NCBI RefSeq assembly: GCF_000422465.1
Contig: NZ_KE383842.1
Span: forward strand, 103,040 to 167,039
Source of the DNA: Paenibacillus harenae DSM 16969
Lineage (GTDB): Bacteria; Bacillota; Bacilli; Paenibacillales; Paenibacillaceae
DNA: 64,000 bases
Direction: 5' to 3'
Both the position numbers and the translations under genes were made by a program. Shown here piece by piece: positions 1-64,000 of this stretch. The number at the start of each line of letters is the position of its first letter. Position 1 is the first letter of the stretch. The notes beneath the pieces are model-generated. The model searched no databases, had not been told where the DNA came from, and saw only the letters and a list, made by a program, of their open reading frames with translations.

Positions 1-475
1 GAAACAAAGTTTTATTCGGGTGCAGGATATAGTATTGGCTTAAAACGCCGAGCCGGTATCCAAGCATTCTGTAGATGGAGCGGGCGACCGGGCTAATGCC
101 TATAGCCGCAAGCGTGCGGGGTCTGAACCGCTCCAGCAGGCAGAACAGCAGCGTAAGACCGAGGCCCGGCGCAGCCGCGTCTTCGCGCACCTTCCAGATG
201 GCCAGCCATATATCGCGGTACGGGGGCAGTGACGAATCGAATTGCGAGACCGGAATAAATCCGATCACCGCATGAATTTCATCAGACCCGCGATGGCGCG
301 CGATCAGGAAATGATAGCCGTCTGCATCGTTGTTCAGATGCTGCCAGTCCATCAGCGGGCGGTGAACCGCCAGAGGATGATCCTCTTTCCAGTGCCGGTG
401 CAGGAATTGCTCAAGCTCGGATAGTTCCGAGGGCTGACAAAGGCCGTAACGGTAGGCTTCGCTCCATTCACTCAT
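1..475 (-). CDS. GNAT-like N-acyltransferase, partial (cut by left window edge)
   Basis: An open frame starts at ATG 475 and runs off the left edge after 158 codons with no stop. It begins MSEWSEAYRYG and contains DGYHFLIARHRG, HAVIGFIPVSQ and a region around PGLGLTLLFCLLE followed by ISPVARSIYRMLGY. This is the layout of a GNAT fold: an N-terminal beta pair, a core strand, a loop where the acyl donor would bind and a late GY turn. The canonical Q/RxxGxG/A pyrophosphate loop is not clear, so the fold call is moderate. Its start codon overlaps the end of the upstream ligase gene (TGA at 468-470), so the two are translationally coupled. I infer that it transfers the acyl group prepared by the adjacent ligase and carrier protein to an amino sugar; an unrelated acetyltransferase role is possible. 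Confidence 0.6.
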   Translation of the reverse strand, partial: MSEWSEAYRYGLCQPSELSELEQFLHRHWKEDHPLAVHRPLMDWQHLNNDADGYHFLIARHRGSDEIHAVIGFIPVSQFDSSLPPYRDIWLAIWKVREDAAAPGLGLTLLFCLLERFRPRTLAAIGISPVARSIYRMLGYRLGVLSQYYILHPNKTLF

Positions 476-1832
476 GCTCAGCGATCCTCCTTATTTTTTT
501 AAAGCGTTGACTATGCAGCTCTTCATAGGTGAAGGCGATTCTGACGGGAACCTTATAAGACTGAAGCCGTTCAGAGCAGTGCTTCTTCACCCGCTTGGCA
601 AAGTCACGCTCATCCGGGGAAGCTTCCGCAGCTTCTGTCCTGCGAACTCGGGCGCATACCATTTGCCCGACGATCGGGCTGTCGACCCCGTAAACCGTAA
701 CCTCCGCGACTCCTTCAAGCTCAAGAATGACATTTTCAACTTCCGCCGGGTAAACTTTCTCTCCGCCGACGTTGATGATATCGGACGAGCGGCCCTTTAT
801 TCGCATATATTCCCCGTCGACCTCTACCAAATCGCCGGTAATAAACCATCCGTCATCGGTAAACGGGCTTGGAGCGTTCAAATAACCAAGCATGGCGGAG
901 CGTGCTTTCACCTGCAGCACGCCATCGACGACCCGAAGCTCATATCCGTCGCCGCCGATGGACACCCACAAGGAATCGGACGACTTCGACTTCGAACGCA
1001 GCGTGCCGATCTCGGTCGTTCCGTACTTCTGCAGCAGCGCCGCATGCGGCATTAGCTCCGCAATCCGCTTCAATGTGCGCTCCGGCATCACCTCCGTACC
1101 ATACGTAATATATTTGAGCGAGGACAGATCGTAGCGTGTGTATGCCTCGCTAAGCAGCAGCAGGTTCAGGAAGGTTGGCGACACGGGCAGAACCTCGATC
1201 CGATAAGCTTCAATGGCCAGGCAAATCGAGTCAGGCGACCGGTCGGACACGGTAATGATACAGCTTGCGTTCGATAATGAATAAAATAACGTATCGATGC
1301 CGCCGATGTGATCGAACAGAAGAAAAGCCAGCGTGCGCAAATTCCGGCGAGGTTTCTTATACTTCTCGAGCAGCAGATGCCAGTCATGGACGGCAGCTTT
1401 GCTGTTTCCTGTTGAACCGGACGAGAACAGCACAAGTCCGGGGTGCTCGGCTTGGCGAAGCTGCGCATACAACGGATGATCCGTTTGCCGCGGCAGCCAA
1501 TCAATCACCGGCGGAACATCCCCGGTCAGCCGGATGCGGACTTCGCCCCGGGCAAGCTCGCCGTACTGCTGCTTCTTTCGTTCAGCGCCTGGCGACAACG
1601 GGACGATGATGCACCGGTGCTCGATTAGCGCAAGCAGCAGGGCGACGGCGTCCGGCGAGAAATCGGCCTCTACAATCGCGACGGTTCCGCGCGTTACTGC
1701 ATGCTGACGAAGATAGCCCAGCCACGCTTGTATCCGATCATTTAACCAGCGGTAATCGTAAGAGCGGCCGTTCCACAGGACGGCCTCCCGGTCCTGATGC
1801 TGAACAAACCGTTCGACAAGGAATCCGATCAC
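468..1832 (-). CDS. AMP-forming acyl ligase (ANL superfamily)
   Basis: A 454-residue member of the acyl-CoA synthetase/adenylation family, which activates a carboxylate with ATP to an acyl-AMP and loads it on a thiol. Visible core motifs: FSSGSTGNSKAAVHDW near residues 136-151 (phosphate loop), YGTTE at 270-274, ITGD at 331-334, and GRSSDIINVGGEKVYPAEVE at 347-366 (hinge and C-terminal subdomain), with a late Lys in SQRFKKIRR. At 454 residues it is shorter than typical acyl-CoA synthetases (about 500-550) and nearer to DltA-type stand-alone adenylation enzymes. The neighbouring acyl carrier protein is the likely acceptor. The start is 2 nt after the reductase stop codon. Substrate unknown: a short or hydroxy fatty acid or an amino acid would fit. 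Confidence 0.85.
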   Translation of the reverse strand: MIGFLVERFVQHQDREAVLWNGRSYDYRWLNDRIQAWLGYLRQHAVTRGTVAIVEADFSPDAVALLLALIEHRCIIVPLSPGAERKKQQYGELARGEVRIRLTGDVPPVIDWLPRQTDHPLYAQLRQAEHPGLVLFSSGSTGNSKAAVHDWHLLLEKYKKPRRNLRTLAFLLFDHIGGIDTLFYSLSNASCIITVSDRSPDSICLAIEAYRIEVLPVSPTFLNLLLLSEAYTRYDLSSLKYITYGTEVMPERTLKRIAELMPHAALLQKYGTTEIGTLRSKSKSSDSLWVSIGGDGYELRVVDGVLQVKARSAMLGYLNAPSPFTDDGWFITGDLVEVDGEYMRIKGRSSDIINVGGEKVYPAEVENVILELEGVAEVTVYGVDSPIVGQMVCARVRRTEAAEASPDERDFAKRVKKHCSERLQSYKVPVRIAFTYEELHSQRFKKIRRIAEHE

Positions 1833-1834
1833 TC

Positions 1835-2548
1835 CTACACCCCTCCTAAATAAAGCACCTGTCCGGTTACAAAATCACTTTCAGGCTTCATTAGAAAATC
1901 GATAACGTTGGCGATGTCCTGAAATTCGCCGAAGCGCTTGATCGCCTGCCGGTTAAGAAGAGCCTCCATTTTGGCCTGCGGCACGGAACGGATAAGATCG
2001 GTTTTCACCGGCGTCGGACCGACGGCGTTGACCGTAATTCCGAACTCCGCGAGCTCGCGGGCGAGCACCTCCGTGAGGCTGGCAACGGCGGCCTTGGATG
2101 CGGCATATACGGCCTCCCCTTCCAGCTTGAGCGGAGCGGCGACGGTTGCGAAGTTAATGATGCGGCCGTAGCCGCGCTTTGACATCAGCTTTCCCGCCTC
2201 CCGGCAAAACAGAAACGTTCCGATGACGTTCGTATTCAAAATGTTCTGAACGGTCTTCATGGGCGTCAGCAGCACATGGTTCATGGAGGCGATGCCCGCA
2301 TTGTTCACGAGAACGTCGATCCGGCCGTAATCCCGGGCAATTTCGGCGAACATCTGCTTTACCTTCGCCTCATCGGCAACATCGAGGCAGTAATGGCGGT
2401 ATCCGGGCAATTCGGTATCCGCCGGTCCCCGGCTGCAGCCAATGACCTTGTAGCCTAAGCTTGCATAATACTCGGCTAAATAATAGCCGATGCCTTTACG
2501 GGTGCCCGTGATTAGAAGAACCTCATTAACATGGCCGGCTTTATTCAT
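1835..2548 (-). CDS. Short-chain dehydrogenase/reductase (FabG-like)
   Basis: A 237-residue classical SDR with the NAD(P)-binding motif TGTRKGIG at residues 14-21, NNAG in the middle and the catalytic YAASK. A longer reading up to 2677 exists, but it lies inside the carrier-protein gene in another frame. The ATG at 2548 overlaps the last codons of that gene (ATGAATAA), so I chose it. Sandwiched between a carrier-protein gene and an AMP ligase gene, the enzyme most probably reduces a keto group on a carrier-bound acyl chain, as FabG does, or reduces a sugar intermediate. The ligase ORF follows after 2 nt, marking a tight operon. Confidence 0.85.
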   Translation of the reverse strand: MNKAGHVNEVLLITGTRKGIGYYLAEYYASLGYKVIGCSRGPADTELPGYRHYCLDVADEAKVKQMFAEIARDYGRIDVLVNNAGIASMNHVLLTPMKTVQNILNTNVIGTFLFCREAGKLMSKRGYGRIINFATVAAPLKLEGEAVYAASKAAVASLTEVLARELAEFGITVNAVGPTPVKTDLIRSVPQAKMEALLNRQAIKRFGEFQDIANVIDFLMKPESDFVTGQVLYLGGV

Positions 2549-2852
2549 GATTGACCTGCTCTTGCAGCAGTCCGGCAATGTAATCGGACAGAATGCCGAT
2601 CGTCCGGAACGGGCTGTTCCGCAGCGACATGGCTTTCTCATCGGCCAAAACGACGGCGGCGTGGAAACGGTCTTCAATCGCTTGTTCGACGGCGACGATG
2701 AAATGAACGAGGCCCAGCGAATCGAGCGCGCCGCCGTTTCCGAATAAGACCAGATCCGGCGCTGCCCGAAGCTGCCGGTCAGGCGGCAAATTTTCGTTCA
2801 TCTCCTCAATGACTGAACCTATCGACTCCGCGATTTGAGATGTAAGCTCCAT
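2541..2852 (-). CDS. Acyl carrier protein
   Basis: A 103-residue acidic protein with the 4'-phosphopantetheine attachment motif GGALDSLGLVHF; the modified serine would be Ser45. Helix-forming acidic stretches follow (VEQAIEDRF), and the C-terminus ends LLQEQVNHE. It is longer than housekeeping AcpP (about 77 residues), mainly through an N-terminal extension, which suits a dedicated carrier. RBS AAAGGAAG lies before ATG 2852. It is the first gene of a four-gene operon (carrier, reductase, ligase, GNAT), and a sigma-K-like promoter sits 37 nt upstream. Its expected role is to hold the acyl group that the ligase loads, the reductase modifies and the GNAT transfers. Confidence 0.85.
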   Translation of the reverse strand: MELTSQIAESIGSVIEEMNENLPPDRQLRAAPDLVLFGNGGALDSLGLVHFIVAVEQAIEDRFHAAVVLADEKAMSLRNSPFRTIGILSDYIAGLLQEQVNHE

Positions 2853-2888
2853 ATCATCTTCCTTTCACAGTTCTACTTATTCTGCTCC

Positions 2889-2916
2889 CATACTATGTTT
2901 CTATCAGCGGGAGAGT
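2889..2916 (-). promoter_or_regulatory. Sigma-K-like promoter for the acyl-module operon
   Basis: On the minus strand the -10 reads CATAGTATG, one mismatch from the B. subtilis sigma-K consensus CATAnnnTA. An AC (within CAC) lies exactly 17 nt upstream of it, matching the short -35 of that factor. The element is 37 nt upstream of the carrier-protein start codon. Assignment is by consensus and position only. Confidence 0.4.
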
Positions 2917-3234
2917 GATACGACGATAGCCTGTTTCGACGTATGTACCGCGTACAGAATGCCGCGGACAATCATACTAGCGCGACAGGTGACGGGTAGG
3001 GCCTCGCGGCTTCGCAGATCAACCGGCGCAAATTAGGAAGCGGGCTTGTCCTGAAAGAAAATGCAGCGACGCGAAGAGTCCTATTCTACTAAATATGAGC
3101 TAGCACAAAAACAGCCGGCTGAGCAGCTTGAACGATGGGCCGCAAGAAGAACGCTTTTAAAAAAAGCGCTTCAATCGCGGCCACGGCTCAGCGCTCCGGC
3201 CAGCTGTTTTTTGCTTGGCTGTATGCAATTGCCG
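2917..3234. other. Intergenic region with hairpins after neuC
   Basis: No convincing gene. It separates the neuC end from the acyl-module promoter. Around 3150-3170 the minus strand can fold an AAGCG/CGCTT hairpin rich in T and A. Around 3105-3122 and 3200-3218 there are imperfect inverted arms (AACAGCCGGCTGAGC type). These probably form the transcription end of the legC-neuB-neuC operon. A plus-strand frame here runs into neuC antisense and is not supported. Confidence 0.4.
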
Positions 3235-4386
3235 CTATGTGGAAGTAAAGCTTTTGGTCAACAGCTGCGGGTGATTGTACAGCCGCTTCAGCAGCTGTAC
3301 GGCTCTCCGTTCGGGATAGTCGGTCAGGTCGTAAGGATTATCCGCGTTTGCGTTTCTGTCTGCATGAAGAGAGGCGGTCACGGCAGCCCGTATGCCGTCT
3401 TCGTCGTAATCAACGTGAGTGACGTTGGAGGCGTGAACACGGTCCTTCTGCCTTGCGCCGATATTGACGAAGGGAAGACGGAAGAACGGCGCTTCAATAA
3501 TGCCGCTGCTGCTGTTGCCAACCAGCATATCGGCATGCGCAAGCAGAAACAGATAGTCGCGTGAAGGCACCGAGGCGTAGTACCGGCGAAGCGGGCTTTC
3601 CTCAACGAAACGCTGAAGCTTTTCCTTGAAGATCTCGCCTCCGGCATCGCTGTTCGGGCCGATGACGAGAATCCGGGCCGTCTGCAAGCTGCGAAGCGCC
3701 AGCAGGACCGGATCGATCTGCGCTTCAAACGATAACGATTCTTTCGAATCGGGGTGCATGGCTAAGATGACCTTGGGATGGGGCGTCCCCATCCGATAGC
3801 GCGCCGTCAGCTGCTTCGACTCCGTTTCGGCGAGCGCTCTTATGCCGAGAATCTCGGTTTTCCTCAGCGAGCCGATTGGCTGAACCCGCCAAGGCTGCTC
3901 GCCCCGGTCAACCAGCCATTGTCCGGCAGCCGCAGCGGATACAAAATGAAGATGGGCGAACGTCGATACGGCATGCCTTACGCTGTCATCGGCCGAGCCG
4001 CTGATTTCGCCGCCGTGAAAATGGACAATTCCGATATTCTGGTAGTGCGCCGCTATCGCCGCCGCAAGCATTTCGCCGCGGTCGCCCAGCAGCAGCACGA
4101 GATCCGGTTGATCAAACTGGAATATATCGCTGAAGTAAAGAATGCCCAGCCCGAGAGACTGAGACATGGCATAGGTAGAGTCTCCTTTAACTAATATAGA
4201 GGGCGTTCCCGCCAATGTAAGGCCGTCGCTACGAATCTCGTTGATCGTTTTGCCGTACTCGTCAAGCAGGTGCATGCCCGTCGCAATCAGCTTCAGCCGA
4301 ATGTCGGCATCCTTCTCCAGCTCCAGCAGCAGGGGCCGGTAAATACCGTAGTCCGCCCTTGTGCCGGTAACGCAATGGATGTTCAC
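3235..4386 (-). CDS. neuC: UDP-N-acetylglucosamine 2-epimerase, hydrolysing (NeuC/LegG type)
   Basis: A 383-residue GT-B-fold enzyme of the hydrolysing 2-epimerase family. It inverts C2 of a UDP-HexNAc and releases UDP, giving the free ManNAc-type sugar for nonulosonate synthesis. Motifs in order: VTGTRADYGIYRPLL at the N-terminus, LLGDRGEMLAAAIAA, HFHGGEISGSADDSVRHA, and GNSSSGIIEAP near the C-terminus. The chosen start is GTG 4386: its ribosome site GTGAGGTGG overlaps the neuB stop codon and sits 6 nt upstream. An upstream in-frame extension to 4488 would overlap neuB for about 90 nt and has no family similarity. With a 4,6-dehydratase and aminotransferase present, the substrate is more likely a UDP-diamino-trideoxy sugar (LegG-like) than plain UDP-GlcNAc. 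Confidence 0.88.
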   Translation of the reverse strand: MNIHCVTGTRADYGIYRPLLLELEKDADIRLKLIATGMHLLDEYGKTINEIRSDGLTLAGTPSILVKGDSTYAMSQSLGLGILYFSDIFQFDQPDLVLLLGDRGEMLAAAIAAHYQNIGIVHFHGGEISGSADDSVRHAVSTFAHLHFVSAAAAGQWLVDRGEQPWRVQPIGSLRKTEILGIRALAETESKQLTARYRMGTPHPKVILAMHPDSKESLSFEAQIDPVLLALRSLQTARILVIGPNSDAGGEIFKEKLQRFVEESPLRRYYASVPSRDYLFLLAHADMLVGNSSSGIIEAPFFRLPFVNIGARQKDRVHASNVTHVDYDEDGIRAAVTASLHADRNANADNPYDLTDYPERRAVQLLKRLYNHPQLLTKSFTST

Positions 4387-4396
4387 AGGCGCCACC

Positions 4397-5434
4397 TCAC
4401 AAGAGTCCCCGCCAAGTAAGAGGCTCGCCTTTCTTGAACGTCCGCTTCGTCGTTCTGCCGGCCAACTGCTTGTAATGCGCGGCGTCAATGTCGCTAAGCG
4501 GCCTCAGGAATTGCAGATCCGCCTCCTGTATGAGATGGCCCGCAGGCAAATCTTTTCCCGCATAGACGCCTCTGCGCACAAGCATGCGAGTCTGGCTCTC
4601 GATCCCGGCCAATCGCTTCTGCGGCAATCCGAGAGCCTGCTCGACATGCCTGATCCCCTCAATCATCCGTTTGAACGGCTGCGGCTCCATTGAAGCTTGA
4701 TGATCCGGACCCGGCATCGTACGGTCCAATGTGAAGTGCTTCTCCAGTATTTTATAGCCGAGCGCGGCCGCGGCAATCGGAACCTCCATTCCGTTCGTAT
4801 GGTCGGAATAACCGATAATGCTGCCGAAGGCCGGCTTGAGCGTTTCAATAACGCGAAGATTAATGCTGTCATATGGCGCGGGATAGGCGGAGGTGCAGTG
4901 CAGCAGCGCGACATGGGGCGCATGCTTCAGCGCGTCGAACGCGGCTTCAATTTCACCCAGCGTCGACATGCCGGATGAGAGGATGACCGGCTTGCGCAAT
5001 GAGCCGACCGCTTCGAGCAATTGCAGGTTCGTGATGTCGCCGCTGCCGATTTTGAACGCCTCTACATTCATTTGACCCAGCCGATATGCGCTATTGATAT
5101 CGAAAGGGGTGGCGAGAAAAGTAACGCCTGAGGCGTCGCAGAAGCTTTTCAGCTCGAGAAATTCGGCGTCGGTTAACTCCAGGCGGCGAAGCATCTCCTT
5201 TTGTGTCGAGCCCTCCGTTCCTGCCTTCTGATACTCTACCAGCGCCGCCTGCTCGGATACGAGTTCCTCGCTGCGGAACATTTGAAATTTCACCGCGTCG
5301 GCTCCGGCATCCCGGGCAGCCTCTACCATTTGTTTGGCCAACCCGATCGATCCGTTATGGTTGACGCCGATTTCCGCAATGACGTACATCGGGCTGCGCT
5401 CCGTAATCATACGGCTGCCGATATTCAATTCCAT
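4397..5434 (-). CDS. neuB: Nonulosonic acid synthase (NeuB/LegI family)
   Basis: A 345-residue enzyme condensing phosphoenolpyruvate with a ManNAc-type six-carbon sugar to form a nine-carbon nonulosonic acid. The NeuB TIM barrel spans about residues 15-270, with YVIAEIGVNHNGS, DAVKFQMFRSEEL, FKIGSGDITN, LSSGMSTLGEIE, HCTSAYPAP and GYSDHTNG. A C-terminal SAF (antifreeze-like) domain follows from about 285 (RGVYAGKDLPAGHLIQEADL). The start at ATG 5434 has GGGAGAGGG upstream and lies 3 nt after the legC stop; a longer reading to 5470 would overlap that gene. Third-to-last step of the local pathway, before CMP activation. Sequence alone does not separate sialic from legionaminic synthases; neighbours favour the latter. 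Confidence 0.9.
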   Translation of the reverse strand: MELNIGSRMITERSPMYVIAEIGVNHNGSIGLAKQMVEAARDAGADAVKFQMFRSEELVSEQAALVEYQKAGTEGSTQKEMLRRLELTDAEFLELKSFCDASGVTFLATPFDINSAYRLGQMNVEAFKIGSGDITNLQLLEAVGSLRKPVILSSGMSTLGEIEAAFDALKHAPHVALLHCTSAYPAPYDSINLRVIETLKPAFGSIIGYSDHTNGMEVPIAAAALGYKILEKHFTLDRTMPGPDHQASMEPQPFKRMIEGIRHVEQALGLPQKRLAGIESQTRMLVRRGVYAGKDLPAGHLIQEADLQFLRPLSDIDAAHYKQLAGRTTKRTFKKGEPLTWRGLL

Positions 5435-5436
5435 AG

Positions 5437-6552
5437 TCAACCCTCTCCCTTTAACGCTTCGCTTAAGCACGCCACGACATAAGCTTGTTCCTTGGCCGTA
5501 ATATTCGAGTAGAAAGGAATTGCGATTGTCCGCTTAGAAATGCTCTCGCTTATAGGGAAATCGCCTTCCTTGAATCCGAATAGGCTCCGGTAGTAAGGAA
5601 ACAGATGAATGGAGGGGAAGTAGGGCTTGCTTTGCACGCCAGACCGCTCCAGCCGTTCGATGACCAGGCTGCGGTCCGTTCCTTCCGGCAGCTTCACAAT
5701 GAATACAAACCAGCTCATCTTCGAGTCGGGCAGGGGAGTTAACGTTTCAACAGGCAATCCCGCTTTCCGGATTAAGCGCACGTACCGGGCGGCGGCGCGC
5801 TCGCGCTTGCCGAGAATCGATGGCAGACGCTCCATCTGCGCCACACCTACGGCTGCCTGCAGATCGGACATCCGGTAGTTATAGCCTACCCGGTCATGCG
5901 TAAGCCATTCGCTGTCCGGATCTCGGCCTTGATTGCGCAGGCTGCAGGCCAAATGGTAGTAATGGAGGTTATCGGTGAGGAGAATGCCGCCTTCCCCGGT
6001 CGTAATTTGCTTATTTGGGTAAAAAGCAAATACGCCGATATCCCCCAGCGTGCCGGCGGGTCTGCCCTTCCATTCAGCACCGATCGCTTCGCATGCGTCT
6101 TCGATAACCAATAATTGATGCGCCTTCGCGATTCGCTGAATCTCGTCCATATCGCACGGGATTCCGAATACATGGACGACCAGAATCGCTTTGGTCTTCG
6201 GCGTAATCGCCGCTTCGATCCGGCTGGCATCGATATTGAACGTATTCGGATCGATATCGACAAAGACCGGCTTAACGCCTTCGTACAGCAGACAGTTCCC
6301 TGACGCCACAAAGCTGTACGGCGTCGTAATCACTTCATCGCCAGCCTGCAGGCCAAGCGCTTTAACGGCGACATGGAGGGCGCTTGTACCGCTGTTCATA
6401 GCTGCCGCATGCGAGGAGTGAAAGGTATTGCGGAAGCTCTGCTCAAAGCGGTGAAGCATATTCCCGAAGCTGAGCTGTCCCGAATTCAGCACCTGATGCA
6501 CATATTTTTTTTCCAAAGCGGTAATATCCGGTTTAGATAATGGAACCTTCAT
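5437..6552 (-). CDS. DegT/DnrJ/EryC1 aminotransferase (LegC-like)
   Basis: A 371-residue PLP-dependent sugar aminotransferase. It would convert the 4-keto sugar made by the divergent dehydratase to a 4-amino-4,6-dideoxy sugar. Visible: VPLSKPDITALEKKYV at the N-terminus, MNSGTSALHVAVKALG, GDEVITTPYSFVASGN, IEDACEAIGAEWKG, and FYPNKQITTGEGG holding the Schiff-base lysine. ATG 6552 has GGAAGGAACG upstream. It is the first gene of the minus-strand operon legC-neuB-neuC, with only 2-10 nt between genes. It resembles both LegC/PseC-type and SpsC (B. subtilis spore coat sugar) aminotransferases; the substrate is inferred from context. Confidence 0.85.
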   Translation of the reverse strand: MKVPLSKPDITALEKKYVHQVLNSGQLSFGNMLHRFEQSFRNTFHSSHAAAMNSGTSALHVAVKALGLQAGDEVITTPYSFVASGNCLLYEGVKPVFVDIDPNTFNIDASRIEAAITPKTKAILVVHVFGIPCDMDEIQRIAKAHQLLVIEDACEAIGAEWKGRPAGTLGDIGVFAFYPNKQITTGEGGILLTDNLHYYHLACSLRNQGRDPDSEWLTHDRVGYNYRMSDLQAAVGVAQMERLPSILGKRERAAARYVRLIRKAGLPVETLTPLPDSKMSWFVFIVKLPEGTDRSLVIERLERSGVQSKPYFPSIHLFPYYRSLFGFKEGDFPISESISKRTIAIPFYSNITAKEQAYVVACLSEALKGEG

Positions 6553-6821
6553 TATACGATCGTTCCTTCCACTGGTTTAATAAAAAGCTGTCTACTACTA
6601 GTGTATTATGGTTGCCGGTCGTTGTTCCTCGAGGGAAGCCTATCTTCTCTACTAAAACAGAAAGATAGTTGATTTACTTATGACCGCGGCAATTCTCAAA
6701 ACATAACATAGAGTATGAGACAACGACTCGGCAGCCGGCGGCATACACTCCTCGATTCACGAAAAGCCGGCATTGCGGCACGAGTTTCAAAGGAAGCAAA
6801 ATATGACGGAGGAGGGAAGGA
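6553..6821. other. Divergent promoter region between legC-like and dehydratase genes
   Basis: About 270 nt separate the two operons. It holds a good sigma-K-like promoter facing right (6683-6710). Facing left there is a CATAATACA element (8 of 9 to the sigma-K -10) near 6605, without a well-spaced AC. No supported ORF. Confidence 0.5.
6683..6710 (+). promoter_or_regulatory. Sigma-K-like promoter for the dehydratase-GT-CMP transferase operon
   Basis: The -10 is CATAACATA (6702-6710), a full match to CATAnnnTA. An AC (6683-6684, within GACC) lies 17 nt upstream. Spacing and the following C are the same as in the promoter before gerE. It is 112 nt upstream of the ATG at 6822. If real, it places this sugar operon in the late mother-cell regulon. 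Confidence 0.5.
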
Positions 6822-7844
6822 ATGATGGTCATTTCATCCAGACCTGTATCCCGCTTTTTCAAAGACAAAAAAATACTAGTCACCGGAGGCACCGGATCTA
6901 TCGGCGAGAGAATCGTATCTACTCTGCTAAGTTTCGAGCCGAAGCAGGTTATCGTATTTAGCCGGGACGATACGAAGCAATATTTAATGAGGCAAAAATA
7001 CGCAAAGGAAAAAAGGCTTCAATTTATTCTGGGAGACATCCGCGATTACGAGTCGGTCTCGTATGCCGTGAAGGGGATGGATTACGTGTTTCATGCGGCT
7101 GCCTTGAAGCAGGTTCCCGTCTGCGAAGATAATCCGTTCGAAGCGGTGCTGACGAATAATTTCGGCAGCTATAACGTGATACGGGCCAGCATATGGCATA
7201 AGGTCAAGAAGGTTATCAATATTAGCACCGACAAAGCTATAGATCCCAGCAATACGATGGGAGCCACGAAGCTTCTGACGGAAAAGCTGTTTAAGCAGGC
7301 AAACGGGGCGGTGAATAACGAAGCGACCAAATTCTGCTCTGTCCGGTTCGGCAACGTCATCGGCTCGAGAGGCTCCGTGTTTCCCCTCTTTATGCAGCAA
7401 GCCTTATCAGGCAAGCCGCTCACCATTACGGACCCGAGCATGACGCGTTTTTTTATGTCGATCCAGGAGGCGGCGAATCTGACGATTAAGGCCGCAACGT
7501 ACAGCGCGGGCGGCGAGACGTTTATATTGAAGATGGAATCGTTGAAGCTGGAGCACCTGGGCCAAGCCGTACAACAGTATTGCCGGCAATTCGGGCTTCC
7601 GGTGCCCGAAGTGGAAATCGTCGGCGTCCGTCCGGGCGAGAAGCAGCATGAAATGCTGCTCGGCCAAGAAGAGCTCGGGAATATGGTGGAAGACGACGAG
7701 CTGTACGTCGTACTGCCTGCGGGACGCAGCCAAGTGTTTCACCATTTCCGGCCATGCAAGGTTTCGGTGTACCGTTCGGATCAGAGTCAGCTGGTGCCGA
7801 TTTCCCGGCTGGTCGAAATATTAATCCAGTATGGGGAGAAGTAG
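6822..7844 (+). CDS. UDP-N-acetylglucosamine 4,6-dehydratase (LegB/PseB/CapE-like)
   Basis: A 340-residue extended SDR of the polysaccharide-synthesis type. It oxidises C4 and eliminates the C6 hydroxyl of a UDP-HexNAc, opening the pathway. Rossmann motif VTGGTGSIG lies near residues 21-29; then LGDIRDYESV, HAAALKQVPVCEDNP, NISTDKAIDPSNTMGATK (S/T-D-K and the Met-xxx-Lys that replaces Tyr-xxx-Lys in this family), CSVRFGNVIGSRGSV, and GVRPGEKQHEML. ATG 6822 follows a strong GGAGGAGGGAAGG. First gene of the right-facing operon. PseB-type inverting and LegB-type retaining enzymes cannot be told apart here, but the NeuC-type epimerase in the locus suggests the legionaminic branch. Confidence 0.85.
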   Translation: MMVISSRPVSRFFKDKKILVTGGTGSIGERIVSTLLSFEPKQVIVFSRDDTKQYLMRQKYAKEKRLQFILGDIRDYESVSYAVKGMDYVFHAAALKQVPVCEDNPFEAVLTNNFGSYNVIRASIWHKVKKVINISTDKAIDPSNTMGATKLLTEKLFKQANGAVNNEATKFCSVRFGNVIGSRGSVFPLFMQQALSGKPLTITDPSMTRFFMSIQEAANLTIKAATYSAGGETFILKMESLKLEHLGQAVQQYCRQFGLPVPEVEIVGVRPGEKQHEMLLGQEELGNMVEDDELYVVLPAGRSQVFHHFRPCKVSVYRSDQSQLVPISRLVEILIQYGEK

Positions 7845-7852
7845 ATGACGCG

Positions 7853-9286
7853 ATGCATAACAAAACCTGGGTAATATGGCGGCATAGCTTGCGATTCCTG
7901 GCAGCCTTTCAATCGCTGCAATATGATAACGTACCGCTTGGCATACTGCTGTTGCGCGATTTTCAAAAGTACGCTTTGCATCATCCGCGTTCCTTCCGCA
8001 GCTCTAAATTTGCGAGGGAAGGCCCGATCCGCAACCTTCATGCGGCATGCAAGCCGTATTTGCCGCCGGCCAATCCGGATTTGAGCAAATCCGGCTACAC
8101 GGCGGTCCGAGCCGAGCTATTCGGGGTTGCAAAGGGCTCGGGGGAAGAGAAGTTATTATTTGTTGCGCATCACCGGAGAGAGTACCGCTATATGGCAAAG
8201 CTGAAGGAGTGCAGGCCTCTCGTTTACCTGCATGGTCTGCCGCCGGCGAAACTGCCGCCGGCCCTTACTCATGCGACGATGCGAAAGCTGCGCGAATGTC
8301 TGGCTCATCGGTCCACGCCTGCGGTATTCCGTCAACGGGCTTTCCGGATATGGCTTGCGGCTCGCGTAAGACTGGCCATTCTCCACATCCGCAGGGTTCA
8401 TACTTTATTCGACCGTTACCCGATTAAACAAACGATATACGGCTCCACGATCAATCATCACGGAGCGCTGATTACTTCATTTGCCCAATCCCGGCATGTA
8501 CACACGGTTAATGTGCAGCACGGATTGTTTGGTCCGCTCGGGCATCTGCCGATTAATGCCGATCTGAATTTTGTATGGGGAAAATCGCATTCCGATTTTC
8601 TGAAGAGTTACGGGGCTCCGCCGGACAAAATCAAGATCAGCGGCCCTTGCTTCTACAGAAACCTGCAGACCAAACATTCGTCGGGAAGCAAATCGGCGTC
8701 TGCGCGGCTGCAGGTACTGGTTGCGTTACAGCCGCTCGGCAACCGTTTCAATAGAACGATGATCCGAAGGATCGAAAGGGCGGCAAGGCCGTACGGACGA
8801 AGCGTATTTGTCACCTATAAGCTGCACCCGGATCAGGGGAGCGCGAGTTTTTACAGAAGGCTGTTATCAGGCAGAAGATCAAAAATCGTAAGACACGGCA
8901 CGATTCCGCTTAATAGGCTGATTAACCGGTCTGACATCGTGCTGACCCCTTATTCCTCTGTCGCATATGAATCACTTATTAACGGAAAACCGGTATTTTT
9001 TTATAGGAGGCCGCGCTTTGTGTACTATATTCGCAACGCGCCGATTTATTTCCATACGTCAACTCAGCTCAAGCGGCTGCTTGCGAAATATATCGGAAAC
9101 ACGAAGCGGCTTGCCGCCGCGCACGCAAAAATGGGAGTCATCGATTCGGCGTCATCCGGAACGGACGGCAGCCGCTTCATTTGGTCCACGCTGCGCCTGC
9201 TGCAATTAGGCGCGTCCGGCAACATTGAGGGAAACCGCAGTCCCGTCACGGGCTTCGGCGCGAAGGAGGGGGAGGTACCGGAATGA
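7853..9286 (+). CDS. Putative GT-B glycosyltransferase (capsule/SpsB-like), nonulosonate transferase candidate
   Basis: A 477-residue basic soluble protein. I recognise motifs, not a named gene. VNVQHGLFGPLGH resembles the QHG motif of capsule and surface-carbohydrate enzymes. TYKLHPDQG near residue 323 carries an HP motif, and LTPYSSVAYESLINGKPVFF near 365-385 carries an SS motif; HP and S/SS pairs are seen in bacterial sialyltransferases and CDP-glycerol transferases. The ATG at 7853, 8 nt after the dehydratase stop, was chosen over an upstream reading inside that gene. It overlaps the CMP-transferase start by 4 nt. Position between sugar synthesis and CMP activation suggests that it uses the CMP-nonulosonate as donor; it could instead act on another nucleotide sugar, like B. 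subtilis SpsB. Confidence 0.6.
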   Translation: MHNKTWVIWRHSLRFLAAFQSLQYDNVPLGILLLRDFQKYALHHPRSFRSSKFAREGPIRNLHAACKPYLPPANPDLSKSGYTAVRAELFGVAKGSGEEKLLFVAHHRREYRYMAKLKECRPLVYLHGLPPAKLPPALTHATMRKLRECLAHRSTPAVFRQRAFRIWLAARVRLAILHIRRVHTLFDRYPIKQTIYGSTINHHGALITSFAQSRHVHTVNVQHGLFGPLGHLPINADLNFVWGKSHSDFLKSYGAPPDKIKISGPCFYRNLQTKHSSGSKSASARLQVLVALQPLGNRFNRTMIRRIERAARPYGRSVFVTYKLHPDQGSASFYRRLLSGRRSKIVRHGTIPLNRLINRSDIVLTPYSSVAYESLINGKPVFFYRRPRFVYYIRNAPIYFHTSTQLKRLLAKYIGNTKRLAAAHAKMGVIDSASSGTDGSRFIWSTLRLLQLGASGNIEGNRSPVTGFGAKEGEVPE

Positions 9287-9990
9287 AGGACAGTCGCGAG
9301 TTGCTTGCTATTATCCCGGCTAGAGCCGGGTCGAAAGGAATCCCGGGCAAAAATATTCGCCCGCTCGGCGGCAAGCCGCTCATCGCGTGGACGATCGAAG
9401 CGGCTCGGCAATCATCGCTGATCGGCAGAGTGGTCCTCACGACGGACTGTGAAGAGATTAGCGAGATTGGCCGCATGTACGGAGCAGAGACTCCGTTCTT
9501 AAGGCCAAAGCATTTGTCAGAGGATACGACTCCGATGGCGGACGTTATCTTTCATGTTCTCGAATCTCTAAAGGAACAATCCGGCGAGCTGCCCGGGAGC
9601 TTCATCCTGCTGCAGCCGACGACGCCACTCCGGACGGTGAAGCATATTAATGAAGCGATCACGTTATTTGACAAGCAGGATTGCGATGCCGTCGTCAGCG
9701 TATGCGAGGTCATGGAGCATCCCTATTTGATGAAAACCATTAAGGACAATGAGCTTCATGATCTGATCGCGGACAGCGGGAGACACACCCGAAGGCAGGA
9801 TTATCCGACGGTTTATAAGCTGAACGGCTGTATCTACGTTTACGACACGGAAATGTATCTGGCAAGAAAAGAGCTTCATATGCGCAAATACGTCCCCTAT
9901 ATTATGGAGGCCAAGGATTCGATAGACATCGACACGCCGTTTGATTTCGAAATGGCAAAGGCGTATTTAAAAGCAAGGGAACGAGGCTAA
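9283..9990 (+). CDS. neuA: CMP-nonulosonate cytidylyltransferase (NeuA/LegF/SpsF-like)
   Basis: A 235-residue nucleotidyltransferase that activates a nonulosonic acid with CTP. N-terminal signature IIPARAGSKGIPGKNIRPLGG, then PLIAWTIEAAR, VVLTTDCEEI, ILLQPTTPLRTV, and near the end AKDSIDIDTPFDFEMA (the metal-binding D-x-D). All are standard for CMP-sialate synthetases. ATG 9283 overlaps the preceding stop (ATGA) and is preceded by GGAGGGGGAGG. It completes the pathway in this locus; the exact acid is not determined by sequence. Confidence 0.9.
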   Translation: MKDSRELLAIIPARAGSKGIPGKNIRPLGGKPLIAWTIEAARQSSLIGRVVLTTDCEEISEIGRMYGAETPFLRPKHLSEDTTPMADVIFHVLESLKEQSGELPGSFILLQPTTPLRTVKHINEAITLFDKQDCDAVVSVCEVMEHPYLMKTIKDNELHDLIADSGRHTRRQDYPTVYKLNGCIYVYDTEMYLARKELHMRKYVPYIMEAKDSIDIDTPFDFEMAKAYLKARERG

Positions 9991-10020
9991 GGTCTTGTTT
10001 TCTTGCTTTTGTTAAATTCA

Positions 10021-10049
10021 TTGACCCTGCCGGCATTTTCCTTTAGAGT
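10021..10049 (+). promoter_or_regulatory. Weak sigma-A-like promoter before the GT-C fusion gene
   Basis: TTGACC (10021-10026), a 17-nt spacer and TAGAGT (10044-10049), 61 nt upstream of the chosen ATG. The -10 match is only 4 of 6. Confidence 0.25.
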
Positions 10050-10109
10050 GAAATTGTATTTTACTGTAAAGGCTTGAATAAATGCCGAGCTGAGGTGGGA
10101 TCCGGAACA

Positions 10110-13100
10110 ATGAATGTTTATCTTCGAATTGCTGCAGCTATCCTTCTCCTCGCCCTGCTGCTGCCGGCCGCTTCCGGCGAAGCGGCAACCAATCTGCTGA
10201 AAAATCCCGGTTTCGAAACGGTAACGAACGGCGCTCCGGACCATTGGGGACGGGACGCGTACTTGATGGAAGAACATATTACGGCCTATTCCGTGAGCAA
10301 TAGCGAGGCGCATACGGGAACCTACTCGGCCGTACTTGATAATAAGGAAGCGAACCACTCGCGCTGGACGCAAACCGTCATCGTCAAGCCGAAGACGATG
10401 TATAAGTTTGCGGGATACGTAAAGACGGAGGGAGTGGCGCAAGGCGCCGCAGGCGCGCATTTCTTCGTAGACGGGATTGCCGTTACCTATCCCCAGGCGC
10501 AGGATACGAACGGGAAGTGGGAATATGTCCACTTCTACGCGAAAACCGGCAGCGAGCAGAAAAGCCTGACGTTCGGCGCCAGCCTTGGCGGATACGGAAG
10601 CATCAACTCGGGGAAAGCCTATTTCGATGACGTGAGCCTAGAGAAGGTATCGAAGGCTCCGGCGGGGGCCGAGGTGTTCAGCTTGTCCGCGACTGCCGCA
10701 AGCGACGCGTCCGAGCCGGCGGTCTCAGGCAGCACCGTGATGACGATGCTATTGCTGGCGGGCGTGTTCAGCCTTTTTTTTACGGCCGTTTATCATAAGC
10801 TGCTGAGGGGCGGAAGCCTTGCGGAGGCGAAGCGGAGCAGGCAGCCGGTTTGGCTGGCGTTTGCTTTCATCGGCGCGTTTGCGCTTAGGGTTGCTATTGC
10901 GGTATCCGGAACCGGCTATGCCAACGATATCGCCTTGTTCATGGCCTGGGCGGATCATGCGGCAGCGCAGGGGTTGTCCGGCTTCTACCATTCGGGCATG
11001 TTCGTCGATTACCCGCCGGGGTATATTTATATCTTATACCTATTAGGCATCTTAAAAGAGTTTCTCGCGCTTGATCCATCGTCCGAAGGGACGGTGCTCT
11101 TATTTAAAATGCCTGCCATGTTGGCCGACTTGGCCGCGGCAGCCTTGATCTACCGGCTGGCCCGCAGGAAAACGAGCTATCTCTTCTCGCTTGGGCTAAC
11201 GCTGCTGTATTTGTTCAATCCGGCGGTCATCGCGGATTCGGCAGCATGGGGACAGGTCGATTCGATCTTCTCGCTGGCGCTTGTGCTGGCCGTCCATTCC
11301 ATTGCGGAGAGCAGAATCGGCAGGGCATCCGTATGGTTTGCGCTGGCGGCATTAATTAAGCCACAGGCGTTTATTTTTATGCCCGTGCTGCTGCTCTGGT
11401 TCATTTATCGCCGGGCATGGAAGCAAATACCGGTCAGCGCATTTTACGGCTTCGGGACCTTCATTGTGCTGGCTCTGCCGTTCTTCTGGGGAAACGGCGG
11501 CTTATCCGCGCTGTACCGGCTGTACAGCGGAACGCTGTCCTCCTATCCTTATGCGACGTTAAACGCATTCAATATCTATGCGCTGAGCAACGCGAATTGG
11601 AAGCCGATTACGGATACCTGGCTATTATTTACGTTCCAAACGTGGGCAAGCCTCTTCGTATTGGCGGCTGTCGCTATCGCCGTATTTTTCGCATTGAAGA
11701 AGCGTGACGGCGAGACGCCCAATCGATCTTATTTGATTGCGATGGTGTTAATTTCGGTCGTGTTCGTCGGGGTCACGAAAATGCATGAGCGCTACTTGTT
11801 CCCTGTCATGCTGCTCGGCATGTTGGCGTTTATCCAATCGCTTGACCGCAGAATGCTTACGGTTTACTTCGGCTTCAGCGTCACCAGCTTCATCAATATT
11901 GCCTATGTGCTGGATTACAGTAAAGTGAGCACGAACGTGCCGTTTGACGGGATTGTGCTTCTGTGCTCTCTCGCTAATATCGGGCTGCTTCTATACTTGT
12001 TATATATTGGATATGATAGATACATAAAGGGTAGAGAGATAAGGGTTGAGCAGGTGGGGGAGAAAGAAAGGGCGCAGTCTGACAGCGCCGTGCTGATGCC
12101 ATATGAAGCGGTGCATGCTTCGAGAATAAGCCAAGACGGCGGGCTCAGCAGACGTCTAAAGAAGCAGGATTGGCTGTGGATAGGCGCGGTTACTCTCGTC
12201 TACGCGATCGTCGCTCTCTATCATTTGGGCGATATGAGAGGACCCGGGACCGTATGGCAGCCCGCATCGGCCTCGCAAAGCTTTGTCGTCGACCTCGGCG
12301 AAACGAAGCAGCTTGATAAGATCAATAGCTTCGGCGGCGTCGGTACCGGCAAATACAAATATGAGTTCAGCTTGAACGGCACAGACTGGGACAACGTGAT
12401 GGAGATCGACAGCAGCCATGTTGCCGTATTTGCCTGGAACAGCCAGCCCGCCGCTCTTCAGGCGCGGTATATCAAGCTTACGGCCGTACAATCCGGCTTT
12501 TCCATGCACGAGCTGGCGATTTACGGTCAGGGCAACAAAACGCCGCTTCCCATCGTCGATATCAATGACGAGCTGGCGAAGGATGCCGGAAGAGGAAGCG
12601 TACGGCTGCTATTCGATGAGCAGCAGCTGGCGCAATATGAAGCTACTTATATGAACGGCTCCTATTTTGATGAAATCTATCACGCACGCACCGCATACGA
12701 GCATTTGGAGCATATTACCGCATACGAGAATACGCATCCGCCGCTCGGCAAAATCATCATTGCGCTCGGAATTAAGCTGTTCGGCCTGAATCCGTTCGGC
12801 TGGCGGGTTGCGGGCACGCTGGTAGGGATTGCGATGCTGCCGCTTATGTACCTGTTCGGGAGAAGATTGTTTAACAGCAGTCTCTACGGCGGCTTAGCCG
12901 CTGTTCTCTTCGCTGCGGATTTTATGCATTTCACGCAGACGCGAATATCAACGATCGACGTGTACGGCGTATTTTTCATTATGCTGATGTTTTATTTCAT
13001 GCACAAATACAGCTCCCTGAGCTTCTATAAGGTTAAGCTTGGCGCTACGCTGCTTCCGTTGTTCTGGGCAGGCTTGTTCTTCGGAATCGGCGTCGCTTCC

Positions 13101-13925
13101 AAGTGGATCGTCCTTTACGGCGGCGCAGGCCTGGCAGTCATGCTGGGCATCTCGTTATTTGACCGGTACAAGGAGTATGCCGCAGCGAAGCGGGTATTAC
13201 ATAGCGGAGGAACGCAGGCAAGGGCTTATATGAAGGGTACGCTGGAGCATATTGTCAGCGCGTTTCCGCGATATACCGTCATTACACTAGCGGTATGTGT
13301 CGTCTTCTATATCGTAATTCCGCTTATCATTTATGCGCTGTCTTACATTCCGGTGCTGACCGCCATGAAAGACGGCTATACGTTAAAGAGCTTAATCGAT
13401 TATCAGAAGCATATGTTCAGCTATCACAGCAATCTGGTCTCGACGCATCCGTTCTCCTCCTCCTGGTGGGAGTGGCCGTTCATGAAGCGACCGGTATGGT
13501 ATTACTCAGGCGACCATATGCCGGCGGGGTTCAAATCAACGATCGTCGCAATGGGCAATCCGGTCATTTGGTGGGCGGGCATATTCGCTATGCTGGCGAC
13601 GATATGGCTCAGCATCAAACGAGCAGATAAGGCGGTGTATACGATATGGATCGCTTTCCTAGCGCAGTATGTGCCTTGGATGCTCGTCACGAGGCTTACC
13701 TTCCTGTATCACTATTTTGCAATGGTGCCTTTCATTATCTTAAGTCTGGTGTATATATTCAAGGTGCTGGAAGAAAAAAGCGCGAGCTTGAGACCTGTCC
13801 GTTACGTGACTGTAGCAGCGGCCGTCCTGCTGTTCATCCTGTTCTATCCGGCATTGTCCGGCATGACGGTTCCAAGCTGGTACGTGGAGCATCTGCTGCG
13901 CTGGTTCCCGAGCTGGTTATTCTAA
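10110..13925 (+). CDS. Fused double GT-C glycosyltransferase with carbohydrate-binding and discoidin-like domains (PMT family C-terminal half)
   Basis: A 1271-residue polytopic membrane protein. Order seen: signal/anchor helix (1-25); a beta-rich domain at about 26-185 starting NLLKNPGFETV and ending AYFDDVSLEKV, like CBM4/9 modules; a helix near 210-230; a first GT-C-like multi-pass half at about 250-630 with GYANDIALFMAWADH and VDYPPGYIYIL; a soluble F5/8 type C (discoidin)-like domain at about 710-805; then a PMT-family half from about 845, with YFDEIYHARTAYEH (acidic pair of the first outer loop) and THPPLGKIIIALG. Such enzymes move sugars from polyprenyl-phosphate carriers outside the membrane. 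ATG 10110 is preferred over a TTG at 10074. The GtrB and GtrA genes just downstream would supply and flip the lipid-linked sugar. Confidence 0.8.
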   Translation: MNVYLRIAAAILLLALLLPAASGEAATNLLKNPGFETVTNGAPDHWGRDAYLMEEHITAYSVSNSEAHTGTYSAVLDNKEANHSRWTQTVIVKPKTMYKFAGYVKTEGVAQGAAGAHFFVDGIAVTYPQAQDTNGKWEYVHFYAKTGSEQKSLTFGASLGGYGSINSGKAYFDDVSLEKVSKAPAGAEVFSLSATAASDASEPAVSGSTVMTMLLLAGVFSLFFTAVYHKLLRGGSLAEAKRSRQPVWLAFAFIGAFALRVAIAVSGTGYANDIALFMAWADHAAAQGLSGFYHSGMFVDYPPGYIYILYLLGILKEFLALDPSSEGTVLLFKMPAMLADLAAAALIYRLARRKTSYLFSLGLTLLYLFNPAVIADSAAWGQVDSIFSLALVLAVHSIAESRIGRASVWFALAALIKPQAFIFMPVLLLWFIYRRAWKQIPVSAFYGFGTFIVLALPFFWGNGGLSALYRLYSGTLSSYPYATLNAFNIYALSNANWKPITDTWLLFTFQTWASLFVLAAVAIAVFFALKKRDGETPNRSYLIAMVLISVVFVGVTKMHERYLFPVMLLGMLAFIQSLDRRMLTVYFGFSVTSFINIAYVLDYSKVSTNVPFDGIVLLCSLANIGLLLYLLYIGYDRYIKGREIRVEQVGEKERAQSDSAVLMPYEAVHASRISQDGGLSRRLKKQDWLWIGAVTLVYAIVALYHLGDMRGPGTVWQPASASQSFVVDLGETKQLDKINSFGGVGTGKYKYEFSLNGTDWDNVMEIDSSHVAVFAWNSQPAALQARYIKLTAVQSGFSMHELAIYGQGNKTPLPIVDINDELAKDAGRGSVRLLFDEQQLAQYEATYMNGSYFDEIYHARTAYEHLEHITAYENTHPPLGKIIIALGIKLFGLNPFGWRVAGTLVGIAMLPLMYLFGRRLFNSSLYGGLAAVLFAADFMHFTQTRISTIDVYGVFFIMLMFYFMHKYSSLSFYKVKLGATLLPLFWAGLFFGIGVASKWIVLYGGAGLAVMLGISLFDRYKEYAAAKRVLHSGGTQARAYMKGTLEHIVSAFPRYTVITLAVCVVFYIVIPLIIYALSYIPVLTAMKDGYTLKSLIDYQKHMFSYHSNLVSTHPFSSSWWEWPFMKRPVWYYSGDHMPAGFKSTIVAMGNPVIWWAGIFAMLATIWLSIKRADKAVYTIWIAFLAQYVPWMLVTRLTFLYHYFAMVPFIILSLVYIFKVLEEKSASLRPVRYVTVAAAVLLFILFYPALSGMTVPSWYVEHLLRWFPSWLF

Positions 13926-13947
13926 AAATAAAGGGGAGGATGCGGGC

Positions 13948-14952
13948 ATGAAGCTGTCGGCTGTGAAGTACAGTATTATCATCCCTATGTTTAACGAGGA
14001 AGAGGTTATCGAATTTACGTATGACCGGTTGAAGCAGGTGATGGACAGCACGGAGGAACCATACGAACTTCTGTTCGTCAATGACGGAAGCCGCGACCGC
14101 ACCGCCGGCAAGATGGCGATGATCTGCGAGTTCGACCCGAATGTCCGCCTCATTGATTTCTCCCGAAACTTTGGCCATCAGATCGCGATTTCGGCAGGCA
14201 TGGATTATGCGCAGGGAGCGGCGATCATCGTCATTGACGCCGATCTGCAGGATCCTCCCGAGGTGATCTTGAAGATGATCGCAAAATGGAAGGAAGGTTA
14301 TGAAGTCGTATACGGGAAGAGGCTGAAGCGCAACGGGGAGACGGTTTTCAAAAAACTGTCCGCTAAGCTGTTCTACCGCACGCTTCGGACCTTGACGAAT
14401 GTCGATATTCCCGTCGATACGGGCGACTTTCGCTTGATTGACCGCAAGGTGTGCGACGTGCTGAGAGGCCTGAAGGAAAAAAACAGGTTCGTCCGGGGAC
14501 TGGTCAGCTGGGTCGGCTTTCGGCAGACGATGGTCGAATATGAACGCGAGGAGCGGTTCGCCGGCGAAAGCAAATATCCGATCAAAAGAATGATTGCCTT
14601 TGCGCTGGACGGCATTACCTCCTTCTCTTACAAGCCGCTCAAGATTGCCACCTATATCGGGTTCGCGTTGTCGATAACCAGCTTCTTGTATTTGCTGATC
14701 GTCATCTTCCAGAAGCTGTTCACCGGCAGCACCGTTGCCGGCTGGGCATCGATCGTGGCGGTTAATCTGCTGTTCAACGGCATTATTCTTATCCTTCTTG
14801 GCTTAATAGGCGAATATATCGGGCGCATCTACGAAGAATCGAAGAACCGTCCGCTGTACATCGTCCGCGATAAGCTCGGTTATCCGGAGTCGGAAGGAGA
14901 GCGCGAAGCGGCTGACGAGAATTCCGCTCGGGTTGATAAATATGTCAAATGA
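13948..14952 (+). CDS. Polyprenyl-phosphate glycosyltransferase, GT2 (GtrB/DPM1-like)
   Basis: A 334-residue protein with a cytosolic GT2 domain (YSIIIPMFNEEEVIEF, LLFVNDGSRDRT, VIDADLQDPPEVI with the DxD-like DAD, TGDFRLIDRKV) and two C-terminal membrane helices (about 235-255 and 268-290). This is the GtrB/dolichyl-phosphate-mannose synthase layout: it attaches a nucleotide sugar to undecaprenyl phosphate. ATG 13948 has AAGGGGAGGATG upstream. It lies 22 nt after the GT-C fusion gene and overlaps the GtrA-like gene, forming a three-gene glycosylation operon. Donor sugar not predictable. Confidence 0.88.
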   Translation: MKLSAVKYSIIIPMFNEEEVIEFTYDRLKQVMDSTEEPYELLFVNDGSRDRTAGKMAMICEFDPNVRLIDFSRNFGHQIAISAGMDYAQGAAIIVIDADLQDPPEVILKMIAKWKEGYEVVYGKRLKRNGETVFKKLSAKLFYRTLRTLTNVDIPVDTGDFRLIDRKVCDVLRGLKEKNRFVRGLVSWVGFRQTMVEYEREERFAGESKYPIKRMIAFALDGITSFSYKPLKIATYIGFALSITSFLYLLIVIFQKLFTGSTVAGWASIVAVNLLFNGIILILLGLIGEYIGRIYEESKNRPLYIVRDKLGYPESEGEREAADENSARVDKYVK

Positions 14953-15367
14953 AAGCCGGAAGCGGCTTGCGGCGCAATTTATTCAATTTAATCTGGTCGG
15001 GCTTCTGAATACCGCGATTGATTTCCTGCTGTTTGCCCTGCTGACGTGGCTTGGCGTCTATTATTTGCTGGCTCAAGCGACCGCGTACGCGGCGGGAATG
15101 CTGAACAGCCTGCTGCTGAACAGCCGGTTTACATTCCGCAAGACGGACGGCAGCCGCACTTCCGGCAGCTTGAATTGGAAGACGGGCGTGCGATTTATTA
15201 TATGGAATCTTATCGTCCTCGGCCAGTCGCTGCTCCTGCTCGCGGCTCTAACGGAGTGGCTGAGCTTCGGAAGCGTATCGTCCAAGCTGCTTGTGACGGC
15301 GGTTACGGCAGGCATAAACTTCTATGGAAGCAAAAGATGGGTTTTTGCAGCCCGAGCGGCGGGGTGA
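14942..15367 (+). CDS. GtrA-like flippase of polyprenyl-phosphate sugar
   Basis: A 141-residue protein with four predicted membrane helices, typical of the GtrA/DPMS family (FIQFNLVGLLNTAIDFLLFALL, two middle helices, and a final TAGINFYGSKRWVF). It is thought to flip the lipid-linked sugar made by GtrB. The start at ATG 14942 overlaps the GtrB stop by 11 nt; an upstream TTG at 14933 is less likely. Together with the GT-C enzyme it completes a three-component Gtr-type system. Confidence 0.85.
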   Translation: MSNESRKRLAAQFIQFNLVGLLNTAIDFLLFALLTWLGVYYLLAQATAYAAGMLNSLLLNSRFTFRKTDGSRTSGSLNWKTGVRFIIWNLIVLGQSLLLLAALTEWLSFGSVSSKLLVTAVTAGINFYGSKRWVFAARAAG

Positions 15368-15409
15368 TTCACGCGGAGGCAATTATTTTTGTTGAGGCGA
15401 GGTGATTTT

Positions 15410-16117
15410 TTGAGGAAAATAGGGTCCTATACGCTGGTCGTCGCCGGCATCTTAATTCTGCTCTATCCGAAAGCGAACGAATGGTACGAGAACAGGCAGC
15501 AGAAGCAGCTGCTCGCGGAATGGGAGGAGTCCAGCTTTGACGAGGAAGCCCAGCAGCAAGCGCGGCGGCAATATGAGCAGCTAACGCAGTTATTTCAAGA
15601 GGAGTCGATGGACGAAGCCGCCACTGCGCCGACTATAACTCCCAGCGGAACTCCCAGCGGAACTCCATCGGAGGCTCCCGCCCAGACACCTGTCCAAACC
15701 CCGGCAGCGAAGCCTGCCGTGCGGAAGCCAAGTCCGATCGCAACCATTACGATTGATTCCATCAAGCTCAAGCTGCCTGTCCTCGAGGGCGCGACGCAGA
15801 AAAACATGAAATCCGCCGCAGCGCATTTAAAGGAAACGACAGCGATCGGCCAAGTAGGCAACGCGGCTATCGCGGGCCATCGGATGCGATCGAAGGGGAG
15901 ATTGTTCAACCGGCTCGGCGAGATGGAGGTCGGAGATAAAATCGTCATCAAGACAAAGGACGAGACGTTCACGTACACGGTGTATAAAATTTCGATCGTC
16001 GAGCCGACGGACGTATCCGTGCTTAATTATAACAACAGAGACAAATTGCTGACCTTGATTACTTGCGACCCGATCGTAGACCCTACGCACCGGTTAATCA
16101 TCCACGCGAAAATATAA
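15410..16117 (+). CDS. Class D sortase
   Basis: A 235-residue membrane-anchored transpeptidase. Helix at residues 5-20, charged linker, Pro/Thr-rich spacer at about 73-109 (TPSGTPSGTPSEAPAQTP), then the sortase barrel from 110. Catalytic residues are all present: His157 (AGHRMR), Cys219 (TLITCDP) and Arg228 (THRLIIHA). TTG 15410 is the best start, with GAGGTGAT 7 nt upstream; a TTG at 15389 precedes the ribosome site and is rejected. It follows the glycosylation operon and precedes gerE. No protein with a sorting signal (LPNTA/LPxTG plus helix) is visible in the window, so its substrate lies elsewhere. Class D sortases of spore formers often serve sporulation. Confidence 0.88.
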   Translation: MRKIGSYTLVVAGILILLYPKANEWYENRQQKQLLAEWEESSFDEEAQQQARRQYEQLTQLFQEESMDEAATAPTITPSGTPSGTPSEAPAQTPVQTPAAKPAVRKPSPIATITIDSIKLKLPVLEGATQKNMKSAAAHLKETTAIGQVGNAAIAGHRMRSKGRLFNRLGEMEVGDKIVIKTKDETFTYTVYKISIVEPTDVSVLNYNNRDKLLTLITCDPIVDPTHRLIIHAKI

Positions 16118-16151
16118 ACCGGGAAAGGAGCCCATTTTCCCCATATACAGC

Positions 16152-16179
16152 ACCATCCCCTCCGCCCCTTCATACTATA
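16152..16179 (+). promoter_or_regulatory. Sigma-K-like promoter of gerE
   Basis: AC at 16152-16153 (CACC), 17-nt spacer, CATACTATA at 16171-16179: a full match to the sigma-K -10. It lies 63 nt upstream of the gerE start. gerE is known to be sigma-K dependent in B. subtilis, which makes this the most credible of the set. Confidence 0.6.
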
Positions 16180-16242
16180 ATTTGACTGTATCCCTTAACC
16201 TTGTTAAACCATAAAAACCCGCGCAAGGAGGGGTGACAAACA

Positions 16243-16467
16243 TTGAAGGGTAGCGACCATAAGAGCAAGTTTTTATTGACGCATCGTGAACGCGAGGTAT
16301 TCGAGCTGTTGGTACAGGATAAGACAACCCGGGATATCGCTCAACAACTATTCATCAGCGAGAAGACTGTCCGCAACCATATTTCCAATGTCATGCAAAA
16401 GCTGAACGTAAAAGGTCGTTCGCAAGCGGTTGTAGAGCTGATAAAGCTTGGGGAATTACAAATCTAA
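16243..16467 (+). CDS. gerE: Spore coat transcription factor GerE
   Basis: A 74-residue LuxR-type helix-turn-helix protein consisting of only the DNA-binding domain, the same length and layout as B. subtilis GerE. THREREVFELLVQDKTTRDI is at residues 13-32, followed by LFISEKTVRNHISNVMQKLN with the recognition helix, and KGRSQAVVELIKLGELQI at the end. The start is TTG 16243, 9 nt after AAGGAGGGG. GerE acts late in the mother cell with sigma-K, activating coat and spore-surface polysaccharide genes and repressing others. It fixes the organism as an endospore former and gives a plausible regulator for the sugar operons to the left. Confidence 0.93.
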   Translation: MKGSDHKSKFLLTHREREVFELLVQDKTTRDIAQQLFISEKTVRNHISNVMQKLNVKGRSQAVVELIKLGELQI

Positions 16468-16534
16468 CATAGCAAGCCCATCGGGCAGCATAGAGATATG
16501 CTGTCTTATTTTGTGCGGAGAAAAGCGGATCGGC

Positions 16535-16692
16535 GACAAACATTGAAGAGTAGCGACCATAAGAGCAAGTTTTTATCGACACATCGTGAACCCGAGGTAT
16601 TCGAGTTGTTGGTACAGGATAAGACAACCCGGGATATCGCTCAACAACTATTCATTAGCGAGAAGCTGACCGCGCGGTGCGATGAATATTGA
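16535..16692 (+). pseudogene. Partial, damaged duplicate of gerE
   Basis: Positions 16535-16665 repeat 16235-16365 at an offset of exactly 300 nt, with six substitutions in 131 positions by direct comparison. The copy includes part of the leader and TTG start, and keeps residues 1-41, but carries changes such as L12S and R17P. It departs from gerE immediately after SEK, losing the recognition helix. The frame then runs to a stop at 16690-16692. The AAGGAGGGG ribosome site is not copied, so expression is doubtful. I read it as a truncated tandem duplication, not a working regulator. Confidence 0.8.
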
Positions 16693-16742
16693 AGCTCGAA
16701 AGAGACAATAAAAATCCAAATCGTTATGTTCCATAAAGCAAA

Positions 16743-16771
16743 AGAAAGCCCACAGAATGGGCTTTCTTCTC
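16743..16771. terminator. Hairpin between the gerE copy and the YjcZ-type gene
   Basis: AGAAAGCCCA, loop CAGAA, TGGGCTTTCT: a 10-bp perfect stem at 16743-16767 followed by TCTC. It lies between converging genes and could stop transcription in both directions. Confidence 0.65.
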
Positions 16772-16820
16772 AAAGTTATTTTTAGGTGTCGACGTACGGA
16801 GGTTACGTCGCTAGCTGCAA

Positions 16821-16979
16821 TTAATAGCCTTTACCTGTTCCTAAGCCGCCAACGTTGTTTCCATAACCGCCATAACCGCCGCCGAAAATACCGCAGCTAC
16901 AAGCGATAATCACCAACAGAATAAACAATACAAGAATCACACCTGTACTAGTAAAAGCACCGCCTACAAGTCCGGACAT
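16821..16979 (-). CDS. YjcZ-family sporulation peptide
   Basis: A 52-residue peptide. It begins MSGLVGGAFTSTG, has one membrane helix (VILVLFILLVIIA, residues 14-26), then CSCGIFGGGYGGYG and a Gly/Asn-rich tail ending GTGKGY. This is the pattern of the YjcZ/YrrI-like tiny sporulation proteins common in Bacillus and Paenibacillus. AAGGAGGTG stands 11 nt before the ATG at 16979. A CATATTCTA (sigma-K-type -10) lies 36 nt upstream. Function is unknown in the family. Confidence 0.85.
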   Translation of the reverse strand: MSGLVGGAFTSTGVILVLFILLVIIACSCGIFGGGYGGYGNNVGGLGTGKGY

Positions 16980-17014
16980 TGTCTACAAGCACCTCCTTCG
17001 TCTTGAGTACAATG

Positions 17015-17023
17015 TAGAATATG
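17015..17023 (-). promoter_or_regulatory. Sigma-K-type -10 element before the YjcZ-type gene
   Basis: The minus strand reads CATATTCTA, a full match to CATAnnnTA, 36 nt upstream of the start codon. No AC at the preferred 17-nt distance, so this is weaker than the gerE element. Confidence 0.3.
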
Positions 17024-17169
17024 CTTCCCGGTTTGAGCATGCTTGGGTATTTGTACCTTAGGGATGTTAGCCTAATAGATCAGCTTGCAGGATCGTGCTC
17101 TTCGGTCATGGCGTGGAAAGCAACTGCGATGCAATTTATGTATCCGCTGCCGCTGCCGGCATTTGTTTC

Positions 17170-18735
17170 TTAATAGCCGTCCGTCTTGTGGCCCAGTTCC
17201 TCGGCGATCTCCATGCCTTCGTTTGCCGGGGTGGTGCCGACGTGGCCGCTGTTTGCATCGGCCTGCTTCAAGCCGTCGGCCACGCGCTTGCCGTAATCGG
17301 GGTCGGCCTCGGTAAAATGCTTCACCATCGTCTCGCGAATGACCGAACTGCAGGTGCTGAGCGCGTCAACCAGGTTCGAAATCAGTTCATCTCGTTCCCA
17401 TTGCTCGAATTTGCGGTACGTCTCGCCGGCCTGCTTGAAATTGTTCTGACGGTCGATCGGCTGGCGGGTAAGCTTGGCCGAATATTCCGGTTCATGCGGC
17501 GCTCCCGGACGGTCAGCCTCCTTCAATCCGCCCATCGTGGAAGGCTCGTAGTTGACATGAGGGTTTTGTCCCGGCGCGATATCGACATAAAAGGCCATTT
17601 GGCCGTCCCGCTGATTCGTGGCGACCCGTTTCTTCGGCGCGTTGATCGGCAATTGCAGGTAGTTGCTGCCGACCCGGTAGCGCTGCGTATCCGAGTAGGA
17701 GAACGTGCGTCCCTGCAGCATTTTATCGTCGGAGAAATCAAGACCGTCCACCAGGACGCCGGTGCCGAATGCCGCTTGCTCGACCTCGGCGAAGTAGTTT
17801 TCCGGATTTTTGTTCAACACCATTTTGCCGACGGGCAGCATCGGAAATTGCCCGGAATCCCAAAGCTTCGTATCGTCAAGCGGGTCGAAATCGAGCTCGT
17901 CATGCGCATCGTCGCTCATCCACTGCACTTGAAGCTCCCAAGCGGGATAATCGCCGCGCTCAATCGCCTCGTACAAATCCTGCGTCGCATGGTTAAAGTT
18001 CTTGCCTTGGATCTGCTCGGCTTCCTTCTGGGTCAAATTGCGAATGCCTTGAAGCGGCTCCCAATGGTATTTGACAAGAACCGCTTTCCCTTCAGCGTTT
18101 ACCCATTTGTATGTATTGACGCCGGAGCCTTGCATTTGCCTATAGTTAGCGGGTATTCCCCAAGGGGAGAATAGAAATGTGATCATGTGCGTAGTTTCGG
18201 GAGATTGGGACACGAAGTCGAAAAAACGTTCCGAACTTTGCACGTTGGTAACGGGATCGGGCTTAAAGGCGTGCACCATGTCCGGAAATTTCATCGCGTC
18301 GCGGATAAAGAAAATTTTCAGGTTGTTGCCCACCAAATCCCAGTTGCCGTCCTCCGTATAAAACTTCGTCGCAAAGCCGCGCGGGTCGCGGAGCGTCTCC
18401 GGCGAATGGCCGCCATGAATGACGCTGGAGAAACGAACGAACACGGGCGTCTGTTTGCCGGCTTCCTGAAAGAGCTTGGCTCTCGTATACTTCGAGATCG
18501 GCTCGTTTCCAAGCTTGCCGTAGGCTTCGAAATAACCGTGCGCGCCTGCGCCTCTCCCGTGTACGACGCGCTCTGGAACCCGTTCGCGGTCGAAGTGGGA
18601 TATTTTTTCAATAAAATGGTAGTTCTCGAGCGTAGAGGGACCGCGGTTGCCAATCGTGCGAATACTTTGGTTGTCCGTGATAGGATGGCCTTGCCGGTCG
18701 GTCAATGTCTGATCGTTCGTGTCATTTGTTGTCAT
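17170..18735 (-). CDS. Monofunctional haem catalase
   Basis: A 521-residue catalase converting hydrogen peroxide to water and oxygen. Active-site region [20 protein letters not shown] (distal His), then [18 protein letters not shown] (distal Asn is replaced by the family's usual context around FIRD), and the proximal haem ligand Tyr in [14 protein letters not shown]. Length fits the small-subunit class, with a C-terminal tail ending [23 protein letters not shown] lies before the ATG at 18735. Its position next to gerE and the YjcZ-type gene raises the chance of a spore-associated catalase (KatX-like), but no clear promoter decides between vegetative (PerR/KatA) and sporulation control. Confidence 0.93.
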
Positions 18736-18845
18736 CTTGCTGGTTTCCTCCTAGTTTTCACAATAAAGCCATTTATCGCATGTAGTATGAGTAATTTTTC
18801 CATTTAATATGCGACCGGCGACTCCCTTAAATAATTCGGATTTCG

Positions 18846-18873
18846 TTAACATTTGTTAGGTTTATGGTATGAT
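18846..18873 (+). promoter_or_regulatory. Sigma-A-like promoter of the TPR gene
   Basis: TTAACA (18846-18851), 16-nt spacer, TATGAT (18868-18873), about 80 nt upstream of ATG 18954. Confidence 0.5.
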
Positions 18874-18953
18874 TGATACAGTTGAAATGGATGCGTTAAA
18901 CAAGTTGAATAATTAAAAAACCATTCGAGCAAGAAAACTTATGGGAGGATCAT

Positions 18954-19631
18954 ATGTTAAAATTTAGTCTGCTATTCGTCCTGCTGACATGGATATTCGG
19001 CAACCCGTTTATCGCGATTATTATCATTCTTCTGCTTCTATATGGATTGGACCGCCGTTTCATCGGGTTAACGCCCAGCCTTTTCAAACCGATAAAGAGG
19101 TTATCGAGAATAAGGAAATTAAAGCGGCATATCGACCTATCGCCTAATGATATGTCCGCGAAGCATGAGCTTGCCCGGCTTCTGATCGAAAAGAAAAGCT
19201 ACCGCGAGGCCTTGACATGGCTGGAGCCGCTTCAGCAAACGCTCGAGGATTCGGCGGAGTTCTGGGATGATTTGGGGGCCTGTTATTTGTTTACGGGCGA
19301 TGAGGAACGCGGAGCCGCCTGCACGAACCGGGCGCTTGAGCTCAACCCGCGCGTCAAATACGGCGCTCCCTATTTGCGCTTAGCCGCGCATTATGCAAGC
19401 GGCCGCACGGAACTCGCGCTATCGTATATCCGCGCTTTCCAGGATATTCAATCCTCCTCGTGCGAGGCTTACGACCGGCTGGCATCGATCTATAAGCGGC
19501 TCGGACAATCGGAGAACGCGAAGCGGGCCGTCGAGGAAGGTCTGCGAATCTATCGGATGCTGCCGCGTTATAAACGGCGTCAGGAGCGTAAATGGGCCGT
19601 CCGGTTGTTGACGAAGAAATTAACGGGTTGA
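18954..19631 (+). CDS. TPR-repeat membrane protein
   Basis: A 225-residue protein with one or two N-terminal membrane helices (residues 3-32, very hydrophobic, containing IAIIIILLLLYGL), a basic stretch (KRLSRIRKLKRH), and then repeated helix pairs of TPR type (NDMSAKHELARLLIEKKSY, AEFWDDLGACYLFTGDEERG, SCEAYDRLASIYKRLGQSE). The TPR part would face the cytoplasm and bind a partner. TGGGAGGATC precedes the ATG. A monocistronic gene, unrelated to its neighbours as far as I can see; function unknown. Confidence 0.75.
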   Translation: MLKFSLLFVLLTWIFGNPFIAIIIILLLLYGLDRRFIGLTPSLFKPIKRLSRIRKLKRHIDLSPNDMSAKHELARLLIEKKSYREALTWLEPLQQTLEDSAEFWDDLGACYLFTGDEERGAACTNRALELNPRVKYGAPYLRLAAHYASGRTELALSYIRAFQDIQSSSCEAYDRLASIYKRLGQSENAKRAVEEGLRIYRMLPRYKRRQERKWAVRLLTKKLTG

Positions 19632-19765
19632 TTGAACCCGCATGACTCCTGGTTTTCGACAATCATTTTCAAAATGTTATCATTTGTTAGCGCTATTTAT
19701 ATTGTTGTTTTAAATAGAATGTTTCATAATGAATGCTATATTAGAGAGAAGGGCAAGATGAAGGG

Positions 19766-21511
19766 ATGCAGCGCAATATATGGCTTATGGCGATCAGTGT
19801 TATCGTCGTTTCAATTCTACTAAACAATACAGTCTACTATTTTCTGACGAAAAAGACACTGGAGGACTCCTTCAACGAAGAGCTGCTTGCCCACGCCAAA
19901 CGGCTGGAGGTATCGCTCGAGCAATCCCGGCAAGGCGCCGAATTATTTCAGGATCAGATCGGAAGAGAGCTTCGGACGGCTTCCATTGCGGCGCAATATG
20001 CGCTGGATTCCGATGTCGAGAAGGTGACGAACGAGCAGCTGGCCGAGCTTAGCAAGAAGCTTGGCATAAGCCATATCACGCTTCTGAAGAGGCTTCCGGA
20101 CGATATTATCCTGTACAAATCTTCCGATGAATCGCAGCTTGGCAAAAGCACGAAAACATGGAAGCCTTGGTACCAGGTATTTAACCAATTGTTTGACGAG
20201 AAAAACGCCTCGGTTGATTGGCTTGGGCAGACGCTGCCGAATTTCTGGAGCGGCCCCTTCGAGGTCTCGTCAACGGACGTGGACAAAATAAATAAGTGGG
20301 GCTACTATTACGACGGCGCGACGAATTATATTGTTGACCCCTATGTCGGCTATGACCGGCAGGAGGAATACGAGAACGCGACCGGCGTGCACCGGATGAT
20401 CGAAAACTCGCTGCAAAGCAGCGACTCGCTGCTCGAAATCGCCTTTATTAATCCGGAGACATTTCCCGATGGTGAAAATACGATTCACCCGAATGGCGAT
20501 GTGCAGGGACATAAGGTGCAGGCGCCGATTTTTTACGGCTCGTATACGATGAAGTCGGAGAAAGATACCGAGCTGGTTCGGAAAGCTTATTTAACGAAAG
20601 AAATGGTAACGCACAAGGAGAACATCGGCGGCAGAGAAATTTTCAAAATGTTCATTCCCGTGTTTTCGGATGAAAGAGGCATTAATATTACCGACCGGGA
20701 CGGTATCCCGATGAACAGCTACGTGCTGTCGCTAACTTCGGATTATCATATCATCCAGGAAAAACTGGATGCGCAGTTTTTGAATTTGGGATTTATTATT
20801 ATCATTTTAACCGGATTCAGCTTAATAATCGCCTTGGTCGCGATGAGATATTACAGGCAGTCCCGCGATAAGGCCGTCAGGGTCACACAGGAAACGTATG
20901 TGGAAGAGATCAACCAGCTGTTTCAGTCGATTCGCGCGCAGCGGCATGATTTCTTGAATCACGTGCAGACGATCCATTCGCTTGCGGAGCTCGATAAGTC
21001 CAAAGAGCTTGTCGCATACACGAAGGAGCTGACGGGCGACATCCGGTTAATGAACGATATTATCAATATCGGCAATCCGGCGATCGCCGCGCTTATCCGG
21101 TCGAAGATTTCGCAGGCGGAGAGCTATAAGATCCAGTTCAGCTGTTCGTTCACAGGTCTCAATATGCAGGAGATGGGCGTGAAGACGCTTGATGTCAACC
21201 GGATGCTCGGCAATCTGATCGATAATGCCTTCGACGAGGTGCTTAAATATTCGGAGGACCGGCGCCATGTGACGCTTGTCGGCAAGCAGACGGATGAGGA
21301 GCTTGAATTCACGATAAGCAATACATGCGAGCAAGCGGAGGAGACGGTGACGAAGCCGATTTTCGACGCGGGTTACTCCACCAAGCAGCAGGATCATCAA
21401 GGCTTGGGCCTGTCGATTGTGAAATCGATCGCGGAGCAGTACAAAGGCAGCGTTTATGTCACGGCGGAGCCGACCGGCAAACTGACCTTTATTCTAATCA
21501 TTCCGTTATAA
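19766..21511 (+). CDS. Orphan sensor histidine kinase, Spo0B/CitA-type core
   Basis: A 581-residue kinase: helix at residues 7-26, a large extracytoplasmic sensor at about 27-340 with dCache-like features, a second helix at about 344-366, then a Spo0B-type alpha-helical dimerisation domain with the phospho-acceptor His near residue 393 (RAQRHDFLNHVQTIHSL). The ATPase domain has MLGNLIDNAFDEVLKY (N box) and HQGLGLSIVKSIAEQYKG (G box). It belongs to the DcuS/CitA/NatK-like group. No response regulator gene is adjacent: the next gene is a SWIM protein after a terminator. The start is uncertain because the nearest purine-rich site (AGAGAAGGG) is rather far. Confidence 0.8.
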   Translation: MQRNIWLMAISVIVVSILLNNTVYYFLTKKTLEDSFNEELLAHAKRLEVSLEQSRQGAELFQDQIGRELRTASIAAQYALDSDVEKVTNEQLAELSKKLGISHITLLKRLPDDIILYKSSDESQLGKSTKTWKPWYQVFNQLFDEKNASVDWLGQTLPNFWSGPFEVSSTDVDKINKWGYYYDGATNYIVDPYVGYDRQEEYENATGVHRMIENSLQSSDSLLEIAFINPETFPDGENTIHPNGDVQGHKVQAPIFYGSYTMKSEKDTELVRKAYLTKEMVTHKENIGGREIFKMFIPVFSDERGINITDRDGIPMNSYVLSLTSDYHIIQEKLDAQFLNLGFIIIILTGFSLIIALVAMRYYRQSRDKAVRVTQETYVEEINQLFQSIRAQRHDFLNHVQTIHSLAELDKSKELVAYTKELTGDIRLMNDIINIGNPAIAALIRSKISQAESYKIQFSCSFTGLNMQEMGVKTLDVNRMLGNLIDNAFDEVLKYSEDRRHVTLVGKQTDEELEFTISNTCEQAEETVTKPIFDAGYSTKQQDHQGLGLSIVKSIAEQYKGSVYVTAEPTGKLTFILIIPL

Positions 21512-21520
21512 ACCGAAATG

Positions 21521-21563
21521 CGCCGGACAAACGAATTCCATTCGTCGTCCCGGCGTTTTTTTT
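21521..21563 (+). terminator. Terminator after the orphan kinase gene
   Basis: Arms CGCCGG/CCGGCG and inner arms ACGAAT/ATTCGT form one long interrupted stem, followed by eight T. Rho-independent form. Confidence 0.8.
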
Positions 21564-21607
21564 GATATAATAGAAGGAATGCAGATGAACGGAAAGGAAG
21601 CGGGTGA

Positions 21608-23206
21608 ATGTCTGAAATGCGTCTCAGCGAAAAACTACATGCGGCATTCGAACAGCAGCTGAAGGATCAAGCCATGACCGTGATTTTGAAACGCGGCTGG
21701 CAGTACTATATTGACGGTCAAGTAAACAGCGCCAATGCGGGAGGGCATGATAATCTTTACGGTGTCGTGCAAGGATCCGACCTGTATGCGGTGATCCTCG
21801 ATGCGGGGCATTTCCGCTACAGCTCCTGCACCTGTCCCCACCAAGGATTTTGCAAGCATATGGCGGCTGTCTATTTTCAATACTGCAACGAGCAGGAGGG
21901 CGGTCATGTACAGGCGGAGAAAGCGTACTTCCGTCTGCTCGGCCTTACATCCGCCAGCACTTTACTGAAGACGCATGCGGTTCAGCCCCCTGTAGCGGAG
22001 ATCGCTCTTGATCCTGGCGAGCAGGGCAGCGCGGCGGATTGGCTGGAATGGATGGAAGCGACGCATGGCGAGACTTGGCGCAAGTGCCGCCATTCCCTGC
22101 ACGCGCTTCAGCCCGTATTGTCGTCCTTAAAGGGCTTATCGAAGGACTGGGAGAAGCCGCGTCAGCGTCTGCATTGGGGAACGGCCATTTTATTCGTCCT
22201 GGAGCAGGCGGAGCGCGCCATTACAACGGTCGACTCGTTCAGCCGGTATTACCATGAAATGTCTTTTATCCGCATGGCTGAGCCATGGGTGGAGCATCTA
22301 TATACGCTTATTTCCGAGCTTGCCCCCAAGGAGATGGATGCCGGCGAGGAGGCTTGGGCGGACACGCTCGTTGCCACAGTCAAGAAGCGGGCGTCCAGCA
22401 TGGAGCAGCAGCTCTTCGAGTGGGGATTTATGTATTTGGCCTTATGCGAGAAACTGTCGGAGAATCGGGGCTGGTACGAGCGCGAGTTAAGCTCGATGCT
22501 TCGGTTTGCCGAGAATGGGGATGGGGATGCAGAGAATACTTCGTTTGTCCATACGGCAATCGGCATGATGTTTTATTTCGATTCGCGGGATGAACTGGCG
22601 ATTCGCCACTTTGCCCTGACGAGCTTTGACCGGTCCCAGCGCGTTATATATCCGTGCGCGGCTCAGCGTATGGAGGAAGGAAAATGGGAGCTCGTTGAAC
22701 GATGGATGAGTTTTCTGTTCGAGCATGTTTATAAGGTAAGAAACGGACGGACGGTAGGCCCGTTCTTAACCTTGTGCCGGAGAGCCGACCAAGACCGCCC
22801 GGATCTGCCGGTCTGGACGGACTATATGACGCAATTGCTGCCGCATTCCTATTCGGAGCTGTCCGATCACTGGCTGGACCGGAAGCGTTACGAGGAATGG
22901 GCGGATTTGCAAATGCTCGTAGGCTCTCGTCCGGAGGAGGTCGGCGCCCATGCGCTGCGCGAGATTGCAAAGCTTGCTCCCGGAGCGTTAATGCCGCTCT
23001 ACCACCAATCGGTTGAAGCTTGTATCCAGACGCGCAATCGCCAAGGCTACCGGATGGCCGTCAAGCAGCTGAAAAAGCTGGAACGGTTATATAAAGCGGA
23101 TAAGAATGCGGCAAGATGGGACCGCTATATTGACGGGCTTGTCCGTAAGCATCAGCGTCTCCGGGCGTTTCAGGAGGAGCTGTGGAAAGGGAAAATCGTA
23201 ACATGA
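21608..23206 (+). CDS. SWIM zinc-finger protein (YwqB-like)
   Basis: A 532-residue protein. The SWIM finger CTCPHQGFCKH (CxCx6CxH) is at about residues 75-85; the rest is helix-rich without a further recognisable motif. The gene overlaps the SNF2 helicase gene by 4 nt. SWIM plus SNF2 neighbours occur widely in Firmicutes (YwqB/YwqA in B. subtilis), so the two probably form a DNA- or nucleoprotein-remodelling complex. ATG 21608 has GGAAAGGAAGCGGG upstream. Confidence 0.82.
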   Translation: MSEMRLSEKLHAAFEQQLKDQAMTVILKRGWQYYIDGQVNSANAGGHDNLYGVVQGSDLYAVILDAGHFRYSSCTCPHQGFCKHMAAVYFQYCNEQEGGHVQAEKAYFRLLGLTSASTLLKTHAVQPPVAEIALDPGEQGSAADWLEWMEATHGETWRKCRHSLHALQPVLSSLKGLSKDWEKPRQRLHWGTAILFVLEQAERAITTVDSFSRYYHEMSFIRMAEPWVEHLYTLISELAPKEMDAGEEAWADTLVATVKKRASSMEQQLFEWGFMYLALCEKLSENRGWYERELSSMLRFAENGDGDAENTSFVHTAIGMMFYFDSRDELAIRHFALTSFDRSQRVIYPCAAQRMEEGKWELVERWMSFLFEHVYKVRNGRTVGPFLTLCRRADQDRPDLPVWTDYMTQLLPHSYSELSDHWLDRKRYEEWADLQMLVGSRPEEVGAHALREIAKLAPGALMPLYHQSVEACIQTRNRQGYRMAVKQLKKLERLYKADKNAARWDRYIDGLVRKHQRLRAFQEELWKGKIVT

Positions 23207-26109
23207 GGACATATATTGGCGCTCGCAAGCTTGTAATAGACGGTTTTTGGAATGAGGATGACGGCGTCTCGTCCGTTATGCTCGGCACGGTCGAACGGAA
23301 GGACGCGGCGGCGGACGGAAGACTGAGATCGGTCCTGTTTGCCTGGCACAAAGCATCCTGGTACGGCGCTGAAATCGAGGAGATCAGCGCGGGCGACCGC
23401 AAGCTGCTGAAGGTGCCGCCGCTGCTTGCGGTTGATTATTTATCATCGCCTAAGCCTGTCAGGCTGCTGCAGCTGGATTGGACCGAGCGGATGCAGACGC
23501 TGATGCGGCTCGCGGAGCATATTCGAACAGCCTTGTTAAACGGCTGGTTTACGCCCGATTGGACACGGTGGTCGGAAGCGAGACGCAGCTGGAAAATGGC
23601 CATTCCCGAGCAGGAAGAGCTGCCGAACCGGCTCTGGTCGGAGACGGTTCAGGAGGCGGTGCGGCATGGCGACAAAGGGGTTGAACGGTGGCTGAGCAGC
23701 GCCGTTGAACAAATGATTGAAGAAAACGTATCGGCAGCTCAAGCATGGCGGGCAGTAGAGGCGGCATCCGGGGAGGCGGTCGTGAGACGAAAGTCGTCCG
23801 ACGAGGAGGATTGGCTGATCGCGATCGGACTTCGCAAGGATACGCTGCCGTTCCGCGTGGCGCTTCAGCTCGTTGAGCCTAATGAAACGGCCGGATGGCG
23901 GCTTCGGCCTGCCCTGCAGGACCGCGAAGGAGGCCCCTGGTTTCCGATCCGGCGCCTGCCTTGGATAAAGGGCTGGGAGAAGGATTCCGATTCACCGCTT
24001 GAAATCCCGGTAGATTGGCAGCCGCTTCTGGAAACGAAGCTGGCGAAGGAGCAGCAGAAATGGGTAACCGCGCTGCCGGAGTGGAGCGACGCCAATGAAG
24101 AAGGGAATATCAAGGAGTTGTTGTCGGATCATGAGGCATGGCAATTTCTCGAATTTGCGAGCGTGCAGCTCCTCGAAGCCGGCTGTCCGGTATTGCTGCC
24201 TGCTTGGTGGGAAGCGGTCCGTTCACGCAAGCTGCGTCTCCGGGCAAAGATGAAATCGTCCGTCGGCTCGGCAGCGCAGCCGATGTTCGGATTGGATCAA
24301 ATCGTGCAGTTCGATTGGAAGCTGGCGCTCGGCGACGTGAATTTGACCGAGGCGGAATTCCTTCATCTTGCGGAGCAGAATCGAAGGTTGTTTAATATCG
24401 GCGGCGAATGGGTCCATCTGGATCCGCAGGACGTTACGCAAATCAAACAGTGGCTGAAGCGTATGGGCAAGCGCAAGGGACTATCCTTCCGCGACGTGCT
24501 GGAGATGCATCTGCGAGGAGGCATGCCGCTTGAAGACGGAGGCGAGCCGGAATCGGATCTGCAGGCGGAGATCGAGCTGAATGAGCATCTGACCAATTGG
24601 CTTGCGCAGCTGCAGCAATCATCGCAAATTCCGTTAGCCGACGTTCCGGATACTTTTCTCGGCGAGCTTCGCCCCTACCAGCATCAAGGCGTATCGTGGC
24701 TGTTATTTCTGCGGAGGTTTGGCCTTGGCGGCGTATTGGCCGATGATATGGGGCTTGGCAAAACCATTCAATTCATGGCTTATCTCGTCTATATAAAGGA
24801 GCATAAGCTGCAAATGAACGGCCCGTCGCTATTAATTTGTCCGACGTCCGTTATCGGCAACTGGGAGAAGGAGCTGGAGCGCTTCGCTCCTTCGCTCCGC
24901 ATTATGCTGCACTACGGGAACAGGCGGGATAAAGGAGAAGCGTTCCGGGAAACGGTGCAGGGTGCGGATTTAGTCATCACCTCCTACTCATTAGCCCAGC
25001 TGGACGAAGAGGAGCTTGGCTTAGTCGAATGGGATGCGCTGTGCCTGGACGAAGCGCAGAACATCAAAAACGTCTATACGAAGCAATCGATGGCGATTCG
25101 CCGGCTGGCCTCGTATCACCGGGTTGCGCTGACGGGCACGCCGATGGAGAACCGGCTGACCGAGCTGTGGTCGATTTATGATTTTATAAATCCGGGTTAT
25201 CTCGGCAATATGAATGAATTCCGGCAGGCGATCGTTACGCCGATTGAGAAGACGCGCGACGAGAGCATAATCGCGGGTCTGCAGCGGTGGATCAAGCCGT
25301 TCATGCTGCGGAGGGTGAAGAAGGATCCTTCGATCCAGCTCTCGCTGCCGGACAAAAACGAATCCAAAACCTATGTTTCGTTAACGGCAGAGCAGGGCGC
25401 CATGTACGAGAACTTTGTATCCGATCTGCTTGAAAATCTAGATAAGCTGGGCCCGATGCAGAGAAGAGGGCTGATTCTTGCCGCGTTAACGAGACTGAAG
25501 CAGCTGTGCGACCATCCGTCCTTACTTGCGGGCGAGGACCGCCCTGCATTGTGGGAGGTCGAACGCTCCAATAAAGTGGCGAGGCTTCTTGAGATGTGCG
25601 AGGAGATCGCGGCTGAGGGCGAACGGTGCTTGATTTTCACGCAATACGTAGACATGGGGCGCCAACTTCAGCAGCTGCTGGAGGAGAGGACCGGCATGAC
25701 GGTGCCGTATTTGCACGGCGGAGTGCCGAAGGCGAAACGCGATGAGATGATCGGCAAATTCCAGGATGCGGAGGAGCCGTGCTGCGCATTCGTGTTATCC
25801 TTGAAGGCCGGTGGAACGGGGCTGAATTTGACTGCCGCGAACCATGTGTTTCATTTCGACCGGTGGTGGAATCCCGCCGTGGAGAATCAAGCGACGGACC
25901 GCGCGTTCCGGATCGGCCAGACGAAGAAGGTTCAAGTGCATAAGTTCGTTACGCTCGGTACGCTTGAGGAGAAGATTGACGAAATGATCGAGAGGAAGCA
26001 ATCCTTGAACGAACAGGTCGTCGGCCAATCCGAGCAATGGATTACCGAGATGTCCACGGATGATTTGAGAGAGCTGTTTGCCCTGCGCAAGAGCTGGTTA
26101 AAGGGATGA
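23203..26109 (+). CDS. SNF2-family DNA helicase/translocase (YwqA-like)
   Basis: A 968-residue SWI2/SNF2 ATPase. The N-terminal half (1-480) is the bacterial SNF2-associated region. The motor follows: motif I DDMGLGKT near 513, motif Ia LICPTSVIGNWEKEL, motif II DEAQ near 616, motif III LTGTPMEN, then the second RecA lobe with FTQYVDMGRQL, SLKAGGTGLNLTAAN and QATDRAFRIGQ. It translocates on duplex DNA without classical unwinding. Two starts are possible: ATG 23203, overlapping the previous stop, or GTG 23182, which sits 4 nt after AGGAGG. I use 23203 with reservation. A cytoplasmic partner of the SWIM protein. Confidence 0.9.
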   Translation: MRTYIGARKLVIDGFWNEDDGVSSVMLGTVERKDAAADGRLRSVLFAWHKASWYGAEIEEISAGDRKLLKVPPLLAVDYLSSPKPVRLLQLDWTERMQTLMRLAEHIRTALLNGWFTPDWTRWSEARRSWKMAIPEQEELPNRLWSETVQEAVRHGDKGVERWLSSAVEQMIEENVSAAQAWRAVEAASGEAVVRRKSSDEEDWLIAIGLRKDTLPFRVALQLVEPNETAGWRLRPALQDREGGPWFPIRRLPWIKGWEKDSDSPLEIPVDWQPLLETKLAKEQQKWVTALPEWSDANEEGNIKELLSDHEAWQFLEFASVQLLEAGCPVLLPAWWEAVRSRKLRLRAKMKSSVGSAAQPMFGLDQIVQFDWKLALGDVNLTEAEFLHLAEQNRRLFNIGGEWVHLDPQDVTQIKQWLKRMGKRKGLSFRDVLEMHLRGGMPLEDGGEPESDLQAEIELNEHLTNWLAQLQQSSQIPLADVPDTFLGELRPYQHQGVSWLLFLRRFGLGGVLADDMGLGKTIQFMAYLVYIKEHKLQMNGPSLLICPTSVIGNWEKELERFAPSLRIMLHYGNRRDKGEAFRETVQGADLVITSYSLAQLDEEELGLVEWDALCLDEAQNIKNVYTKQSMAIRRLASYHRVALTGTPMENRLTELWSIYDFINPGYLGNMNEFRQAIVTPIEKTRDESIIAGLQRWIKPFMLRRVKKDPSIQLSLPDKNESKTYVSLTAEQGAMYENFVSDLLENLDKLGPMQRRGLILAALTRLKQLCDHPSLLAGEDRPALWEVERSNKVARLLEMCEEIAAEGERCLIFTQYVDMGRQLQQLLEERTGMTVPYLHGGVPKAKRDEMIGKFQDAEEPCCAFVLSLKAGGTGLNLTAANHVFHFDRWWNPAVENQATDRAFRIGQTKKVQVHKFVTLGTLEEKIDEMIERKQSLNEQVVGQSEQWITEMSTDDLRELFALRKSWLKG

Positions 26110-26118
26110 GGGATATAA

Positions 26119-26295
26119 ATGCCGGAAGATAGCCTGCACGCGAAGCAGCTGAAATGGCGGCCGGCAAGCGAGGCCGCAAACCTTCAAGAGGAACCCGCAG
26201 ATGAAGACGGCCGCAGCCGGTCAGACGGCGCGAACCGGGAATGGCAGCGGTTCTACGAGGTTATTAAAGAAATAACGGATGATATGCGACGTTAG
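26119..26295 (+). CDS. Small hypothetical protein, 58 residues
   Basis: ATG 26119, 9 nt after the helicase stop, preceded by GATGAGGGATATAA. The product is charged and probably partly disordered: it begins MPEDSLHAKQLKW and ends with a helix-like FYEVIKEITDDMRR. A terminator hairpin follows 16 nt after the stop, so the frame fits as the last gene of the SWIM-SNF2 operon. No family recognised; conservation would decide whether it is real. Confidence 0.5.
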   Translation: MPEDSLHAKQLKWRPASEAANLQEEPADEDGRSRSDGANREWQRFYEVIKEITDDMRR

Positions 26296-26311
26296 CTTAT
26301 CATGATCATAG

Positions 26312-26352
26312 CAGCCTGCCGGGAAAAGTTGCCCGGCGGGCTGTAATTTTAT
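26312..26352 (+). terminator. Terminator of the SWIM-SNF2 operon
   Basis: Twelve-bp stem CAGCCTGCCGGG/CCCGGCGGGCTG with one T-G pair, an 8-nt loop, then TAATTTTAT. Confidence 0.8.
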
Positions 26353-26483
26353 CCCTCCCCGCGAAAATAAGAGAATTGTATCCCTTACTTATCGTATTTT
26401 CGACCTCCTGCATGACGGATAGGGCTGCCTATAATAAAGGTGCGAGACAAACAAGCAACACTATAAACGAGGAGGTCTGTACA

Positions 26484-27848
26484 ATGAAAAGAAGCTTTAC
26501 CCTGATTGCCGCCTTAATGGTATCCATTCTGCTCGTTGTATCCGCTTGCGGATCGAACAATGTTGAACAGCCGAATAACTCCGGCTCCGAGGGCACGGAA
26601 AAACCGGCTGAAACGACAACGCCCGTCGAAGAGGCCAAAGAGGTAACGCTATCCCTCCGCCATACGCAAATCAAAGAAACAAGCAAAACCCGTTTGAAAA
26701 TATTAGAAGACGTCGTTGCGAAGACGGAGCAGGAGAACGAAGGCTTAACGTTCAAGCTTGAGGGCATCGACGAAATCGTTAACCGCGACCAGAAGCTGAA
26801 GGCGGAAATGGCTGCCGGCAATCCTCCGGACATTTTCGAAGTATTCGGCGGCGCCGACCTGAAGCTGTATGTCAAAGCGGAGCGAATGCTTGATCTGACG
26901 CTGATCCTCGATGAGCTTGGCATTAAAGACAAATTCGCGAGCTTGTCCGAGTTTACGATCGACGGCAAAGTATACGGCTTGCCGTTCGGCGGCTACAGCG
27001 AAGCGATTTTTTACAATAAAAAGATATTCAGCGAGTTGGGTCTGGAGATCCCGACGACTTGGGAGCAGCTGCTGGATATATCCGGGAAAATGAAAGCAGC
27101 CGGCTATACGCCGTTTGGCCTTGCCGCCAAGGATGCCTGGGTAAACGGGATGCTGTGGAACTCGATCATGGAGCGGCATACCGGTATGGACGCGATGAAC
27201 AAGGTCGTAACCGGCGAAGCGAAATGGACGGACGAGAACTTTATTAAAGGCTTCACGGCTTACAGCGAGCTCGCCCTGAAAGACTATTTCACCAAGGGCG
27301 CGCTCGGGCTTGCCTACGCGGATCAAGGAGCGCAGCTGCTGTCCGGCAAAGCCGCAATGGTATTCACAGGCTCATGGGACGCGAACCGGTTCACAAGCGA
27401 CGAAGCCGGCGACTTGAAGGGGCAAATCGGCTACTTCGCATTTCCGTCCATCGCAGGCGGCGCAGGTGATCAAACGTCGATCAACGCCTCATACTCGAAC
27501 GGCTTCGGCTTCTCGGCTAACCTGAGCGAGGATCAAATTGCCGCCGTGAAAAAATTTATCGCCAACTTCTTTAATGAAGACATTCAAAAACGGACGTTGA
27601 TTGAAGATAAGCTGCTTCCATCCATGAAGCTTTCCGATTTGTCGGGTGTAGACCCGCTTATTTCCGAGGTGCTTACCGTGATGGCTAACGCTTCGAGCTC
27701 ATGGCCGGCCTTCGACTCGATTACGCAGCCGGCGGTAACGGCTGAGATCGGCGTCGGCATCCAGGAGCTGATCGGCAAAGTGAGTACGCCGGAGAAGGTT
27801 GCGGCCAAAATTCAAGCCGCGCAGGAGGCAGCCAACTCCGCTCAATAA
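26484..27848 (+). CDS. Sugar ABC transporter substrate-binding lipoprotein
   Basis: A 454-residue family 1 solute-binding protein. Signal peptide MKRSFTLIAALMVSILLVVS with lipobox VSAC, lipid-attached Cys22, then an acidic Ser/Thr/Pro linker and the binding fold (NPPDIFEVFGGADLKLYV, GLPFGGYSEAIFYNKKIF, GKAAMVFTGSWDANRF). ATG 26484 follows CGAGGAGG; in-frame codons further upstream lack a ribosome site and would spoil the signal peptide. It delivers a sugar, probably an oligosaccharide, to the two permeases encoded downstream. A hairpin after the gene would keep its transcript more abundant than the permease part. Confidence 0.92.
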   Translation: MKRSFTLIAALMVSILLVVSACGSNNVEQPNNSGSEGTEKPAETTTPVEEAKEVTLSLRHTQIKETSKTRLKILEDVVAKTEQENEGLTFKLEGIDEIVNRDQKLKAEMAAGNPPDIFEVFGGADLKLYVKAERMLDLTLILDELGIKDKFASLSEFTIDGKVYGLPFGGYSEAIFYNKKIFSELGLEIPTTWEQLLDISGKMKAAGYTPFGLAAKDAWVNGMLWNSIMERHTGMDAMNKVVTGEAKWTDENFIKGFTAYSELALKDYFTKGALGLAYADQGAQLLSGKAAMVFTGSWDANRFTSDEAGDLKGQIGYFAFPSIAGGAGDQTSINASYSNGFGFSANLSEDQIAAVKKFIANFFNEDIQKRTLIEDKLLPSMKLSDLSGVDPLISEVLTVMANASSSWPAFDSITQPAVTAEIGVGIQELIGKVSTPEKVAAKIQAAQEAANSAQ

Positions 27849-27881
27849 GAGCCAGCTTTTCAAATCGACTCCGATGGGCGA

Positions 27882-27919
27882 GAGGGTGTCCTTCCTTCCT
27901 GAAGGGCGCCCTCTTTTTT
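27882..27919 (+). terminator. Attenuating hairpin between binding-protein and permease genes
   Basis: GAGGGTGTCCTTC pairs fully (two G-T pairs) with GAAGGGCGCCCTC around a 6-nt loop, followed by six T. The permease start is 22 nt beyond, so this is probably partial termination within the operon. Confidence 0.75.
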
Positions 27920-27940
27920 AAATAAATGGAGGGGGAAGCC

Positions 27941-28822
27941 ATGAACAAAGCGCTTAAAAATCCATTCACCTATATCGCGTTCATCGTTCCGACGCTCGCG
28001 TTGTATGCGGTATTTTTCGTATATCCGGTTATCGTATCGTTTTATTACGGTTTTTTTAAGTGGGACGGCATTACGGATAAAGTGTTTACGGGCTTAGACA
28101 ACTTTGCGCGGCTTTGGAACGATGAAGTATTCCGCAAGGCTTTGGCGAACAATTTTTATTTTATGGCGTTTTCCTTGGTCGTAAATATTCCGCTCGTGTT
28201 CCTTCTATCGATTATCATCAGCAAAGTGGGACGCATGCGCGACTTTTACAAATCGGCCGTCTTTGTTCCGGTCGTCATCTCGACGGCAACGGTCGCGATT
28301 TTGTTCGGGGTGCTGTATAACTACGACTCGGGCATGATCAACCAGTTTATCCGCCTCGTTGCGCCGGACGATTGGGCGCGCGAATGGCTGTCTGATCCGA
28401 AGCTTGCGATGCTGTCGATCCTGATCGCCAATGCGTGGCAAAATATCGGTTTCTTCATCGTCTTATGCTTGGCCGCTATACTGAACATTCCGAAGGAAAT
28501 CGTGGAAGCCGCGAAAATCGACGGCGTCAACGGCTGGCAGGAAACCTGGACCATTACGCTGCCGCTGGTCAGGCCGATCTTGTTCGTTATGCTTCTGCTT
28601 ACCGTTTCGGGAACGATGAAGGTACTGGATATCGTCCAAATTATGACGAACGGCGGACCGTTTCAATCAACGGAAGTGATGTCGACCTATATGCTGAAGG
28701 TTGGCTTTCGTTCAATGGAGCTTGGCTACGGCAGCGCGATCGGCGTCGCGATGTTTATTCTGATTTTAGTGCTGACCGGCATGCTGCAGCTTATGACGAG
28801 ACGCGAGGAGGTGCAGTATTGA
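27941..28822 (+). CDS. Sugar ABC transporter permease, MalF/LacF type
   Basis: A 293-residue inner-membrane permease with six helices and the cytoplasmic EAA loop (IVEAAKIDGVNGWQETWTIT). N-terminus NPFTYIAFIVPTLALYAVFF is typical of the carbohydrate uptake 1 family. ATG 27941 has TGGAGGGGGAAG upstream. It overlaps the second permease by 1 nt. No ATPase is encoded here; such systems in Firmicutes share a multitask ATPase (MsmX-like). Confidence 0.9.
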   Translation: MNKALKNPFTYIAFIVPTLALYAVFFVYPVIVSFYYGFFKWDGITDKVFTGLDNFARLWNDEVFRKALANNFYFMAFSLVVNIPLVFLLSIIISKVGRMRDFYKSAVFVPVVISTATVAILFGVLYNYDSGMINQFIRLVAPDDWAREWLSDPKLAMLSILIANAWQNIGFFIVLCLAAILNIPKEIVEAAKIDGVNGWQETWTITLPLVRPILFVMLLLTVSGTMKVLDIVQIMTNGGPFQSTEVMSTYMLKVGFRSMELGYGSAIGVAMFILILVLTGMLQLMTRREEVQY

Positions 28823-29667
28823 TGGCCCGATTGCGTAATGGACAATGGTGGATGCATATTTTATTGCTCGGATATGTCGCGGCCGTGCTGTTCCCGCTTG
28901 TCTGGCTGTTCATGTCCTCGTTCAAATCGAACCGCGAGATTACGGCGAATACTTGGGGACTGCCGACACGCTTCAGCTTCGAGAATTATGCGGCAGCTTG
29001 GGAATCGGCGAATATCGGCAAATATGCGCTGAACAGCGCTTATGTCACGTTGGCGGCCTGCGTGCTGACCTTGCTGTTCGCGGCTATGACCTCGTTTGCG
29101 ATTTCCCGGATGAAATATACGAGAACGAACAAAGCGGTCTATCTATTTATTTTGCTGGGGCTAATCGTTCCTCCCGGGGCGCTGTTTATTCCCTTATACC
29201 GGTTGATTCAAGGCATAGAGCTGTTCGGACAGCCGCTTTATAATACGCATTTGTCGTTAATTTTGGTATACTGCACATATGCATTGCCGATTACGGTATT
29301 TATCATCTATGCTTTTATGTTATCCATCCCGAACGAGCTGGAGGAAGCGGGCATAATCGACGGGCTCGGAGCTTCCGGGCTGTTCTTCCGGATCATTGTG
29401 CCGATCTCGCTTCCGGCGATTGTAACGGTGTTTATTTTGAATTTTATCGGAAACTGGAATGAATATATTTTATCGCAGCTTTTCATAACATCGGAGTCTC
29501 TCAAAACGCTGCCCACCGGCATGGCGACCTTTAACGACGGTTATCGCACCAACTTCGCCTCGCTGTCCGCTGCGGTCATTATGAGCATTATTCCCGTGCT
29601 GGCTGTCTATGTGTTCCTCCAGCGTCAAATTATTGAGGGCATGACGGCAGGCAGCGTTAAAGGATAA
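28822..29667 (+). CDS. Sugar ABC transporter permease, MalG/LacG type
   Basis: A 281-residue permease with six helices. The first is LLLGYVAAVLFPLVWLFMSS, followed by SFKSNREI, and the EAA loop is ELEEAGIIDGLGASGLFFRI. ATG 28822 overlaps the preceding TGA and follows GAGGAGGTG; a longer frame upstream lies inside the first permease gene in another frame and is rejected. Pairs with the MalF-type permease. Confidence 0.9.
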   Translation: MARLRNGQWWMHILLLGYVAAVLFPLVWLFMSSFKSNREITANTWGLPTRFSFENYAAAWESANIGKYALNSAYVTLAACVLTLLFAAMTSFAISRMKYTRTNKAVYLFILLGLIVPPGALFIPLYRLIQGIELFGQPLYNTHLSLILVYCTYALPITVFIIYAFMLSIPNELEEAGIIDGLGASGLFFRIIVPISLPAIVTVFILNFIGNWNEYILSQLFITSESLKTLPTGMATFNDGYRTNFASLSAAVIMSIIPVLAVYVFLQRQIIEGMTAGSVKG

Positions 29668-29742
29668 CGGGACTGCCGGAATAGCGCTGATAGAATAGCT
29701 TCGTGAACGTGACATAAATGATGCGAGAGGAGCCCCCCGTCT

Positions 29743-31554
29743 TTGAACCTCAGACCGAAGCTGATGCTTGCCTTTATTCTCCTCATTATTATACCGATGA
29801 TCGGACTGGGGATTGTCTCCTTCCTTCATTCGGAGACGCTGCTGGAGAAAAAATATAGCGGGCAAACCGAAATTTCGCTCAAGGCCGTGGGCGGTAACAT
29901 CCGCTATTTCTTCCGCGAGCTGGACCAGCTGTCAGATGGGAATCTGACCAGTCCGGAGGTGCAGGACACGCTGAAGTACAGTACGAATACCGCCGGTGAC
30001 GCCAGCGCCCTTATCAAAATCAACCAAGCGGAAAAGGAAATGAACCGTATCCTTTTCCAGCATCCGGCCGTCAGCTTTGTCGTGCTGTATGCCAAGGACG
30101 GCACCATGTTCCGCACTTTCCGCAACGATCCGACCACCTTCAAGCCGATCTCGTTCGATCTGCTTCAACAGCACTCCGCCTACAAGGATATATTGCGGCT
30201 AGGGGGGCGGCCGCTCTGGATCGGCCCGTACGAGCAGCGGGAACTGTCGGGCGTAGAACCGCCTCTCTTCACGCAAATCCGGCTCGTCAAGGATATTGCG
30301 ACCTTCAATGATTTGGGCGTTATGGTCACGCAGTACAAAACCGAAGAGGTATACGGCATGCTGAAGGAATTTCAAAATCCGGAGTCGGACGGCGAAGAGA
30401 CGCGTTACGTCATTGTCAACAAATCCGGCCTTATCCTGTTGGACAGCCGCAAGGAGATCGAGGGGGAGAGCATTACTGGGTATACGGACGCGCTGCCGCA
30501 CAACACCGTGAGCTACGCCAGCTCGCGCGAGAAGTTCGGAAGCGTTGACAGTCTCGTCTCCGCGTACCAGCTTGACCGCAACGGGTGGGTGCTGGTTTCG
30601 GTGAAATCCTGGAATTCGCTGACTAACGAGAATGTCCGGTTCGTTCAATGGATCGGGATGATAACCGTATTGGGGCTCCTGTCAGCCGTACTTTTTAATG
30701 TTTTCTTCGTGAACCGGGTGGCCAAATCGATCATTAAGGTCGTCCGCAAAATGAGGCTTGTCGAGCAAGGGCTTCTGGACATACGGGTAAGCGCGAATGG
30801 CAAGGACGAAACGGTGCTGCTTGCAAACAGCTTTAACAGCATGGTTGAGCGCATCGGCAATCTGTTAAGCGAAGTGCGGAGAGAGCAGGAGCGCAAGCAG
30901 CATGCGGAAATGATGCTTATGCAGGCACAGATTAAGCCGCATTTCCTGTTCAACACACTGGAATCGATCAATGCCCTTGCCGCACAGAACGAAGGCGGCA
31001 AAATTATGCTGATGGTCCGGAGGCTCAGCAATCTGCTTCGCGCGAGCATGCATCATTCGGAAGAGATTAGGCTCAGTCAGGAAATCGAGCATGTCCGGAG
31101 CTACTTGGATATTCAGAAATACCGCTTCGAGGAGTTATTCTCTTATGAGCTGAATGTGCAGGAGGAGGCTCTTGACTATACGATTTTGAAGCTTACGCTG
31201 CAACCGCTTGTAGAGAACAGCATTCAGCACGGTTTCGAGGGTTATGCGGACGGAGAAGGTGTCATTTCGATTGATGTATCCACCACGCGGCATCATATTG
31301 TGATTATGGTAAGCGATAACGGGATTGGAATGAATGCGGAGACGCTTCGTAAGCTTGCCTTCGGCTGGCATGCCCCGGGCAAGCAGCCGAATGAAGCGGA
31401 GCGGGGCGAGCGCAGGGGACTTGGGCTTCGCAATGTAGCCGATAGGCTGCGCATCCATTACGGTCCCGCTTACGGTCTATGGGTTTGCAGTGAAGAGGGC
31501 AGCGGCACAACGATTCGCTGCGTCATTCCAAAGAGCAGAGGTGATCTGAGATGA
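29743..31554 (+). CDS. YesM-type sensor histidine kinase
   Basis: A 603-residue kinase. Helix at about residues 6-28, an extracytoplasmic cache-like sensor to about 300, a second helix at about 303-323, HAMP (SIIKVVRKMRLVEQGLLDIR), then the His_kinase domain with MQAQIKPHFLFNTLESIN (phospho-His) and an ATPase domain with QPLVENSIQHGFEGY and RRGLGLRNVADRLRIHYG. The start is TTG 29743, 10 nt after GAGAGGAG. It overlaps the response regulator gene by 4 nt. With the transporter upstream, it probably senses the transported sugar and controls that operon. Confidence 0.9.
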   Translation: MNLRPKLMLAFILLIIIPMIGLGIVSFLHSETLLEKKYSGQTEISLKAVGGNIRYFFRELDQLSDGNLTSPEVQDTLKYSTNTAGDASALIKINQAEKEMNRILFQHPAVSFVVLYAKDGTMFRTFRNDPTTFKPISFDLLQQHSAYKDILRLGGRPLWIGPYEQRELSGVEPPLFTQIRLVKDIATFNDLGVMVTQYKTEEVYGMLKEFQNPESDGEETRYVIVNKSGLILLDSRKEIEGESITGYTDALPHNTVSYASSREKFGSVDSLVSAYQLDRNGWVLVSVKSWNSLTNENVRFVQWIGMITVLGLLSAVLFNVFFVNRVAKSIIKVVRKMRLVEQGLLDIRVSANGKDETVLLANSFNSMVERIGNLLSEVRREQERKQHAEMMLMQAQIKPHFLFNTLESINALAAQNEGGKIMLMVRRLSNLLRASMHHSEEIRLSQEIEHVRSYLDIQKYRFEELFSYELNVQEEALDYTILKLTLQPLVENSIQHGFEGYADGEGVISIDVSTTRHHIVIMVSDNGIGMNAETLRKLAFGWHAPGKQPNEAERGERRGLGLRNVADRLRIHYGPAYGLWVCSEEGSGTTIRCVIPKSRGDLR

Positions 31555-33176
31555 CCGGCAACGTGCTTCTGGTCGACGATGAAGCGCATATTACGCGAAA
31601 TCTGGAAAAGGTTATTCCCTGGGAAATGCTTGGACTGACGGTTACAGGTACAGCCAAAAACGGCGCAGAAGCGCTAGAACTGATGGAACAAACCCATTAT
31701 GATCTGCTTCTATGCGATATTCGCATGCCGGTGATGGACGGATTGGAGCTCGTTCGCCATCTTCGCGACAGAGGGGCAACGTGTGACATTATTATGCTTA
31801 CGGGCTACCAGGATTTCGCCTATACGCGGGCGGCGATTCAATATGGAGTGAACGATTACGTATTGAAGCCGATTCCCTACGATGAGCTGACAGGGGTGAT
31901 TGCCCGTATCATGGCCTATCAGCGGAATAAGCAGAAGCAGATGCTGGAAGAGAAGCTGAAGCTTGACCGGATTATCGATCTGGCGAGCGAGAAGATATTA
32001 TACGACATTATGATGGACTACACGGTCGTAACAGGAGACAATTGGCTGCTGACCGGAGACGAACAGCAGCTGAAGCAGAAGCAGTTCGTACTTATCGTTC
32101 TTGATCTCGATGTCAGCTCCGAGAGGACGAGGGATTGGCGCGATTGGCCGGATAAGGAGCGGAAGCTCTGGAATTTTGCCGTCTGTAACGTGCTTCGCGA
32201 GAAACTGCAGCAGAATGGCCTGCATCATGCGGTCATCCAAATCCGTGACGGGGAATGGTGTGTTCTTATTGAAAAGGAACAATCTGAGGCATTTGACCGG
32301 AATGAATTTCAGCAATGGGCCGATATGCTGCTTGCAGCCGTTAACAGTCATGCGAAGCTGTCGTTATCGGCAGGAATCTACTGTGAATTCGCATCGGTAG
32401 AAGGCTTATCGAAAGCCTACAAGCAGGTGCAGCAGGGGATTCAGCTAACGCCTGACCATGATGTCATTGCATTCTATCCTTCCTCTAACCCAAATACCTC
32501 GCATGTCGACCAAGCTATCTGGGATATGGCGGAGAGCATGATCGGCGCGGTGAAGCGCGGCGACTCCGCTATGGTAGACACCCTGCTGTCGAATATCTCC
32601 AAGCGGCTGCGGCAGATGAATGAATCCTCTCTCGGACGGGTGGAACCGCTGCTTCATTTCTTTGTCCTGCATCTCATGCGCGAAATGAAGGAATGGGGCA
32701 TCTTCTCGAAGGAGCAGGAGGATGCGCTGTGGCGCCGGCTCGACCGCCGCTTCGGGATCAAGGATTTATTATCCGTTATTCGTCAGGTGATGAATACGGT
32801 GTCGGAGATGTCGATGGATAAGAAGAAGCAGTCGGAGCGTTCCATGGCGGAGGCGAAGTCGTTTCTCGATCGCAACCTATACCGCGACCTCAGCGTGGAC
32901 GAGACGGCGGCGCATGTTGGCCTTAGTTCCTCTTATTTCAGTCTGCTGTTTAAACAAACATTCGGGGAAACGTTCATCGAATACGTGACGAGGCAGCGGA
33001 TGGAGAGGGCGAAGTCGATGCTGGCGCGCACGCAGAAGAGCGTCGCCCAGATCGCCAAGGAGGTCGGGTATGCGGAACGAAGATATTTCACGAAAGTATT
33101 TATGAAATATTCAGGCGAGAATCCGACCGAATTCCGAAGCAAGACGCAGGAAGCGGCATTTGAAGAGCCTGAGTGA
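31551..33176 (+). CDS. YesN-type response regulator with AraC DNA-binding domain
   Basis: A 541-residue regulator. The receiver domain (1-120) has phospho-acceptor Asp in LLCDIRMPVMDG and Lys in YVLKPIPYDEL. A long middle region (about 130-420) has no clear motif. The C-terminal AraC pair of helix-turn-helices starts at about 435 (DETAAHVGLSSSYFSLLFKQ; VAQIAKEVGYAERRYFTKVF). ATG 31551 overlaps the kinase stop. Likely target: the ABC sugar operon at 26484. Confidence 0.92.
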   Translation: MTGNVLLVDDEAHITRNLEKVIPWEMLGLTVTGTAKNGAEALELMEQTHYDLLLCDIRMPVMDGLELVRHLRDRGATCDIIMLTGYQDFAYTRAAIQYGVNDYVLKPIPYDELTGVIARIMAYQRNKQKQMLEEKLKLDRIIDLASEKILYDIMMDYTVVTGDNWLLTGDEQQLKQKQFVLIVLDLDVSSERTRDWRDWPDKERKLWNFAVCNVLREKLQQNGLHHAVIQIRDGEWCVLIEKEQSEAFDRNEFQQWADMLLAAVNSHAKLSLSAGIYCEFASVEGLSKAYKQVQQGIQLTPDHDVIAFYPSSNPNTSHVDQAIWDMAESMIGAVKRGDSAMVDTLLSNISKRLRQMNESSLGRVEPLLHFFVLHLMREMKEWGIFSKEQEDALWRRLDRRFGIKDLLSVIRQVMNTVSEMSMDKKKQSERSMAEAKSFLDRNLYRDLSVDETAAHVGLSSSYFSLLFKQTFGETFIEYVTRQRMERAKSMLARTQKSVAQIAKEVGYAERRYFTKVFMKYSGENPTEFRSKTQEAAFEEPE

Positions 33177-33185
33177 GTTATAGCG

Positions 33186-33218
33186 GCCCGGAACAGACTA
33201 ATTGTTCCGGGCTGTTTT
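33186..33218 (+). terminator. Terminator after the YesN-type regulator
   Basis: GCCCGGAACA/TGTTCCGGGC stem (10 bp), short loop, then TGTTTTG. Confidence 0.8.
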
Positions 33219-33266
33219 GCGATTTCCGTTATTACGGCCAACCGGTAAGGCTCCCAAAAAATCCCC

Positions 33267-33622
33267 AATCAGAGGTAAAAGTGCCGTTCATTTCGCTCGT
33301 ATGACGAGTGTTGGGCGAATCAAAGGTAAAAGTGCCGTTCATTTCGCTCGTATGGCGATTGCTAGGCGAATCAAAGGTAAAAGTGCCGTTCATTTCGCTC
33401 GTATGACGATTGCTAGGCGAATCAAAGGTAAAAATGCCGTTCATTTCGCTCGTATGACGATAGTTGGGCGAATCAAAGGTAAAAGTGCCGTTCATTTCGC
33501 ACGTATGGCGATTGTTGGGGAATCAAAGGTAAAAGTGCCGTTCATTTCGCTCGTATGGCGATTGTTGGGCGAATCAAAGGTAAAAGTGCCGTTCATTTCG
33601 CTCGTATGACGATTGTTGGGCG
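33267..33622. repeat. Seven-copy 51-bp tandem repeat
   Basis: Contiguous units begin at 33267, 33318, 33369, 33420, 33471, 33521 and 33572. Six are 51 bp; the fifth is 50 bp (GTTGGGG instead of GTTGGGCG, and CGCACG instead of CGCTCG). A stub of an eighth starts at 33623 (AATCAGGG). Typical unit: AATCAAAGGTAAAAGTGCCG, then TTCATTTCGCTCGTATGGCG, then ATTGCTAGGCG, with variation mostly in the last third. Because 51 is divisible by 3, both strands show repetitive open frames, which I do not accept as genes. Lies between a terminator and the convergent HD gene. Confidence 0.93.
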
Positions 33623-33787
33623 AATCAGGGTATTTAATCGAACGCCTGATCATGGAGCTGAATATTCAGAACCTGAATCGAAGTCTTTAATATAATCTTA
33701 GATCGAAGACGACTTCAAAAAAAAAACTCAGATGGAAGTTAAACGAATGTCCGTTCATCAAATGTCCTTCAACATATCTGCTTCCTC

Positions 33788-34933
33788 TTAAGATTGCCCG
33801 ATCAAGTTGGAGTAGGTCAGATCATGCAGGATATAAGCCAGAAAGAAGATAACGCAAGGGTTCTCGTAGCGGTGCTGGATCGTCAGAAGCTGGTTATAAT
33901 AGGTATCGGCGTAATGGGGATTATTGCGCATCTCGAGGCTGGCTTTAATTAAAGCGTCGAGCTTATCGGCAATATCGACCATTTCACCCTCGTTATTATC
34001 GGATTTGCTGTGCACCATAAAATCAATCAGATCCTCGTGGAACCATTCCGGCAGCTTGCTTACCATCAACAATGCCGTTTCCTGTTCGTATTGCTCGAAG
34101 GCCCGTTTAATTTCTTCGTTGTTATGCTTGAACTTGGATACGACGTCGCCGGACAGCGCTTCGGGCAAATCATGCAGAACGGCTTTGGCCAGCAGCTTGT
34201 ACAGGTCGATGCTCTTGTTCCCGAAGCGATGAATCTCAAGCAAGCCGTTGAACAGCGCGAGCGAGGCGACCCGGAAGGTATGCGTCGCGTCATTATCCGG
34301 AACGAGGTTATAGCTGCCGTTCCATCTTTTGACCGTATCGAGATTCATGATGTATTGAATAAATTCATAGAAGCCTTCCTGCTTGTCGAATTCCATCAGC
34401 AGCCAGCCGATTGACGGAATCTCCGTCTTCAGCAAAGCCTCCCTAAGCTCCTCCCGTTTGTGATGGAAGAAGGGATTCGTATCGAAGAGCGACTCCCGGT
34501 GGCAGTATAGGAAAGCGTCCAGCATATCGATGGCATCGACCAATTGTCCTGTCGGCGTGTCGTCCTGCGCATTCACGATAAAATCAAACGCAGCAGGCTG
34601 AAGCGATTTTGACAGATAGGACACGATTTCCTTGCTCAGCTCCGACTCGTAGCTGCGGATATGGCTCATGACAAGCGATTCCTTCTTCGTCACGTATTTA
34701 ATCGAGCCCGTTCCCGTATTTTTCAAATCCGCCCAGAGGCATCTCGCAAGCAGCTTCAATTTATCCATCGGACGGTTAACGATTTTCTCCTCAATGATCC
34801 CGATCAGGATGGCCAAGGCGGCGCACCGGAAGCTGTGGCTCGCGGCATTATCCTCGAAGCGCGGGGCATATTCGCTCCAGCGCGGCACATACTGCATACG
34901 GATGATCGTGCTCGTAAATTTCCCGTTTTTCAT
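33788..34933 (-). CDS. Tandem HD-domain protein (YfbR-type), first repeat degenerate
   Basis: A 381-residue soluble protein built of two related halves. The C-terminal half has a complete HD set: DATHTFRVASLA (His), AVLHDLPEALSGDV (His-Asp and Glu), and DIADKLDALIKA (late Asp), as in YfbR-type nucleotidases and related HD phosphohydrolases. The N-terminal half matches in pattern (ASHSFRCAALAIL; CLWADLKNTGTGSI; DAIDMLDAFLY), but the His of the HD pair is replaced by Ala, so that copy is probably inactive. ATG 34933 has AAAGGAGCG upstream and was chosen over 34978. A long palindrome lies about 85 nt upstream. Substrate unknown; a deoxynucleotide or a signalling nucleotide is possible. Confidence 0.8.
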   Translation of the reverse strand: MKNGKFTSTIIRMQYVPRWSEYAPRFEDNAASHSFRCAALAILIGIIEEKIVNRPMDKLKLLARCLWADLKNTGTGSIKYVTKKESLVMSHIRSYESELSKEIVSYLSKSLQPAAFDFIVNAQDDTPTGQLVDAIDMLDAFLYCHRESLFDTNPFFHHKREELREALLKTEIPSIGWLLMEFDKQEGFYEFIQYIMNLDTVKRWNGSYNLVPDNDATHTFRVASLALFNGLLEIHRFGNKSIDLYKLLAKAVLHDLPEALSGDVVSKFKHNNEEIKRAFEQYEQETALLMVSKLPEWFHEDLIDFMVHSKSDNNEGEMVDIADKLDALIKASLEMRNNPHYADTYYNQLLTIQHRYENPCVIFFLAYILHDLTYSNLIGQS

Positions 34934-35015
34934 CGCTTTCGCTCCTTTACATATAAACATAAGAATGCTGCCGTTCATCCGAAGGATAGATCGTCTATGT
35001 TCTTAGTGCTTATTA

Positions 35016-35037
35016 TGTTATATGGTACCATATAACA
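35016..35037. promoter_or_regulatory. 22-bp perfect palindrome, probable operator
   Basis: The core GTTATATGGTACCATATAAC (35017-35036) is a perfect inverted repeat, extended by T and A on each side. It sits 83 nt upstream of the HD-protein start codon in an AT-rich segment, a usual place for a dimeric repressor. The binding protein is not encoded nearby as far as I can tell. Confidence 0.55.
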
Positions 35038-35394
35038 CTCTATATGCTATACGAGTATATGCTTATAAAATGTACTGGAAATTTAAATGGATCATTGAAA
35101 AAGAGGAAAACCGATTTTAGTTTCTGAAGCAATAAATGATTCCTCTGCCAAAAGTCGATGTACCCGTTGAAACGGCACTAACTGGGAGACTTTAACAACC
35201 TTTCTAAAAGGTTTTGAAGATATTGCGCTAGCGGAGAACGAACAGTTCCCCGCGGGAACCGTTCCTTGTTTTTATTTATCTAACGGAGGATAATTCAATA
35301 ACTCGACGAATTGATGTAAGTTGGAGTTTTTCTATGAAGTTCATACATAGGACAATTCGTTGAATTACGAAGCTAATAAAGGAAGTGATATATC
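35038..35394. other. AT-rich intergenic stretch with an orphan terminator
   Basis: No supported gene. At 35240-35272 a hairpin (GAAC-GTTCCC / GGGAAC-GTTC with one mismatch) is followed by CTTGTTTTTA, a terminator form facing right with no gene before it. At 35303-35313 and 35352-35362 lie inverted copies of roughly CGACGAATTG/CAATTCGTTG. These may be leftovers of a lost gene or a leader of the gpsA-like pseudogene. Confidence 0.4.
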
Positions 35395-36331
35395 TTGAGA
35401 GTTACTGTATTAGGTTGCGGCAGATGGGGATCATTTTGGCGTGGTATGCAAATAAGATCGGACATGGAGTCATGTTGTGGGGGAGAGAGGCATCAAGAAA
35501 TTATCAAGATTTTGTACATAAAAGAACAAACGAGTATTTAAGATTACCCGAAGACATACGTTTAACAAACGAAATCGGTGACGCCATTCAGTTCGCAGAT
35601 GTTATTTTAATCGCTATTAGTGCCCAGGAGCTTAGAGGTTTTGCAAAGCAGTTAAATTCCATACAAATTGCAAATAAGACATTTGTTTTGTGTATGAAGG
35701 GACTTGAAATGGAGTCTGGAAAAAGACTCTCTCAGGTTTTCAACGAAGAAATACAACCTCCTGTAAATTTAGCAATTTGGGTTGGGCCAGGCCATGTTCA
35801 AGATTTTGTGAATGACATCCCAAACTGCATGGTTATTGATTCAGATAACATAGACACGACGAAATTGCTTGTAGAAGGATTAGGAAGTGAAACAATACGA
35901 TTCTATTACGGACAAGATTTGTTAGGTAATGAGATAGGTGCTGCAGCGAAAAATGTAATTGGTATCGCAGCGGGCATGCTGGATGGATTAGGCTATGCAA
36001 GCTTGAAGGGAGCCTTAATGGCTAGGGGGACAAAAGAAATTGCGAGACTAGTAAGGACAATGGGAGGCAACGAATACACCGTATACGGTTTAGGGCATCT
36101 CGGTGATTACGAGGCAACTGTCTTTTCTAAGCATAGTCATAATCGACGTTTTGGTGAGGCGCTTGTAAGAAAAGAACGGTTCGAGAAATTAGCTGAAGGA
36201 GCAGCAACCGTCAAAGCATTATTGAGATTGTCAAGCGATTATAATGTGATTCCGTCATTTCGCAAGGAAACGATCCAAAAGAGCAACTGATAAAATTATT
36301 TATGAGACCCGTGAAATTTGAAAGTATTTAA
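35395..36331 (+). pseudogene. Decayed gpsA-like glycerol-3-phosphate dehydrogenase gene
   Basis: Reading TTG 35395 (after AAAGGAAGTG) gives LRVTVLGCGRWGSF, the Rossmann start of GpsA. Frame is then lost: T4 at 35434-35437 where T5 would continue as SFLAWYANKIGHGVMLWGRE in the next frame. The body matches GpsA: WVGPGHVQDFVNDIP, LLGNEIGAAAKNVIGIAAGM, MGGNEYTVYGLGHLGDYEAT. After SSDYNV (about 36247) frame is lost again: the GpsA-like tail ISQGNDPKEQLIKLFMRPVK continues in another frame to TAA 36331, with several residues missing. Two lesions make sequencing error unlikely for both. The intact enzyme would reduce dihydroxyacetone phosphate. Base use looks AT-richer than the neighbours, suggesting transfer. 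Confidence 0.8.
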
Positions 36332-36423
36332 TTAATACGGAAACGATGATCAACTGCGATATGCTTCAAAATACCTTTGGCAAGATATGCTCCAACATAA
36401 TTTATATCTTTATATCAGTGAGG

Positions 36424-36459
36424 AACAAACCGTCAGAGGATACTCTGACAGTTTGTTTT
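36424..36459. terminator. Bidirectional hairpin between converging pseudogenes
   Basis: AACAAAC-GTCAGAG / CTCTGAC-GTTTGTT with one mismatch and a GATA loop, followed by TTG. It overlaps the last codons of the frameshifted MFS gene on the other strand. Confidence 0.65.
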
Positions 36460-37880
36460 GTGGCTCTTTTTATGGCTCTGCCTCTCAGGAGAGACTCGGA
36501 TGAAGAGGATGATACTTATGAGGCCGACGGCTACAAAAAGGAGCGATGCGATAAAAGCAGCTTGATAGCCCGCGACTAGAGAGTTAAGAATTTCATTTTG
36601 ATTAGCAAGGGACTTCTTGGAATAAGCATTTGCCAGCGGAACCAATATGGCCAGCCCAGCGATGTGCCGATTTGTGGCGCAGTATTCCATAGCCCTGAAG
36701 CGATTCCCTGATGTTGCGGAGCAACCGTTGAAATAAATGCAATTGCTGCAGCGACGATGACGCAGGCTACTCCTATTCCTACAAACAGGATTCCCGGTAG
36801 AAGAATACGCCAGTAATTGGCTTCGACCGACAATTGGGCCAGCCTCCATGCACCGATGCCGAAAGCGCACATGCCTGCCAATAGTATGGGCTTAGTGCCT
36901 ATTCGCGACACGTATTTTCCAATAAGGCTCGCAGTAACAAGTACGGTAACCTCTTGAGGCAAAAAAGCCAAGCCTGTCAGTATAGGGCTGTAACCCAGAA
37001 CGTTTTGCATATAGAGGCTCAGAATATAAATAAGGGGACCGATCAGGGCGCCAAACACGATCGTGATCAAACCGCTACCAATCAGAGCCGGATTGCGAAA
37101 GATGCTTAGCGGAATTAATGGGTGCTCAGCCAAGCGTTGAACTTGAATGAAGGCAATAAATAATCCGACCGCTACCAGGAATAGCGCAAGCGTTGGAGCC
37201 GCAAATATTCCGTATGGTTCTGCCAAAGTGAAGGCATAAACCAGACAGCTTAAACCCAAAGTAACAAGAATTGCTCCTGGAACATCCACGGGGTTTCGCG
37301 TCGGTTGGCTTTCCGGCAGGAGCTTTGTCAATAAGACGATCACCGTCAACCCAATCGGGACATTGATGAAGAATACCCATCGCCAATTAAGCAGAGAGGT
37401 TAACAAGCCGCCAAGAATGAGGCCCAACAGGAAACCGACCGCAGAAACCGAACCAAGCATGCCTAATGCGCGATTTCGTTCTTTGCCTTCGGCAAATAGG
37501 GTAGTGACTATTGACATGACATTAGGGGCGATAAAAGCGGCTCCAAGTCCTTGAAGCGCTCTTGCGGATATTAATAGATAAGGATCGGAAGCCAGCCCGC
37601 CAAAAACCGATGCGATAGTGAATAGAGCCAAACCGCTTATTAACGTCCGACGACGCCCGAAATGATCGCCTATTTTGCCTCCCAATAATAAGAATCCACC
37701 GAAACACAAGGTATATGCGGTAATGACCCACTGAAGGCCGGCTGCGGAGAGCTTAATTTCATGTTGAATCGAAGGCAGAGCAATATGAACGATGGATGCA
37801 TCCAGAAGTCCCATGAGATGTGCCGAACAAAGCAACAAGAGAAGAGTGTTGCGGGAAGTACTCCTCTTAGGTGTAGTCAT
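36433..37880 (-). pseudogene. Frameshifted MFS drug exporter (DHA2-like)
   Basis: From ATG 37880 (after GGACGGAAG) an MFS protein reads well through 12 or more helices: DASIVHIALPSIQHE in helix 1, GGKIGDHFGRRRTL (motif A), SAVGFLLGLILGG (motif C) and WRWVFFINVPIG. After NTAPQIGTSLG the frame becomes WPYWFRWQ and ends at 36576, while the expected continuation LAILVPLANAYSKK and a last helix (AAFIASLLFVAVGLISIILF) run in another frame to the stop at 36433. One missing C near 36654-36656 (GGGCTGG for GGGCCTGG) explains it. Restored length is about 480-490 residues, normal for DHA2 exporters. Lies 26 nt after the SDR gene. Confidence 0.8.
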
Positions 37881-37906
37881 TATCTTCCGTCCAGTCTGAT
37901 GGGCTG

Positions 37907-38671
37907 TCAATGAATGGTTTTGACCAATCCTCCATCGATAATGTAATCAACTCCTGTAATCATGGATGCGTGCTCGGAAACAAGGAAAACGACAAGGCTA
38001 GCAATTTCATGAGACTCCGCAAACCGCCCTAACGAGATTCCGAAGTTACGAGCCATTTCCCTGAAATCCTCTTCGTTTTCAGGTATCCTTTCCGCCCACA
38101 TCTCCGTACGGGTTGGACCTGGCGCGACCGTATTGATACGAATGCCCTTCGAAGCGAACTCACCGGCTAAGTTTTTGGATAAATTCGTGACGGCGGCTTT
38201 GGAGGAGCTGTAGGCGATAATATATGGATTAGGCATGATGGCATTCATTGAGGAGATATTGACGATCGCCCCCCCTCGTTCCGTCATATGGGGGAGCGCG
38301 GCACGGGTTGACCTCACGACACTCATCAAATTGATGTCCATCATCTCCGCCCAATCGGCATCGGATAATTGAAGGAAGCCTTGACCGGCACGGGTATCCG
38401 TTGCGCCAATGTTGTTGATGAGAATGTCCAGACGCCCAAAGCGGTCTACCGTTTTCATCATGACATGGTCCGCGCCCTCCTTCGTTGCGGCATTCGCAAT
38501 AACGGTATACACCTCGCGGGTTGCCGCCAGTTCTCTTAACTCTTCCGATTCTTGCCGCGCAGCAGCTATGACTTTCGCTCCAGAATCAGCCAGCGCCTTA
38601 ACGGTAGCCAATCCGATACCGCGGCTTGCACCGGTAACTACGGCGATTTTGCCATCCAAAGAAATATTCAT
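37907..38671 (-). CDS. Short-chain dehydrogenase/reductase
   Basis: A 254-residue classical SDR: TGASRGIG at residues 14-21, NNIG (NNAG variant) near 90, catalytic Ser in INISSMNA, YSSSKAAVTNL (YxxxK) and VAPGPTRTEMW; the C-terminus has ITGVDYIIDGGLV. ATG 38671 follows GAGAGGATG. It forms an operon with the MFS gene and is divergent from an HxlR regulator, a common arrangement for inducible detoxification. Substrate unknown. Confidence 0.88.
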   Translation of the reverse strand: MNISLDGKIAVVTGASRGIGLATVKALADSGAKVIAAARQESEELRELAATREVYTVIANAATKEGADHVMMKTVDRFGRLDILINNIGATDTRAGQGFLQLSDADWAEMMDINLMSVVRSTRAALPHMTERGGAIVNISSMNAIMPNPYIIAYSSSKAAVTNLSKNLAGEFASKGIRINTVAPGPTRTEMWAERIPENEEDFREMARNFGISLGRFAESHEIASLVVFLVSEHASMITGVDYIIDGGLVKTIH

Positions 38672-38762
38672 TTGGTTTCATCCTCTCTCATCTTTCTGGG
38701 TTCGTATTCCTTACATCCACCATTATTGGCCACAATTTCGGATTTGCAAAGTACGCAGTTTA

Positions 38763-38779
38763 TCCATACTAAGTATGGA
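38763..38779. promoter_or_regulatory. Palindromic operator in the HxlR/SDR divergent region
   Basis: TCCATACT-A-AGTATGGA, a perfect 17-bp dyad, midway between the divergent SDR and HxlR genes. This is the expected binding-site type and position for the HxlR regulator encoded next to it. GTACGCAG lies just upstream. Confidence 0.6.
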
Positions 38780-38862
38780 AAAAAGGACTATAGCAACCAT
38801 CCGGATAATTTGATATGGTACGGGTAAGGTTTAATCATAGCGGCAAGTGAGGGATTGAGAAT

Positions 38863-39228
38863 ATGCATACGAATCAAAAATCTACATCAACTGACGGGAT
38901 TTTAGCCACGTTACATGCGATTGGCGGCAAGTGGAAGCCGCTCATCTTATTTATATTGCTCAATGAGGGTACGAAAAGGTTTGGTGAATTAAGAAAGCTG
39001 TTGCCAAATGTCACGCAAGGGATGCTTACCAATCAGCTTCGTGAATTGGAACGGGACGGACTTGTCATACGCCGAATTTATCAGGAGATACCACCTAAGG
39101 TTGAATATTCTCTTTCCGAACATGGCAGAACTTTAAGTTCTGTCTTGATAGATATGTGTGGATGGGGTTTCAAACATATCGATTTTATGGACCGAATCCC
39201 AAGCGAGGCTAGCGAACTGAAGTCCTAA
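38863..39228 (+). CDS. HxlR-family transcriptional regulator
   Basis: A 121-residue winged-helix protein. [40 protein letters not shown] and [20 protein letters not shown] are the standard HxlR/YodB/CatR features. No cysteine lies at the extreme N-terminus (residues 1-10), so a YodB-type Cys6 thiol switch is not evident. It probably controls the divergent SDR-MFS operon through the 38763 palindrome. The weak start context around GAGGGATTGAGAAT leaves the ribosome site modest. Confidence 0.88.
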
Positions 39229-39327
39229 TAATAAAGTGAAAATTTTGTTGCAAAATACAACTTATTCCAAATCCAAACCACTTTATGGAGTTGAGTATTC
39301 CACCTATATAGATGAAAGGAAATTCGA

Positions 39328-40305
39328 ATGCGCCATTTTGGCTTAACCTTTAACCGGTATTTTGAAAAATGGATGTTCATCATCATTCCGGGCTCGCTCG
39401 TGCTCGGTTTTGCATTTGCATCGCAGCTTGCGCCTTTCATCCGGACTGTCCCTTACTTGTTCGCCTACGTGACCTTGTCGATGGCGATCGGCTGCGGATT
39501 CGGGCAGCTCCGGGAGGTCCTGCGGAAGCCGGGAATCATGGCGCTTACCTTCGCGATCGCCCATCTATTGTCGCCGCTTGCCGCTTACGGTATCGGGTCG
39601 CTCGTATTCGGGGCTGATTCGCCTTACGTCGTTGGACTTGTTCTGTTCACCGTCATTCCGTTAGGCGTATCCTCCGTGTTATGGGTAAGCTTGTCGGGCG
39701 GCAGCGTGCCGCTTATTCTCGCGATGGTCGTGCTGGATTCGGCGCTAAGCCCGTTCGTTGTGCCTGCCGGCATTCATTTGTTCTTTGATTCGGCGGTCGA
39801 TGTGCAGGCAGGGCCGATCATCATTGATTTGCTCATGATCATCGTTCTTCCGACGATCATCGGCGTCACCCTGAACCAGCTGAGCAGAGGCCGGATTCAA
39901 GGAATCGTTCAGCCTTATTCCGCGCCTCTGTCGAAATTATGCTTCATCGCAGTCGTTTCCCTGAACGCTTCGGCTATCGCTCCGCACCTTGATCAGTTGA
40001 AGAAGGATATGCTCGTTCTGGTGCCGGTTGTAATCCTATTGGTCGGGCTGTGTTATGCCATGGGTTTTATTGGAACGGCAAAGCTGCGGAACAACGAGCA
40101 GCAGGTTACGGTTTCGTATGCGACGGGAATGCGCAATATTTCGCTTGGCATCGTGCTGGCGCTCGGCTATTTCAGCCCGCTGGCCGCCGTGCCGGTCGTA
40201 TTATCGATTATGATTCAGCAGCCGGTCGCTACGGCGCATCATTACGTTTTACAAAAACTTAATAAAAACAATGCTGGCGAAACCGCGGTACGGCATGTAC
40301 GATAA
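39328..40305 (+). CDS. Bile acid:sodium symporter (BASS) family transporter
   Basis: A 325-residue membrane protein with about nine or ten helices. YVTLSMAIGCGFGQLREVL, FTVIPLGVSSVLWVSLSGGSV and TVSYATGMRNISLGIVLAL are typical of the BASS fold with its crossed discontinuous helices. ATG 39328 has GAAAGGAAATTCGA upstream. Family members move bile acids, pantoate, pyruvate and other organic anions with sodium; the substrate here is not deducible. Stands alone between HxlR and the PhoR-like kinase. Confidence 0.85.
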   Translation: MRHFGLTFNRYFEKWMFIIIPGSLVLGFAFASQLAPFIRTVPYLFAYVTLSMAIGCGFGQLREVLRKPGIMALTFAIAHLLSPLAAYGIGSLVFGADSPYVVGLVLFTVIPLGVSSVLWVSLSGGSVPLILAMVVLDSALSPFVVPAGIHLFFDSAVDVQAGPIIIDLLMIIVLPTIIGVTLNQLSRGRIQGIVQPYSAPLSKLCFIAVVSLNASAIAPHLDQLKKDMLVLVPVVILLVGLCYAMGFIGTAKLRNNEQQVTVSYATGMRNISLGIVLALGYFSPLAAVPVVLSIMIQQPVATAHHYVLQKLNKNNAGETAVRHVR

Positions 40306-40376
40306 ACGTTGTATTACCTGCAGATGCAAATCATTAGTTCAACTTATATGGATCAATATGCCGGGGAGTGAACCGA

Positions 40377-42152
40377 ATGAACAGCTTTCGGATGAGGTTA
40401 ACGCTTATAATGATCGCGATGATTGCCTTGTCGGTTAGCGCATCAGGAGTATTCATGGCCAAGACGTTCAAAGAAAATCATATGAATGCGCTGGAAGAGA
40501 ATATGGTTCGCGAGATGCGGATCATATCGGCGAAAATGGAATGGGAGACGGGAGACCTTGACTTGCTGTACAGCCACTATACGGATGAAGCGAAGGAGCT
40601 GAAAACCTATACGGGAGCGCGCGTGACGTTCATCCGAAACGACGGTGTCGTGCTGGGCGACTCGGATTGGAATCCGAAGGATATGGACAACCATTTGAAC
40701 CGCTCCGAGGTGAGGGAAGCGATCGAGTCAGGTACGGGCAGGGCGGTACGGGCAAGCGATACGGCGAACCAAAATATGATGTATGCGGCGATACCGGTCG
40801 AGGTCATTCCGAATGAAGAACCTTATATTATCAGGCTGGCCATGGGCTTGAATGAAGTTGATCAAAGCATTCGCAATCTAACGATGGTGCTTGTGATCGG
40901 TTTATTGGTGCTGTTCTCGATTGCCGCATTGATCAGTTACCGGATCGCGCTCAGCTTAACGCGCCCCCTTGAGCAGATTACGCGGGTCGCCAAGCGGATC
41001 AAAAATATGGATTACCGCGCTCGCGTAAAGGTGACCAAACAGGATGAAATTGGTGAACTGGGTAACGCTATTAATGCGATGGCCGACAGCCTTCATGTCC
41101 AAATGACGCGTATCAGGCAAAATGAGAATCAGCTCGAAAGCGTGCTGGAAAATATGATTAACGGCATTGTCATGATCGATCACGGCGGCAAAATATTGCT
41201 TATGAACAGACGCGCGGAGGAAGTGCTGGGCATATCGGCGCGCGAGCTGGTCGGCCGTCATTATGCCGAAGCGAAGCAGCAGTACGAGCTGTCGCAAATG
41301 ATTCAGGAAGGCCTGCAAAGCAAAGAGCATCTGCGTGAAGAAATTACATTTTATTTCCCGGAGGAAAGACTGCTGGAGCTTAACCTGGTTCCGGTCCATT
41401 CGGAGGGCAGCGAATTTGCCGGCGTGCTGCTGGTGCTGCAGGACGTATCGGCAATCCGCAGGCTGGAGCGGATGCGCAGCGAGTTCGTCGCCAACGTGTC
41501 GCATGAGCTGAAGACGCCGATAACGGCTGTCAAGGGATTCGCGGAGACGCTGCTCGGCGGCGCGGTGGACGATCCGGAGACGGCGCGCTCCTTCCTGCAG
41601 ATCATATACGACGAGAGCGATCGTCTAAACCGGTTAATCGGCGACATTCTCGAGCTGTCAAAAATCGAGTCCCGCCGCGTGCCGCTCGTATTCTCGCCCG
41701 TTGAGGTCGACTCCTTCATCACGAAGTCCGTGAAGCTGGTCGAGTCGGAGGCGGACCGCAAAAACATTCAGATTTCGGCTCATATCGAGCCGGGCTTGTA
41801 CGTCGAAGCCGACGAGGACAGGCTGCGGCAAATCGTTATGAATTTGCTCTCGAACGGCATTAATTACACGCCAGAAGGCGGGCGCGTATCGCTTCATGTG
41901 GAAGCGAAGGGCGACGATCATATCCGCATCAAAATCAGCGATTCCGGGATCGGCATACCGAAGAAGGATTTGCCGCGCATTTTCGAGAGATTCTATCGCG
42001 TGGACAAAGCGCGTTCGCGCAGCTCAGGCGGCACGGGGCTTGGCCTTTCGATCGTGAAGCATCTTGTCGAGCTTCATAAAGGAACGATCTCGGTAGACAG
42101 CACCATCGGCGTGGGCTCAACCTTTACAATCGACCTGCCGGTGCTGCAATAG
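40377..42152 (+). CDS. phoR: Sensor histidine kinase, PhoR/WalK-like
   Basis: A 591-residue kinase: helix at 7-27, extracytoplasmic sensor to about 160, helix at about 165-187, HAMP (TRPLEQITRVAKRIKNMDYR), PAS domain at about 245-355, HisKA with SEFVANVSHELKTPITAVKG (phospho-His), and an ATPase domain with NLLSNGINYTPEGG and SGGTGLGLSIVKHLVE. ATG 40377 sits 8 nt after GGGGAG. The OmpR-type regulator gene follows 108 nt downstream. Domain order and a four-repeat Pho box 12 kb away favour PhoR, but here the kinase gene precedes the regulator, the reverse of B. subtilis phoP-phoR. Another PhoR-like sensor is possible. Confidence 0.78.
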   Translation: MNSFRMRLTLIMIAMIALSVSASGVFMAKTFKENHMNALEENMVREMRIISAKMEWETGDLDLLYSHYTDEAKELKTYTGARVTFIRNDGVVLGDSDWNPKDMDNHLNRSEVREAIESGTGRAVRASDTANQNMMYAAIPVEVIPNEEPYIIRLAMGLNEVDQSIRNLTMVLVIGLLVLFSIAALISYRIALSLTRPLEQITRVAKRIKNMDYRARVKVTKQDEIGELGNAINAMADSLHVQMTRIRQNENQLESVLENMINGIVMIDHGGKILLMNRRAEEVLGISARELVGRHYAEAKQQYELSQMIQEGLQSKEHLREEITFYFPEERLLELNLVPVHSEGSEFAGVLLVLQDVSAIRRLERMRSEFVANVSHELKTPITAVKGFAETLLGGAVDDPETARSFLQIIYDESDRLNRLIGDILELSKIESRRVPLVFSPVEVDSFITKSVKLVESEADRKNIQISAHIEPGLYVEADEDRLRQIVMNLLSNGINYTPEGGRVSLHVEAKGDDHIRIKISDSGIGIPKKDLPRIFERFYRVDKARSRSSGGTGLGLSIVKHLVELHKGTISVDSTIGVGSTFTIDLPVLQ

Positions 42153-42260
42153 AAAAAAAGATTTACCTATTCTTCATGAAACCATGATAAACTTAGCATA
42201 TATGCCTAAATTAGCGGATGCGGCGGCCGAATGCCGCCATTCGCCAGCTTGGAGGTTAGC

Positions 42261-42983
42261 ATGTCGCATAAAGTGCTCGTAATAGAAGATGAACCGACTT
42301 TAGCACGGTTGTTGTCTTACAATCTGACGCAAGAGGGCTATGAGACGACGGTTATCGATCACGGCGGTGAAGGCTTGCAAACCGCGCTGCAGCGCAGCTT
42401 CGATTTGGTTATTCTCGATATTATGCTGCCCGGCATGAACGGTTTCGAAATTTTGAACAGGCTTCGCCAGAATGGGGTCAGAACGCCGGTCATTATTCTA
42501 ACGGCCCGCAACGCGGAGGAAGAGGTTGTGCAGGGGCTCAAGCACGGCGCGGATGATTACATCACGAAGCCGTTCGGCGTGGCCGAGCTGCTCGCCCGCG
42601 TATCGGCGGTGCTGCGGCGGACGCAGCTCGATGAGAGCAAGCCGGTTGAATCGACCGAGAAGGTCATAACGGCGGGCGATTTATCGATTTATCCGGAGAA
42701 ATATGAGGTCATCTTGAACGGAGAAACGATTCCGCTCCGGCCGAAGGAATTCGAGGTGCTGCTCTATCTGGTGCAGCGTCCGGGGATGGTCATTACGCGC
42801 GATGATCTTATGAACGTCGTATGGGGCTTCGATTATATCGGCGGACAACGGACGGTCGACGTTCATGTCAGCTCTTTGCGAAAGAAGCTGGAACTCGGTC
42901 AACAATCCGTCCAGATCGAATCGATCCGCGGCGTTGGTTATAAGCTTGTTATGCCAAAAAAGCTCGTTACCCCGAAACCATAG
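42261..42983 (+). CDS. phoP: Response regulator, PhoP-like (OmpR family)
   Basis: A 240-residue regulator. Receiver domain with the acidic pocket EDE, phospho-acceptor Asp in VILDIMLPGMNG (near residue 53) and YITKPFGVAELLARV, then a winged-helix domain (LRPKEFEVLLYLVQRPGMV, RTVDVHVSSLRKKL, IRGVGYKL). ATG 42261 follows TTGGAGG. Likely regulator of the pst operon through the Pho box at 52955. The 3' end overlaps its terminator hairpin. Confidence 0.82.
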   Translation: MSHKVLVIEDEPTLARLLSYNLTQEGYETTVIDHGGEGLQTALQRSFDLVILDIMLPGMNGFEILNRLRQNGVRTPVIILTARNAEEEVVQGLKHGADDYITKPFGVAELLARVSAVLRRTQLDESKPVESTEKVITAGDLSIYPEKYEVILNGETIPLRPKEFEVLLYLVQRPGMVITRDDLMNVVWGFDYIGGQRTVDVHVSSLRKKLELGQQSVQIESIRGVGYKLVMPKKLVTPKP

Positions 42984-43000
42984 GGCGGACGAGCTTTTTT
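42957..43000 (+). terminator. Terminator overlapping the phoP-like 3' end
   Basis: AAAAAGCTCGT pairs with ACGAGCTTTTT; the left arm lies within the last codons of the gene and the right arm ends in a T run. Confidence 0.8.
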
Positions 43001-43105
43001 CAAAATATGATAATTTATAAGTTTAGCACTTATATCTAGGCTTATATTTCACCGCAAACGGTTGCGTCCTCAGACAAGGACGCCGATAGGCGTTTCTGCT
43101 AGTGT

Positions 43106-44035
43106 CTAATTCCGGTTCCATACGAGCATTTTGCGTTGGAACTGTTTCGGCGAGCAATCATTATATTTTTTGAACATTTTATAAAAGTGGGCCATGTTCG
43201 GCATGCCGATGCGCTCGCCCACCTCCGATATGCTCAAATCCTTCGTCAGCAAAATCCGTTCCGCCCACTTCACCTTGCGGTAATTGACATATTCCGTAAA
43301 CGACAGGCCGATCGTCTTCTTAAAATATTTCACGAAATAGTAGTAGCTCATGTTGGCGATCTTGCAAACCTCTTCGACTTGAATACGGTCCGTCAAATGA
43401 TTCTCCACGTAATCAAGGACAGGCTTCAGTCGGATGCGTTCGAAATTGTCCTGCTCCATTAATACTTTCCGGCTGTCGTTGCGAAGCAGCAGCAATAATA
43501 TTTGCTTGATGAGGATGCTGACCGCAAGCTCGTAGCCGGCTTCTTTGCGCGTAGCTTCATTCAATATTTGTTGAATGCAGGAGGCGGCTTCCTGCTTAAC
43601 TCTGTTATGCTCGCCAAAAATATAGTTTGCTTTGCTAAGCGGCATTTGAGTTTCGTTGAAATAACGCATATAAGGAATCGTGCTCTGGTCGAAAAACTGC
43701 TCCAAATCGAATTGAAGCACAATATAATCAAGCAAGCCCGTGCTGCGGTCACGGTGCAGCTCGGATGCCCCGATCAGGACGACATCGCCGGCATTCAGAT
43801 GGAAGCTGTCTTCCTCGACATAGACGTCCAAATGGCCGTTAAGAATAAGAAGCAGCTCAAGCTGCTTGTGATAATGCCAGTTTGTCACGCCCTCATCGCT
43901 GCGCGCGGTTTGAAAAATTCGCAGCGAGAGCAGCGGATTGTCATAGGCGACTTTCTCATTAAATGCTTCCAATACCTGCGTCCTCCCCGGAGCTTCTATA
44001 GGCAACACTCTTATTGTAGTGAAAGAGTCCGGCAT
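43106..44035 (-). CDS. AraC-family transcriptional regulator with cupin domain
   Basis: About 309 residues. The N-terminal cupin (NWHYHKQLELLLILNGHLDV, SFHLNAGDVVLIG) would bind a sugar-like ligand. The C-terminal pair of AraC helix-turn-helices includes RIQVEEVCKIANMSYYYFVK and SISEVGERIGMPNMAHFYKM. The start is uncertain: ATG 44035 has no good ribosome site, while TTG 43972 lies 8 nt after GGGGAGG and would shorten the protein by 21 residues. Target genes are not evident; the neighbouring lipL-like gene is divergent. Confidence 0.82.
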   Translation of the reverse strand: MPDSFTTIRVLPIEAPGRTQVLEAFNEKVAYDNPLLSLRIFQTARSDEGVTNWHYHKQLELLLILNGHLDVYVEEDSFHLNAGDVVLIGASELHRDRSTGLLDYIVLQFDLEQFFDQSTIPYMRYFNETQMPLSKANYIFGEHNRVKQEAASCIQQILNEATRKEAGYELAVSILIKQILLLLLRNDSRKVLMEQDNFERIRLKPVLDYVENHLTDRIQVEEVCKIANMSYYYFVKYFKKTIGLSFTEYVNYRKVKWAERILLTKDLSISEVGERIGMPNMAHFYKMFKKYNDCSPKQFQRKMLVWNRN

Positions 44036-44129
44036 TAGCAATAAGTGATGCAAGCATGAGGCATTGCCGCTACAATAAAGAGGATATTCATTCAAGCCAG
44101 GTTGAGCGGAAGGGTTGTGTTGACAGCGC

Positions 44130-44978
44130 ATGGAACAGGAGATTAGGCAGGAAACAGGACTCGGCGACCTCTTCATTCTTGACCGGACGAACGATTATGC
44201 GGGGAGGGACGTGCTCTATTCCTTTGCTTTGGACGAGCTGCTGTGCAGACATACGGGCAAGGGCGGACCTTCGATTTGTCATATATGGCGGTATCCGAGA
44301 GGTTTCGTGATGGGGCTGCGCGACAGCCGTCTCCCCGGCGCCGGCGAGGCGCAGCGGAGACTGGAGGCGGAGGGCTGGTCCGCTGTCGTTCGCAATTCAG
44401 GCGGCGCCGCGGTTCCGCTGGATCTTGGCGTCATTAATATATCGATCATTTTGCCGAAACCTTCGGTGCAAAGCTTTCATTTTCACGACGATTTCGAGCG
44501 GATGTACGCATTAATCCGGTTGGCTTTGGAGGAGACGAGCTGCGAGGTTCAAAAGGGAGAGATTTCGGGCGCGTATTGTCCGGGAGAGTACGACTTGAGC
44601 ATAAACGGCATGAAGTTCTGCGGGATCGCGCAGCGGCGTCAGACCCATGCGAGTATTGTGCAGGCGTTCGTCGTTGCGGAGGGCTCGGGCCGGGAGCGGA
44701 CCCGGCTTGTCCGTTCCTTCTACGATCAAGCTGCGATTGGGGAAGGGCCCTTCGATCATCCGGTCGTGACGGATACAAGCACAGCCAGCTTACAGGAGCT
44801 GACCCGGCTGGGCGTTCATGCGGGGGCGGCATTCGTGAGCGCCGTCAAGCGGGTCCTGCGCTCGCTGCAGACGGAAGCCGGCCTCATGGCAGCGGAAGCA
44901 ATGCTTGCGATGCCGTCCGAAGAGCAAGTTTTGCAAATGGCGGATGTTCTTCGGTCAAGATACAAGATTGGGGGCTAA
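44130..44978 (+). CDS. lipL: Octanoyl-[GcvH]:protein N-octanoyltransferase (LipL-like)
   Basis: A 282-residue member of the biotin/lipoate ligase fold. VRNSGGAAVPLDLGVINIS is the substrate-binding core. GAYCPGEYDLSINGMKFCGI followed by AQRR holds the conserved Cys of the amidotransferase LipL, which forms the acyl-enzyme, and the family's GIAQRR. LipL moves octanoyl groups from GcvH to E2 subunits in Gram-positive lipoate synthesis. A simple lipoate ligase (LplA) is less likely because of the YCPGxYDLSI signature. ATG 44130 has a moderate site (GGAAGGG, somewhat far). Confidence 0.82.
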   Translation: MEQEIRQETGLGDLFILDRTNDYAGRDVLYSFALDELLCRHTGKGGPSICHIWRYPRGFVMGLRDSRLPGAGEAQRRLEAEGWSAVVRNSGGAAVPLDLGVINISIILPKPSVQSFHFHDDFERMYALIRLALEETSCEVQKGEISGAYCPGEYDLSINGMKFCGIAQRRQTHASIVQAFVVAEGSGRERTRLVRSFYDQAAIGEGPFDHPVVTDTSTASLQELTRLGVHAGAAFVSAVKRVLRSLQTEAGLMAAEAMLAMPSEEQVLQMADVLRSRYKIGG

Positions 44979-44996
44979 CGCTTTAGTTGACTCGGA

Positions 44997-45935
44997 TTAC
45001 AGCTGTTCGGCGCATTGGATGAAGCTGTCCGTTGTCTCTTGAAGCTGCAGCTTCAGCCGTTCGAGAGGCCACGTGCCGTTATTATTCGCAATATCGGATT
45101 GTATAAGCTTCAGCATCCAGAGGGAATAAAGGGCGGAAAATAAATAATAATGCCGTTTGAACGAAGCTTTGAGCCCGGCGCCGTTCTGCCGCGCAACCTC
45201 GTCCATATAATGCTCCAATAATCTCTCTCTGGCAGCCGGCTGGACCGCTTTCGGGAATAGAGGGTGGGATAGATCAATCACATAATACAAATCCCAATAC
45301 CGGCTGTTCAAATGAACATCCTCCCAATCCAGCACTTTAATCTGCCCGTCTACAAGGGCGTAATTGCCTAAATGCAAATCTCCGTGCGACAGCACATGAT
45401 CAGCCGGAAGGCTTTCTTGACGCAGGGAGGAGAAGAAGACGTTCAGGAGCCGGTCAGGCATGTTCGGAGTATCGGCTGTCAGCAGCTGTCGTTCCTGCCT
45501 GAGCTGCAGCATTTCTGCCCGTACTACCTCCGAAGCCGGCTTCTGACCTCGCAGCTGCGCTCTGCCGTAAGGCTCGGTCGGCAAAGCGTGCCATGCCGCG
45601 GCCTGAGACAGAAGCGCTTTCGCTGCCGCTTCGTCGAACACATGCCCGAGGCGGCCTAAATCCTCGAATAACGCCCAACCGCCGCCGGTGCTCGAATCAG
45701 GCGAGCGGGCAATCATTTTCGGATAAATCGGCGGAAATGACGGAAGGATGTGCTCATAAATCCATACTTCCCTATCCGGTGCTGCATTGCCAATTAACGG
45801 CTTATAGATGAAGGTTTCGTACGGCGTGACGTATATTCGCTCGACGAGCTTGCCGTTCATTCCTTTGTAAATCGTTTCTCTCCGCAGGATCTTCTTATCG
45901 TCGATCTGACCTTCCGGCGTAACGATCGATTGCAT
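44997..45935 (-). CDS. Aminoglycoside phosphotransferase (APH)-fold kinase
   Basis: A 312-residue protein-kinase-like phosphotransferase: ADHVLSHGDLHLGNYALVDG is the Brenner loop with catalytic Asp and Asn, and IKVLDWEDVHL the metal-binding Asp. The N-terminal lobe has TFIYKPL with the likely ATP-binding Lys. Many such enzymes phosphorylate small metabolites, not antibiotics, and nothing here indicates resistance. ATG 45935 follows AAAGGGAGAGGG. The gene overlaps the exporter subunit gene by 41 nt and is last in the M20-exporter-kinase operon. Confidence 0.8.
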   Translation of the reverse strand: MQSIVTPEGQIDDKKILRRETIYKGMNGKLVERIYVTPYETFIYKPLIGNAAPDREVWIYEHILPSFPPIYPKMIARSPDSSTGGGWALFEDLGRLGHVFDEAAAKALLSQAAAWHALPTEPYGRAQLRGQKPASEVVRAEMLQLRQERQLLTADTPNMPDRLLNVFFSSLRQESLPADHVLSHGDLHLGNYALVDGQIKVLDWEDVHLNSRYWDLYYVIDLSHPLFPKAVQPAARERLLEHYMDEVARQNGAGLKASFKRHYYLFSALYSLWMLKLIQSDIANNNGTWPLERLKLQLQETTDSFIQCAEQL

Positions 45936-46365
45936 GCTTCCCTCTCCCTTTAATGATTTGATTGATGACCTCCGAGAACACAAGACCGATCGCGATCGCG
46001 CCGGATATCATAAAAGCTTCGACGGCCAGCTGTACCGCAAGATCATAATTGTCCTCCACGACATTTCGCATGGCATCGTAGGCAAGGCCGCCCGGCACGA
46101 GCGGAATAATGCCGGAAACGCTAAAGACGATGATCGGAGTTTTGTACTGCTTTGCGAACAGCTGACTGATGACGGTCACGGCGACTGACGCCATCAGCGT
46201 TGCCGCAATCGCGCCGGCGGAGAGCTGCATGCCAATCACATAAACGAGCCAACCGACCATGCCGACTGCGCCGCAGTGCGGCAGCGTCCGCTTCGGAACG
46301 TTAAATATAAGCCCAAAGGCTGCGGAGGCGATAAAGCTGGTCACTAATTGTTCAATCATCATCAT
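45895..46365 (-). CDS. Threonine/serine exporter family, small subunit (YjjB/ThrE C-terminal type)
   Basis: A 156-residue membrane protein with about five helices (ASAAFGLIFNVPKRTLPHC, VISQLFAKQYKTP, VSGIIPLVPGGLAYDAMRN). It matches the half of ThrE that is separate in YjjP/YjjB-type systems. Start 46365, or one of two following ATG codons. It works with the large subunit encoded 22 nt upstream. Confidence 0.85.
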   Translation of the reverse strand: MMMIEQLVTSFIASAAFGLIFNVPKRTLPHCGAVGMVGWLVYVIGMQLSAGAIAATLMASVAVTVISQLFAKQYKTPIIVFSVSGIIPLVPGGLAYDAMRNVVEDNYDLAVQLAVEAFMISGAIAIGLVFSEVINQIIKGRGKHAIDRYAGRSDRR

Positions 46366-46387
46366 GTCGCTTTCCCCCCGATACGGA

Positions 46388-47149
46388 TTAATAAATCGAC
46401 AGCACGGCGGCGATTCCCGAGCCGATGGCGAAAGCCGTCAGAAATGCCTCGGCTCCCTTCGACAGTCCGGATACGAGATGGCCCGCCATCAGATCCCTGA
46501 CGGCGGCCGTAATATGTAAGCCGGGAACGAGCGGCATGACGGAGCCGATAATGATCTTGTCCAGATCGAAGCCGAACCCGTAACGGACGAACAGGACGGA
46601 CAGGGTCCCGATCAGCAGGGCGGCGATAAACTCGGCGAAAAATTTGATCGGTACGATCCGGTGCAGCGTCACTAGAAACCAGTAGGCGGCGCCTCCCGCA
46701 ACGAATACGGGAAAAAAATCATGCCAGCCGCCCTTGAACATAATGAGAAAGCAGCCGCTTGCCACGGCGGCCGCAAGCACCTGCAGCCAGACCGGATAGG
46801 CGGATGCAGATGCGTCGATTTCCTTCAGCAGAAGGTGGGCTTCATGCGCTTCAAGATTGCCGCTGCCGATCCGTCTTGAAATATCGTTCACCTGCGATAC
46901 TTTATGCAAATTCGTCGACCGTTCCGATATCCGGATTAGCCTCGTCATTTGCGATGAGCCGTCGACGGCGAAAATAATGCCGGTCGGCGTCACGAAGCTG
47001 TGAGAGCTTTCGATTCCGTATGCCGTTGCGATCCGAACCATCGTATCCTCGACCCGGTAGGTTTCGCCGCCGTTTTGCAAAATAATTTTGCCGGCAAGCA
47101 GACAGATCTGCGTAATCTCTTGGCTTGATGCGGGCGAATGGCCGTTCAT
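46388..47149 (-). CDS. Threonine/serine exporter family, large subunit (YjjP/ThrE N-terminal type)
   Basis: A 253-residue protein with a cytoplasmic N-terminal domain (LAGKIILQNGGETYRVEDTM; SFVTPTGIIFAVDG) and five C-terminal helices with the SVMPLVPGLHIT motif. Known relatives export threonine, serine or succinate. ATG 47149 overlaps the M20 gene stop. Being coupled to an amidohydrolase, it may export the amino acid released or remove a toxic product; this is inference. Confidence 0.87.
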   Translation of the reverse strand: MNGHSPASSQEITQICLLAGKIILQNGGETYRVEDTMVRIATAYGIESSHSFVTPTGIIFAVDGSSQMTRLIRISERSTNLHKVSQVNDISRRIGSGNLEAHEAHLLLKEIDASASAYPVWLQVLAAAVASGCFLIMFKGGWHDFFPVFVAGGAAYWFLVTLHRIVPIKFFAEFIAALLIGTLSVLFVRYGFGFDLDKIIIGSVMPLVPGLHITAAVRDLMAGHLVSGLSKGAEAFLTAFAIGSGIAAVLSIY

Positions 47150-48324
47150 CGCTTGTTCCTCTCGAATTCGGCGCGGATGCGGGCGAGCAGGGCAGGGTCG
47201 CGGTAGACGTCGTAAGCCGTCGCCGCCAGCATTTTGGCTCCGAAGAGCATGCCGTCCAGCGCGTAATCCTGCATAGCCGCATCGCGGAATGCTTCGGTAT
47301 GCAGCGGCAGCCGGTCGTGCACGACTTTAACGTAAGGATGGATCGCCGGACAACGAACGGAAACATTGCCGAGATCGAGCGAGCCGTGATCCTTGCCGGA
47401 TTCGATCTGCTCGGGGCGAATGCCCGCTTCGATGAGATTGGCGTTAAATTGCTCGGACAACGTTTCATTCGTCAGAAGCTCGTCGTAGGAGAACTCATAA
47501 GGGTTAACGGCGAGCGTGCAGCCGGTCTGAAGGGCAGCGCCTTCCGCGCAGCGCATGACCTTGGCCGTCAGCTCGCTCGTGTAAGTCCGGGAGGCCGAGC
47601 GGACATAAAATTTCGCGGACGCGTAGTCTGGAATAATGTTCGGCGCCTGGCCTCCATTGTCGATAATGCCGTGAATGCGCGCATCGCTTCTTGTCTGCTG
47701 GCGAAGCGCATTGATGGCGTTGAACAATTGAAGCACCGCGTCCAGCGCGTTCACGCCTTCGTGAGGACTCGCCGCCGCATGCGAAGCGGCGCCTCTGAAC
47801 TCGAACTGCAGCGCGTCAAGCGCCAACGATTCGCCGGAGCGCTCGAAGGTATAATAGGGATGCGCCATCATCGCAAAGTCGCAATCATCGAACAAGCCGG
47901 CTTCGGCCATCGGCACTTTGGCTCCGCGCGTTTCCTCGGCCGGCGTGCCGTAGACGCGGATTTTGCCGCCGACTCCGCCGCTTGCCAGCGCGGCCTTTAA
48001 GCCGACTGCCGCAGCTATGCTCATGGAGCAAATGAGATGATGCCCGCAGGCATGTCCGATTTCCGGAAGCGCATCGTACTCGCACAGGAAGCCGGCCGTC
48101 GGCCCCTGCTTTCCGGTATCGTAAACGGCGATGAAGGAGGTCTCAATGCCGAGTATCCCCCGTTCCACCTGGAAGCCGAGCTCCGCCAGCTTCTCGCAAA
48201 GCAATCCAGAGGCATAGAATTCCTGGTGGCCCAGCTCGGGGCGGCTGCCGATCGAGCGCGAGACGGAGCGGAACGTGTCCGCGTACTTGTCAATTTCCGA
48301 AAATAAAAGCTGCTTGTCGCTCAT
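47146..48324 (-). CDS. M20-family amidohydrolase (aminoacylase/AbgB-like)
   Basis: A 392-residue metallohydrolase. GHACGHHLICSMSIAAAVG gives metal ligands, AEETRGAKVPMAEAG the catalytic Glu pair, and AHPYYTFE and GSLDLGNVSVRCPAIHPYV later ligands; a dimerisation domain lies in the middle (FEFRGAASHAAASP). Such enzymes hydrolyse N-acyl amino acids or amidated conjugates. ATG 48324 follows TTAGGAGG; the longer reading to 48363 lacks a ribosome site. First gene of an operon with the two exporter subunits and an APH-fold kinase. Confidence 0.87.
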   Translation of the reverse strand: MSDKQLLFSEIDKYADTFRSVSRSIGSRPELGHQEFYASGLLCEKLAELGFQVERGILGIETSFIAVYDTGKQGPTAGFLCEYDALPEIGHACGHHLICSMSIAAAVGLKAALASGGVGGKIRVYGTPAEETRGAKVPMAEAGLFDDCDFAMMAHPYYTFERSGESLALDALQFEFRGAASHAAASPHEGVNALDAVLQLFNAINALRQQTRSDARIHGIIDNGGQAPNIIPDYASAKFYVRSASRTYTSELTAKVMRCAEGAALQTGCTLAVNPYEFSYDELLTNETLSEQFNANLIEAGIRPEQIESGKDHGSLDLGNVSVRCPAIHPYVKVVHDRLPLHTEAFRDAAMQDYALDGMLFGAKMLAATAYDVYRDPALLARIRAEFERNKR

Positions 48325-48486
48325 GATTGGCAAACCTCCTAATGATTGCAAAGCAAAGATCACTTTTGCAGCGTTGTTTATACGTGCATAATATGAAACG
48401 ATTCGGATGTGCGAGCGGCATGGAGAACCTCAAAGCTATTAATGAGGTAATTTCCAAAGGCGCCAACGGGAACCAACAAGCCTCGC

Positions 48487-49335
48487 TTATCGCATGCCGT
48501 GAATTTTTTTGAACTGCTCGGGACTTAAGCCCTCGACCCGCCGGAAGACGGAGCTGAAGTAGCTGGGGGAATCGAAGCCGACGCGGCGGGCGATCTCGTT
48601 CATTTTAATTTCCCCTTCATGAAACATCAGCTCTTTGCTGCGGTTAATGCGCTCCCGGTTTACGTACTCCATCGGACGCATCTTCATCGCTTTCTTAAAG
48701 AGAAGACAAAGATATTGCGGCGTCACGTCGATGCATGCGGCTAAATCCTTAATGGTGATAAGCTGATTGTAATGGTTTTCGATGTATTTGAATACCGGAT
48801 GGAGCTTAAGGACATTTTGCTCGACCGAATGCGAGCTCACCATTATAACCTTCATCAAATCTAGCAGGAACATGTAAACGAGCTTGGAGCATTCGAGTCC
48901 AAGAAAAGCGCGTCCGGATTGGGTCATCGCGTAAATGTTTTTCATATGGGTGACGATCATATCATGGTCGGCCGTGGAGTAGACCCCTGATTTCGTAATG
49001 CCCGCCTGCTTGAACAGCGTATCCGATAAGCCGCCCTTAAAGCTGAGCCAGTGAATTTCCCAAGGTTCTTGTATGGCAAAATACGCATGCGGCACGTTCG
49101 GAAATAAACAGAAACCCTGCCCGGCACGAACCGTCATGGTCTGATTGCCGATCCGGAGCTCTCCCGTCCCTGACATAACCTGCAGCCATTGAAAATGAGA
49201 ATAGCCGTCCGGACGATCGATCGGCTCTTGGTTGCTCCAATGCCCGATGCTCGTGAGATAGAGGGGAAGGCTGGTGTCCGTTTCGGTCAAAATCGGGAAT
49301 ACCATCGTATCGATAACATTAACCTCCAGTTTCAT
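48487..49335 (-). CDS. AraC-family regulator divergent from beta-galactosidase
   Basis: About 282 residues. N-terminal cupin (GYSHFQWLQVMSGTGELRIG, VRAGQGFCLFPNVPHAYF) and C-terminal AraC domain (ITIKDLAACIDVTPQYLCLL; MNEIARRVGFDSPSYFSSVF). The start is provisional: ATG 49335 has a poor ribosome site, and an upstream frame to 49458 would run through the promoter region of the divergent gene. Probably the galactoside-responsive activator of the GH42 gene, like other AraC/GH42 neighbours. Confidence 0.82.
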   Translation of the reverse strand: MKLEVNVIDTMVFPILTETDTSLPLYLTSIGHWSNQEPIDRPDGYSHFQWLQVMSGTGELRIGNQTMTVRAGQGFCLFPNVPHAYFAIQEPWEIHWLSFKGGLSDTLFKQAGITKSGVYSTADHDMIVTHMKNIYAMTQSGRAFLGLECSKLVYMFLLDLMKVIMVSSHSVEQNVLKLHPVFKYIENHYNQLITIKDLAACIDVTPQYLCLLFKKAMKMRPMEYVNRERINRSKELMFHEGEIKMNEIARRVGFDSPSYFSSVFRRVEGLSPEQFKKIHGMR

Positions 49336-49456
49336 ATGTTTAAAGTGATGCGAAAATACTATTATTTTAAAGGTAATATGATCGAGATATAATATGAATA
49401 TCATTATAGTATATCCAATAATGGCATTAATCAATATGAACCTGGAGGTATAGAAC

Positions 49457-51526
49457 ATGTCGATGAAATTTCCGCCGATCAGCCCTAAAATACCGCAAAT
49501 GCTGCACGGCGCAGATTATAATCCGGACCAATGGCAGAAGTATCCCGAGGTGCTGGAGGAAGACATCCGCCTCATGAAGCTGGCGCACTGCAACGTCATG
49601 TCCGTCGGTATTTTCGCATGGATGGCGATTGAGCCCGAGGAAGGCGTCTTCACGTTCGAATGGCTGGATACGCTGCTGGAAAAGTTCGCAGCGAACGGCA
49701 TCTATGCGCTGCTGGCAACGCCAAGCGGAGCCCGTCCGGCTTGGATGTCCCAGAAATACCCCGAGGTGCTGCGCGTAGGCCAGAACGGCATCCGCAATTT
49801 GCACGGCGCACGCCATAACCACTGCTTCAGCTCTCCGGTGTACCGCGAGAAGGTGAAGATCATGAACGCGAAGCTGGCTGAACGCTACGCGCAGCATCCG
49901 GCGGTTATCGGCTGGCACATCTCCAACGAATACGGCGGAGAATGCCACTGCAGCTATTGCGAAGACGCATTCAGAGGCTGGTTGAAAAATAAATACGGCA
50001 CGCTTGAAGCGCTAAACGACGCGTGGTGGACAACGTTCTGGAGCCATACCTATACGGACTGGAGCCAGGTCGAATCCCCGACTTCGCGCGGAGAGAAGGC
50101 CGTACACGGCCAGAACGTCGATTGGAGAAGATTCGTAACCGATCAAACGGTCGATTTCTGCCGCAATGAAATCGAACCGCTTCGCGCAGCGAACAGCGAG
50201 CTGCCGATTACGACCAACTTTATGCTCGATTTCGAGCCGCTTAATTATTGGAAGTTTACGGATCTGCTCGATATGATCTCGTGGGATGCGTATCCGACCT
50301 GGCATGACAACGGCGGAGACGACAGCGAGCAGGCAGCCTGGATCGGCTTCAACCACGACGTGTTCCGTTCGCTTAAAGGCGGCAAGCCGTTCATGCTGAT
50401 GGAAAGCACGCCGAGCATGACGAACTGGCAGCCTGTCAGCAAGCTTAAGCGTCCGGGCATGCATATGCTGTCCTCGCTGCAGGCGGTGGCGCACGGCTCC
50501 GACACGGTGCAATATTTCCAATGGCGGAAGAGCAGAGGATCCAGCGAGAAGCTCCACGGCGCGGTCGTTGATCATGTCGGCCATGAGAATACCCGCGTCT
50601 TCCGCGACGTAGCCGAGCTGGGCGCGGCGCTGGAGAAGCTGACGGAGGTTGTCGGCACGACGGTGAAGCCTGAGGTTGCCCTTATCTATGACTGGGAGAA
50701 CCGTTGGGCGGTGAAGGATTCGCAAGGTCCCCGCAACGGAGGACTGCATTATGAAGAAACGGCGAAGCGGCACTATCGTCCGTTCTGGGATCTGGGCGTG
50801 CCTGTCGATATTATTGATTCGGAATGCGACTTTGAATCGTACAAGCTGCTTGTCGCGCCGATGCTCTACATGGTTCGTCCCGGAGTGGGCGAGCGGATTG
50901 AACGTTTTGTCGAGAATGGCGGCACATTTGTGGCTACTTATTGGAGCGGGATCGTCGACGAGAACGATCTGTGCTTCCTGAGCGGCTTCCCTGGCCCGCT
51001 GCGAAAGACGCTCGGTATATGGTCGGAGGAAATTGATTCGCTGCATGACCATGATTCGAATCGGGTGGTTATGAACGACGGGAACTCCCTTGGGCTTAGC
51101 GGCGAATTTACGGCACGCGAGCTTTGCGACTTGATCCACCTTGAAGGCGCGGAAGCGCTGGCTGTGTACGGCGAGGATTTCTATGCCGGCCGGCCGGCAT
51201 TGACAGTGAATCAGCTGGGCAAAGGGAAAGCGTATTATATCGCTTCCCGCAACGAAGAAGCGTTTACCAAGCAATTGCTGGCAAGCCTTGTTCAGCAGGA
51301 AGGCATTAAGCGCGTGCTTGATGCCGAGCTTCCGCACGGGGTAACCGCGCAATTGCGGACGGACGGCATCAGCGATTACGTCTTCGTCTCGAACTTCAGC
51401 GCGAATGCCGAGACCATAAAGCTTGATCAGCTCAGCTACAGCGACCTGTTGACAGGTGCCGGCTTTAGCGGGGGCTTGGAGCTGGAGGCTTACAGCTGCC
51501 GGATTTTGAAACGCCAAGCCAGATAA
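49457..51526 (+). CDS. Beta-galactosidase, GH42
   Basis: A 689-residue cytosolic glycosidase without a signal peptide. Acid/base Glu158 in WHISNEYGG and nucleophile Glu316 in FMLMESTPS. The structural zinc site is complete: Cys123, then Cys163, Cys165 and Cys168 (ECHCSYC). After the barrel come a trimerisation domain and a small C-terminal beta domain. ATG 49457 follows CTGGAGG. It cleaves beta-galactosides, probably plant galactan or arabinogalactan fragments in this kind of soil bacterium. An AraC gene is divergent; no transporter is next to it. Confidence 0.93.
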   Translation: MSMKFPPISPKIPQMLHGADYNPDQWQKYPEVLEEDIRLMKLAHCNVMSVGIFAWMAIEPEEGVFTFEWLDTLLEKFAANGIYALLATPSGARPAWMSQKYPEVLRVGQNGIRNLHGARHNHCFSSPVYREKVKIMNAKLAERYAQHPAVIGWHISNEYGGECHCSYCEDAFRGWLKNKYGTLEALNDAWWTTFWSHTYTDWSQVESPTSRGEKAVHGQNVDWRRFVTDQTVDFCRNEIEPLRAANSELPITTNFMLDFEPLNYWKFTDLLDMISWDAYPTWHDNGGDDSEQAAWIGFNHDVFRSLKGGKPFMLMESTPSMTNWQPVSKLKRPGMHMLSSLQAVAHGSDTVQYFQWRKSRGSSEKLHGAVVDHVGHENTRVFRDVAELGAALEKLTEVVGTTVKPEVALIYDWENRWAVKDSQGPRNGGLHYEETAKRHYRPFWDLGVPVDIIDSECDFESYKLLVAPMLYMVRPGVGERIERFVENGGTFVATYWSGIVDENDLCFLSGFPGPLRKTLGIWSEEIDSLHDHDSNRVVMNDGNSLGLSGEFTARELCDLIHLEGAEALAVYGEDFYAGRPALTVNQLGKGKAYYIASRNEEAFTKQLLASLVQQEGIKRVLDAELPHGVTAQLRTDGISDYVFVSNFSANAETIKLDQLSYSDLLTGAGFSGGLELEAYSCRILKRQAR

Positions 51527-51554
51527 GACTAACCCGATATACGAACAAAGGTTT

Positions 51555-51592
51555 AAAACTCCCGATCCTTGGTTAAAGGACGGGAGTTTTTT
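51555..51592 (+). terminator. Terminator after the GH42 gene
   Basis: AAAACTCCCG-TCCTT / AAGGA-CGGGAGTTTT, one bulged A, then TTG and a T run. Confidence 0.85.
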
Positions 51593-51782
51593 GTTTTTTG
51601 TTATTTAGAATTATGCAATCCTCGAATTACGGATAATCCAACATGGGAAATGGGAATTTCGGATTATATATCGACATTGTTTATGGTTGATTTAACATAA
51701 CGATAACACTTCCGTGCATTAGTGTTGATGCTTCCGACCTATAGTGAATGCAGAAGATACGATAAGGAAGTGAGATAGAGGA

Positions 51783-52958
51783 ATGACAACTAACGTTTTG
51801 TTGGATAATAAGAAAACGATGATTGAAAAAAAAGGCCATGCCGACGTCAATGCGATCGCAGCTTTACAAACTGAAGCACAGTTGCATTCATCCGTCCGGT
51901 TGGCTGATTTTTTGCGGGAGGCACCTACGGTCTCAGTGGACCAAACCTGCAGAGAAGTGATAACGGCATTCAGGAGGCATGCTGAAAGCGAGTGCGTCAT
52001 CGTGACCGGCGGACAAGGAATACCGGTGGGACTTATGATGCGGAACCGCTTCTTCCTCAAGCTCGGGCACCGGTTTAGCGCGGATCTTTATTATGACAAA
52101 CCCATTACAAGAATTATGGATGTAAACCCCTTGATTGCGGATAGTCATGACGAGCCTCAACTGCTTATTGACCGTGCATTAAACCGTGAAGACAGCGTGA
52201 TTTACGATTGTGTCATCGTGACGGACAGCGGTAAGCTTAGCGGCGTACTGACGGTGTCCGATCTGCTCAAGCTATCCCGAAGACTTCAGCAGGAAGCTAT
52301 AGACGCACAAATGCGAACGATTCGTTCGGCTGAGGAGCGTATGAACGAGATCGCAAAGGCCATCAGCAGCGTCCGCGAATCAACCGTACAGGGCGAGTCG
52401 CTTTCTGTCGAAATGGTCGATCTGACATTGGCGGGGAAGAATGAGCTCGATAAGGTGACCAAATCTTTCGAATCCATTGTCGATCATACACGTCAGCAGG
52501 AATTAAGGATGAATGAGCTCCATGCGGAAGCAGGCTCGATCAGAAAAGTTACCATACTGATAAAAGAATTGGCGGAGCAAAGCAATTTGCTGGCGCTAAA
52601 TGCTTCGATCGAAGCCGCGCGCGCCGGAGAGCATGGCCGCGGGTTTGCGGTAGTCGCGGGCGAAGTAATGAAGCTGGCGAATCAGACGAAGCAATCGGCA
52701 GACGAGATTACGTCGCTGACTCGCACGATCGTTGACGCTATTGCCCAGACCGCTTCGCTTGCCCACGCCGGACGTTCCGAAACGATCGCCAGCGAAGCTT
52801 ATGTGAATGAAGCGGTTCAAGCGTTCAACAAGCTGTTTCGGGCAGCGGCAGACAATCGAAGCAGCGCGAAACAAATCAGCTCTCATTCGGAGCAGGCGCA
52901 GCAGCAGTCGATTCAAGTCGCAAACGAAATGAAAAAATTGCAGAATTCTTATTTTTAA
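51783..52958 (+). CDS. Soluble CBS-domain chemoreceptor-like protein
   Basis: A 391-residue cytosolic protein. A CBS pair spans about residues 40-170 ([72 protein letters not shown]). A methyl-accepting signalling domain follows at about 180-390, with the hairpin tip [20 protein letters not shown] and [15 protein letters not shown]. No membrane helix, so any signal is internal; CBS pairs usually bind adenine nucleotides. Its stop codon lies within the first repeat of the Pho box of pstS. A very similar CBS pair occurs in the GGDEF protein at 57762. Confidence 0.87.
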
Positions 52959-52993
52959 CACGCAGTTTACAAAAACAGAATACCCGATTTACA
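52955..52993 (+). promoter_or_regulatory. Pho box (PhoP-binding repeats) of the pst operon
   Basis: Four 6-mers at an exact 11-nt period: TTAACA 52955, TTTACA 52966, AGAATA 52977, TTTACA 52988. Three match the TT(A/T/C)ACA consensus fully. A -10-like TAGTATAAA follows about 10-20 nt later, 66-100 nt before pstS. This is the standard activated-promoter layout for PhoP-P in Bacillus. It begins inside the stop region of the upstream gene. Confidence 0.8.
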
Positions 52994-53058
52994 AACGGCT
53001 AGTAGTATAAAAGGCACAGGGGCTAACCTTGGTAGATTACAAATGAGGAGTGGTAGAG

Positions 53059-54066
53059 TTGTTAAAGAAAAAGAGCTTTAAGGGGATCTTGATGTTGTCC
53101 ATGATAGCGGTGCTTGTATTCGCGGCAGCATGCGGCAATAATGCTAACGGCGGCAACACGAACACTGGAACGGCAACAAACGCACCAACCAATAACGCAG
53201 CGACAAACGATCCGGCTGAAGAAGAAGTTAAATTGTCGGGCGAAATTAAAGTTGACGGATCCAGCACCGTATTCCCTCTTACGGAAGCGGCGGCTGAAGA
53301 GTTTAATAAAGAACACCCGGACGTTCGCGTACCTGTCGGCGTATCCGGAACAGGCGGCGGCTTCAAGCAATTTTGCGCAGGCGAAATCGCAATCGCGGAT
53401 GCTTCCCGTCCGATCAAAGACGAAGAAGCAACGGCTTGTAAGGATGCCGGCGTCGAGTACACCGAGCTTACGGTAGCATTCGACGGCTTGTCCGTTGTTG
53501 TAAGCAAAGATAATGACTTCATCGATCATCTGACTGTTGAAGAGCTGAACAAAATCTTCGTTACAGGCAGCACAGTAGCAACTTGGAAAGACGTTCGCGA
53601 TACTTTCCCTGCTGAACCGATCGTGATGTTCTCGCCGGGCGCAGATTCGGGAACCTATGATTACTTTAACGAGGCAATTCTTGATAAAGCTGGAATCCGC
53701 AATGATAAAGCAATCAGCTTCTCCGAGGATGACAATGCGCTTGTACAAGGCGTATCCGGCAGCAAATTCGGCATCGGCTACTTCGGTTTCGCTTATTATG
53801 AAGAAAACCAAGATAAATTGAAAGTTGTTCCAGTCGATGGCGGCACAGGCGCTATTACGCCTTCTAACGAAACCATCAAAGACGGCACTTACGCTCCATT
53901 GTCCCGTCCGCTCTTAATCTATGTAAATAACAAAGAGCTTGAGCGTCCTGAAGTGAAGGAATTCGCGAAATACTACATCAACAACATCGGCGCATTGGCT
54001 GGAGAAGTTGGTTATGTCGCTCTCCCGGACGAGCAATATGCTGCTGAAGCAGCTAAAATTCAATAA
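53059..54066 (+). CDS. pstS: Phosphate-binding lipoprotein PstS
   Basis: A 335-residue solute-binding protein. Signal peptide with lipobox FAAAC followed by a Asn/Thr/Gly-rich linker, then the phosphate-binding fold: VDGSSTVFPLTEAAAEEF, VSGTGGGFKQFCAGEIAIAD and FSPGADSGTYDYFNEAIL. The start is TTG 53059, 8 nt after GAGGAG; a GTG at 53050 overlaps the ribosome site. First gene of pstS-C-A-B-phoU, under the Pho box just upstream. Captures phosphate outside the membrane for the PstCA channel. Confidence 0.95.
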   Translation: MLKKKSFKGILMLSMIAVLVFAAACGNNANGGNTNTGTATNAPTNNAATNDPAEEEVKLSGEIKVDGSSTVFPLTEAAAEEFNKEHPDVRVPVGVSGTGGGFKQFCAGEIAIADASRPIKDEEATACKDAGVEYTELTVAFDGLSVVVSKDNDFIDHLTVEELNKIFVTGSTVATWKDVRDTFPAEPIVMFSPGADSGTYDYFNEAILDKAGIRNDKAISFSEDDNALVQGVSGSKFGIGYFGFAYYEENQDKLKVVPVDGGTGAITPSNETIKDGTYAPLSRPLLIYVNNKELERPEVKEFAKYYINNIGALAGEVGYVALPDEQYAAEAAKIQ

Positions 54067-54097
54067 TCACAATCAAATCGCAGCAGCTACGCTTTAA

Positions 54098-54133
54098 GAA
54101 AAATGTGGTGTCTCGTGGGACATCACATTTTTC
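54098..54133 (+). terminator. Stem-loop between pstS and pstC
   Basis: GAAAAATGTGGTGTC/GACATCACATTTTTC, a 15-bp stem with one G-T pair and a 6-nt loop. The right arm gives five T. Probably partial termination or 3' protection, raising pstS over the rest. Confidence 0.7.
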
Positions 54134-54180
54134 ACGACACAAATGTAAACGAATTGTAAAGGCAAGAGGAGGACGCCGCC

Positions 54181-55131
54181 ATGCCAAAGCAAGGAGCGCT
54201 AACGGCAAGACAAGCGCAGACCGCGAGCAAGGAATTATATAATTTCAAAAACAAACGCGTAAGCATTATGAATAAATTAATGCCAGTCCTGTTGTTTCTA
54301 TGCGCATCGGTATCGATACTTACAACCTTAGGCATTGTTATTACGCTCATCTCAGAGACGTTTCAATTCTTCCAGAAAATACCGATTCTAGATTTCTTGT
54401 TCGGAACGAAATGGTCGCCGCTTATCCCGCCCAAAAGCTTCGGCGTTCTCCCGCTTCTGTCCGGCACGCTGATGATTACATTTATAGCTTGCCTGGTCGC
54501 GATTCCAATCGGTTTGGCAAGCGCCATTTATTTGTCGGAATATGCGCCAAAGCAGGTGCGTAAAGTCATTAAACCGATTCTGGAAGTACTCGCTGGAGTA
54601 CCGACGATCGTATACGGTTATTTTGCGTTAAGTCTAATTACTCCGCTAATTCAGAAGATGTTCGACAGCGCAGGCATTTTCAACGCGCTTAGCGCCGGTA
54701 TCGTCGTCGGCATTATGATTATCCCGATGGTATGCTCGCTCAGCGAGGATGCGATGTCCGCGGTGCCGCGCAGCTTGCGCGACGGTGCTTACGCGCTTGG
54801 CGCAACGAGGTTTGAGGTGGCGTTGAAAATCGTCGTTCCTGCGGCATTCTCCGGAATCGTTGCATCGGCCGTATTGGCCTTTTCCCGTGCGATCGGGGAG
54901 ACGATGATCGTTACCGTCGCTGCCGGCTCAACGCCGAATATGACATTCAATCCGCTGGAGAGTATCCAGACGATGACCGCTTATATCGTTCAAGTCAGCC
55001 TTGGAGATACGCCGCACGGAACGGTTGAGTACGGATCGATCTTTGCGGTCGGCATGACGCTGTTCGTCATAACGTTCCTGCTCAATATTCTTGCCCAGTA
55101 TATTGCGAGAAAATTTAGAGAGGAGTATTAA
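54181..55131 (+). CDS. pstC: Phosphate ABC transporter permease PstC
   Basis: A 316-residue permease with six helices. The first is in [40 protein letters not shown] and the EAA loop ([20 protein letters not shown]) are typical of PstC. ATG 54181 follows AAGAGGAGG. The stop is 1 nt before the pstA start. Confidence 0.95.
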
Positions 55132-55132
55132 G

Positions 55133-56008
55133 ATGAACATTTTTCAAGATGCGAACCGGAAGCAGATTGCAGACAGACGGCGTACGGACTGGCTGCTGCA
55201 TATCTTATTCGTCGTAGCGACTTCAATCGGCGTCATTGCGCTTTGCGCACTTATCATAGATATACTCATCGATGGTATTTCGCGTCTCCAGCCGGATTTG
55301 TTCACGAACTTTCCATCGCGTAAGGCAGATGGATCAGGCATGAAATCAGCTTTGGTTGGAACGATTTATATGCTGCTCATTATGGCGCCGGTTTCTTTTA
55401 TCTTTGGTGTCGGAGCAGCCATTTACTTGGAAGAATATGCAAAGAAGGGCCGCTTTACCCGATTAATCCAGCTTAATATCAGTACGCTTGCGGGCGTGCC
55501 TTCGATCGTTTACGGTATTTTGGGGTTAGCTTTGTTCGTTCGTCTGCTTGCGCTTGACCGCAGTCTAATCGCCGGAGCATTAACGATGACGCTGCTCGTG
55601 CTTCCGATTATTATCGTGTCGGCCCAGGAAGCGATCCGTGCGGTTCCGAAATCGCGCCGCGACGCATCGTTCGCGCTTGGCGCAACGAAATGGCAAACCG
55701 TATCCCGTTCGGTTATGCCGTCCGCTCTTCCGGGCGTATTAACGGGCGTCATCCTTGCGATGTCGCGGGCAATCGGCGAGACGGCTCCGCTCGTTATGAT
55801 TGGTGCTCTAACGTACGTTGCGTTCTTGCCTAACGGCATTACGGATTCGTTTACTGTCATACCGATTCAAGTGTACAACTGGTTATCCAAGCCACAGCTT
55901 GAGTTCAAGGAGCTTGCGGCAAGCGGCATTATCGTGTTGCTCGTCCTTCTCCTGCTGATGAATTTCTCAGCTATTTTGCTTCGTAACAAATATCAGAAGA
56001 ACGTCTAA
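55133..56008 (+). CDS. pstA: Phosphate ABC transporter permease PstA
   Basis: A 291-residue permease. VGTIYMLLIMAPVSFIFGVG, IYLEEYAKKGRFTRLIQLNI, LAGVPSIVYGILGLALFV and the EAA loop (RRDASFALGATKWQTVSRSV) identify it. ATG 55133 follows AGAGAGGAG; the upstream frame to 55091 lies inside pstC and is rejected. Confidence 0.95.
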   Translation: MNIFQDANRKQIADRRRTDWLLHILFVVATSIGVIALCALIIDILIDGISRLQPDLFTNFPSRKADGSGMKSALVGTIYMLLIMAPVSFIFGVGAAIYLEEYAKKGRFTRLIQLNISTLAGVPSIVYGILGLALFVRLLALDRSLIAGALTMTLLVLPIIIVSAQEAIRAVPKSRRDASFALGATKWQTVSRSVMPSALPGVLTGVILAMSRAIGETAPLVMIGALTYVAFLPNGITDSFTVIPIQVYNWLSKPQLEFKELAASGIIVLLVLLLLMNFSAILLRNKYQKNV

Positions 56009-56072
56009 GAGCAGCGAAGTAAAGGTACGAAGCTGAACAGCTTTAGCAAATTTATTTGGGGGGATAAACGAT

Positions 56073-56828
56073 ATGGAAGCACTAATTCATATTGATAAAC
56101 TGAATTTGTATTACGGCGCTTTCCACGCCTTGAAGAATGTTACGTTGACGATTCCCGAGAAGGCGATTACCGCGTTCATCGGACCTTCCGGCTGCGGCAA
56201 ATCGACGCTGCTTCGTACGCTGAACCGGATGAATGATATGATTCCGGGTACGCGAATCGAGGGCGGAATCTCGATCGGAGGCACCGAAATTTATTCGAAC
56301 GAAGTCGATGTGGAGACGCTTCGTAAAAAAGTCGGCATGGTATTTCAACAGCCCAACCCGTTTCCGAAATCGATATACGATAACGTGGCATACGGTCCCC
56401 GACTTCACGGCACTACGAATAAGAAAGAACTTGATGAAATCGTTGAAACAAGCTTGAAGTCAGCCGTACTGTGGGAAGAGGTAAAGGATCATTTGAAGCG
56501 TTCCGCTTTCGGCCTGTCCGGCGGTCAGCAGCAGCGTCTGTGCATTGCCCGCGCGCTTGCGGTTAACCCGAATATATTGCTTATGGATGAGGCGACCTCG
56601 GCTCTGGACCCGATCTCAACTTTGAAGATCGAAGAGCTTGCACAGGAACTGAAAGATAAATACACGATTGTTATGGTGACTCACAACATGCATCAAGCTG
56701 CCCGCGTTTCGAATCAAACGGTATTTTTCCTCAATGGCGAAGTCATTGAATATTCGGATACGGAGAAGCTGTTCTCCAACCCGACCGATCAGCGCACCGA
56801 AGACTACATTAGCGGACGCTTCGGTTAA
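56073..56828 (+). CDS. pstB: Phosphate ABC transporter ATPase PstB
   Basis: A 251-residue ABC ATPase: Walker [10 protein letters not shown] near residue 36, Q-loop [15 protein letters not shown] (the NPFP run is typical for PstB), signature LSGGQQQR, Walker [14 protein letters not shown], switch His in [10 protein letters not shown]. It has EATSALD where many PstB have EPTSALD or EPCSALD; this is within normal variation. ATG 56073 follows TTGGGGGG. Confidence 0.96.
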
Positions 56829-56900
56829 ACCTGTTAAAATCAATACACGTCAAAGATTCTGATAACAGCCTGTTGACATCCCTATAGGAGGAATGCCGTT

Positions 56901-57563
56901 GTGATGACAAAACGGAAAGAATTCGATCAAGGTCTTGAGAAGCTGCACCAATTAATTATCGACATGGGGACATTCGTGGAGAAAGCGCTCGCGGAGTCGA
57001 TTGAGTCGCTGAAGCAAACGGATGTGAACCGTGCGAAGCAAATCATTAAAGATGATCCTGCCTTGAATCAGATGGAAGAAAAAATAACGGAAATCGGTTC
57101 AAAGCTCATCGCGACTCAGCAGCCTGTTGCGAAAGACTTGCGCCGTATTCTGGCCGCGTTCAGAATTGCCAGCGATTTGGAGAGAATGGGTGACCTGGCC
57201 GTTGACGTTGCGAAGGTCGTGCTTCGTCTGGAAGGCCAGACGCTCATTAAGCCGTTGATTGATCTGCCTCGAATGGCGGAAATCGTGCAGACGATGACGT
57301 ATGAATCGATTCAGTCATTTATTCAGGAAAATGTGGATCTTGCATACAAAATGGCAAAGGACGATGATCTGGTAGACGCTTTGTACGGACAAATTACGCG
57401 CGAACTGTATGCGATGATGATGGAAAATCCGCGTAATATCACGCAATGCTCGCTGCTCAGTTTAGTGGGCCGTTATTTAGAAAGATTTGGCGATCATGCG
57501 ACAAACATCGGCGAGAGCGTCGTTTATCTCGTAACGGGAAGCCGACCGGATCTGAATGAATAA
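56901..57563 (+). CDS. phoU: Phosphate signalling protein PhoU
   Basis: A 220-residue all-helical protein with two three-helix PhoU bundles; metal-binding repeats appear as ASDLERMGDLAVDVAK and GRYLERFGDHATNIGE. It links Pst activity to the PhoR-type kinase and restrains phosphate uptake. GTG 56901 is 9 nt after AGGAGG; ATG 56904 is the alternative. Last gene of the operon, before a terminator. Confidence 0.95.
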   Translation: MMTKRKEFDQGLEKLHQLIIDMGTFVEKALAESIESLKQTDVNRAKQIIKDDPALNQMEEKITEIGSKLIATQQPVAKDLRRILAAFRIASDLERMGDLAVDVAKVVLRLEGQTLIKPLIDLPRMAEIVQTMTYESIQSFIQENVDLAYKMAKDDDLVDALYGQITRELYAMMMENPRNITQCSLLSLVGRYLERFGDHATNIGESVVYLVTGSRPDLNE

Positions 57564-57585
57564 TTCAATTCTATACGATATGAAG

Positions 57586-57620
57586 AACCGTTGGAGCAGA
57601 TTTGCTTTGACGGTTTTTTT
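57586..57620 (+). terminator. Terminator of the pst-phoU operon
   Basis: AACCGT / ACGGTT with an inner AGCA/TGCT pairing, followed by a run of T (57614-57620). Confidence 0.8.
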
Positions 57621-57761
57621 GATTGCCGTCTAGGTAAATAGTCATAAAAAATGCTGAATTTTACCGAAACTTTACGGATTTATAGATCTAAATTCACAAT
57701 TGATTGGTAATATAAAAAACAAAGCTGCTGATATTGACGATTGTTGATTGAGGGGATCCGG

Positions 57762-59288
57762 ATGGATGAGGTTGGATTTGGATTATTTAATCGGGAACTG
57801 ATCCGCAGGATGAAGAAGCACCGGCAAGACGGCGGAATCGGCGTCATACATGTACGCTCCCGGCCGGGATTCCCGGCTGCCGAAGCGGCTATAAAGAATT
57901 GGGAGAACGGCGAGTCCGCCATGTTCTGGCGTCAGCAGCTCGAAGCTGAATGCTTTTATTTTCTTAGGAAGCTGAAGGACGAGCCAATCCAGGCATCCGT
58001 GGAGAAGGCGGCTGAACGCTTGAAGAGCCGGCTGCAGCAGCTTGTAGGGAACGAGAAAATGCCGTCATACGAGAGCTGGAGCGTCGGCGCGGCAGTCGGT
58101 ATTGCGGTTGCCCATTCAATCTCGACCGGCTATTCTGCCGAGACGGACATCTATCGGCTTCTTCTCGAGGCCGCAGAGAGCGGCAAAAGGAATGAAGCGA
58201 CCTGCGTCATTCGTGACGATGCCGCGGCGATGCGGTTGGATAATGCCCGAGCAGCCGCAGATCTAACGTCAGAAGGCAGCCAGCCTCGAACCTATCGCCC
58301 GGAGCTGCAGGGCAGGACCGTCCGGATCGGTGAACTGGCTAATCCCGTTCCTTTGTTCCCGCCGCAGGCCCGCGTGTCGGAGATTGCGTATTTATTCGAC
58401 GCGGATGCGAGAACGCAAGCGGCCGTCATTGTGGATCATGGCCGTCCGGTCGGCATCTTGATGAAGGAGAAGCTGCATCAAATGCTGGCGGGCCAATTCG
58501 GCCTTCCGCTCTACTGGAACAGGCCGGTGGAACGAATCATGAACGGCCAGCCGCTTATCGTTGATGAACAGCTGCCTGTCGAGCAGGTGTCGCAGCTCGC
58601 GATGGCAAGCGATTTCTCGCAGCTGTACGATGTCGTTCTCATCACGAAGAACGGCCAATTGACAGGTGCGGCTTCGCTTCGTTCGATTCTCGAATGCATT
58701 ACCGCGCTCCGGACGGAGGCGGCCAGAGGGGCGAATCCGCTTACGGGTCTGCCGGGCAATGAAGAAATTCAGCGCGAATTGGAGCGAAGAATCGAACTCG
58801 GGCTTCCTTTCGCGGTTATTTATGCGGATCTGGATTATTTTAAATGGTATAACGATTGCTTTGGGTTTGTCCTGGGCGACGATTTGATCCGGTATTTGGC
58901 CGATGTGCTGCGCAAGGAGCAGGAGAGGCTTGGGAGCGGAGCTGATTTTACCGGACATATCGGCGGCGATGACTTTATTGCGGTGACCGGCGCCGACCGC
59001 GCGGAGCTGCTGTGCAGATCGGTGATTGAACGCTTCGACAGCGGCATTAAAGCCTTCTACGGCGGAGTAGAGGTGACGACCTGCCGGGACAGGCATGGCC
59101 ATATTATTCAGCAGGAAGGCGTATCGCTGTCGTTGTCGCTGATGCTTTGGGACGGCGAGGTGCCGGTCACGACGGAATACATATCCAGATTTTCAGCGAT
59201 GCTGAAGAAGCAGGCGAAGGCGCGGAAGGGCAGTACTTATGTGATGGATCATATAACGGGAGCGCACCATAGAGAGGAACGATTGTGA
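57762..59288 (+). CDS. CBS-GGDEF protein (diguanylate cyclase-like, GGDDF variant)
   Basis: A 508-residue soluble protein. Residues 1-155 look like a worn GGDEF-type domain (GIGVIHVRSRPG; SYESWSVGAAVGIAVAHS). A CBS pair spans about 190-325 (AVIVDHGRPVGILMKEKLHQ; RIMNGQPLIVDEQLPVEQV; LITKNGQLTGAASLRSIL). A second GGDEF domain runs from about 340 (PLTGLPGNEEIQRELERR, IYADLDYFKWYND, HIGGDDFIAV). The active loop is GGDDF near residue 402, not GGDEF/GGEEF; loss of the fourth-position Glu may weaken or abolish cyclase activity. ATG 57762 is 7 nt after GAGGGG. It overlaps the EAL gene by 4 nt, so both act as a unit in c-di-GMP control. Confidence 0.85.
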   Translation: MDEVGFGLFNRELIRRMKKHRQDGGIGVIHVRSRPGFPAAEAAIKNWENGESAMFWRQQLEAECFYFLRKLKDEPIQASVEKAAERLKSRLQQLVGNEKMPSYESWSVGAAVGIAVAHSISTGYSAETDIYRLLLEAAESGKRNEATCVIRDDAAAMRLDNARAAADLTSEGSQPRTYRPELQGRTVRIGELANPVPLFPPQARVSEIAYLFDADARTQAAVIVDHGRPVGILMKEKLHQMLAGQFGLPLYWNRPVERIMNGQPLIVDEQLPVEQVSQLAMASDFSQLYDVVLITKNGQLTGAASLRSILECITALRTEAARGANPLTGLPGNEEIQRELERRIELGLPFAVIYADLDYFKWYNDCFGFVLGDDLIRYLADVLRKEQERLGSGADFTGHIGGDDFIAVTGADRAELLCRSVIERFDSGIKAFYGGVEVTTCRDRHGHIIQQEGVSLSLSLMLWDGEVPVTTEYISRFSAMLKKQAKARKGSTYVMDHITGAHHREERL

Positions 59289-60502
59289 AATTGAAACAGC
59301 ATCAGGTGTTTGAGCAGCTCTATGGCGTGGATGATAGGAACGGCGGCTATTTCGGCATGATCTATTTGTCGTGGCATCTTCCTGCGGGGCAATGGAAGAG
59401 TAATGATGAACTCCCCTGCGAAAGGTGGCGGTCGTTCGCGGAGAAGGAGGCGGAGGCCGCATTTAAGAGCTCTATGCTGTATGAGGGAACGCTGTGGATG
59501 AATGACGATTTGTTCATACGCATGCGGCTGCCGAGCGGCCGGCAGGAGCTGCTTGAGGGCTGGCTGCTGGAGCTTGCCCGCAAGCACACCTCCGATTGGG
59601 AGCAGCGATTTCTGAAGGAACTTCGGCCGGATGTGAGGCTTCATTGGGAACATAAGCTTCATGCGGGCGTATCCGTCGTGGCGGCGGACACGCTGCCCGC
59701 GGAACAGCTGATCGGATACGAAGCGATGAAGAAGGCGATCCTGCATGGACAGTCCGCCGGGGCGATGGAACGGAGCTTAAAGCGAATGGCAATGAACCGT
59801 TTGATCGCCGGGCGCCAGCTTCACCCCGTCTATCAACCGATCGTGTCTTTAGGGGAAGGGAAGGTATTCGGGTACGAAGCGCTGACACGGACCAATGACC
59901 GGAGCTGGTTCGCCGGGCCGATGGAGCTGTTTCTATTCGCCGAGGAGGAAGGACTTACCTATACGCTTGACCGGTTGGCGAGGGAGCAGGCGATTGACGG
60001 CTGCATTCCGCTTAGGCAGGAGCAGAAGCTGTTCATTAATGTCATGGCGCAAATTATGGAGGATCCCGGCTTCTCGCCGGGGCAAACGCTCAGTCTTCTG
60101 GAGCAGAACCGTTTATCGCCGCATCATGTCGTGTTCGAAATTACCGAGCGCAGCTCGATCGCTGATTTCGGCTCGGTGAAGAAGGCGCTGGAGCATTACC
60201 GGAGCCAGGGCTATCAGATCGCGATCGATGACGTCGGCGCCGGTTATTCCTCGCTGCAGTCGATCGTGGAGCTGCGGCCGGATTATTTGAAGGTCGACCG
60301 TTCGATTATCCGGCATATTCACCTCGACGAGATGAAGGAGCATATCCTTCATACCTTAATCCAGCTTGCTTTGAAAATGGATATTTCGATCATTGCAGAA
60401 GGGATTGAGCTCGAGGAGGAGCTCGAGAAGGTTCGCGCGATGGGCGTTCATTATGCGCAAGGCTACTTGCTCGGAAGACCTGCCGTTTTCGACGCGGTAT
60501 AA
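59285..60502 (+). CDS. EAL-domain c-di-GMP phosphodiesterase
   Basis: A 405-residue soluble protein. The N-terminal 160 residues have no clear motif. The EAL domain follows with a full set of catalytic elements: GYEALTR near 196-202, FINVMAQ (Asn), VFEITERSS (Glu), IAIDDVGAGYSSL (DD), YLKVDRSII (Lys), IIAEGIELEEEL (Glu) and HYAQGYLLGRP (Gln). It should hydrolyse c-di-GMP to pGpG. The start is GTG 59285, overlapping the previous TGA. Together with the CBS-GGDEF partner it suggests an energy- or nucleotide-tuned local c-di-GMP module. Confidence 0.9.
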   Translation: MKLKQHQVFEQLYGVDDRNGGYFGMIYLSWHLPAGQWKSNDELPCERWRSFAEKEAEAAFKSSMLYEGTLWMNDDLFIRMRLPSGRQELLEGWLLELARKHTSDWEQRFLKELRPDVRLHWEHKLHAGVSVVAADTLPAEQLIGYEAMKKAILHGQSAGAMERSLKRMAMNRLIAGRQLHPVYQPIVSLGEGKVFGYEALTRTNDRSWFAGPMELFLFAEEEGLTYTLDRLAREQAIDGCIPLRQEQKLFINVMAQIMEDPGFSPGQTLSLLEQNRLSPHHVVFEITERSSIADFGSVKKALEHYRSQGYQIAIDDVGAGYSSLQSIVELRPDYLKVDRSIIRHIHLDEMKEHILHTLIQLALKMDISIIAEGIELEEELEKVRAMGVHYAQGYLLGRPAVFDAV

Positions 60503-60543
60503 TAATAGAATGACGGAAGGGGCTTTCCACGGGCAGGCAATGC

Positions 60544-60571
60544 TTGGGGCAAGCCCATTTTGTGGTATAAT
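60544..60571 (+). promoter_or_regulatory. Sigma-A-like promoter of polA
   Basis: TTGGGG (60544-60549), 16-nt spacer, perfect TATAAT (60566-60571), 41 nt before the polA ATG. Confidence 0.5.
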
Positions 60572-60611
60572 AACCGGTATGTATGCTACCAAAACGAGGT
60601 GTTGATGCCAA

Positions 60612-63290
60612 ATGGAAAAATGGATGTTAATTGACGGAAACAGCATCGCTTACCGTGCGTTCTTCGCGATGCCGCCGCTGACGAATTCGGCCGGTCAGCA
60701 CACGAATGCGATCTTCGGATTTACGACGATGCTGTTAAAGCTGCTGGAACAGGAGCAACCGACGCATGTGCTCGTCGCGTTCGATGCCGGCAAGATCACT
60801 TTCCGCCATAAAGGCTATACCGAGTACAAGGGCGGAAGACAGAAGACGCCGCCTGAGCTGTCGGAGCAATTCCCGGTGCTCAAAGAGCTGCTGCAAGCCT
60901 TCAGCATCTCGCAGTTTGAGCTCTCCGGCTATGAAGCGGACGATATTATCGGAACGTTAACCCGCAGAGCCGACGAGAAAGGCGTACAGGCTGTCGTCGT
61001 CACGGGAGACAAGGATATGCTGCAGCTTGCGTCCGACAACGTAACGATTGCGGTAACGCGCAAGGGCGTCAGCGAGGTAGATCTATATTCGCCTGCCGCG
61101 ATTCAGGAGAAGTACGGTTTAGTGCCGCAGCAAATCATTGACCTTAAGGGTCTAATGGGCGATACGTCGGATAATATTCCGGGCGTGCCCGGCGTCGGCG
61201 AGAAGACGGCCCTGAAGCTGCTTCATGAGCACGGCACGGTCGAGAGCGTGCTGGACAATCTGGACAAGCTGAAGGGCAAGCTGAAGGAAAATATCGAAAC
61301 GCATAAAGACAGCGCAATCATGAGCAAGAAGCTGGCCACGATTTTCCGCGAGGTGCCGATCGAGGAGGAGACGGAGCGCATCCGTTACGCCGGATACGAT
61401 GCCGCGCAGCTGGCCGAAGCGTTCCGCAAGCTGGAATTCAAATCATTGATCGACCGGTTGGAGCTGGGCCCCGATGCGGATCAGATGGAAGAGGCCGCGC
61501 AGGCTTCCGCAGCCGAATTGAATATCCGGGTCATTGAATCGGCTGCCGACGAGGAGTTTCTTATCGAGCTTCTGAAGTCGCTGGAGCAGCCGGATACAAA
61601 CGGCTTATACATAGAAGCCGTCGGCGAGAATCCGCATCATGCGGAGCTGATCGGCCTGGCAGTAGCGACGGGGGAGGCCGTTTATGCTCTTCCGTATGCC
61701 GTGCTGCAGCAGCCTTTTGCCGGGAAGCTGCGCGAATGGCTGGAGCATCCGGACAAGCCGAAGTACGGCTTCGATCTGCACAAAACGGAGCTGGCTCTGG
61801 CGTGGAGCGGAATAGGCCTTGGAGGCGCCGCCTTCGACGTTCAGCTTGCCGCGTATTTGCTTGATCCGACGGACTCGAGTCAGACGCTCAGCAGCATTAA
61901 CGAGAAGCACGGCCAGCCAACGCTGCCCTCTGACGATGCGGTATACGGCAAGGGGGCCAAGTTCAAGCTGCCGGATGCGCAGACGCTGTACCGTCACTTG
62001 GCGCTCAAAGCGGAAGCGGTACGCCGTTTGGTGCCGCTGCTCATGGAGGAGCTGAACCGCACGGATATGAGCAAGCTTTATTTTGAGCTGGAGCAGCCGC
62101 TGTCCCGCATTCTTGCCGGCATGGAGCATTTGGGCATTAAGGTGGAGAAGGCGGAGCTGGAAGCGCTCGGAAGCGATCTGGAGCGGCAGTTGACCACAAT
62201 CGTAAGCGATATATACAAGCATGCGGGAACCGAGTTCAATATCGGATCACCGAAGCAGCTTGGCGAAATCTTGTTCGAGAAGCTTGGTCTGCCTGCGAAG
62301 AAGAAAACAAAAACAGGGTATTCGACCGATGCCGATGTGCTGGAGGAGCTTGCTCCCTATCATGAAATTATCCCTTCCATCCTGCACTACCGTCAGCTGG
62401 CCAAGCTGCAGTCCACCTACGTGGAAGGCTTGCTGAAGGAGGTGCGGGAGGAGACCGGAAAAATCCATACGTATTACCGACAGACGATTGCCGCGACGGG
62501 CCGGTTAAGCAGCCAGTTTCCTAATCTGCAGAACATTCCGATCCGGCTTGAGGAGGGCCGCAAGATCCGCAAAGCGTTCTTGCCTTCCGAGCCGGGGTGG
62601 TACATTCTGGCGGCCGACTATTCGCAGATCGAGCTTCGCGTCCTCGCCCATATTTCCGGGGACGAGAACTTGAAGGAAGCGTTCATTCACGATATGGATA
62701 TCCATACCAAGACGGCAATGGATGTATTCGGCGTATCGGCTGAGCAGGTGGATTCCAACATGAGACGTCAAGCGAAGGCCGTCAATTTCGGAATTGTATA
62801 CGGCATCAGCGATTTCGGCCTGTCACAGAACCTGGGTATTAACCGGGCAGAGGCAGGCAAGTTTATCAATCAGTATCTCGAAGTATTTAAAGGCGTGCGC
62901 CAATTTATGGATGATATCAAAAACGATGCGCGCCGCGACGGGTATGTAACGACATTGCTGGGACGCAGACGCTATTTGAACGATATCAAGGCGTCCAACT
63001 TCAACATCCGCTCCTTCGCGGAACGGACGGCAATGAATACGCCGATTCAAGGAACGGCCGCAGACATCATCAAGCTTGCGATGGTTCACATGGACACGGC
63101 GCTGCGCGAGCGCGGCTTGAAGAGCCGCATGCTGCTGCAGGTGCACGATGAGCTCGTCTTTGAGGTCCCGGAAGAAGAGCTCGAGCTGATGAAGCAGCTT
63201 GTTCCGGATGTGATGGCAGGCGCGTTGAAGCTTGACGTTCCTCTAAGGGCGGATGTCAGCTACGGATTGAATTGGTATGAGGCAAAGTAG
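60612..63290 (+). CDS. polA: DNA polymerase I
   Basis: An 892-residue family A polymerase. The 5' nuclease domain (1-290) begins MEKWMLIDGNSIAYRAFFAM, with VVVTGDKDMLQLA and DLKGLMGDTSDNIPGVPGVG. The middle 3'-5' exonuclease-like domain lacks the DxE catalytic pair (GLYIEAVGENPHHAE), so it is probably inactive, as in Bacillus Pol I. The polymerase domain has motif A DYSQIELRVLAHISGDE near 669, motif B RRQAKAVNFGIVYGIS and motif C VHDELVF near 843. Functions in repair and Okazaki fragment processing. It is followed after 48 nt by mutM, the usual Bacillus/Paenibacillus order. Confidence 0.98.
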   Translation: MEKWMLIDGNSIAYRAFFAMPPLTNSAGQHTNAIFGFTTMLLKLLEQEQPTHVLVAFDAGKITFRHKGYTEYKGGRQKTPPELSEQFPVLKELLQAFSISQFELSGYEADDIIGTLTRRADEKGVQAVVVTGDKDMLQLASDNVTIAVTRKGVSEVDLYSPAAIQEKYGLVPQQIIDLKGLMGDTSDNIPGVPGVGEKTALKLLHEHGTVESVLDNLDKLKGKLKENIETHKDSAIMSKKLATIFREVPIEEETERIRYAGYDAAQLAEAFRKLEFKSLIDRLELGPDADQMEEAAQASAAELNIRVIESAADEEFLIELLKSLEQPDTNGLYIEAVGENPHHAELIGLAVATGEAVYALPYAVLQQPFAGKLREWLEHPDKPKYGFDLHKTELALAWSGIGLGGAAFDVQLAAYLLDPTDSSQTLSSINEKHGQPTLPSDDAVYGKGAKFKLPDAQTLYRHLALKAEAVRRLVPLLMEELNRTDMSKLYFELEQPLSRILAGMEHLGIKVEKAELEALGSDLERQLTTIVSDIYKHAGTEFNIGSPKQLGEILFEKLGLPAKKKTKTGYSTDADVLEELAPYHEIIPSILHYRQLAKLQSTYVEGLLKEVREETGKIHTYYRQTIAATGRLSSQFPNLQNIPIRLEEGRKIRKAFLPSEPGWYILAADYSQIELRVLAHISGDENLKEAFIHDMDIHTKTAMDVFGVSAEQVDSNMRRQAKAVNFGIVYGISDFGLSQNLGINRAEAGKFINQYLEVFKGVRQFMDDIKNDARRDGYVTTLLGRRRYLNDIKASNFNIRSFAERTAMNTPIQGTAADIIKLAMVHMDTALRERGLKSRMLLQVHDELVFEVPEEELELMKQLVPDVMAGALKLDVPLRADVSYGLNWYEAK

Positions 63291-63338
63291 CCCGCAGGCG
63301 TGCGGTTTCGGGTATAATGGTAGTTGAGGTGAGAAGAA

Positions 63339-64000
63339 ATGCCTGAATTGCCGGAGGTAGAAACGGTAAGAAGAACGTTAATCGAATTAGTCGCGGGCAA
63401 GCGGATTCAAGCCGTAACCGTCAATCTCCCGCGTATTATACAGCGGCCCGCAGAGCCGGAGCAGTTCGCAGGCGCGTTAGCCGGGCAACAGATCGAAACC
63501 ATTGAGCGGCGCGGCAAGTTTTTGCGGATTATATTGGACGGGCTTGTGCTCGTGTCTCACTTGCGAATGGAAGGCCGATACGGCGTTTTTGGATCGGATG
63601 AGCCTGTAGAGAAGCACACGCATGTCATTTTCCACTTTGACGACGGGACGGAGCTGCGTTATAAGGACGTGCGGCAATTCGGTACGATGCATTTATTCGA
63701 GCGGGGACGGGAGCTTGAGCTGCCGCCGCTTAATAAGCTCGGCATCGAGCCGCTCGAGGAGTCGTTCACGCTGGAGGCGCTGCGCGGCAAGCTCGCAAAG
63801 CGGACGACGAAGCTGAAGCCGCTCCTGCTCAATCAAGAGTATATTGTCGGCCTAGGCAATATTTATGTGGATGAAGCGTTATTTCAAGCCCGAATTCATC
63901 CGGAGCGCACGCCGGATACGTTGAAGCCCGCAGAGTGGAAGAAGCTCTACGAAGCGATTCGTGTTACGCTTGCACGCGCCGTAGAGGCGGGCGGCTCATC
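63339..64000 (+). CDS. mutM: Formamidopyrimidine-DNA glycosylase, partial (cut by right window edge)
   Basis: 220 codons visible. The N-terminus MPELPEVETVRR holds catalytic Pro2 and Glu3. GRRGKFLRI-type core (RRGKFLRIIL), HLRMEGRYGVF, YKDVRQFGTMHLF, and KPLLLNQEYIVGLGNIYVDE (helix-two-turn-helix) follow; the C-terminal zinc finger lies beyond the edge. It removes 8-oxoguanine and ring-opened purines. ATG 63339 has GAGGTGAGAAG upstream and a TATAAT at 63313. Confidence 0.97.
   Translation, partial: MPELPEVETVRRTLIELVAGKRIQAVTVNLPRIIQRPAEPEQFAGALAGQQIETIERRGKFLRIILDGLVLVSHLRMEGRYGVFGSDEPVEKHTHVIFHFDDGTELRYKDVRQFGTMHLFERGRELELPPLNKLGIEPLEESFTLEALRGKLAKRTTKLKPLLLNQEYIVGLGNIYVDEALFQARIHPERTPDTLKPAEWKKLYEAIRVTLARAVEAGGS

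Follow-up and report, generated by a model that had tools for sequence, protein, structure and literature searches.

Candidate acyl exchange by a transferase-deacetylase pair and a private acyl carrier beside nonulosonic acid genes of Paenibacillus harenae

Several N-acyl groups are known on nonulosonic acids, and the genes for some of these are reported as missing, e.g., for the N-glyceroyl group of Tannerella (PMC6120980, PMC6388019). A locus in Paenibacillus harenae DSM 16969, in which genes for acyl synthesis lie beside nonulosonate genes, raises the question of whether an unusual N-acyl group is made there, and how it would reach the sugar. The window, i.e., the whole stretch of DNA that was analysed, comprises 64,000 nt of contig NZ_KE383842.1 (forward strand, 103,040-167,039) and opens in a glycan region. 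A sequence-only reading had seen here a set of four tightly coupled genes that builds a special acyl group on a carrier and transfers it to an amino group of the sugar. As a whole, that interpretation was partly supported.

The cassette consists of five genes on the minus strand, with neighbours overlapping or abutting, and adjoins a neuC-neuB-aminotransferase set. The acyl carrier protein gene (2541-2852, 103 aa) has a ribosome-site-like sequence, AAAGGAAGATGAT, 5' of its ATG. The ATG of the FabG-type SDR reductase gene (1835-2548, 237 aa; PF13561, 175 bits, scored on 1835-2545) gives an overlap of 8 bp with the carrier stop, and the gene of the stand-alone AMP-forming acyl ligase (468-1832, 454 aa, GTG start; PF00501, 103.9 bits; PF13193, 45.9 bits) begins 2 bp past the SDR end. 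The gene for the GNAT-like N-acyltransferase (364 aa) starts at 475, overlapping the ligase gene by 8 bp, and is cut by the window edge; positions 1-475 hold the N-terminal part, and the whole gene is G000:C1:102420-103514. The fifth gene, for a polysaccharide deacetylase, lies wholly outside the window (G000:C1:101381-102436) and overlaps the transferase gene by 17 bp, or by 8 bp if counted from the first deacetylase ATG. The tight coupling described earlier holds, with the carrier, SDR and ligase genes intact, but the GNAT had been visible for only 158 of its 364 residues and the deacetylase had been out of view.

The set had also been placed right after a neuC-neuB-legC operon. The hydrolysing UDP-sugar 2-epimerase of neuC/legG type (3235-4391, minus strand; the ORF extends to 4488, the likely start being about 4390) scored 353.9 bits with TIGR03568 (cut-off 235.9), and the neuB/legI synthase (4397-5470, minus strand; PF03102, 298.3 bits) scored 400.6 bits with TIGR03569 (cut-off 399.65), both in line with a legionaminic-type pathway. 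The latter is the only strong NeuB in the genome, with a second PF03102 match at 35.6 bits. The DegT aminotransferase (5437-6552, minus strand; PF01041, 395.3 bits) is legC/pseC-like and remained below the cut-offs of the curated models (PseC, 315.2 bits; LegC-family, 290 bits), so that the name legC is by analogy. On the plus strand lie a divergent PseB-like UDP-GlcNAc 4,6-dehydratase gene (6822-7844; PF02719, 331.9 bits; PseB, 307.9 bits, below the cut-off of 407.75) and a PseF-like CMP-nonulosonate cytidylyltransferase gene (9283-9990; PF02348, 96.9 bits; PseF, 167.5 bits, below the cut-off of 205.7); none of the curated LegB/LegC, PseB/PseC and PseF equivalogs reached its cut-off in the window locus. 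Between neuC and the carrier gene there is a gap of 382 bp (2853-3234, minus strand) with a weak terminator-like hairpin at 3128-3113. Three terminator-like sites were found in 2700-3400 versus a shuffle mean of 0.6, two of the three on the other strand, and no promoter-like site was found in the gap region. Because of the gap, the weak terminator-like site and the missing promoter-like site, a single transcript with neuC-neuB is only putative. The placement was correct as regards neuC and neuB, but it needs qualifying for the gap and for legC.

The putative phosphopantetheine serine of the carrier is in LDSLG, of which L43, D44 and S45 are invariant in 34 sequences. No match was found in Pfam at E<=1, PF00550 included. 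The protein is regarded as a carrier because of the DSL serine, the names of its homologs ('acyl carrier protein' or DltC in some sources) and the profile comparison with carriers of other loci (hhalign 96.7%), two of which were scanned and both matched PF00550. The SDR has, by eye, TGxxxGIG and YxxxK, with Thr for Ser 13 residues ahead of the Tyr, and its best NCBIfam match is 3-oxoacyl-ACP reductase (165.7 bits, below the cut-off of 297.75). In the ligase, STG..K, TGD, the adenylation core and the C-terminal Lys446 are conserved (motif columns in 12 ligases). A DltA/DltC-like route had been offered as an alternative, in which the ligase would load an amino acid, e.g., D-alanine, and the GNAT would make an N-aminoacyl sugar. 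Some carrier homologs are indeed named 'D-alanine--poly(phosphoribitol) ligase subunit 2', the carrier profile weakly matches D-alanyl carrier proteins (E about 0.01), and the ligase of locus L020 is amino-acid-adenylation-like (295.1 bits, cut-off 317.4). However, acyl-CoA ligases (best 89.1 bits) are the nearest solved relatives of the window ligase by sequence; a DltA chain, with 41.3 bits, is the lowest of the best 60 of 143 solved relatives, and DltA is absent from the best 25 of the 100 NCBIfam matches. Moreover, HIGG of the ligase aligns with HIAG/HMAG (L024/L005) rather than with the FD motif that L020, L021, L027 and L028 have, in a region made uncertain by two gap positions, and the SDR would be left without a role. 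An acyl-type ligase would fit better than a DltA-type one, and we consider the aminoacyl route very improbable.

The family of the transferase has at least 713 members. The window member matched neither Pfam (E<=1) nor NCBIfam, PF00583 was found in 3 of the 120 homologs listed, and the profile reached solved structures by sequence with a best E of only 0.009. The predicted structure is a two-lobe GNAT fold (pLDDT 89); membership in the GNATs is thus indicated by the predicted fold and not by sequence models. The C-terminal signature is KGDSDQDRPN. The deacetylase is of the NodB/CE4 type (PF01522, 60.4 bits, cut-off 23.1) with intact TFDD, HxxxH and RxD motifs, and D73, D74, H224, H228, R305 and D307 are identical in 17 of 17 aligned sequences, the window's included; its best NCBIfam match, PgaB, is far under the cut-off (68.9 versus 321.9 bits). 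No signal-like hydrophobic stretch was found at the N terminus of either protein, which makes a secreted polymer deacetylase unlikely.

On balance, we think it probable from these features that the five genes together exchange the N-acetyl on a sugar like legionaminic acid for an acyl delivered by a private carrier. This is supported by the gene order, the intact motifs, the lack of a signal-like stretch and the recurrence of the transferase with the deacetylase, a carrier and nonulosonate genes; the transferase fold is a prediction. The ligase would activate a free acid with ATP and load the carrier, and the SDR would reduce a keto group to leave a carrier-bound hydroxyacyl, most likely a short one, e.g., hydroxybutyryl. 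The cytosolic deacetylase would take off the N-acetyl that came from UDP-GlcNAc, likely at C5 of the finished sugar, and the two-lobed GNAT would move the carrier acyl onto the amine thus exposed, either before the sugar is CMP-activated or afterwards. The new group is probably a hydroxyacyl.

The transferase was searched, with E cut-offs ranging from 1e-10 to 1e-30, in overlapping sets of 295 family, 398 phylum, 59 class-of-G670, 2 family-of-G441 and 51 genus genomes, and all 15 matching genomes were read. Other phyla were thinly sampled, through one single-protein pattern scan (L005, L006), a viral scan (L035-L038) and a plasmid search (L092), with flanks of 2-12 kb per side that bound any absence of NeuB there. 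ORFs came from a simple script that may have overlooked small carrier genes. The transferase had no match in annotated phages, and the one plasmid match, L092, has FkbH but, within 25 kb, neither deacetylase nor carrier nor NeuB.

A deacetylase was near the transferase in 17 of the 22 loci read, and NeuB lay within 14 kb in 11. Among Bacillota genomes with the transferase, 9/15 have a true NeuB within 14 kb versus 0.08 expected from random placement in independent genomes, an independence that related genomes break. A carrier was near the transferase in 15 of 18 bacterial loci, counting an L027 'carrier' without the serine beside a truncated transferase copy, and in none of the four phage loci, so that the transferase may take acyl-CoA. 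The earlier linking of the GNAT to nonulosonate genes and to a carrier is borne out by these counts. No deacetylase was present within the stretch read at five loci (L006, L020, L027, L028 and L092), and the transferase was far from NeuB in six of the 15 genomes (G441, G111, G173, G146, G213 and G122), in five of them within ketosynthase islands of unassigned product; both observations, like the carrier-free phage loci, count against the swap.

The idea of carrier, SDR, ligase and GNAT as a travelling unit had to be given up. Of the 295 family genomes, 43 have the window-type carrier. The 12 other loci with it that were read (one in G006, whose transferase sits elsewhere) have the ligase in 12/12 and the SDR in 4/12, and about 10 kb around them holds neither transferase nor deacetylase nor NeuB. 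The carrier-SDR-ligase triad is without any nonulosonate gene at four of the 12, and at three of those four it adjoins an adenylation-domain (NRPS-like) protein of 1793-1809 aa. That the triad alone is generic, like the missing Pfam match of the carrier, also counts against the swap. The acyl source beside the transferase varies, i.e., ligase and SDR, dehydrogenase and ligase, ketosynthase and SDR, or FkbH. The constant core is the transferase with the deacetylase, not the four-gene set.

Relatives of both core proteins are also found on virus contigs, and on two of these the pair sits within a run of nonulosonate genes. This, together with the 9/15 genomes and the absence of a signal-like stretch, argues against the possibility that the cassette N-acylates a polymer, or some other amino sugar belonging to the same surface glycan, adjacency reflecting only a shared glycan locus. 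Phage loci L037 and L038, with the pair and without NeuB, the glycan region at the window start and the PgaB match of the deacetylase are in its favour, and we regard it as improbable.

As the window locus is without a NeuD/LegH-type enzyme, the GNAT could act at C7. It would then replace LegH/PseH, as the sequence-only reading had suggested, by moving the carrier acyl to the C4 amine of the aminotransferase-made UDP-sugar (C7 of the nonulosonate), and the deacetylase would act elsewhere or later. The sole NeuD over its cut-off in the host genome is on another contig (C2), and a search of this genome gave no PseH above its cut-off; NeuD is likewise missing from the stretch read at two phage loci (L035, L036) and two bacterial ones (L034, L042). 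In Tannerella, N-glyceroyl is at C7 of pseudaminate, its gene unassigned in the available part of PMC6120980. However, the deacetylase would have no purpose if the aminotransferase supplied the amine, and it is the most constant partner, even at eight loci with no aminotransferase in the stretch read (L005, L021, L024, L026, L033, L037, L038 and L042). Moreover, four loci (L022, L023, L025 and L030) combine the GNAT with an acetyltransferase of NeuD/PglD type that exceeds the curated cut-off; NeuD labels at L024 and L029 were dropped (63.9 and 91.2 bits, cut-off 160.8). The suggestion is thus weakened, and action at C7 seems unlikely to us, if less so than N-acylation of another sugar.

A wider reading of the acyl swap, which we put forward tentatively and rate slightly short of probable, is that the two-lobe, carrier-dependent transferase and the cytosolic NodB-type deacetylase form a core of two genes that has had no name so far and would exchange acyl groups on nonulosonic acids in general. 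Phages would have taken up this core to recolour these sugars, and it would account for missing genes for their N-hydroxyacyl and N-glyceroyl groups. The interchangeable acyl sources would be ligase with ketoreductase, ketosynthase with ketoreductase, dehydrogenase with ligase, or FkbH/glyceroyl, all carrier-bound. No account of the pair was found in the literature searched, which comprised listed entries and selected passages and leaves out most subscription journals. If the pair is such an exchanger, the acyl group could be predicted from the genome through the neighbouring acyl-source genes, such sugars could be made in the test tube, and diversity of surface sugars with an unchanged backbone would be explained. 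It would also be a first role for this transferase family.

Several known systems can be compared with the cassette. The flagellin of Campylobacter jejuni 11168 carries Pse5(2,3-di-O-methylglyceroyl)7Ac, dependent on Cj1295, and its authors propose cleavage of the acetamido group and then substitution at C5 (PMC3068675). As in the swap proposed here, a non-acetyl acyl replaces the C5 acetamido of a nonulosonate, but Cj1295 is aminopeptidase-like and not of NodB type (a distinction by description, not sequence), the acyl is di-O-methylglyceroyl, and the accessible part names no transferase (PMC3068675). Cj1298 and its neighbours, considered as possible members of the transferase family, were dropped without sequence comparison. 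Another lead was Leg5GluNMe7Ac of Clostridium. It was rejected, the main text of PMC13317340 having no mention of acyl carrier, deacetylase, acyltransferase, GNAT or ligase. A survey of Vibrionaceae nonulosonate clusters likewise does not mention acyl carrier, deacetylase, acyltransferase or GNAT (PMC7371886). The Acinetobacter 'pda', an outer-core gene assigned to UDP-D-GlcN with no carrier genes mentioned in the parts available, gives a hint that such deacetylases may act on nucleotide sugars (PMC3628348, PMC7200062). Tannerella forsythia makes Pse5Am7Gra, and the gene for N-glyceroyl is called elusive (PMC6120980, PMC6388019); the FkbH, carrier and transferase loci found here would suit such a group, for which the Tannerella site is C7.

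Only the O1 strains of Yersinia ruckeri have both a legionaminate cluster and a set (BI323_13885-13905) of phosphopantetheine protein, AMP synthetase, 3-oxoacyl-ACP reductase and polysaccharide deacetylase, with consecutive tags and with one gene, unnamed in the table, between reductase and deacetylase, a likeness to the cassette by description only (PMC5552943). This finding makes the swap and the wider reading slightly more probable, and action at C7 or on another sugar slightly less so. Unlike the cassette, that set lies apart from the legionaminate cluster (tags 14300-14395), and the part of the paper available lists it among 'other proteins', with no function proposed and no link drawn to the sugar (PMC5552943). 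Carrier, 3-oxoacyl-ACP reductase and AMP ligase genes also occur among pseudaminate or other flagellin-glycan genes in the Aeromonas group II flagellin glycosylation island (orf1-orf3, luxE, luxC; PMC7874193) and in enterobacterial islands (PMC4875605), the carrier-SDR-ligase order of orf1-orf3 near nonulosonate genes being that of the cassette, a likeness by gene kind and order. For the carrier-FabG-ligase-LuxE-LuxC set, these papers suggest a long-chain 'liposugar', naming in their available parts no dedicated N-acyltransferase (PMC7874193, PMC4875605). The five gene kinds (LuxC, PF05893; LuxE, PF04443; carrier, SDR and ligase) adjoin the transferase in the Bacillota locus L025, but LuxE/LuxC and chain-elongation enzymes were not seen at the window locus, where we consider a liposugar module extremely improbable. 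With DltA/DltC the cassette has in common a stand-alone adenylation enzyme and a small carrier. D-alanylation uses DltB/DltD beside DltA/DltC, whereas the cassette has an SDR and a GNAT in their place and a ligase nearer to acyl-CoA ligases. PseH, LegH and PglD/NeuD, like the transferase in its proposed role, N-acylate nonulosonate precursors; they are of single-lobe GNAT or hexapeptide fold and use acetyl-CoA, whereas the window transferase is a predicted two-lobe GNAT encoded beside a carrier.

The source genome comprises 6.97 Mb in 28 contigs, with the window at G000:C1:103040-167039. Genes for an acyl carrier protein (2541-2852), an SDR (1835-2548) and an AMP ligase (468-1832) lie on the minus strand of the window, together with the start of a GNAT-like gene running from 475 leftward on the same strand. 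When the flanking sequence was included, the GNAT-like protein was found to be 364 aa long, of which 158 aa fall inside the window, and the end of its gene is overlapped by that of a polysaccharide deacetylase of 351 aa (348 aa from the first ATG). The unit therefore consists of five genes. The sequence-only reading had proposed a four-gene module (carrier, SDR, ligase and GNAT) modifying a nonulosonate; what it saw is real and the theme was well guessed, but the view was truncated, and the deacetylase is located outside the window. Genes for a DegT aminotransferase, NeuB and NeuC are situated upstream on the same strand, with a 382-bp gap between neuC and the five-gene unit. NeuB and NeuC exceed the curated cut-offs, and PseB-like and PseF-like genes are divergently oriented. 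A second sugar cluster, presumably resembling ptmA/ptmB-type genes, was observed upstream in the source genome (L003:7664-12932), with a CMP-transferase, two SDRs and three dehydrogenase genes of the Gfo/Idh/MocA type, two of which have Pfam confirmation, followed by a YheC/D ATP-grasp gene (14807-15922).

Twenty-two loci were read, comprising all matches to the GNAT-like transferase in 15 Bacillota genomes (including the source genome), as well as one locus each from Bacteroidota (L005), Helicobacter saguini (L006) and a plasmid record (L092), and four from viral contigs (L035-L038). The deacetylase was present at 17 of the 22 and within 100 bp of the transferase at 14; at L021 it is on the opposite strand, and at L006, L020, L027, L028 and L092 it was not seen in the stretches read. 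A carrier was found at 15 of the 18 bacterial loci, being absent, in the stretches read, from L026, L028 and L092 and from all four viral loci. A true NeuB lies within 14 kb of the transferase at 11/22 loci, a count for which the flanks of L005, L006, L035-L038 and L092 are shorter than 14 kb and which leaves out the DAHP-synthase-like genes of L033, L034 and L042 (weak NeuB scores in all three; Pfam in L033). Each of the 15 Bacillota genomes has one strong NeuB, which is within 14 kb of the transferase in nine genomes vs. 0.08 expected under random placement, and not within that distance in the other six (G441, G111, G173, G146, G213 and G122). In a control with loci picked by the window-type carrier alone, a transferase, deacetylase or NeuB occurred in 0 of 12 neighbourhoods.

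Among other carrier loci, L085-L091 (e.g., L085:8450-11207) have the window-type carrier domain fused into a protein of 473-543 aa beside a ligase (7/7 such loci read), and long frames of at least 476 aa were present in 37 of the 43 carrier-positive genomes of the family. The carrier-SDR-ligase triad also adjoins an adenylation-domain protein of 1793-1809 aa, NRPS-like by size, at L081:9091-15493, L082:4384-12161 and L083:7775-15558, with no nonulosonate genes in view.

The genes that could supply the acyl group differ among the transferase loci. A ligase, SDR and carrier were found in the window, L005, L024 and L025; a MocA dehydrogenase, ligase and carrier in L022, L033, L034 and L042, with a DAHP-synthase-like gene too in three of the four; a ketosynthase and SDR in L020, L021, L023, L026, L027 and L028; and FkbH in L006, L029, L030 and L092. 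No acyl source was seen in the stretches read at the four viral loci. The L020 ligase is amino-acid-adenylation-like, and its motif is common to the ligases of L021, L027 and L028. When 21 transferases were placed in a tree, their source types proved to be clustered, with 8 changes vs. a shuffled mean of 13.0 (none of 200 shuffles was as low), although this clustering is inflated by near relatives. The MocA type occupies one side of a branch with support of 100/100, while the ligase-SDR type is without clustering (4 changes vs. a shuffled mean of 3.8), the starred branches requiring at least two gains or losses. The pattern fits a constant transferase with exchangeable donors. The module of MocA dehydrogenase, ligase, carrier and DAHP-synthase-like gene (PF00793 in L033) is repeated near the transferase at L033:11987-15911, L034:2241-6274 and L042:10963-14815. 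Two transferase matches were observed at L027:3883-16610, one of them shortened to only 105 aa and close to a carrier-like ORF without the serine; the shortened copy looks like a decaying duplicate.

Two IMG/VR contigs that encode terminase large subunits each have a single run of genes (L035:3415-9665 and L036:8737-15206) for NeuB, transferase, deacetylase, CMP transferase, DegT aminotransferase and NeuC, with Pfam checked for five genes of L035 and two of L036. This is a virus-borne nonulosonate pathway with the proposed acyl-exchange pair, only the dehydratase being missing in view. The deacetylase-transferase pair was also observed at L037:9194-10894 and L038:9267-10897, with no NeuB in the stretch read; a tape-measure protein and a virion protein are encoded on L037, and for L038 the one protein scanned had a PHROG of unknown function as its sole match.

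Since a deacetylase would be pointless were the amine supplied directly by the aminotransferase, we infer that it frees an N-acetylated amine. The amine in question would most likely be that derived from UDP-GlcNAc (C5), which the transferase would then re-acylate. The ligase and ketoreductase of the window suggest a hydroxyacyl group, and hydroxybutyryl groups are known to occur on nonulosonates (PMC6388019). A NeuD/PglD-type acetyltransferase (197-235 bits; curated cut-off 160.8) was found alongside the transferase in L022, L023, L025 and L030. Alternatively, the transferase may act at C7, because the window locus is without NeuD and the sole good NeuD of the source genome sits on another contig. 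The system is better described as a pair for acyl exchange into which an acyl source is plugged than as a four-gene module; confidence in this mechanism is moderate, whereas the exact acyl group and sugar site predicted for the window cassette are given with low confidence.

No published account of a transferase-deacetylase core with exchangeable acyl sources was found in a partial literature search. A precedent for the C5 swap proposed here is Campylobacter jejuni, in which flagellin bears 5-(2,3-di-O-methylglyceroyl)amino-7-acetamido pseudaminate, lost on Cj1295 disruption, and removal of the C5 acetamido group was proposed by the authors (PMC3068675). The H. saguini locus L006 has a transferase, a carrier, FkbH (TIGR01686, 263.5 bits; cut-off 146.65) and two methyltransferase-like genes, of which the one profile-scanned is TylF-like (PF05711). 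This gene set, with no deacetylase in view, looks suited to an O-methylated glyceroyl group.

If the O1 antigen of Yersinia ruckeri indeed contains a nonulosonate with C5 hydroxybutyramido and C7 acetamido groups, this would equal the predicted product. Genes confined to serotype O1 strains include a legionaminate cluster of 18 genes, which has a PglD-like acetyltransferase of its own, as well as BI323_13885 (phosphopantetheine protein), 13890 (AMP synthetase), 13895 (3-oxoacyl-ACP reductase) and 13905 (polysaccharide deacetylase), as listed in a table that excludes hypothetical proteins and in which tag 13900 is missing (PMC5552943). Tags 13885-13905 reproduce the gene order of the Bacteroidota locus L005 with the transferase slot blank, as far as that table goes, and this gene set may serve as a second pointer to acyl exchange besides C. 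jejuni. Carrier, FabG and ligase genes amid flagellin-glycan genes were taken as a possible liposugar in Aeromonas (PMC7874193) and likewise in enterobacteria (PMC4875605); they are paralleled at L025, where carrier, FabG-like, ligase, LuxE and LuxC genes adjoin the transferase.
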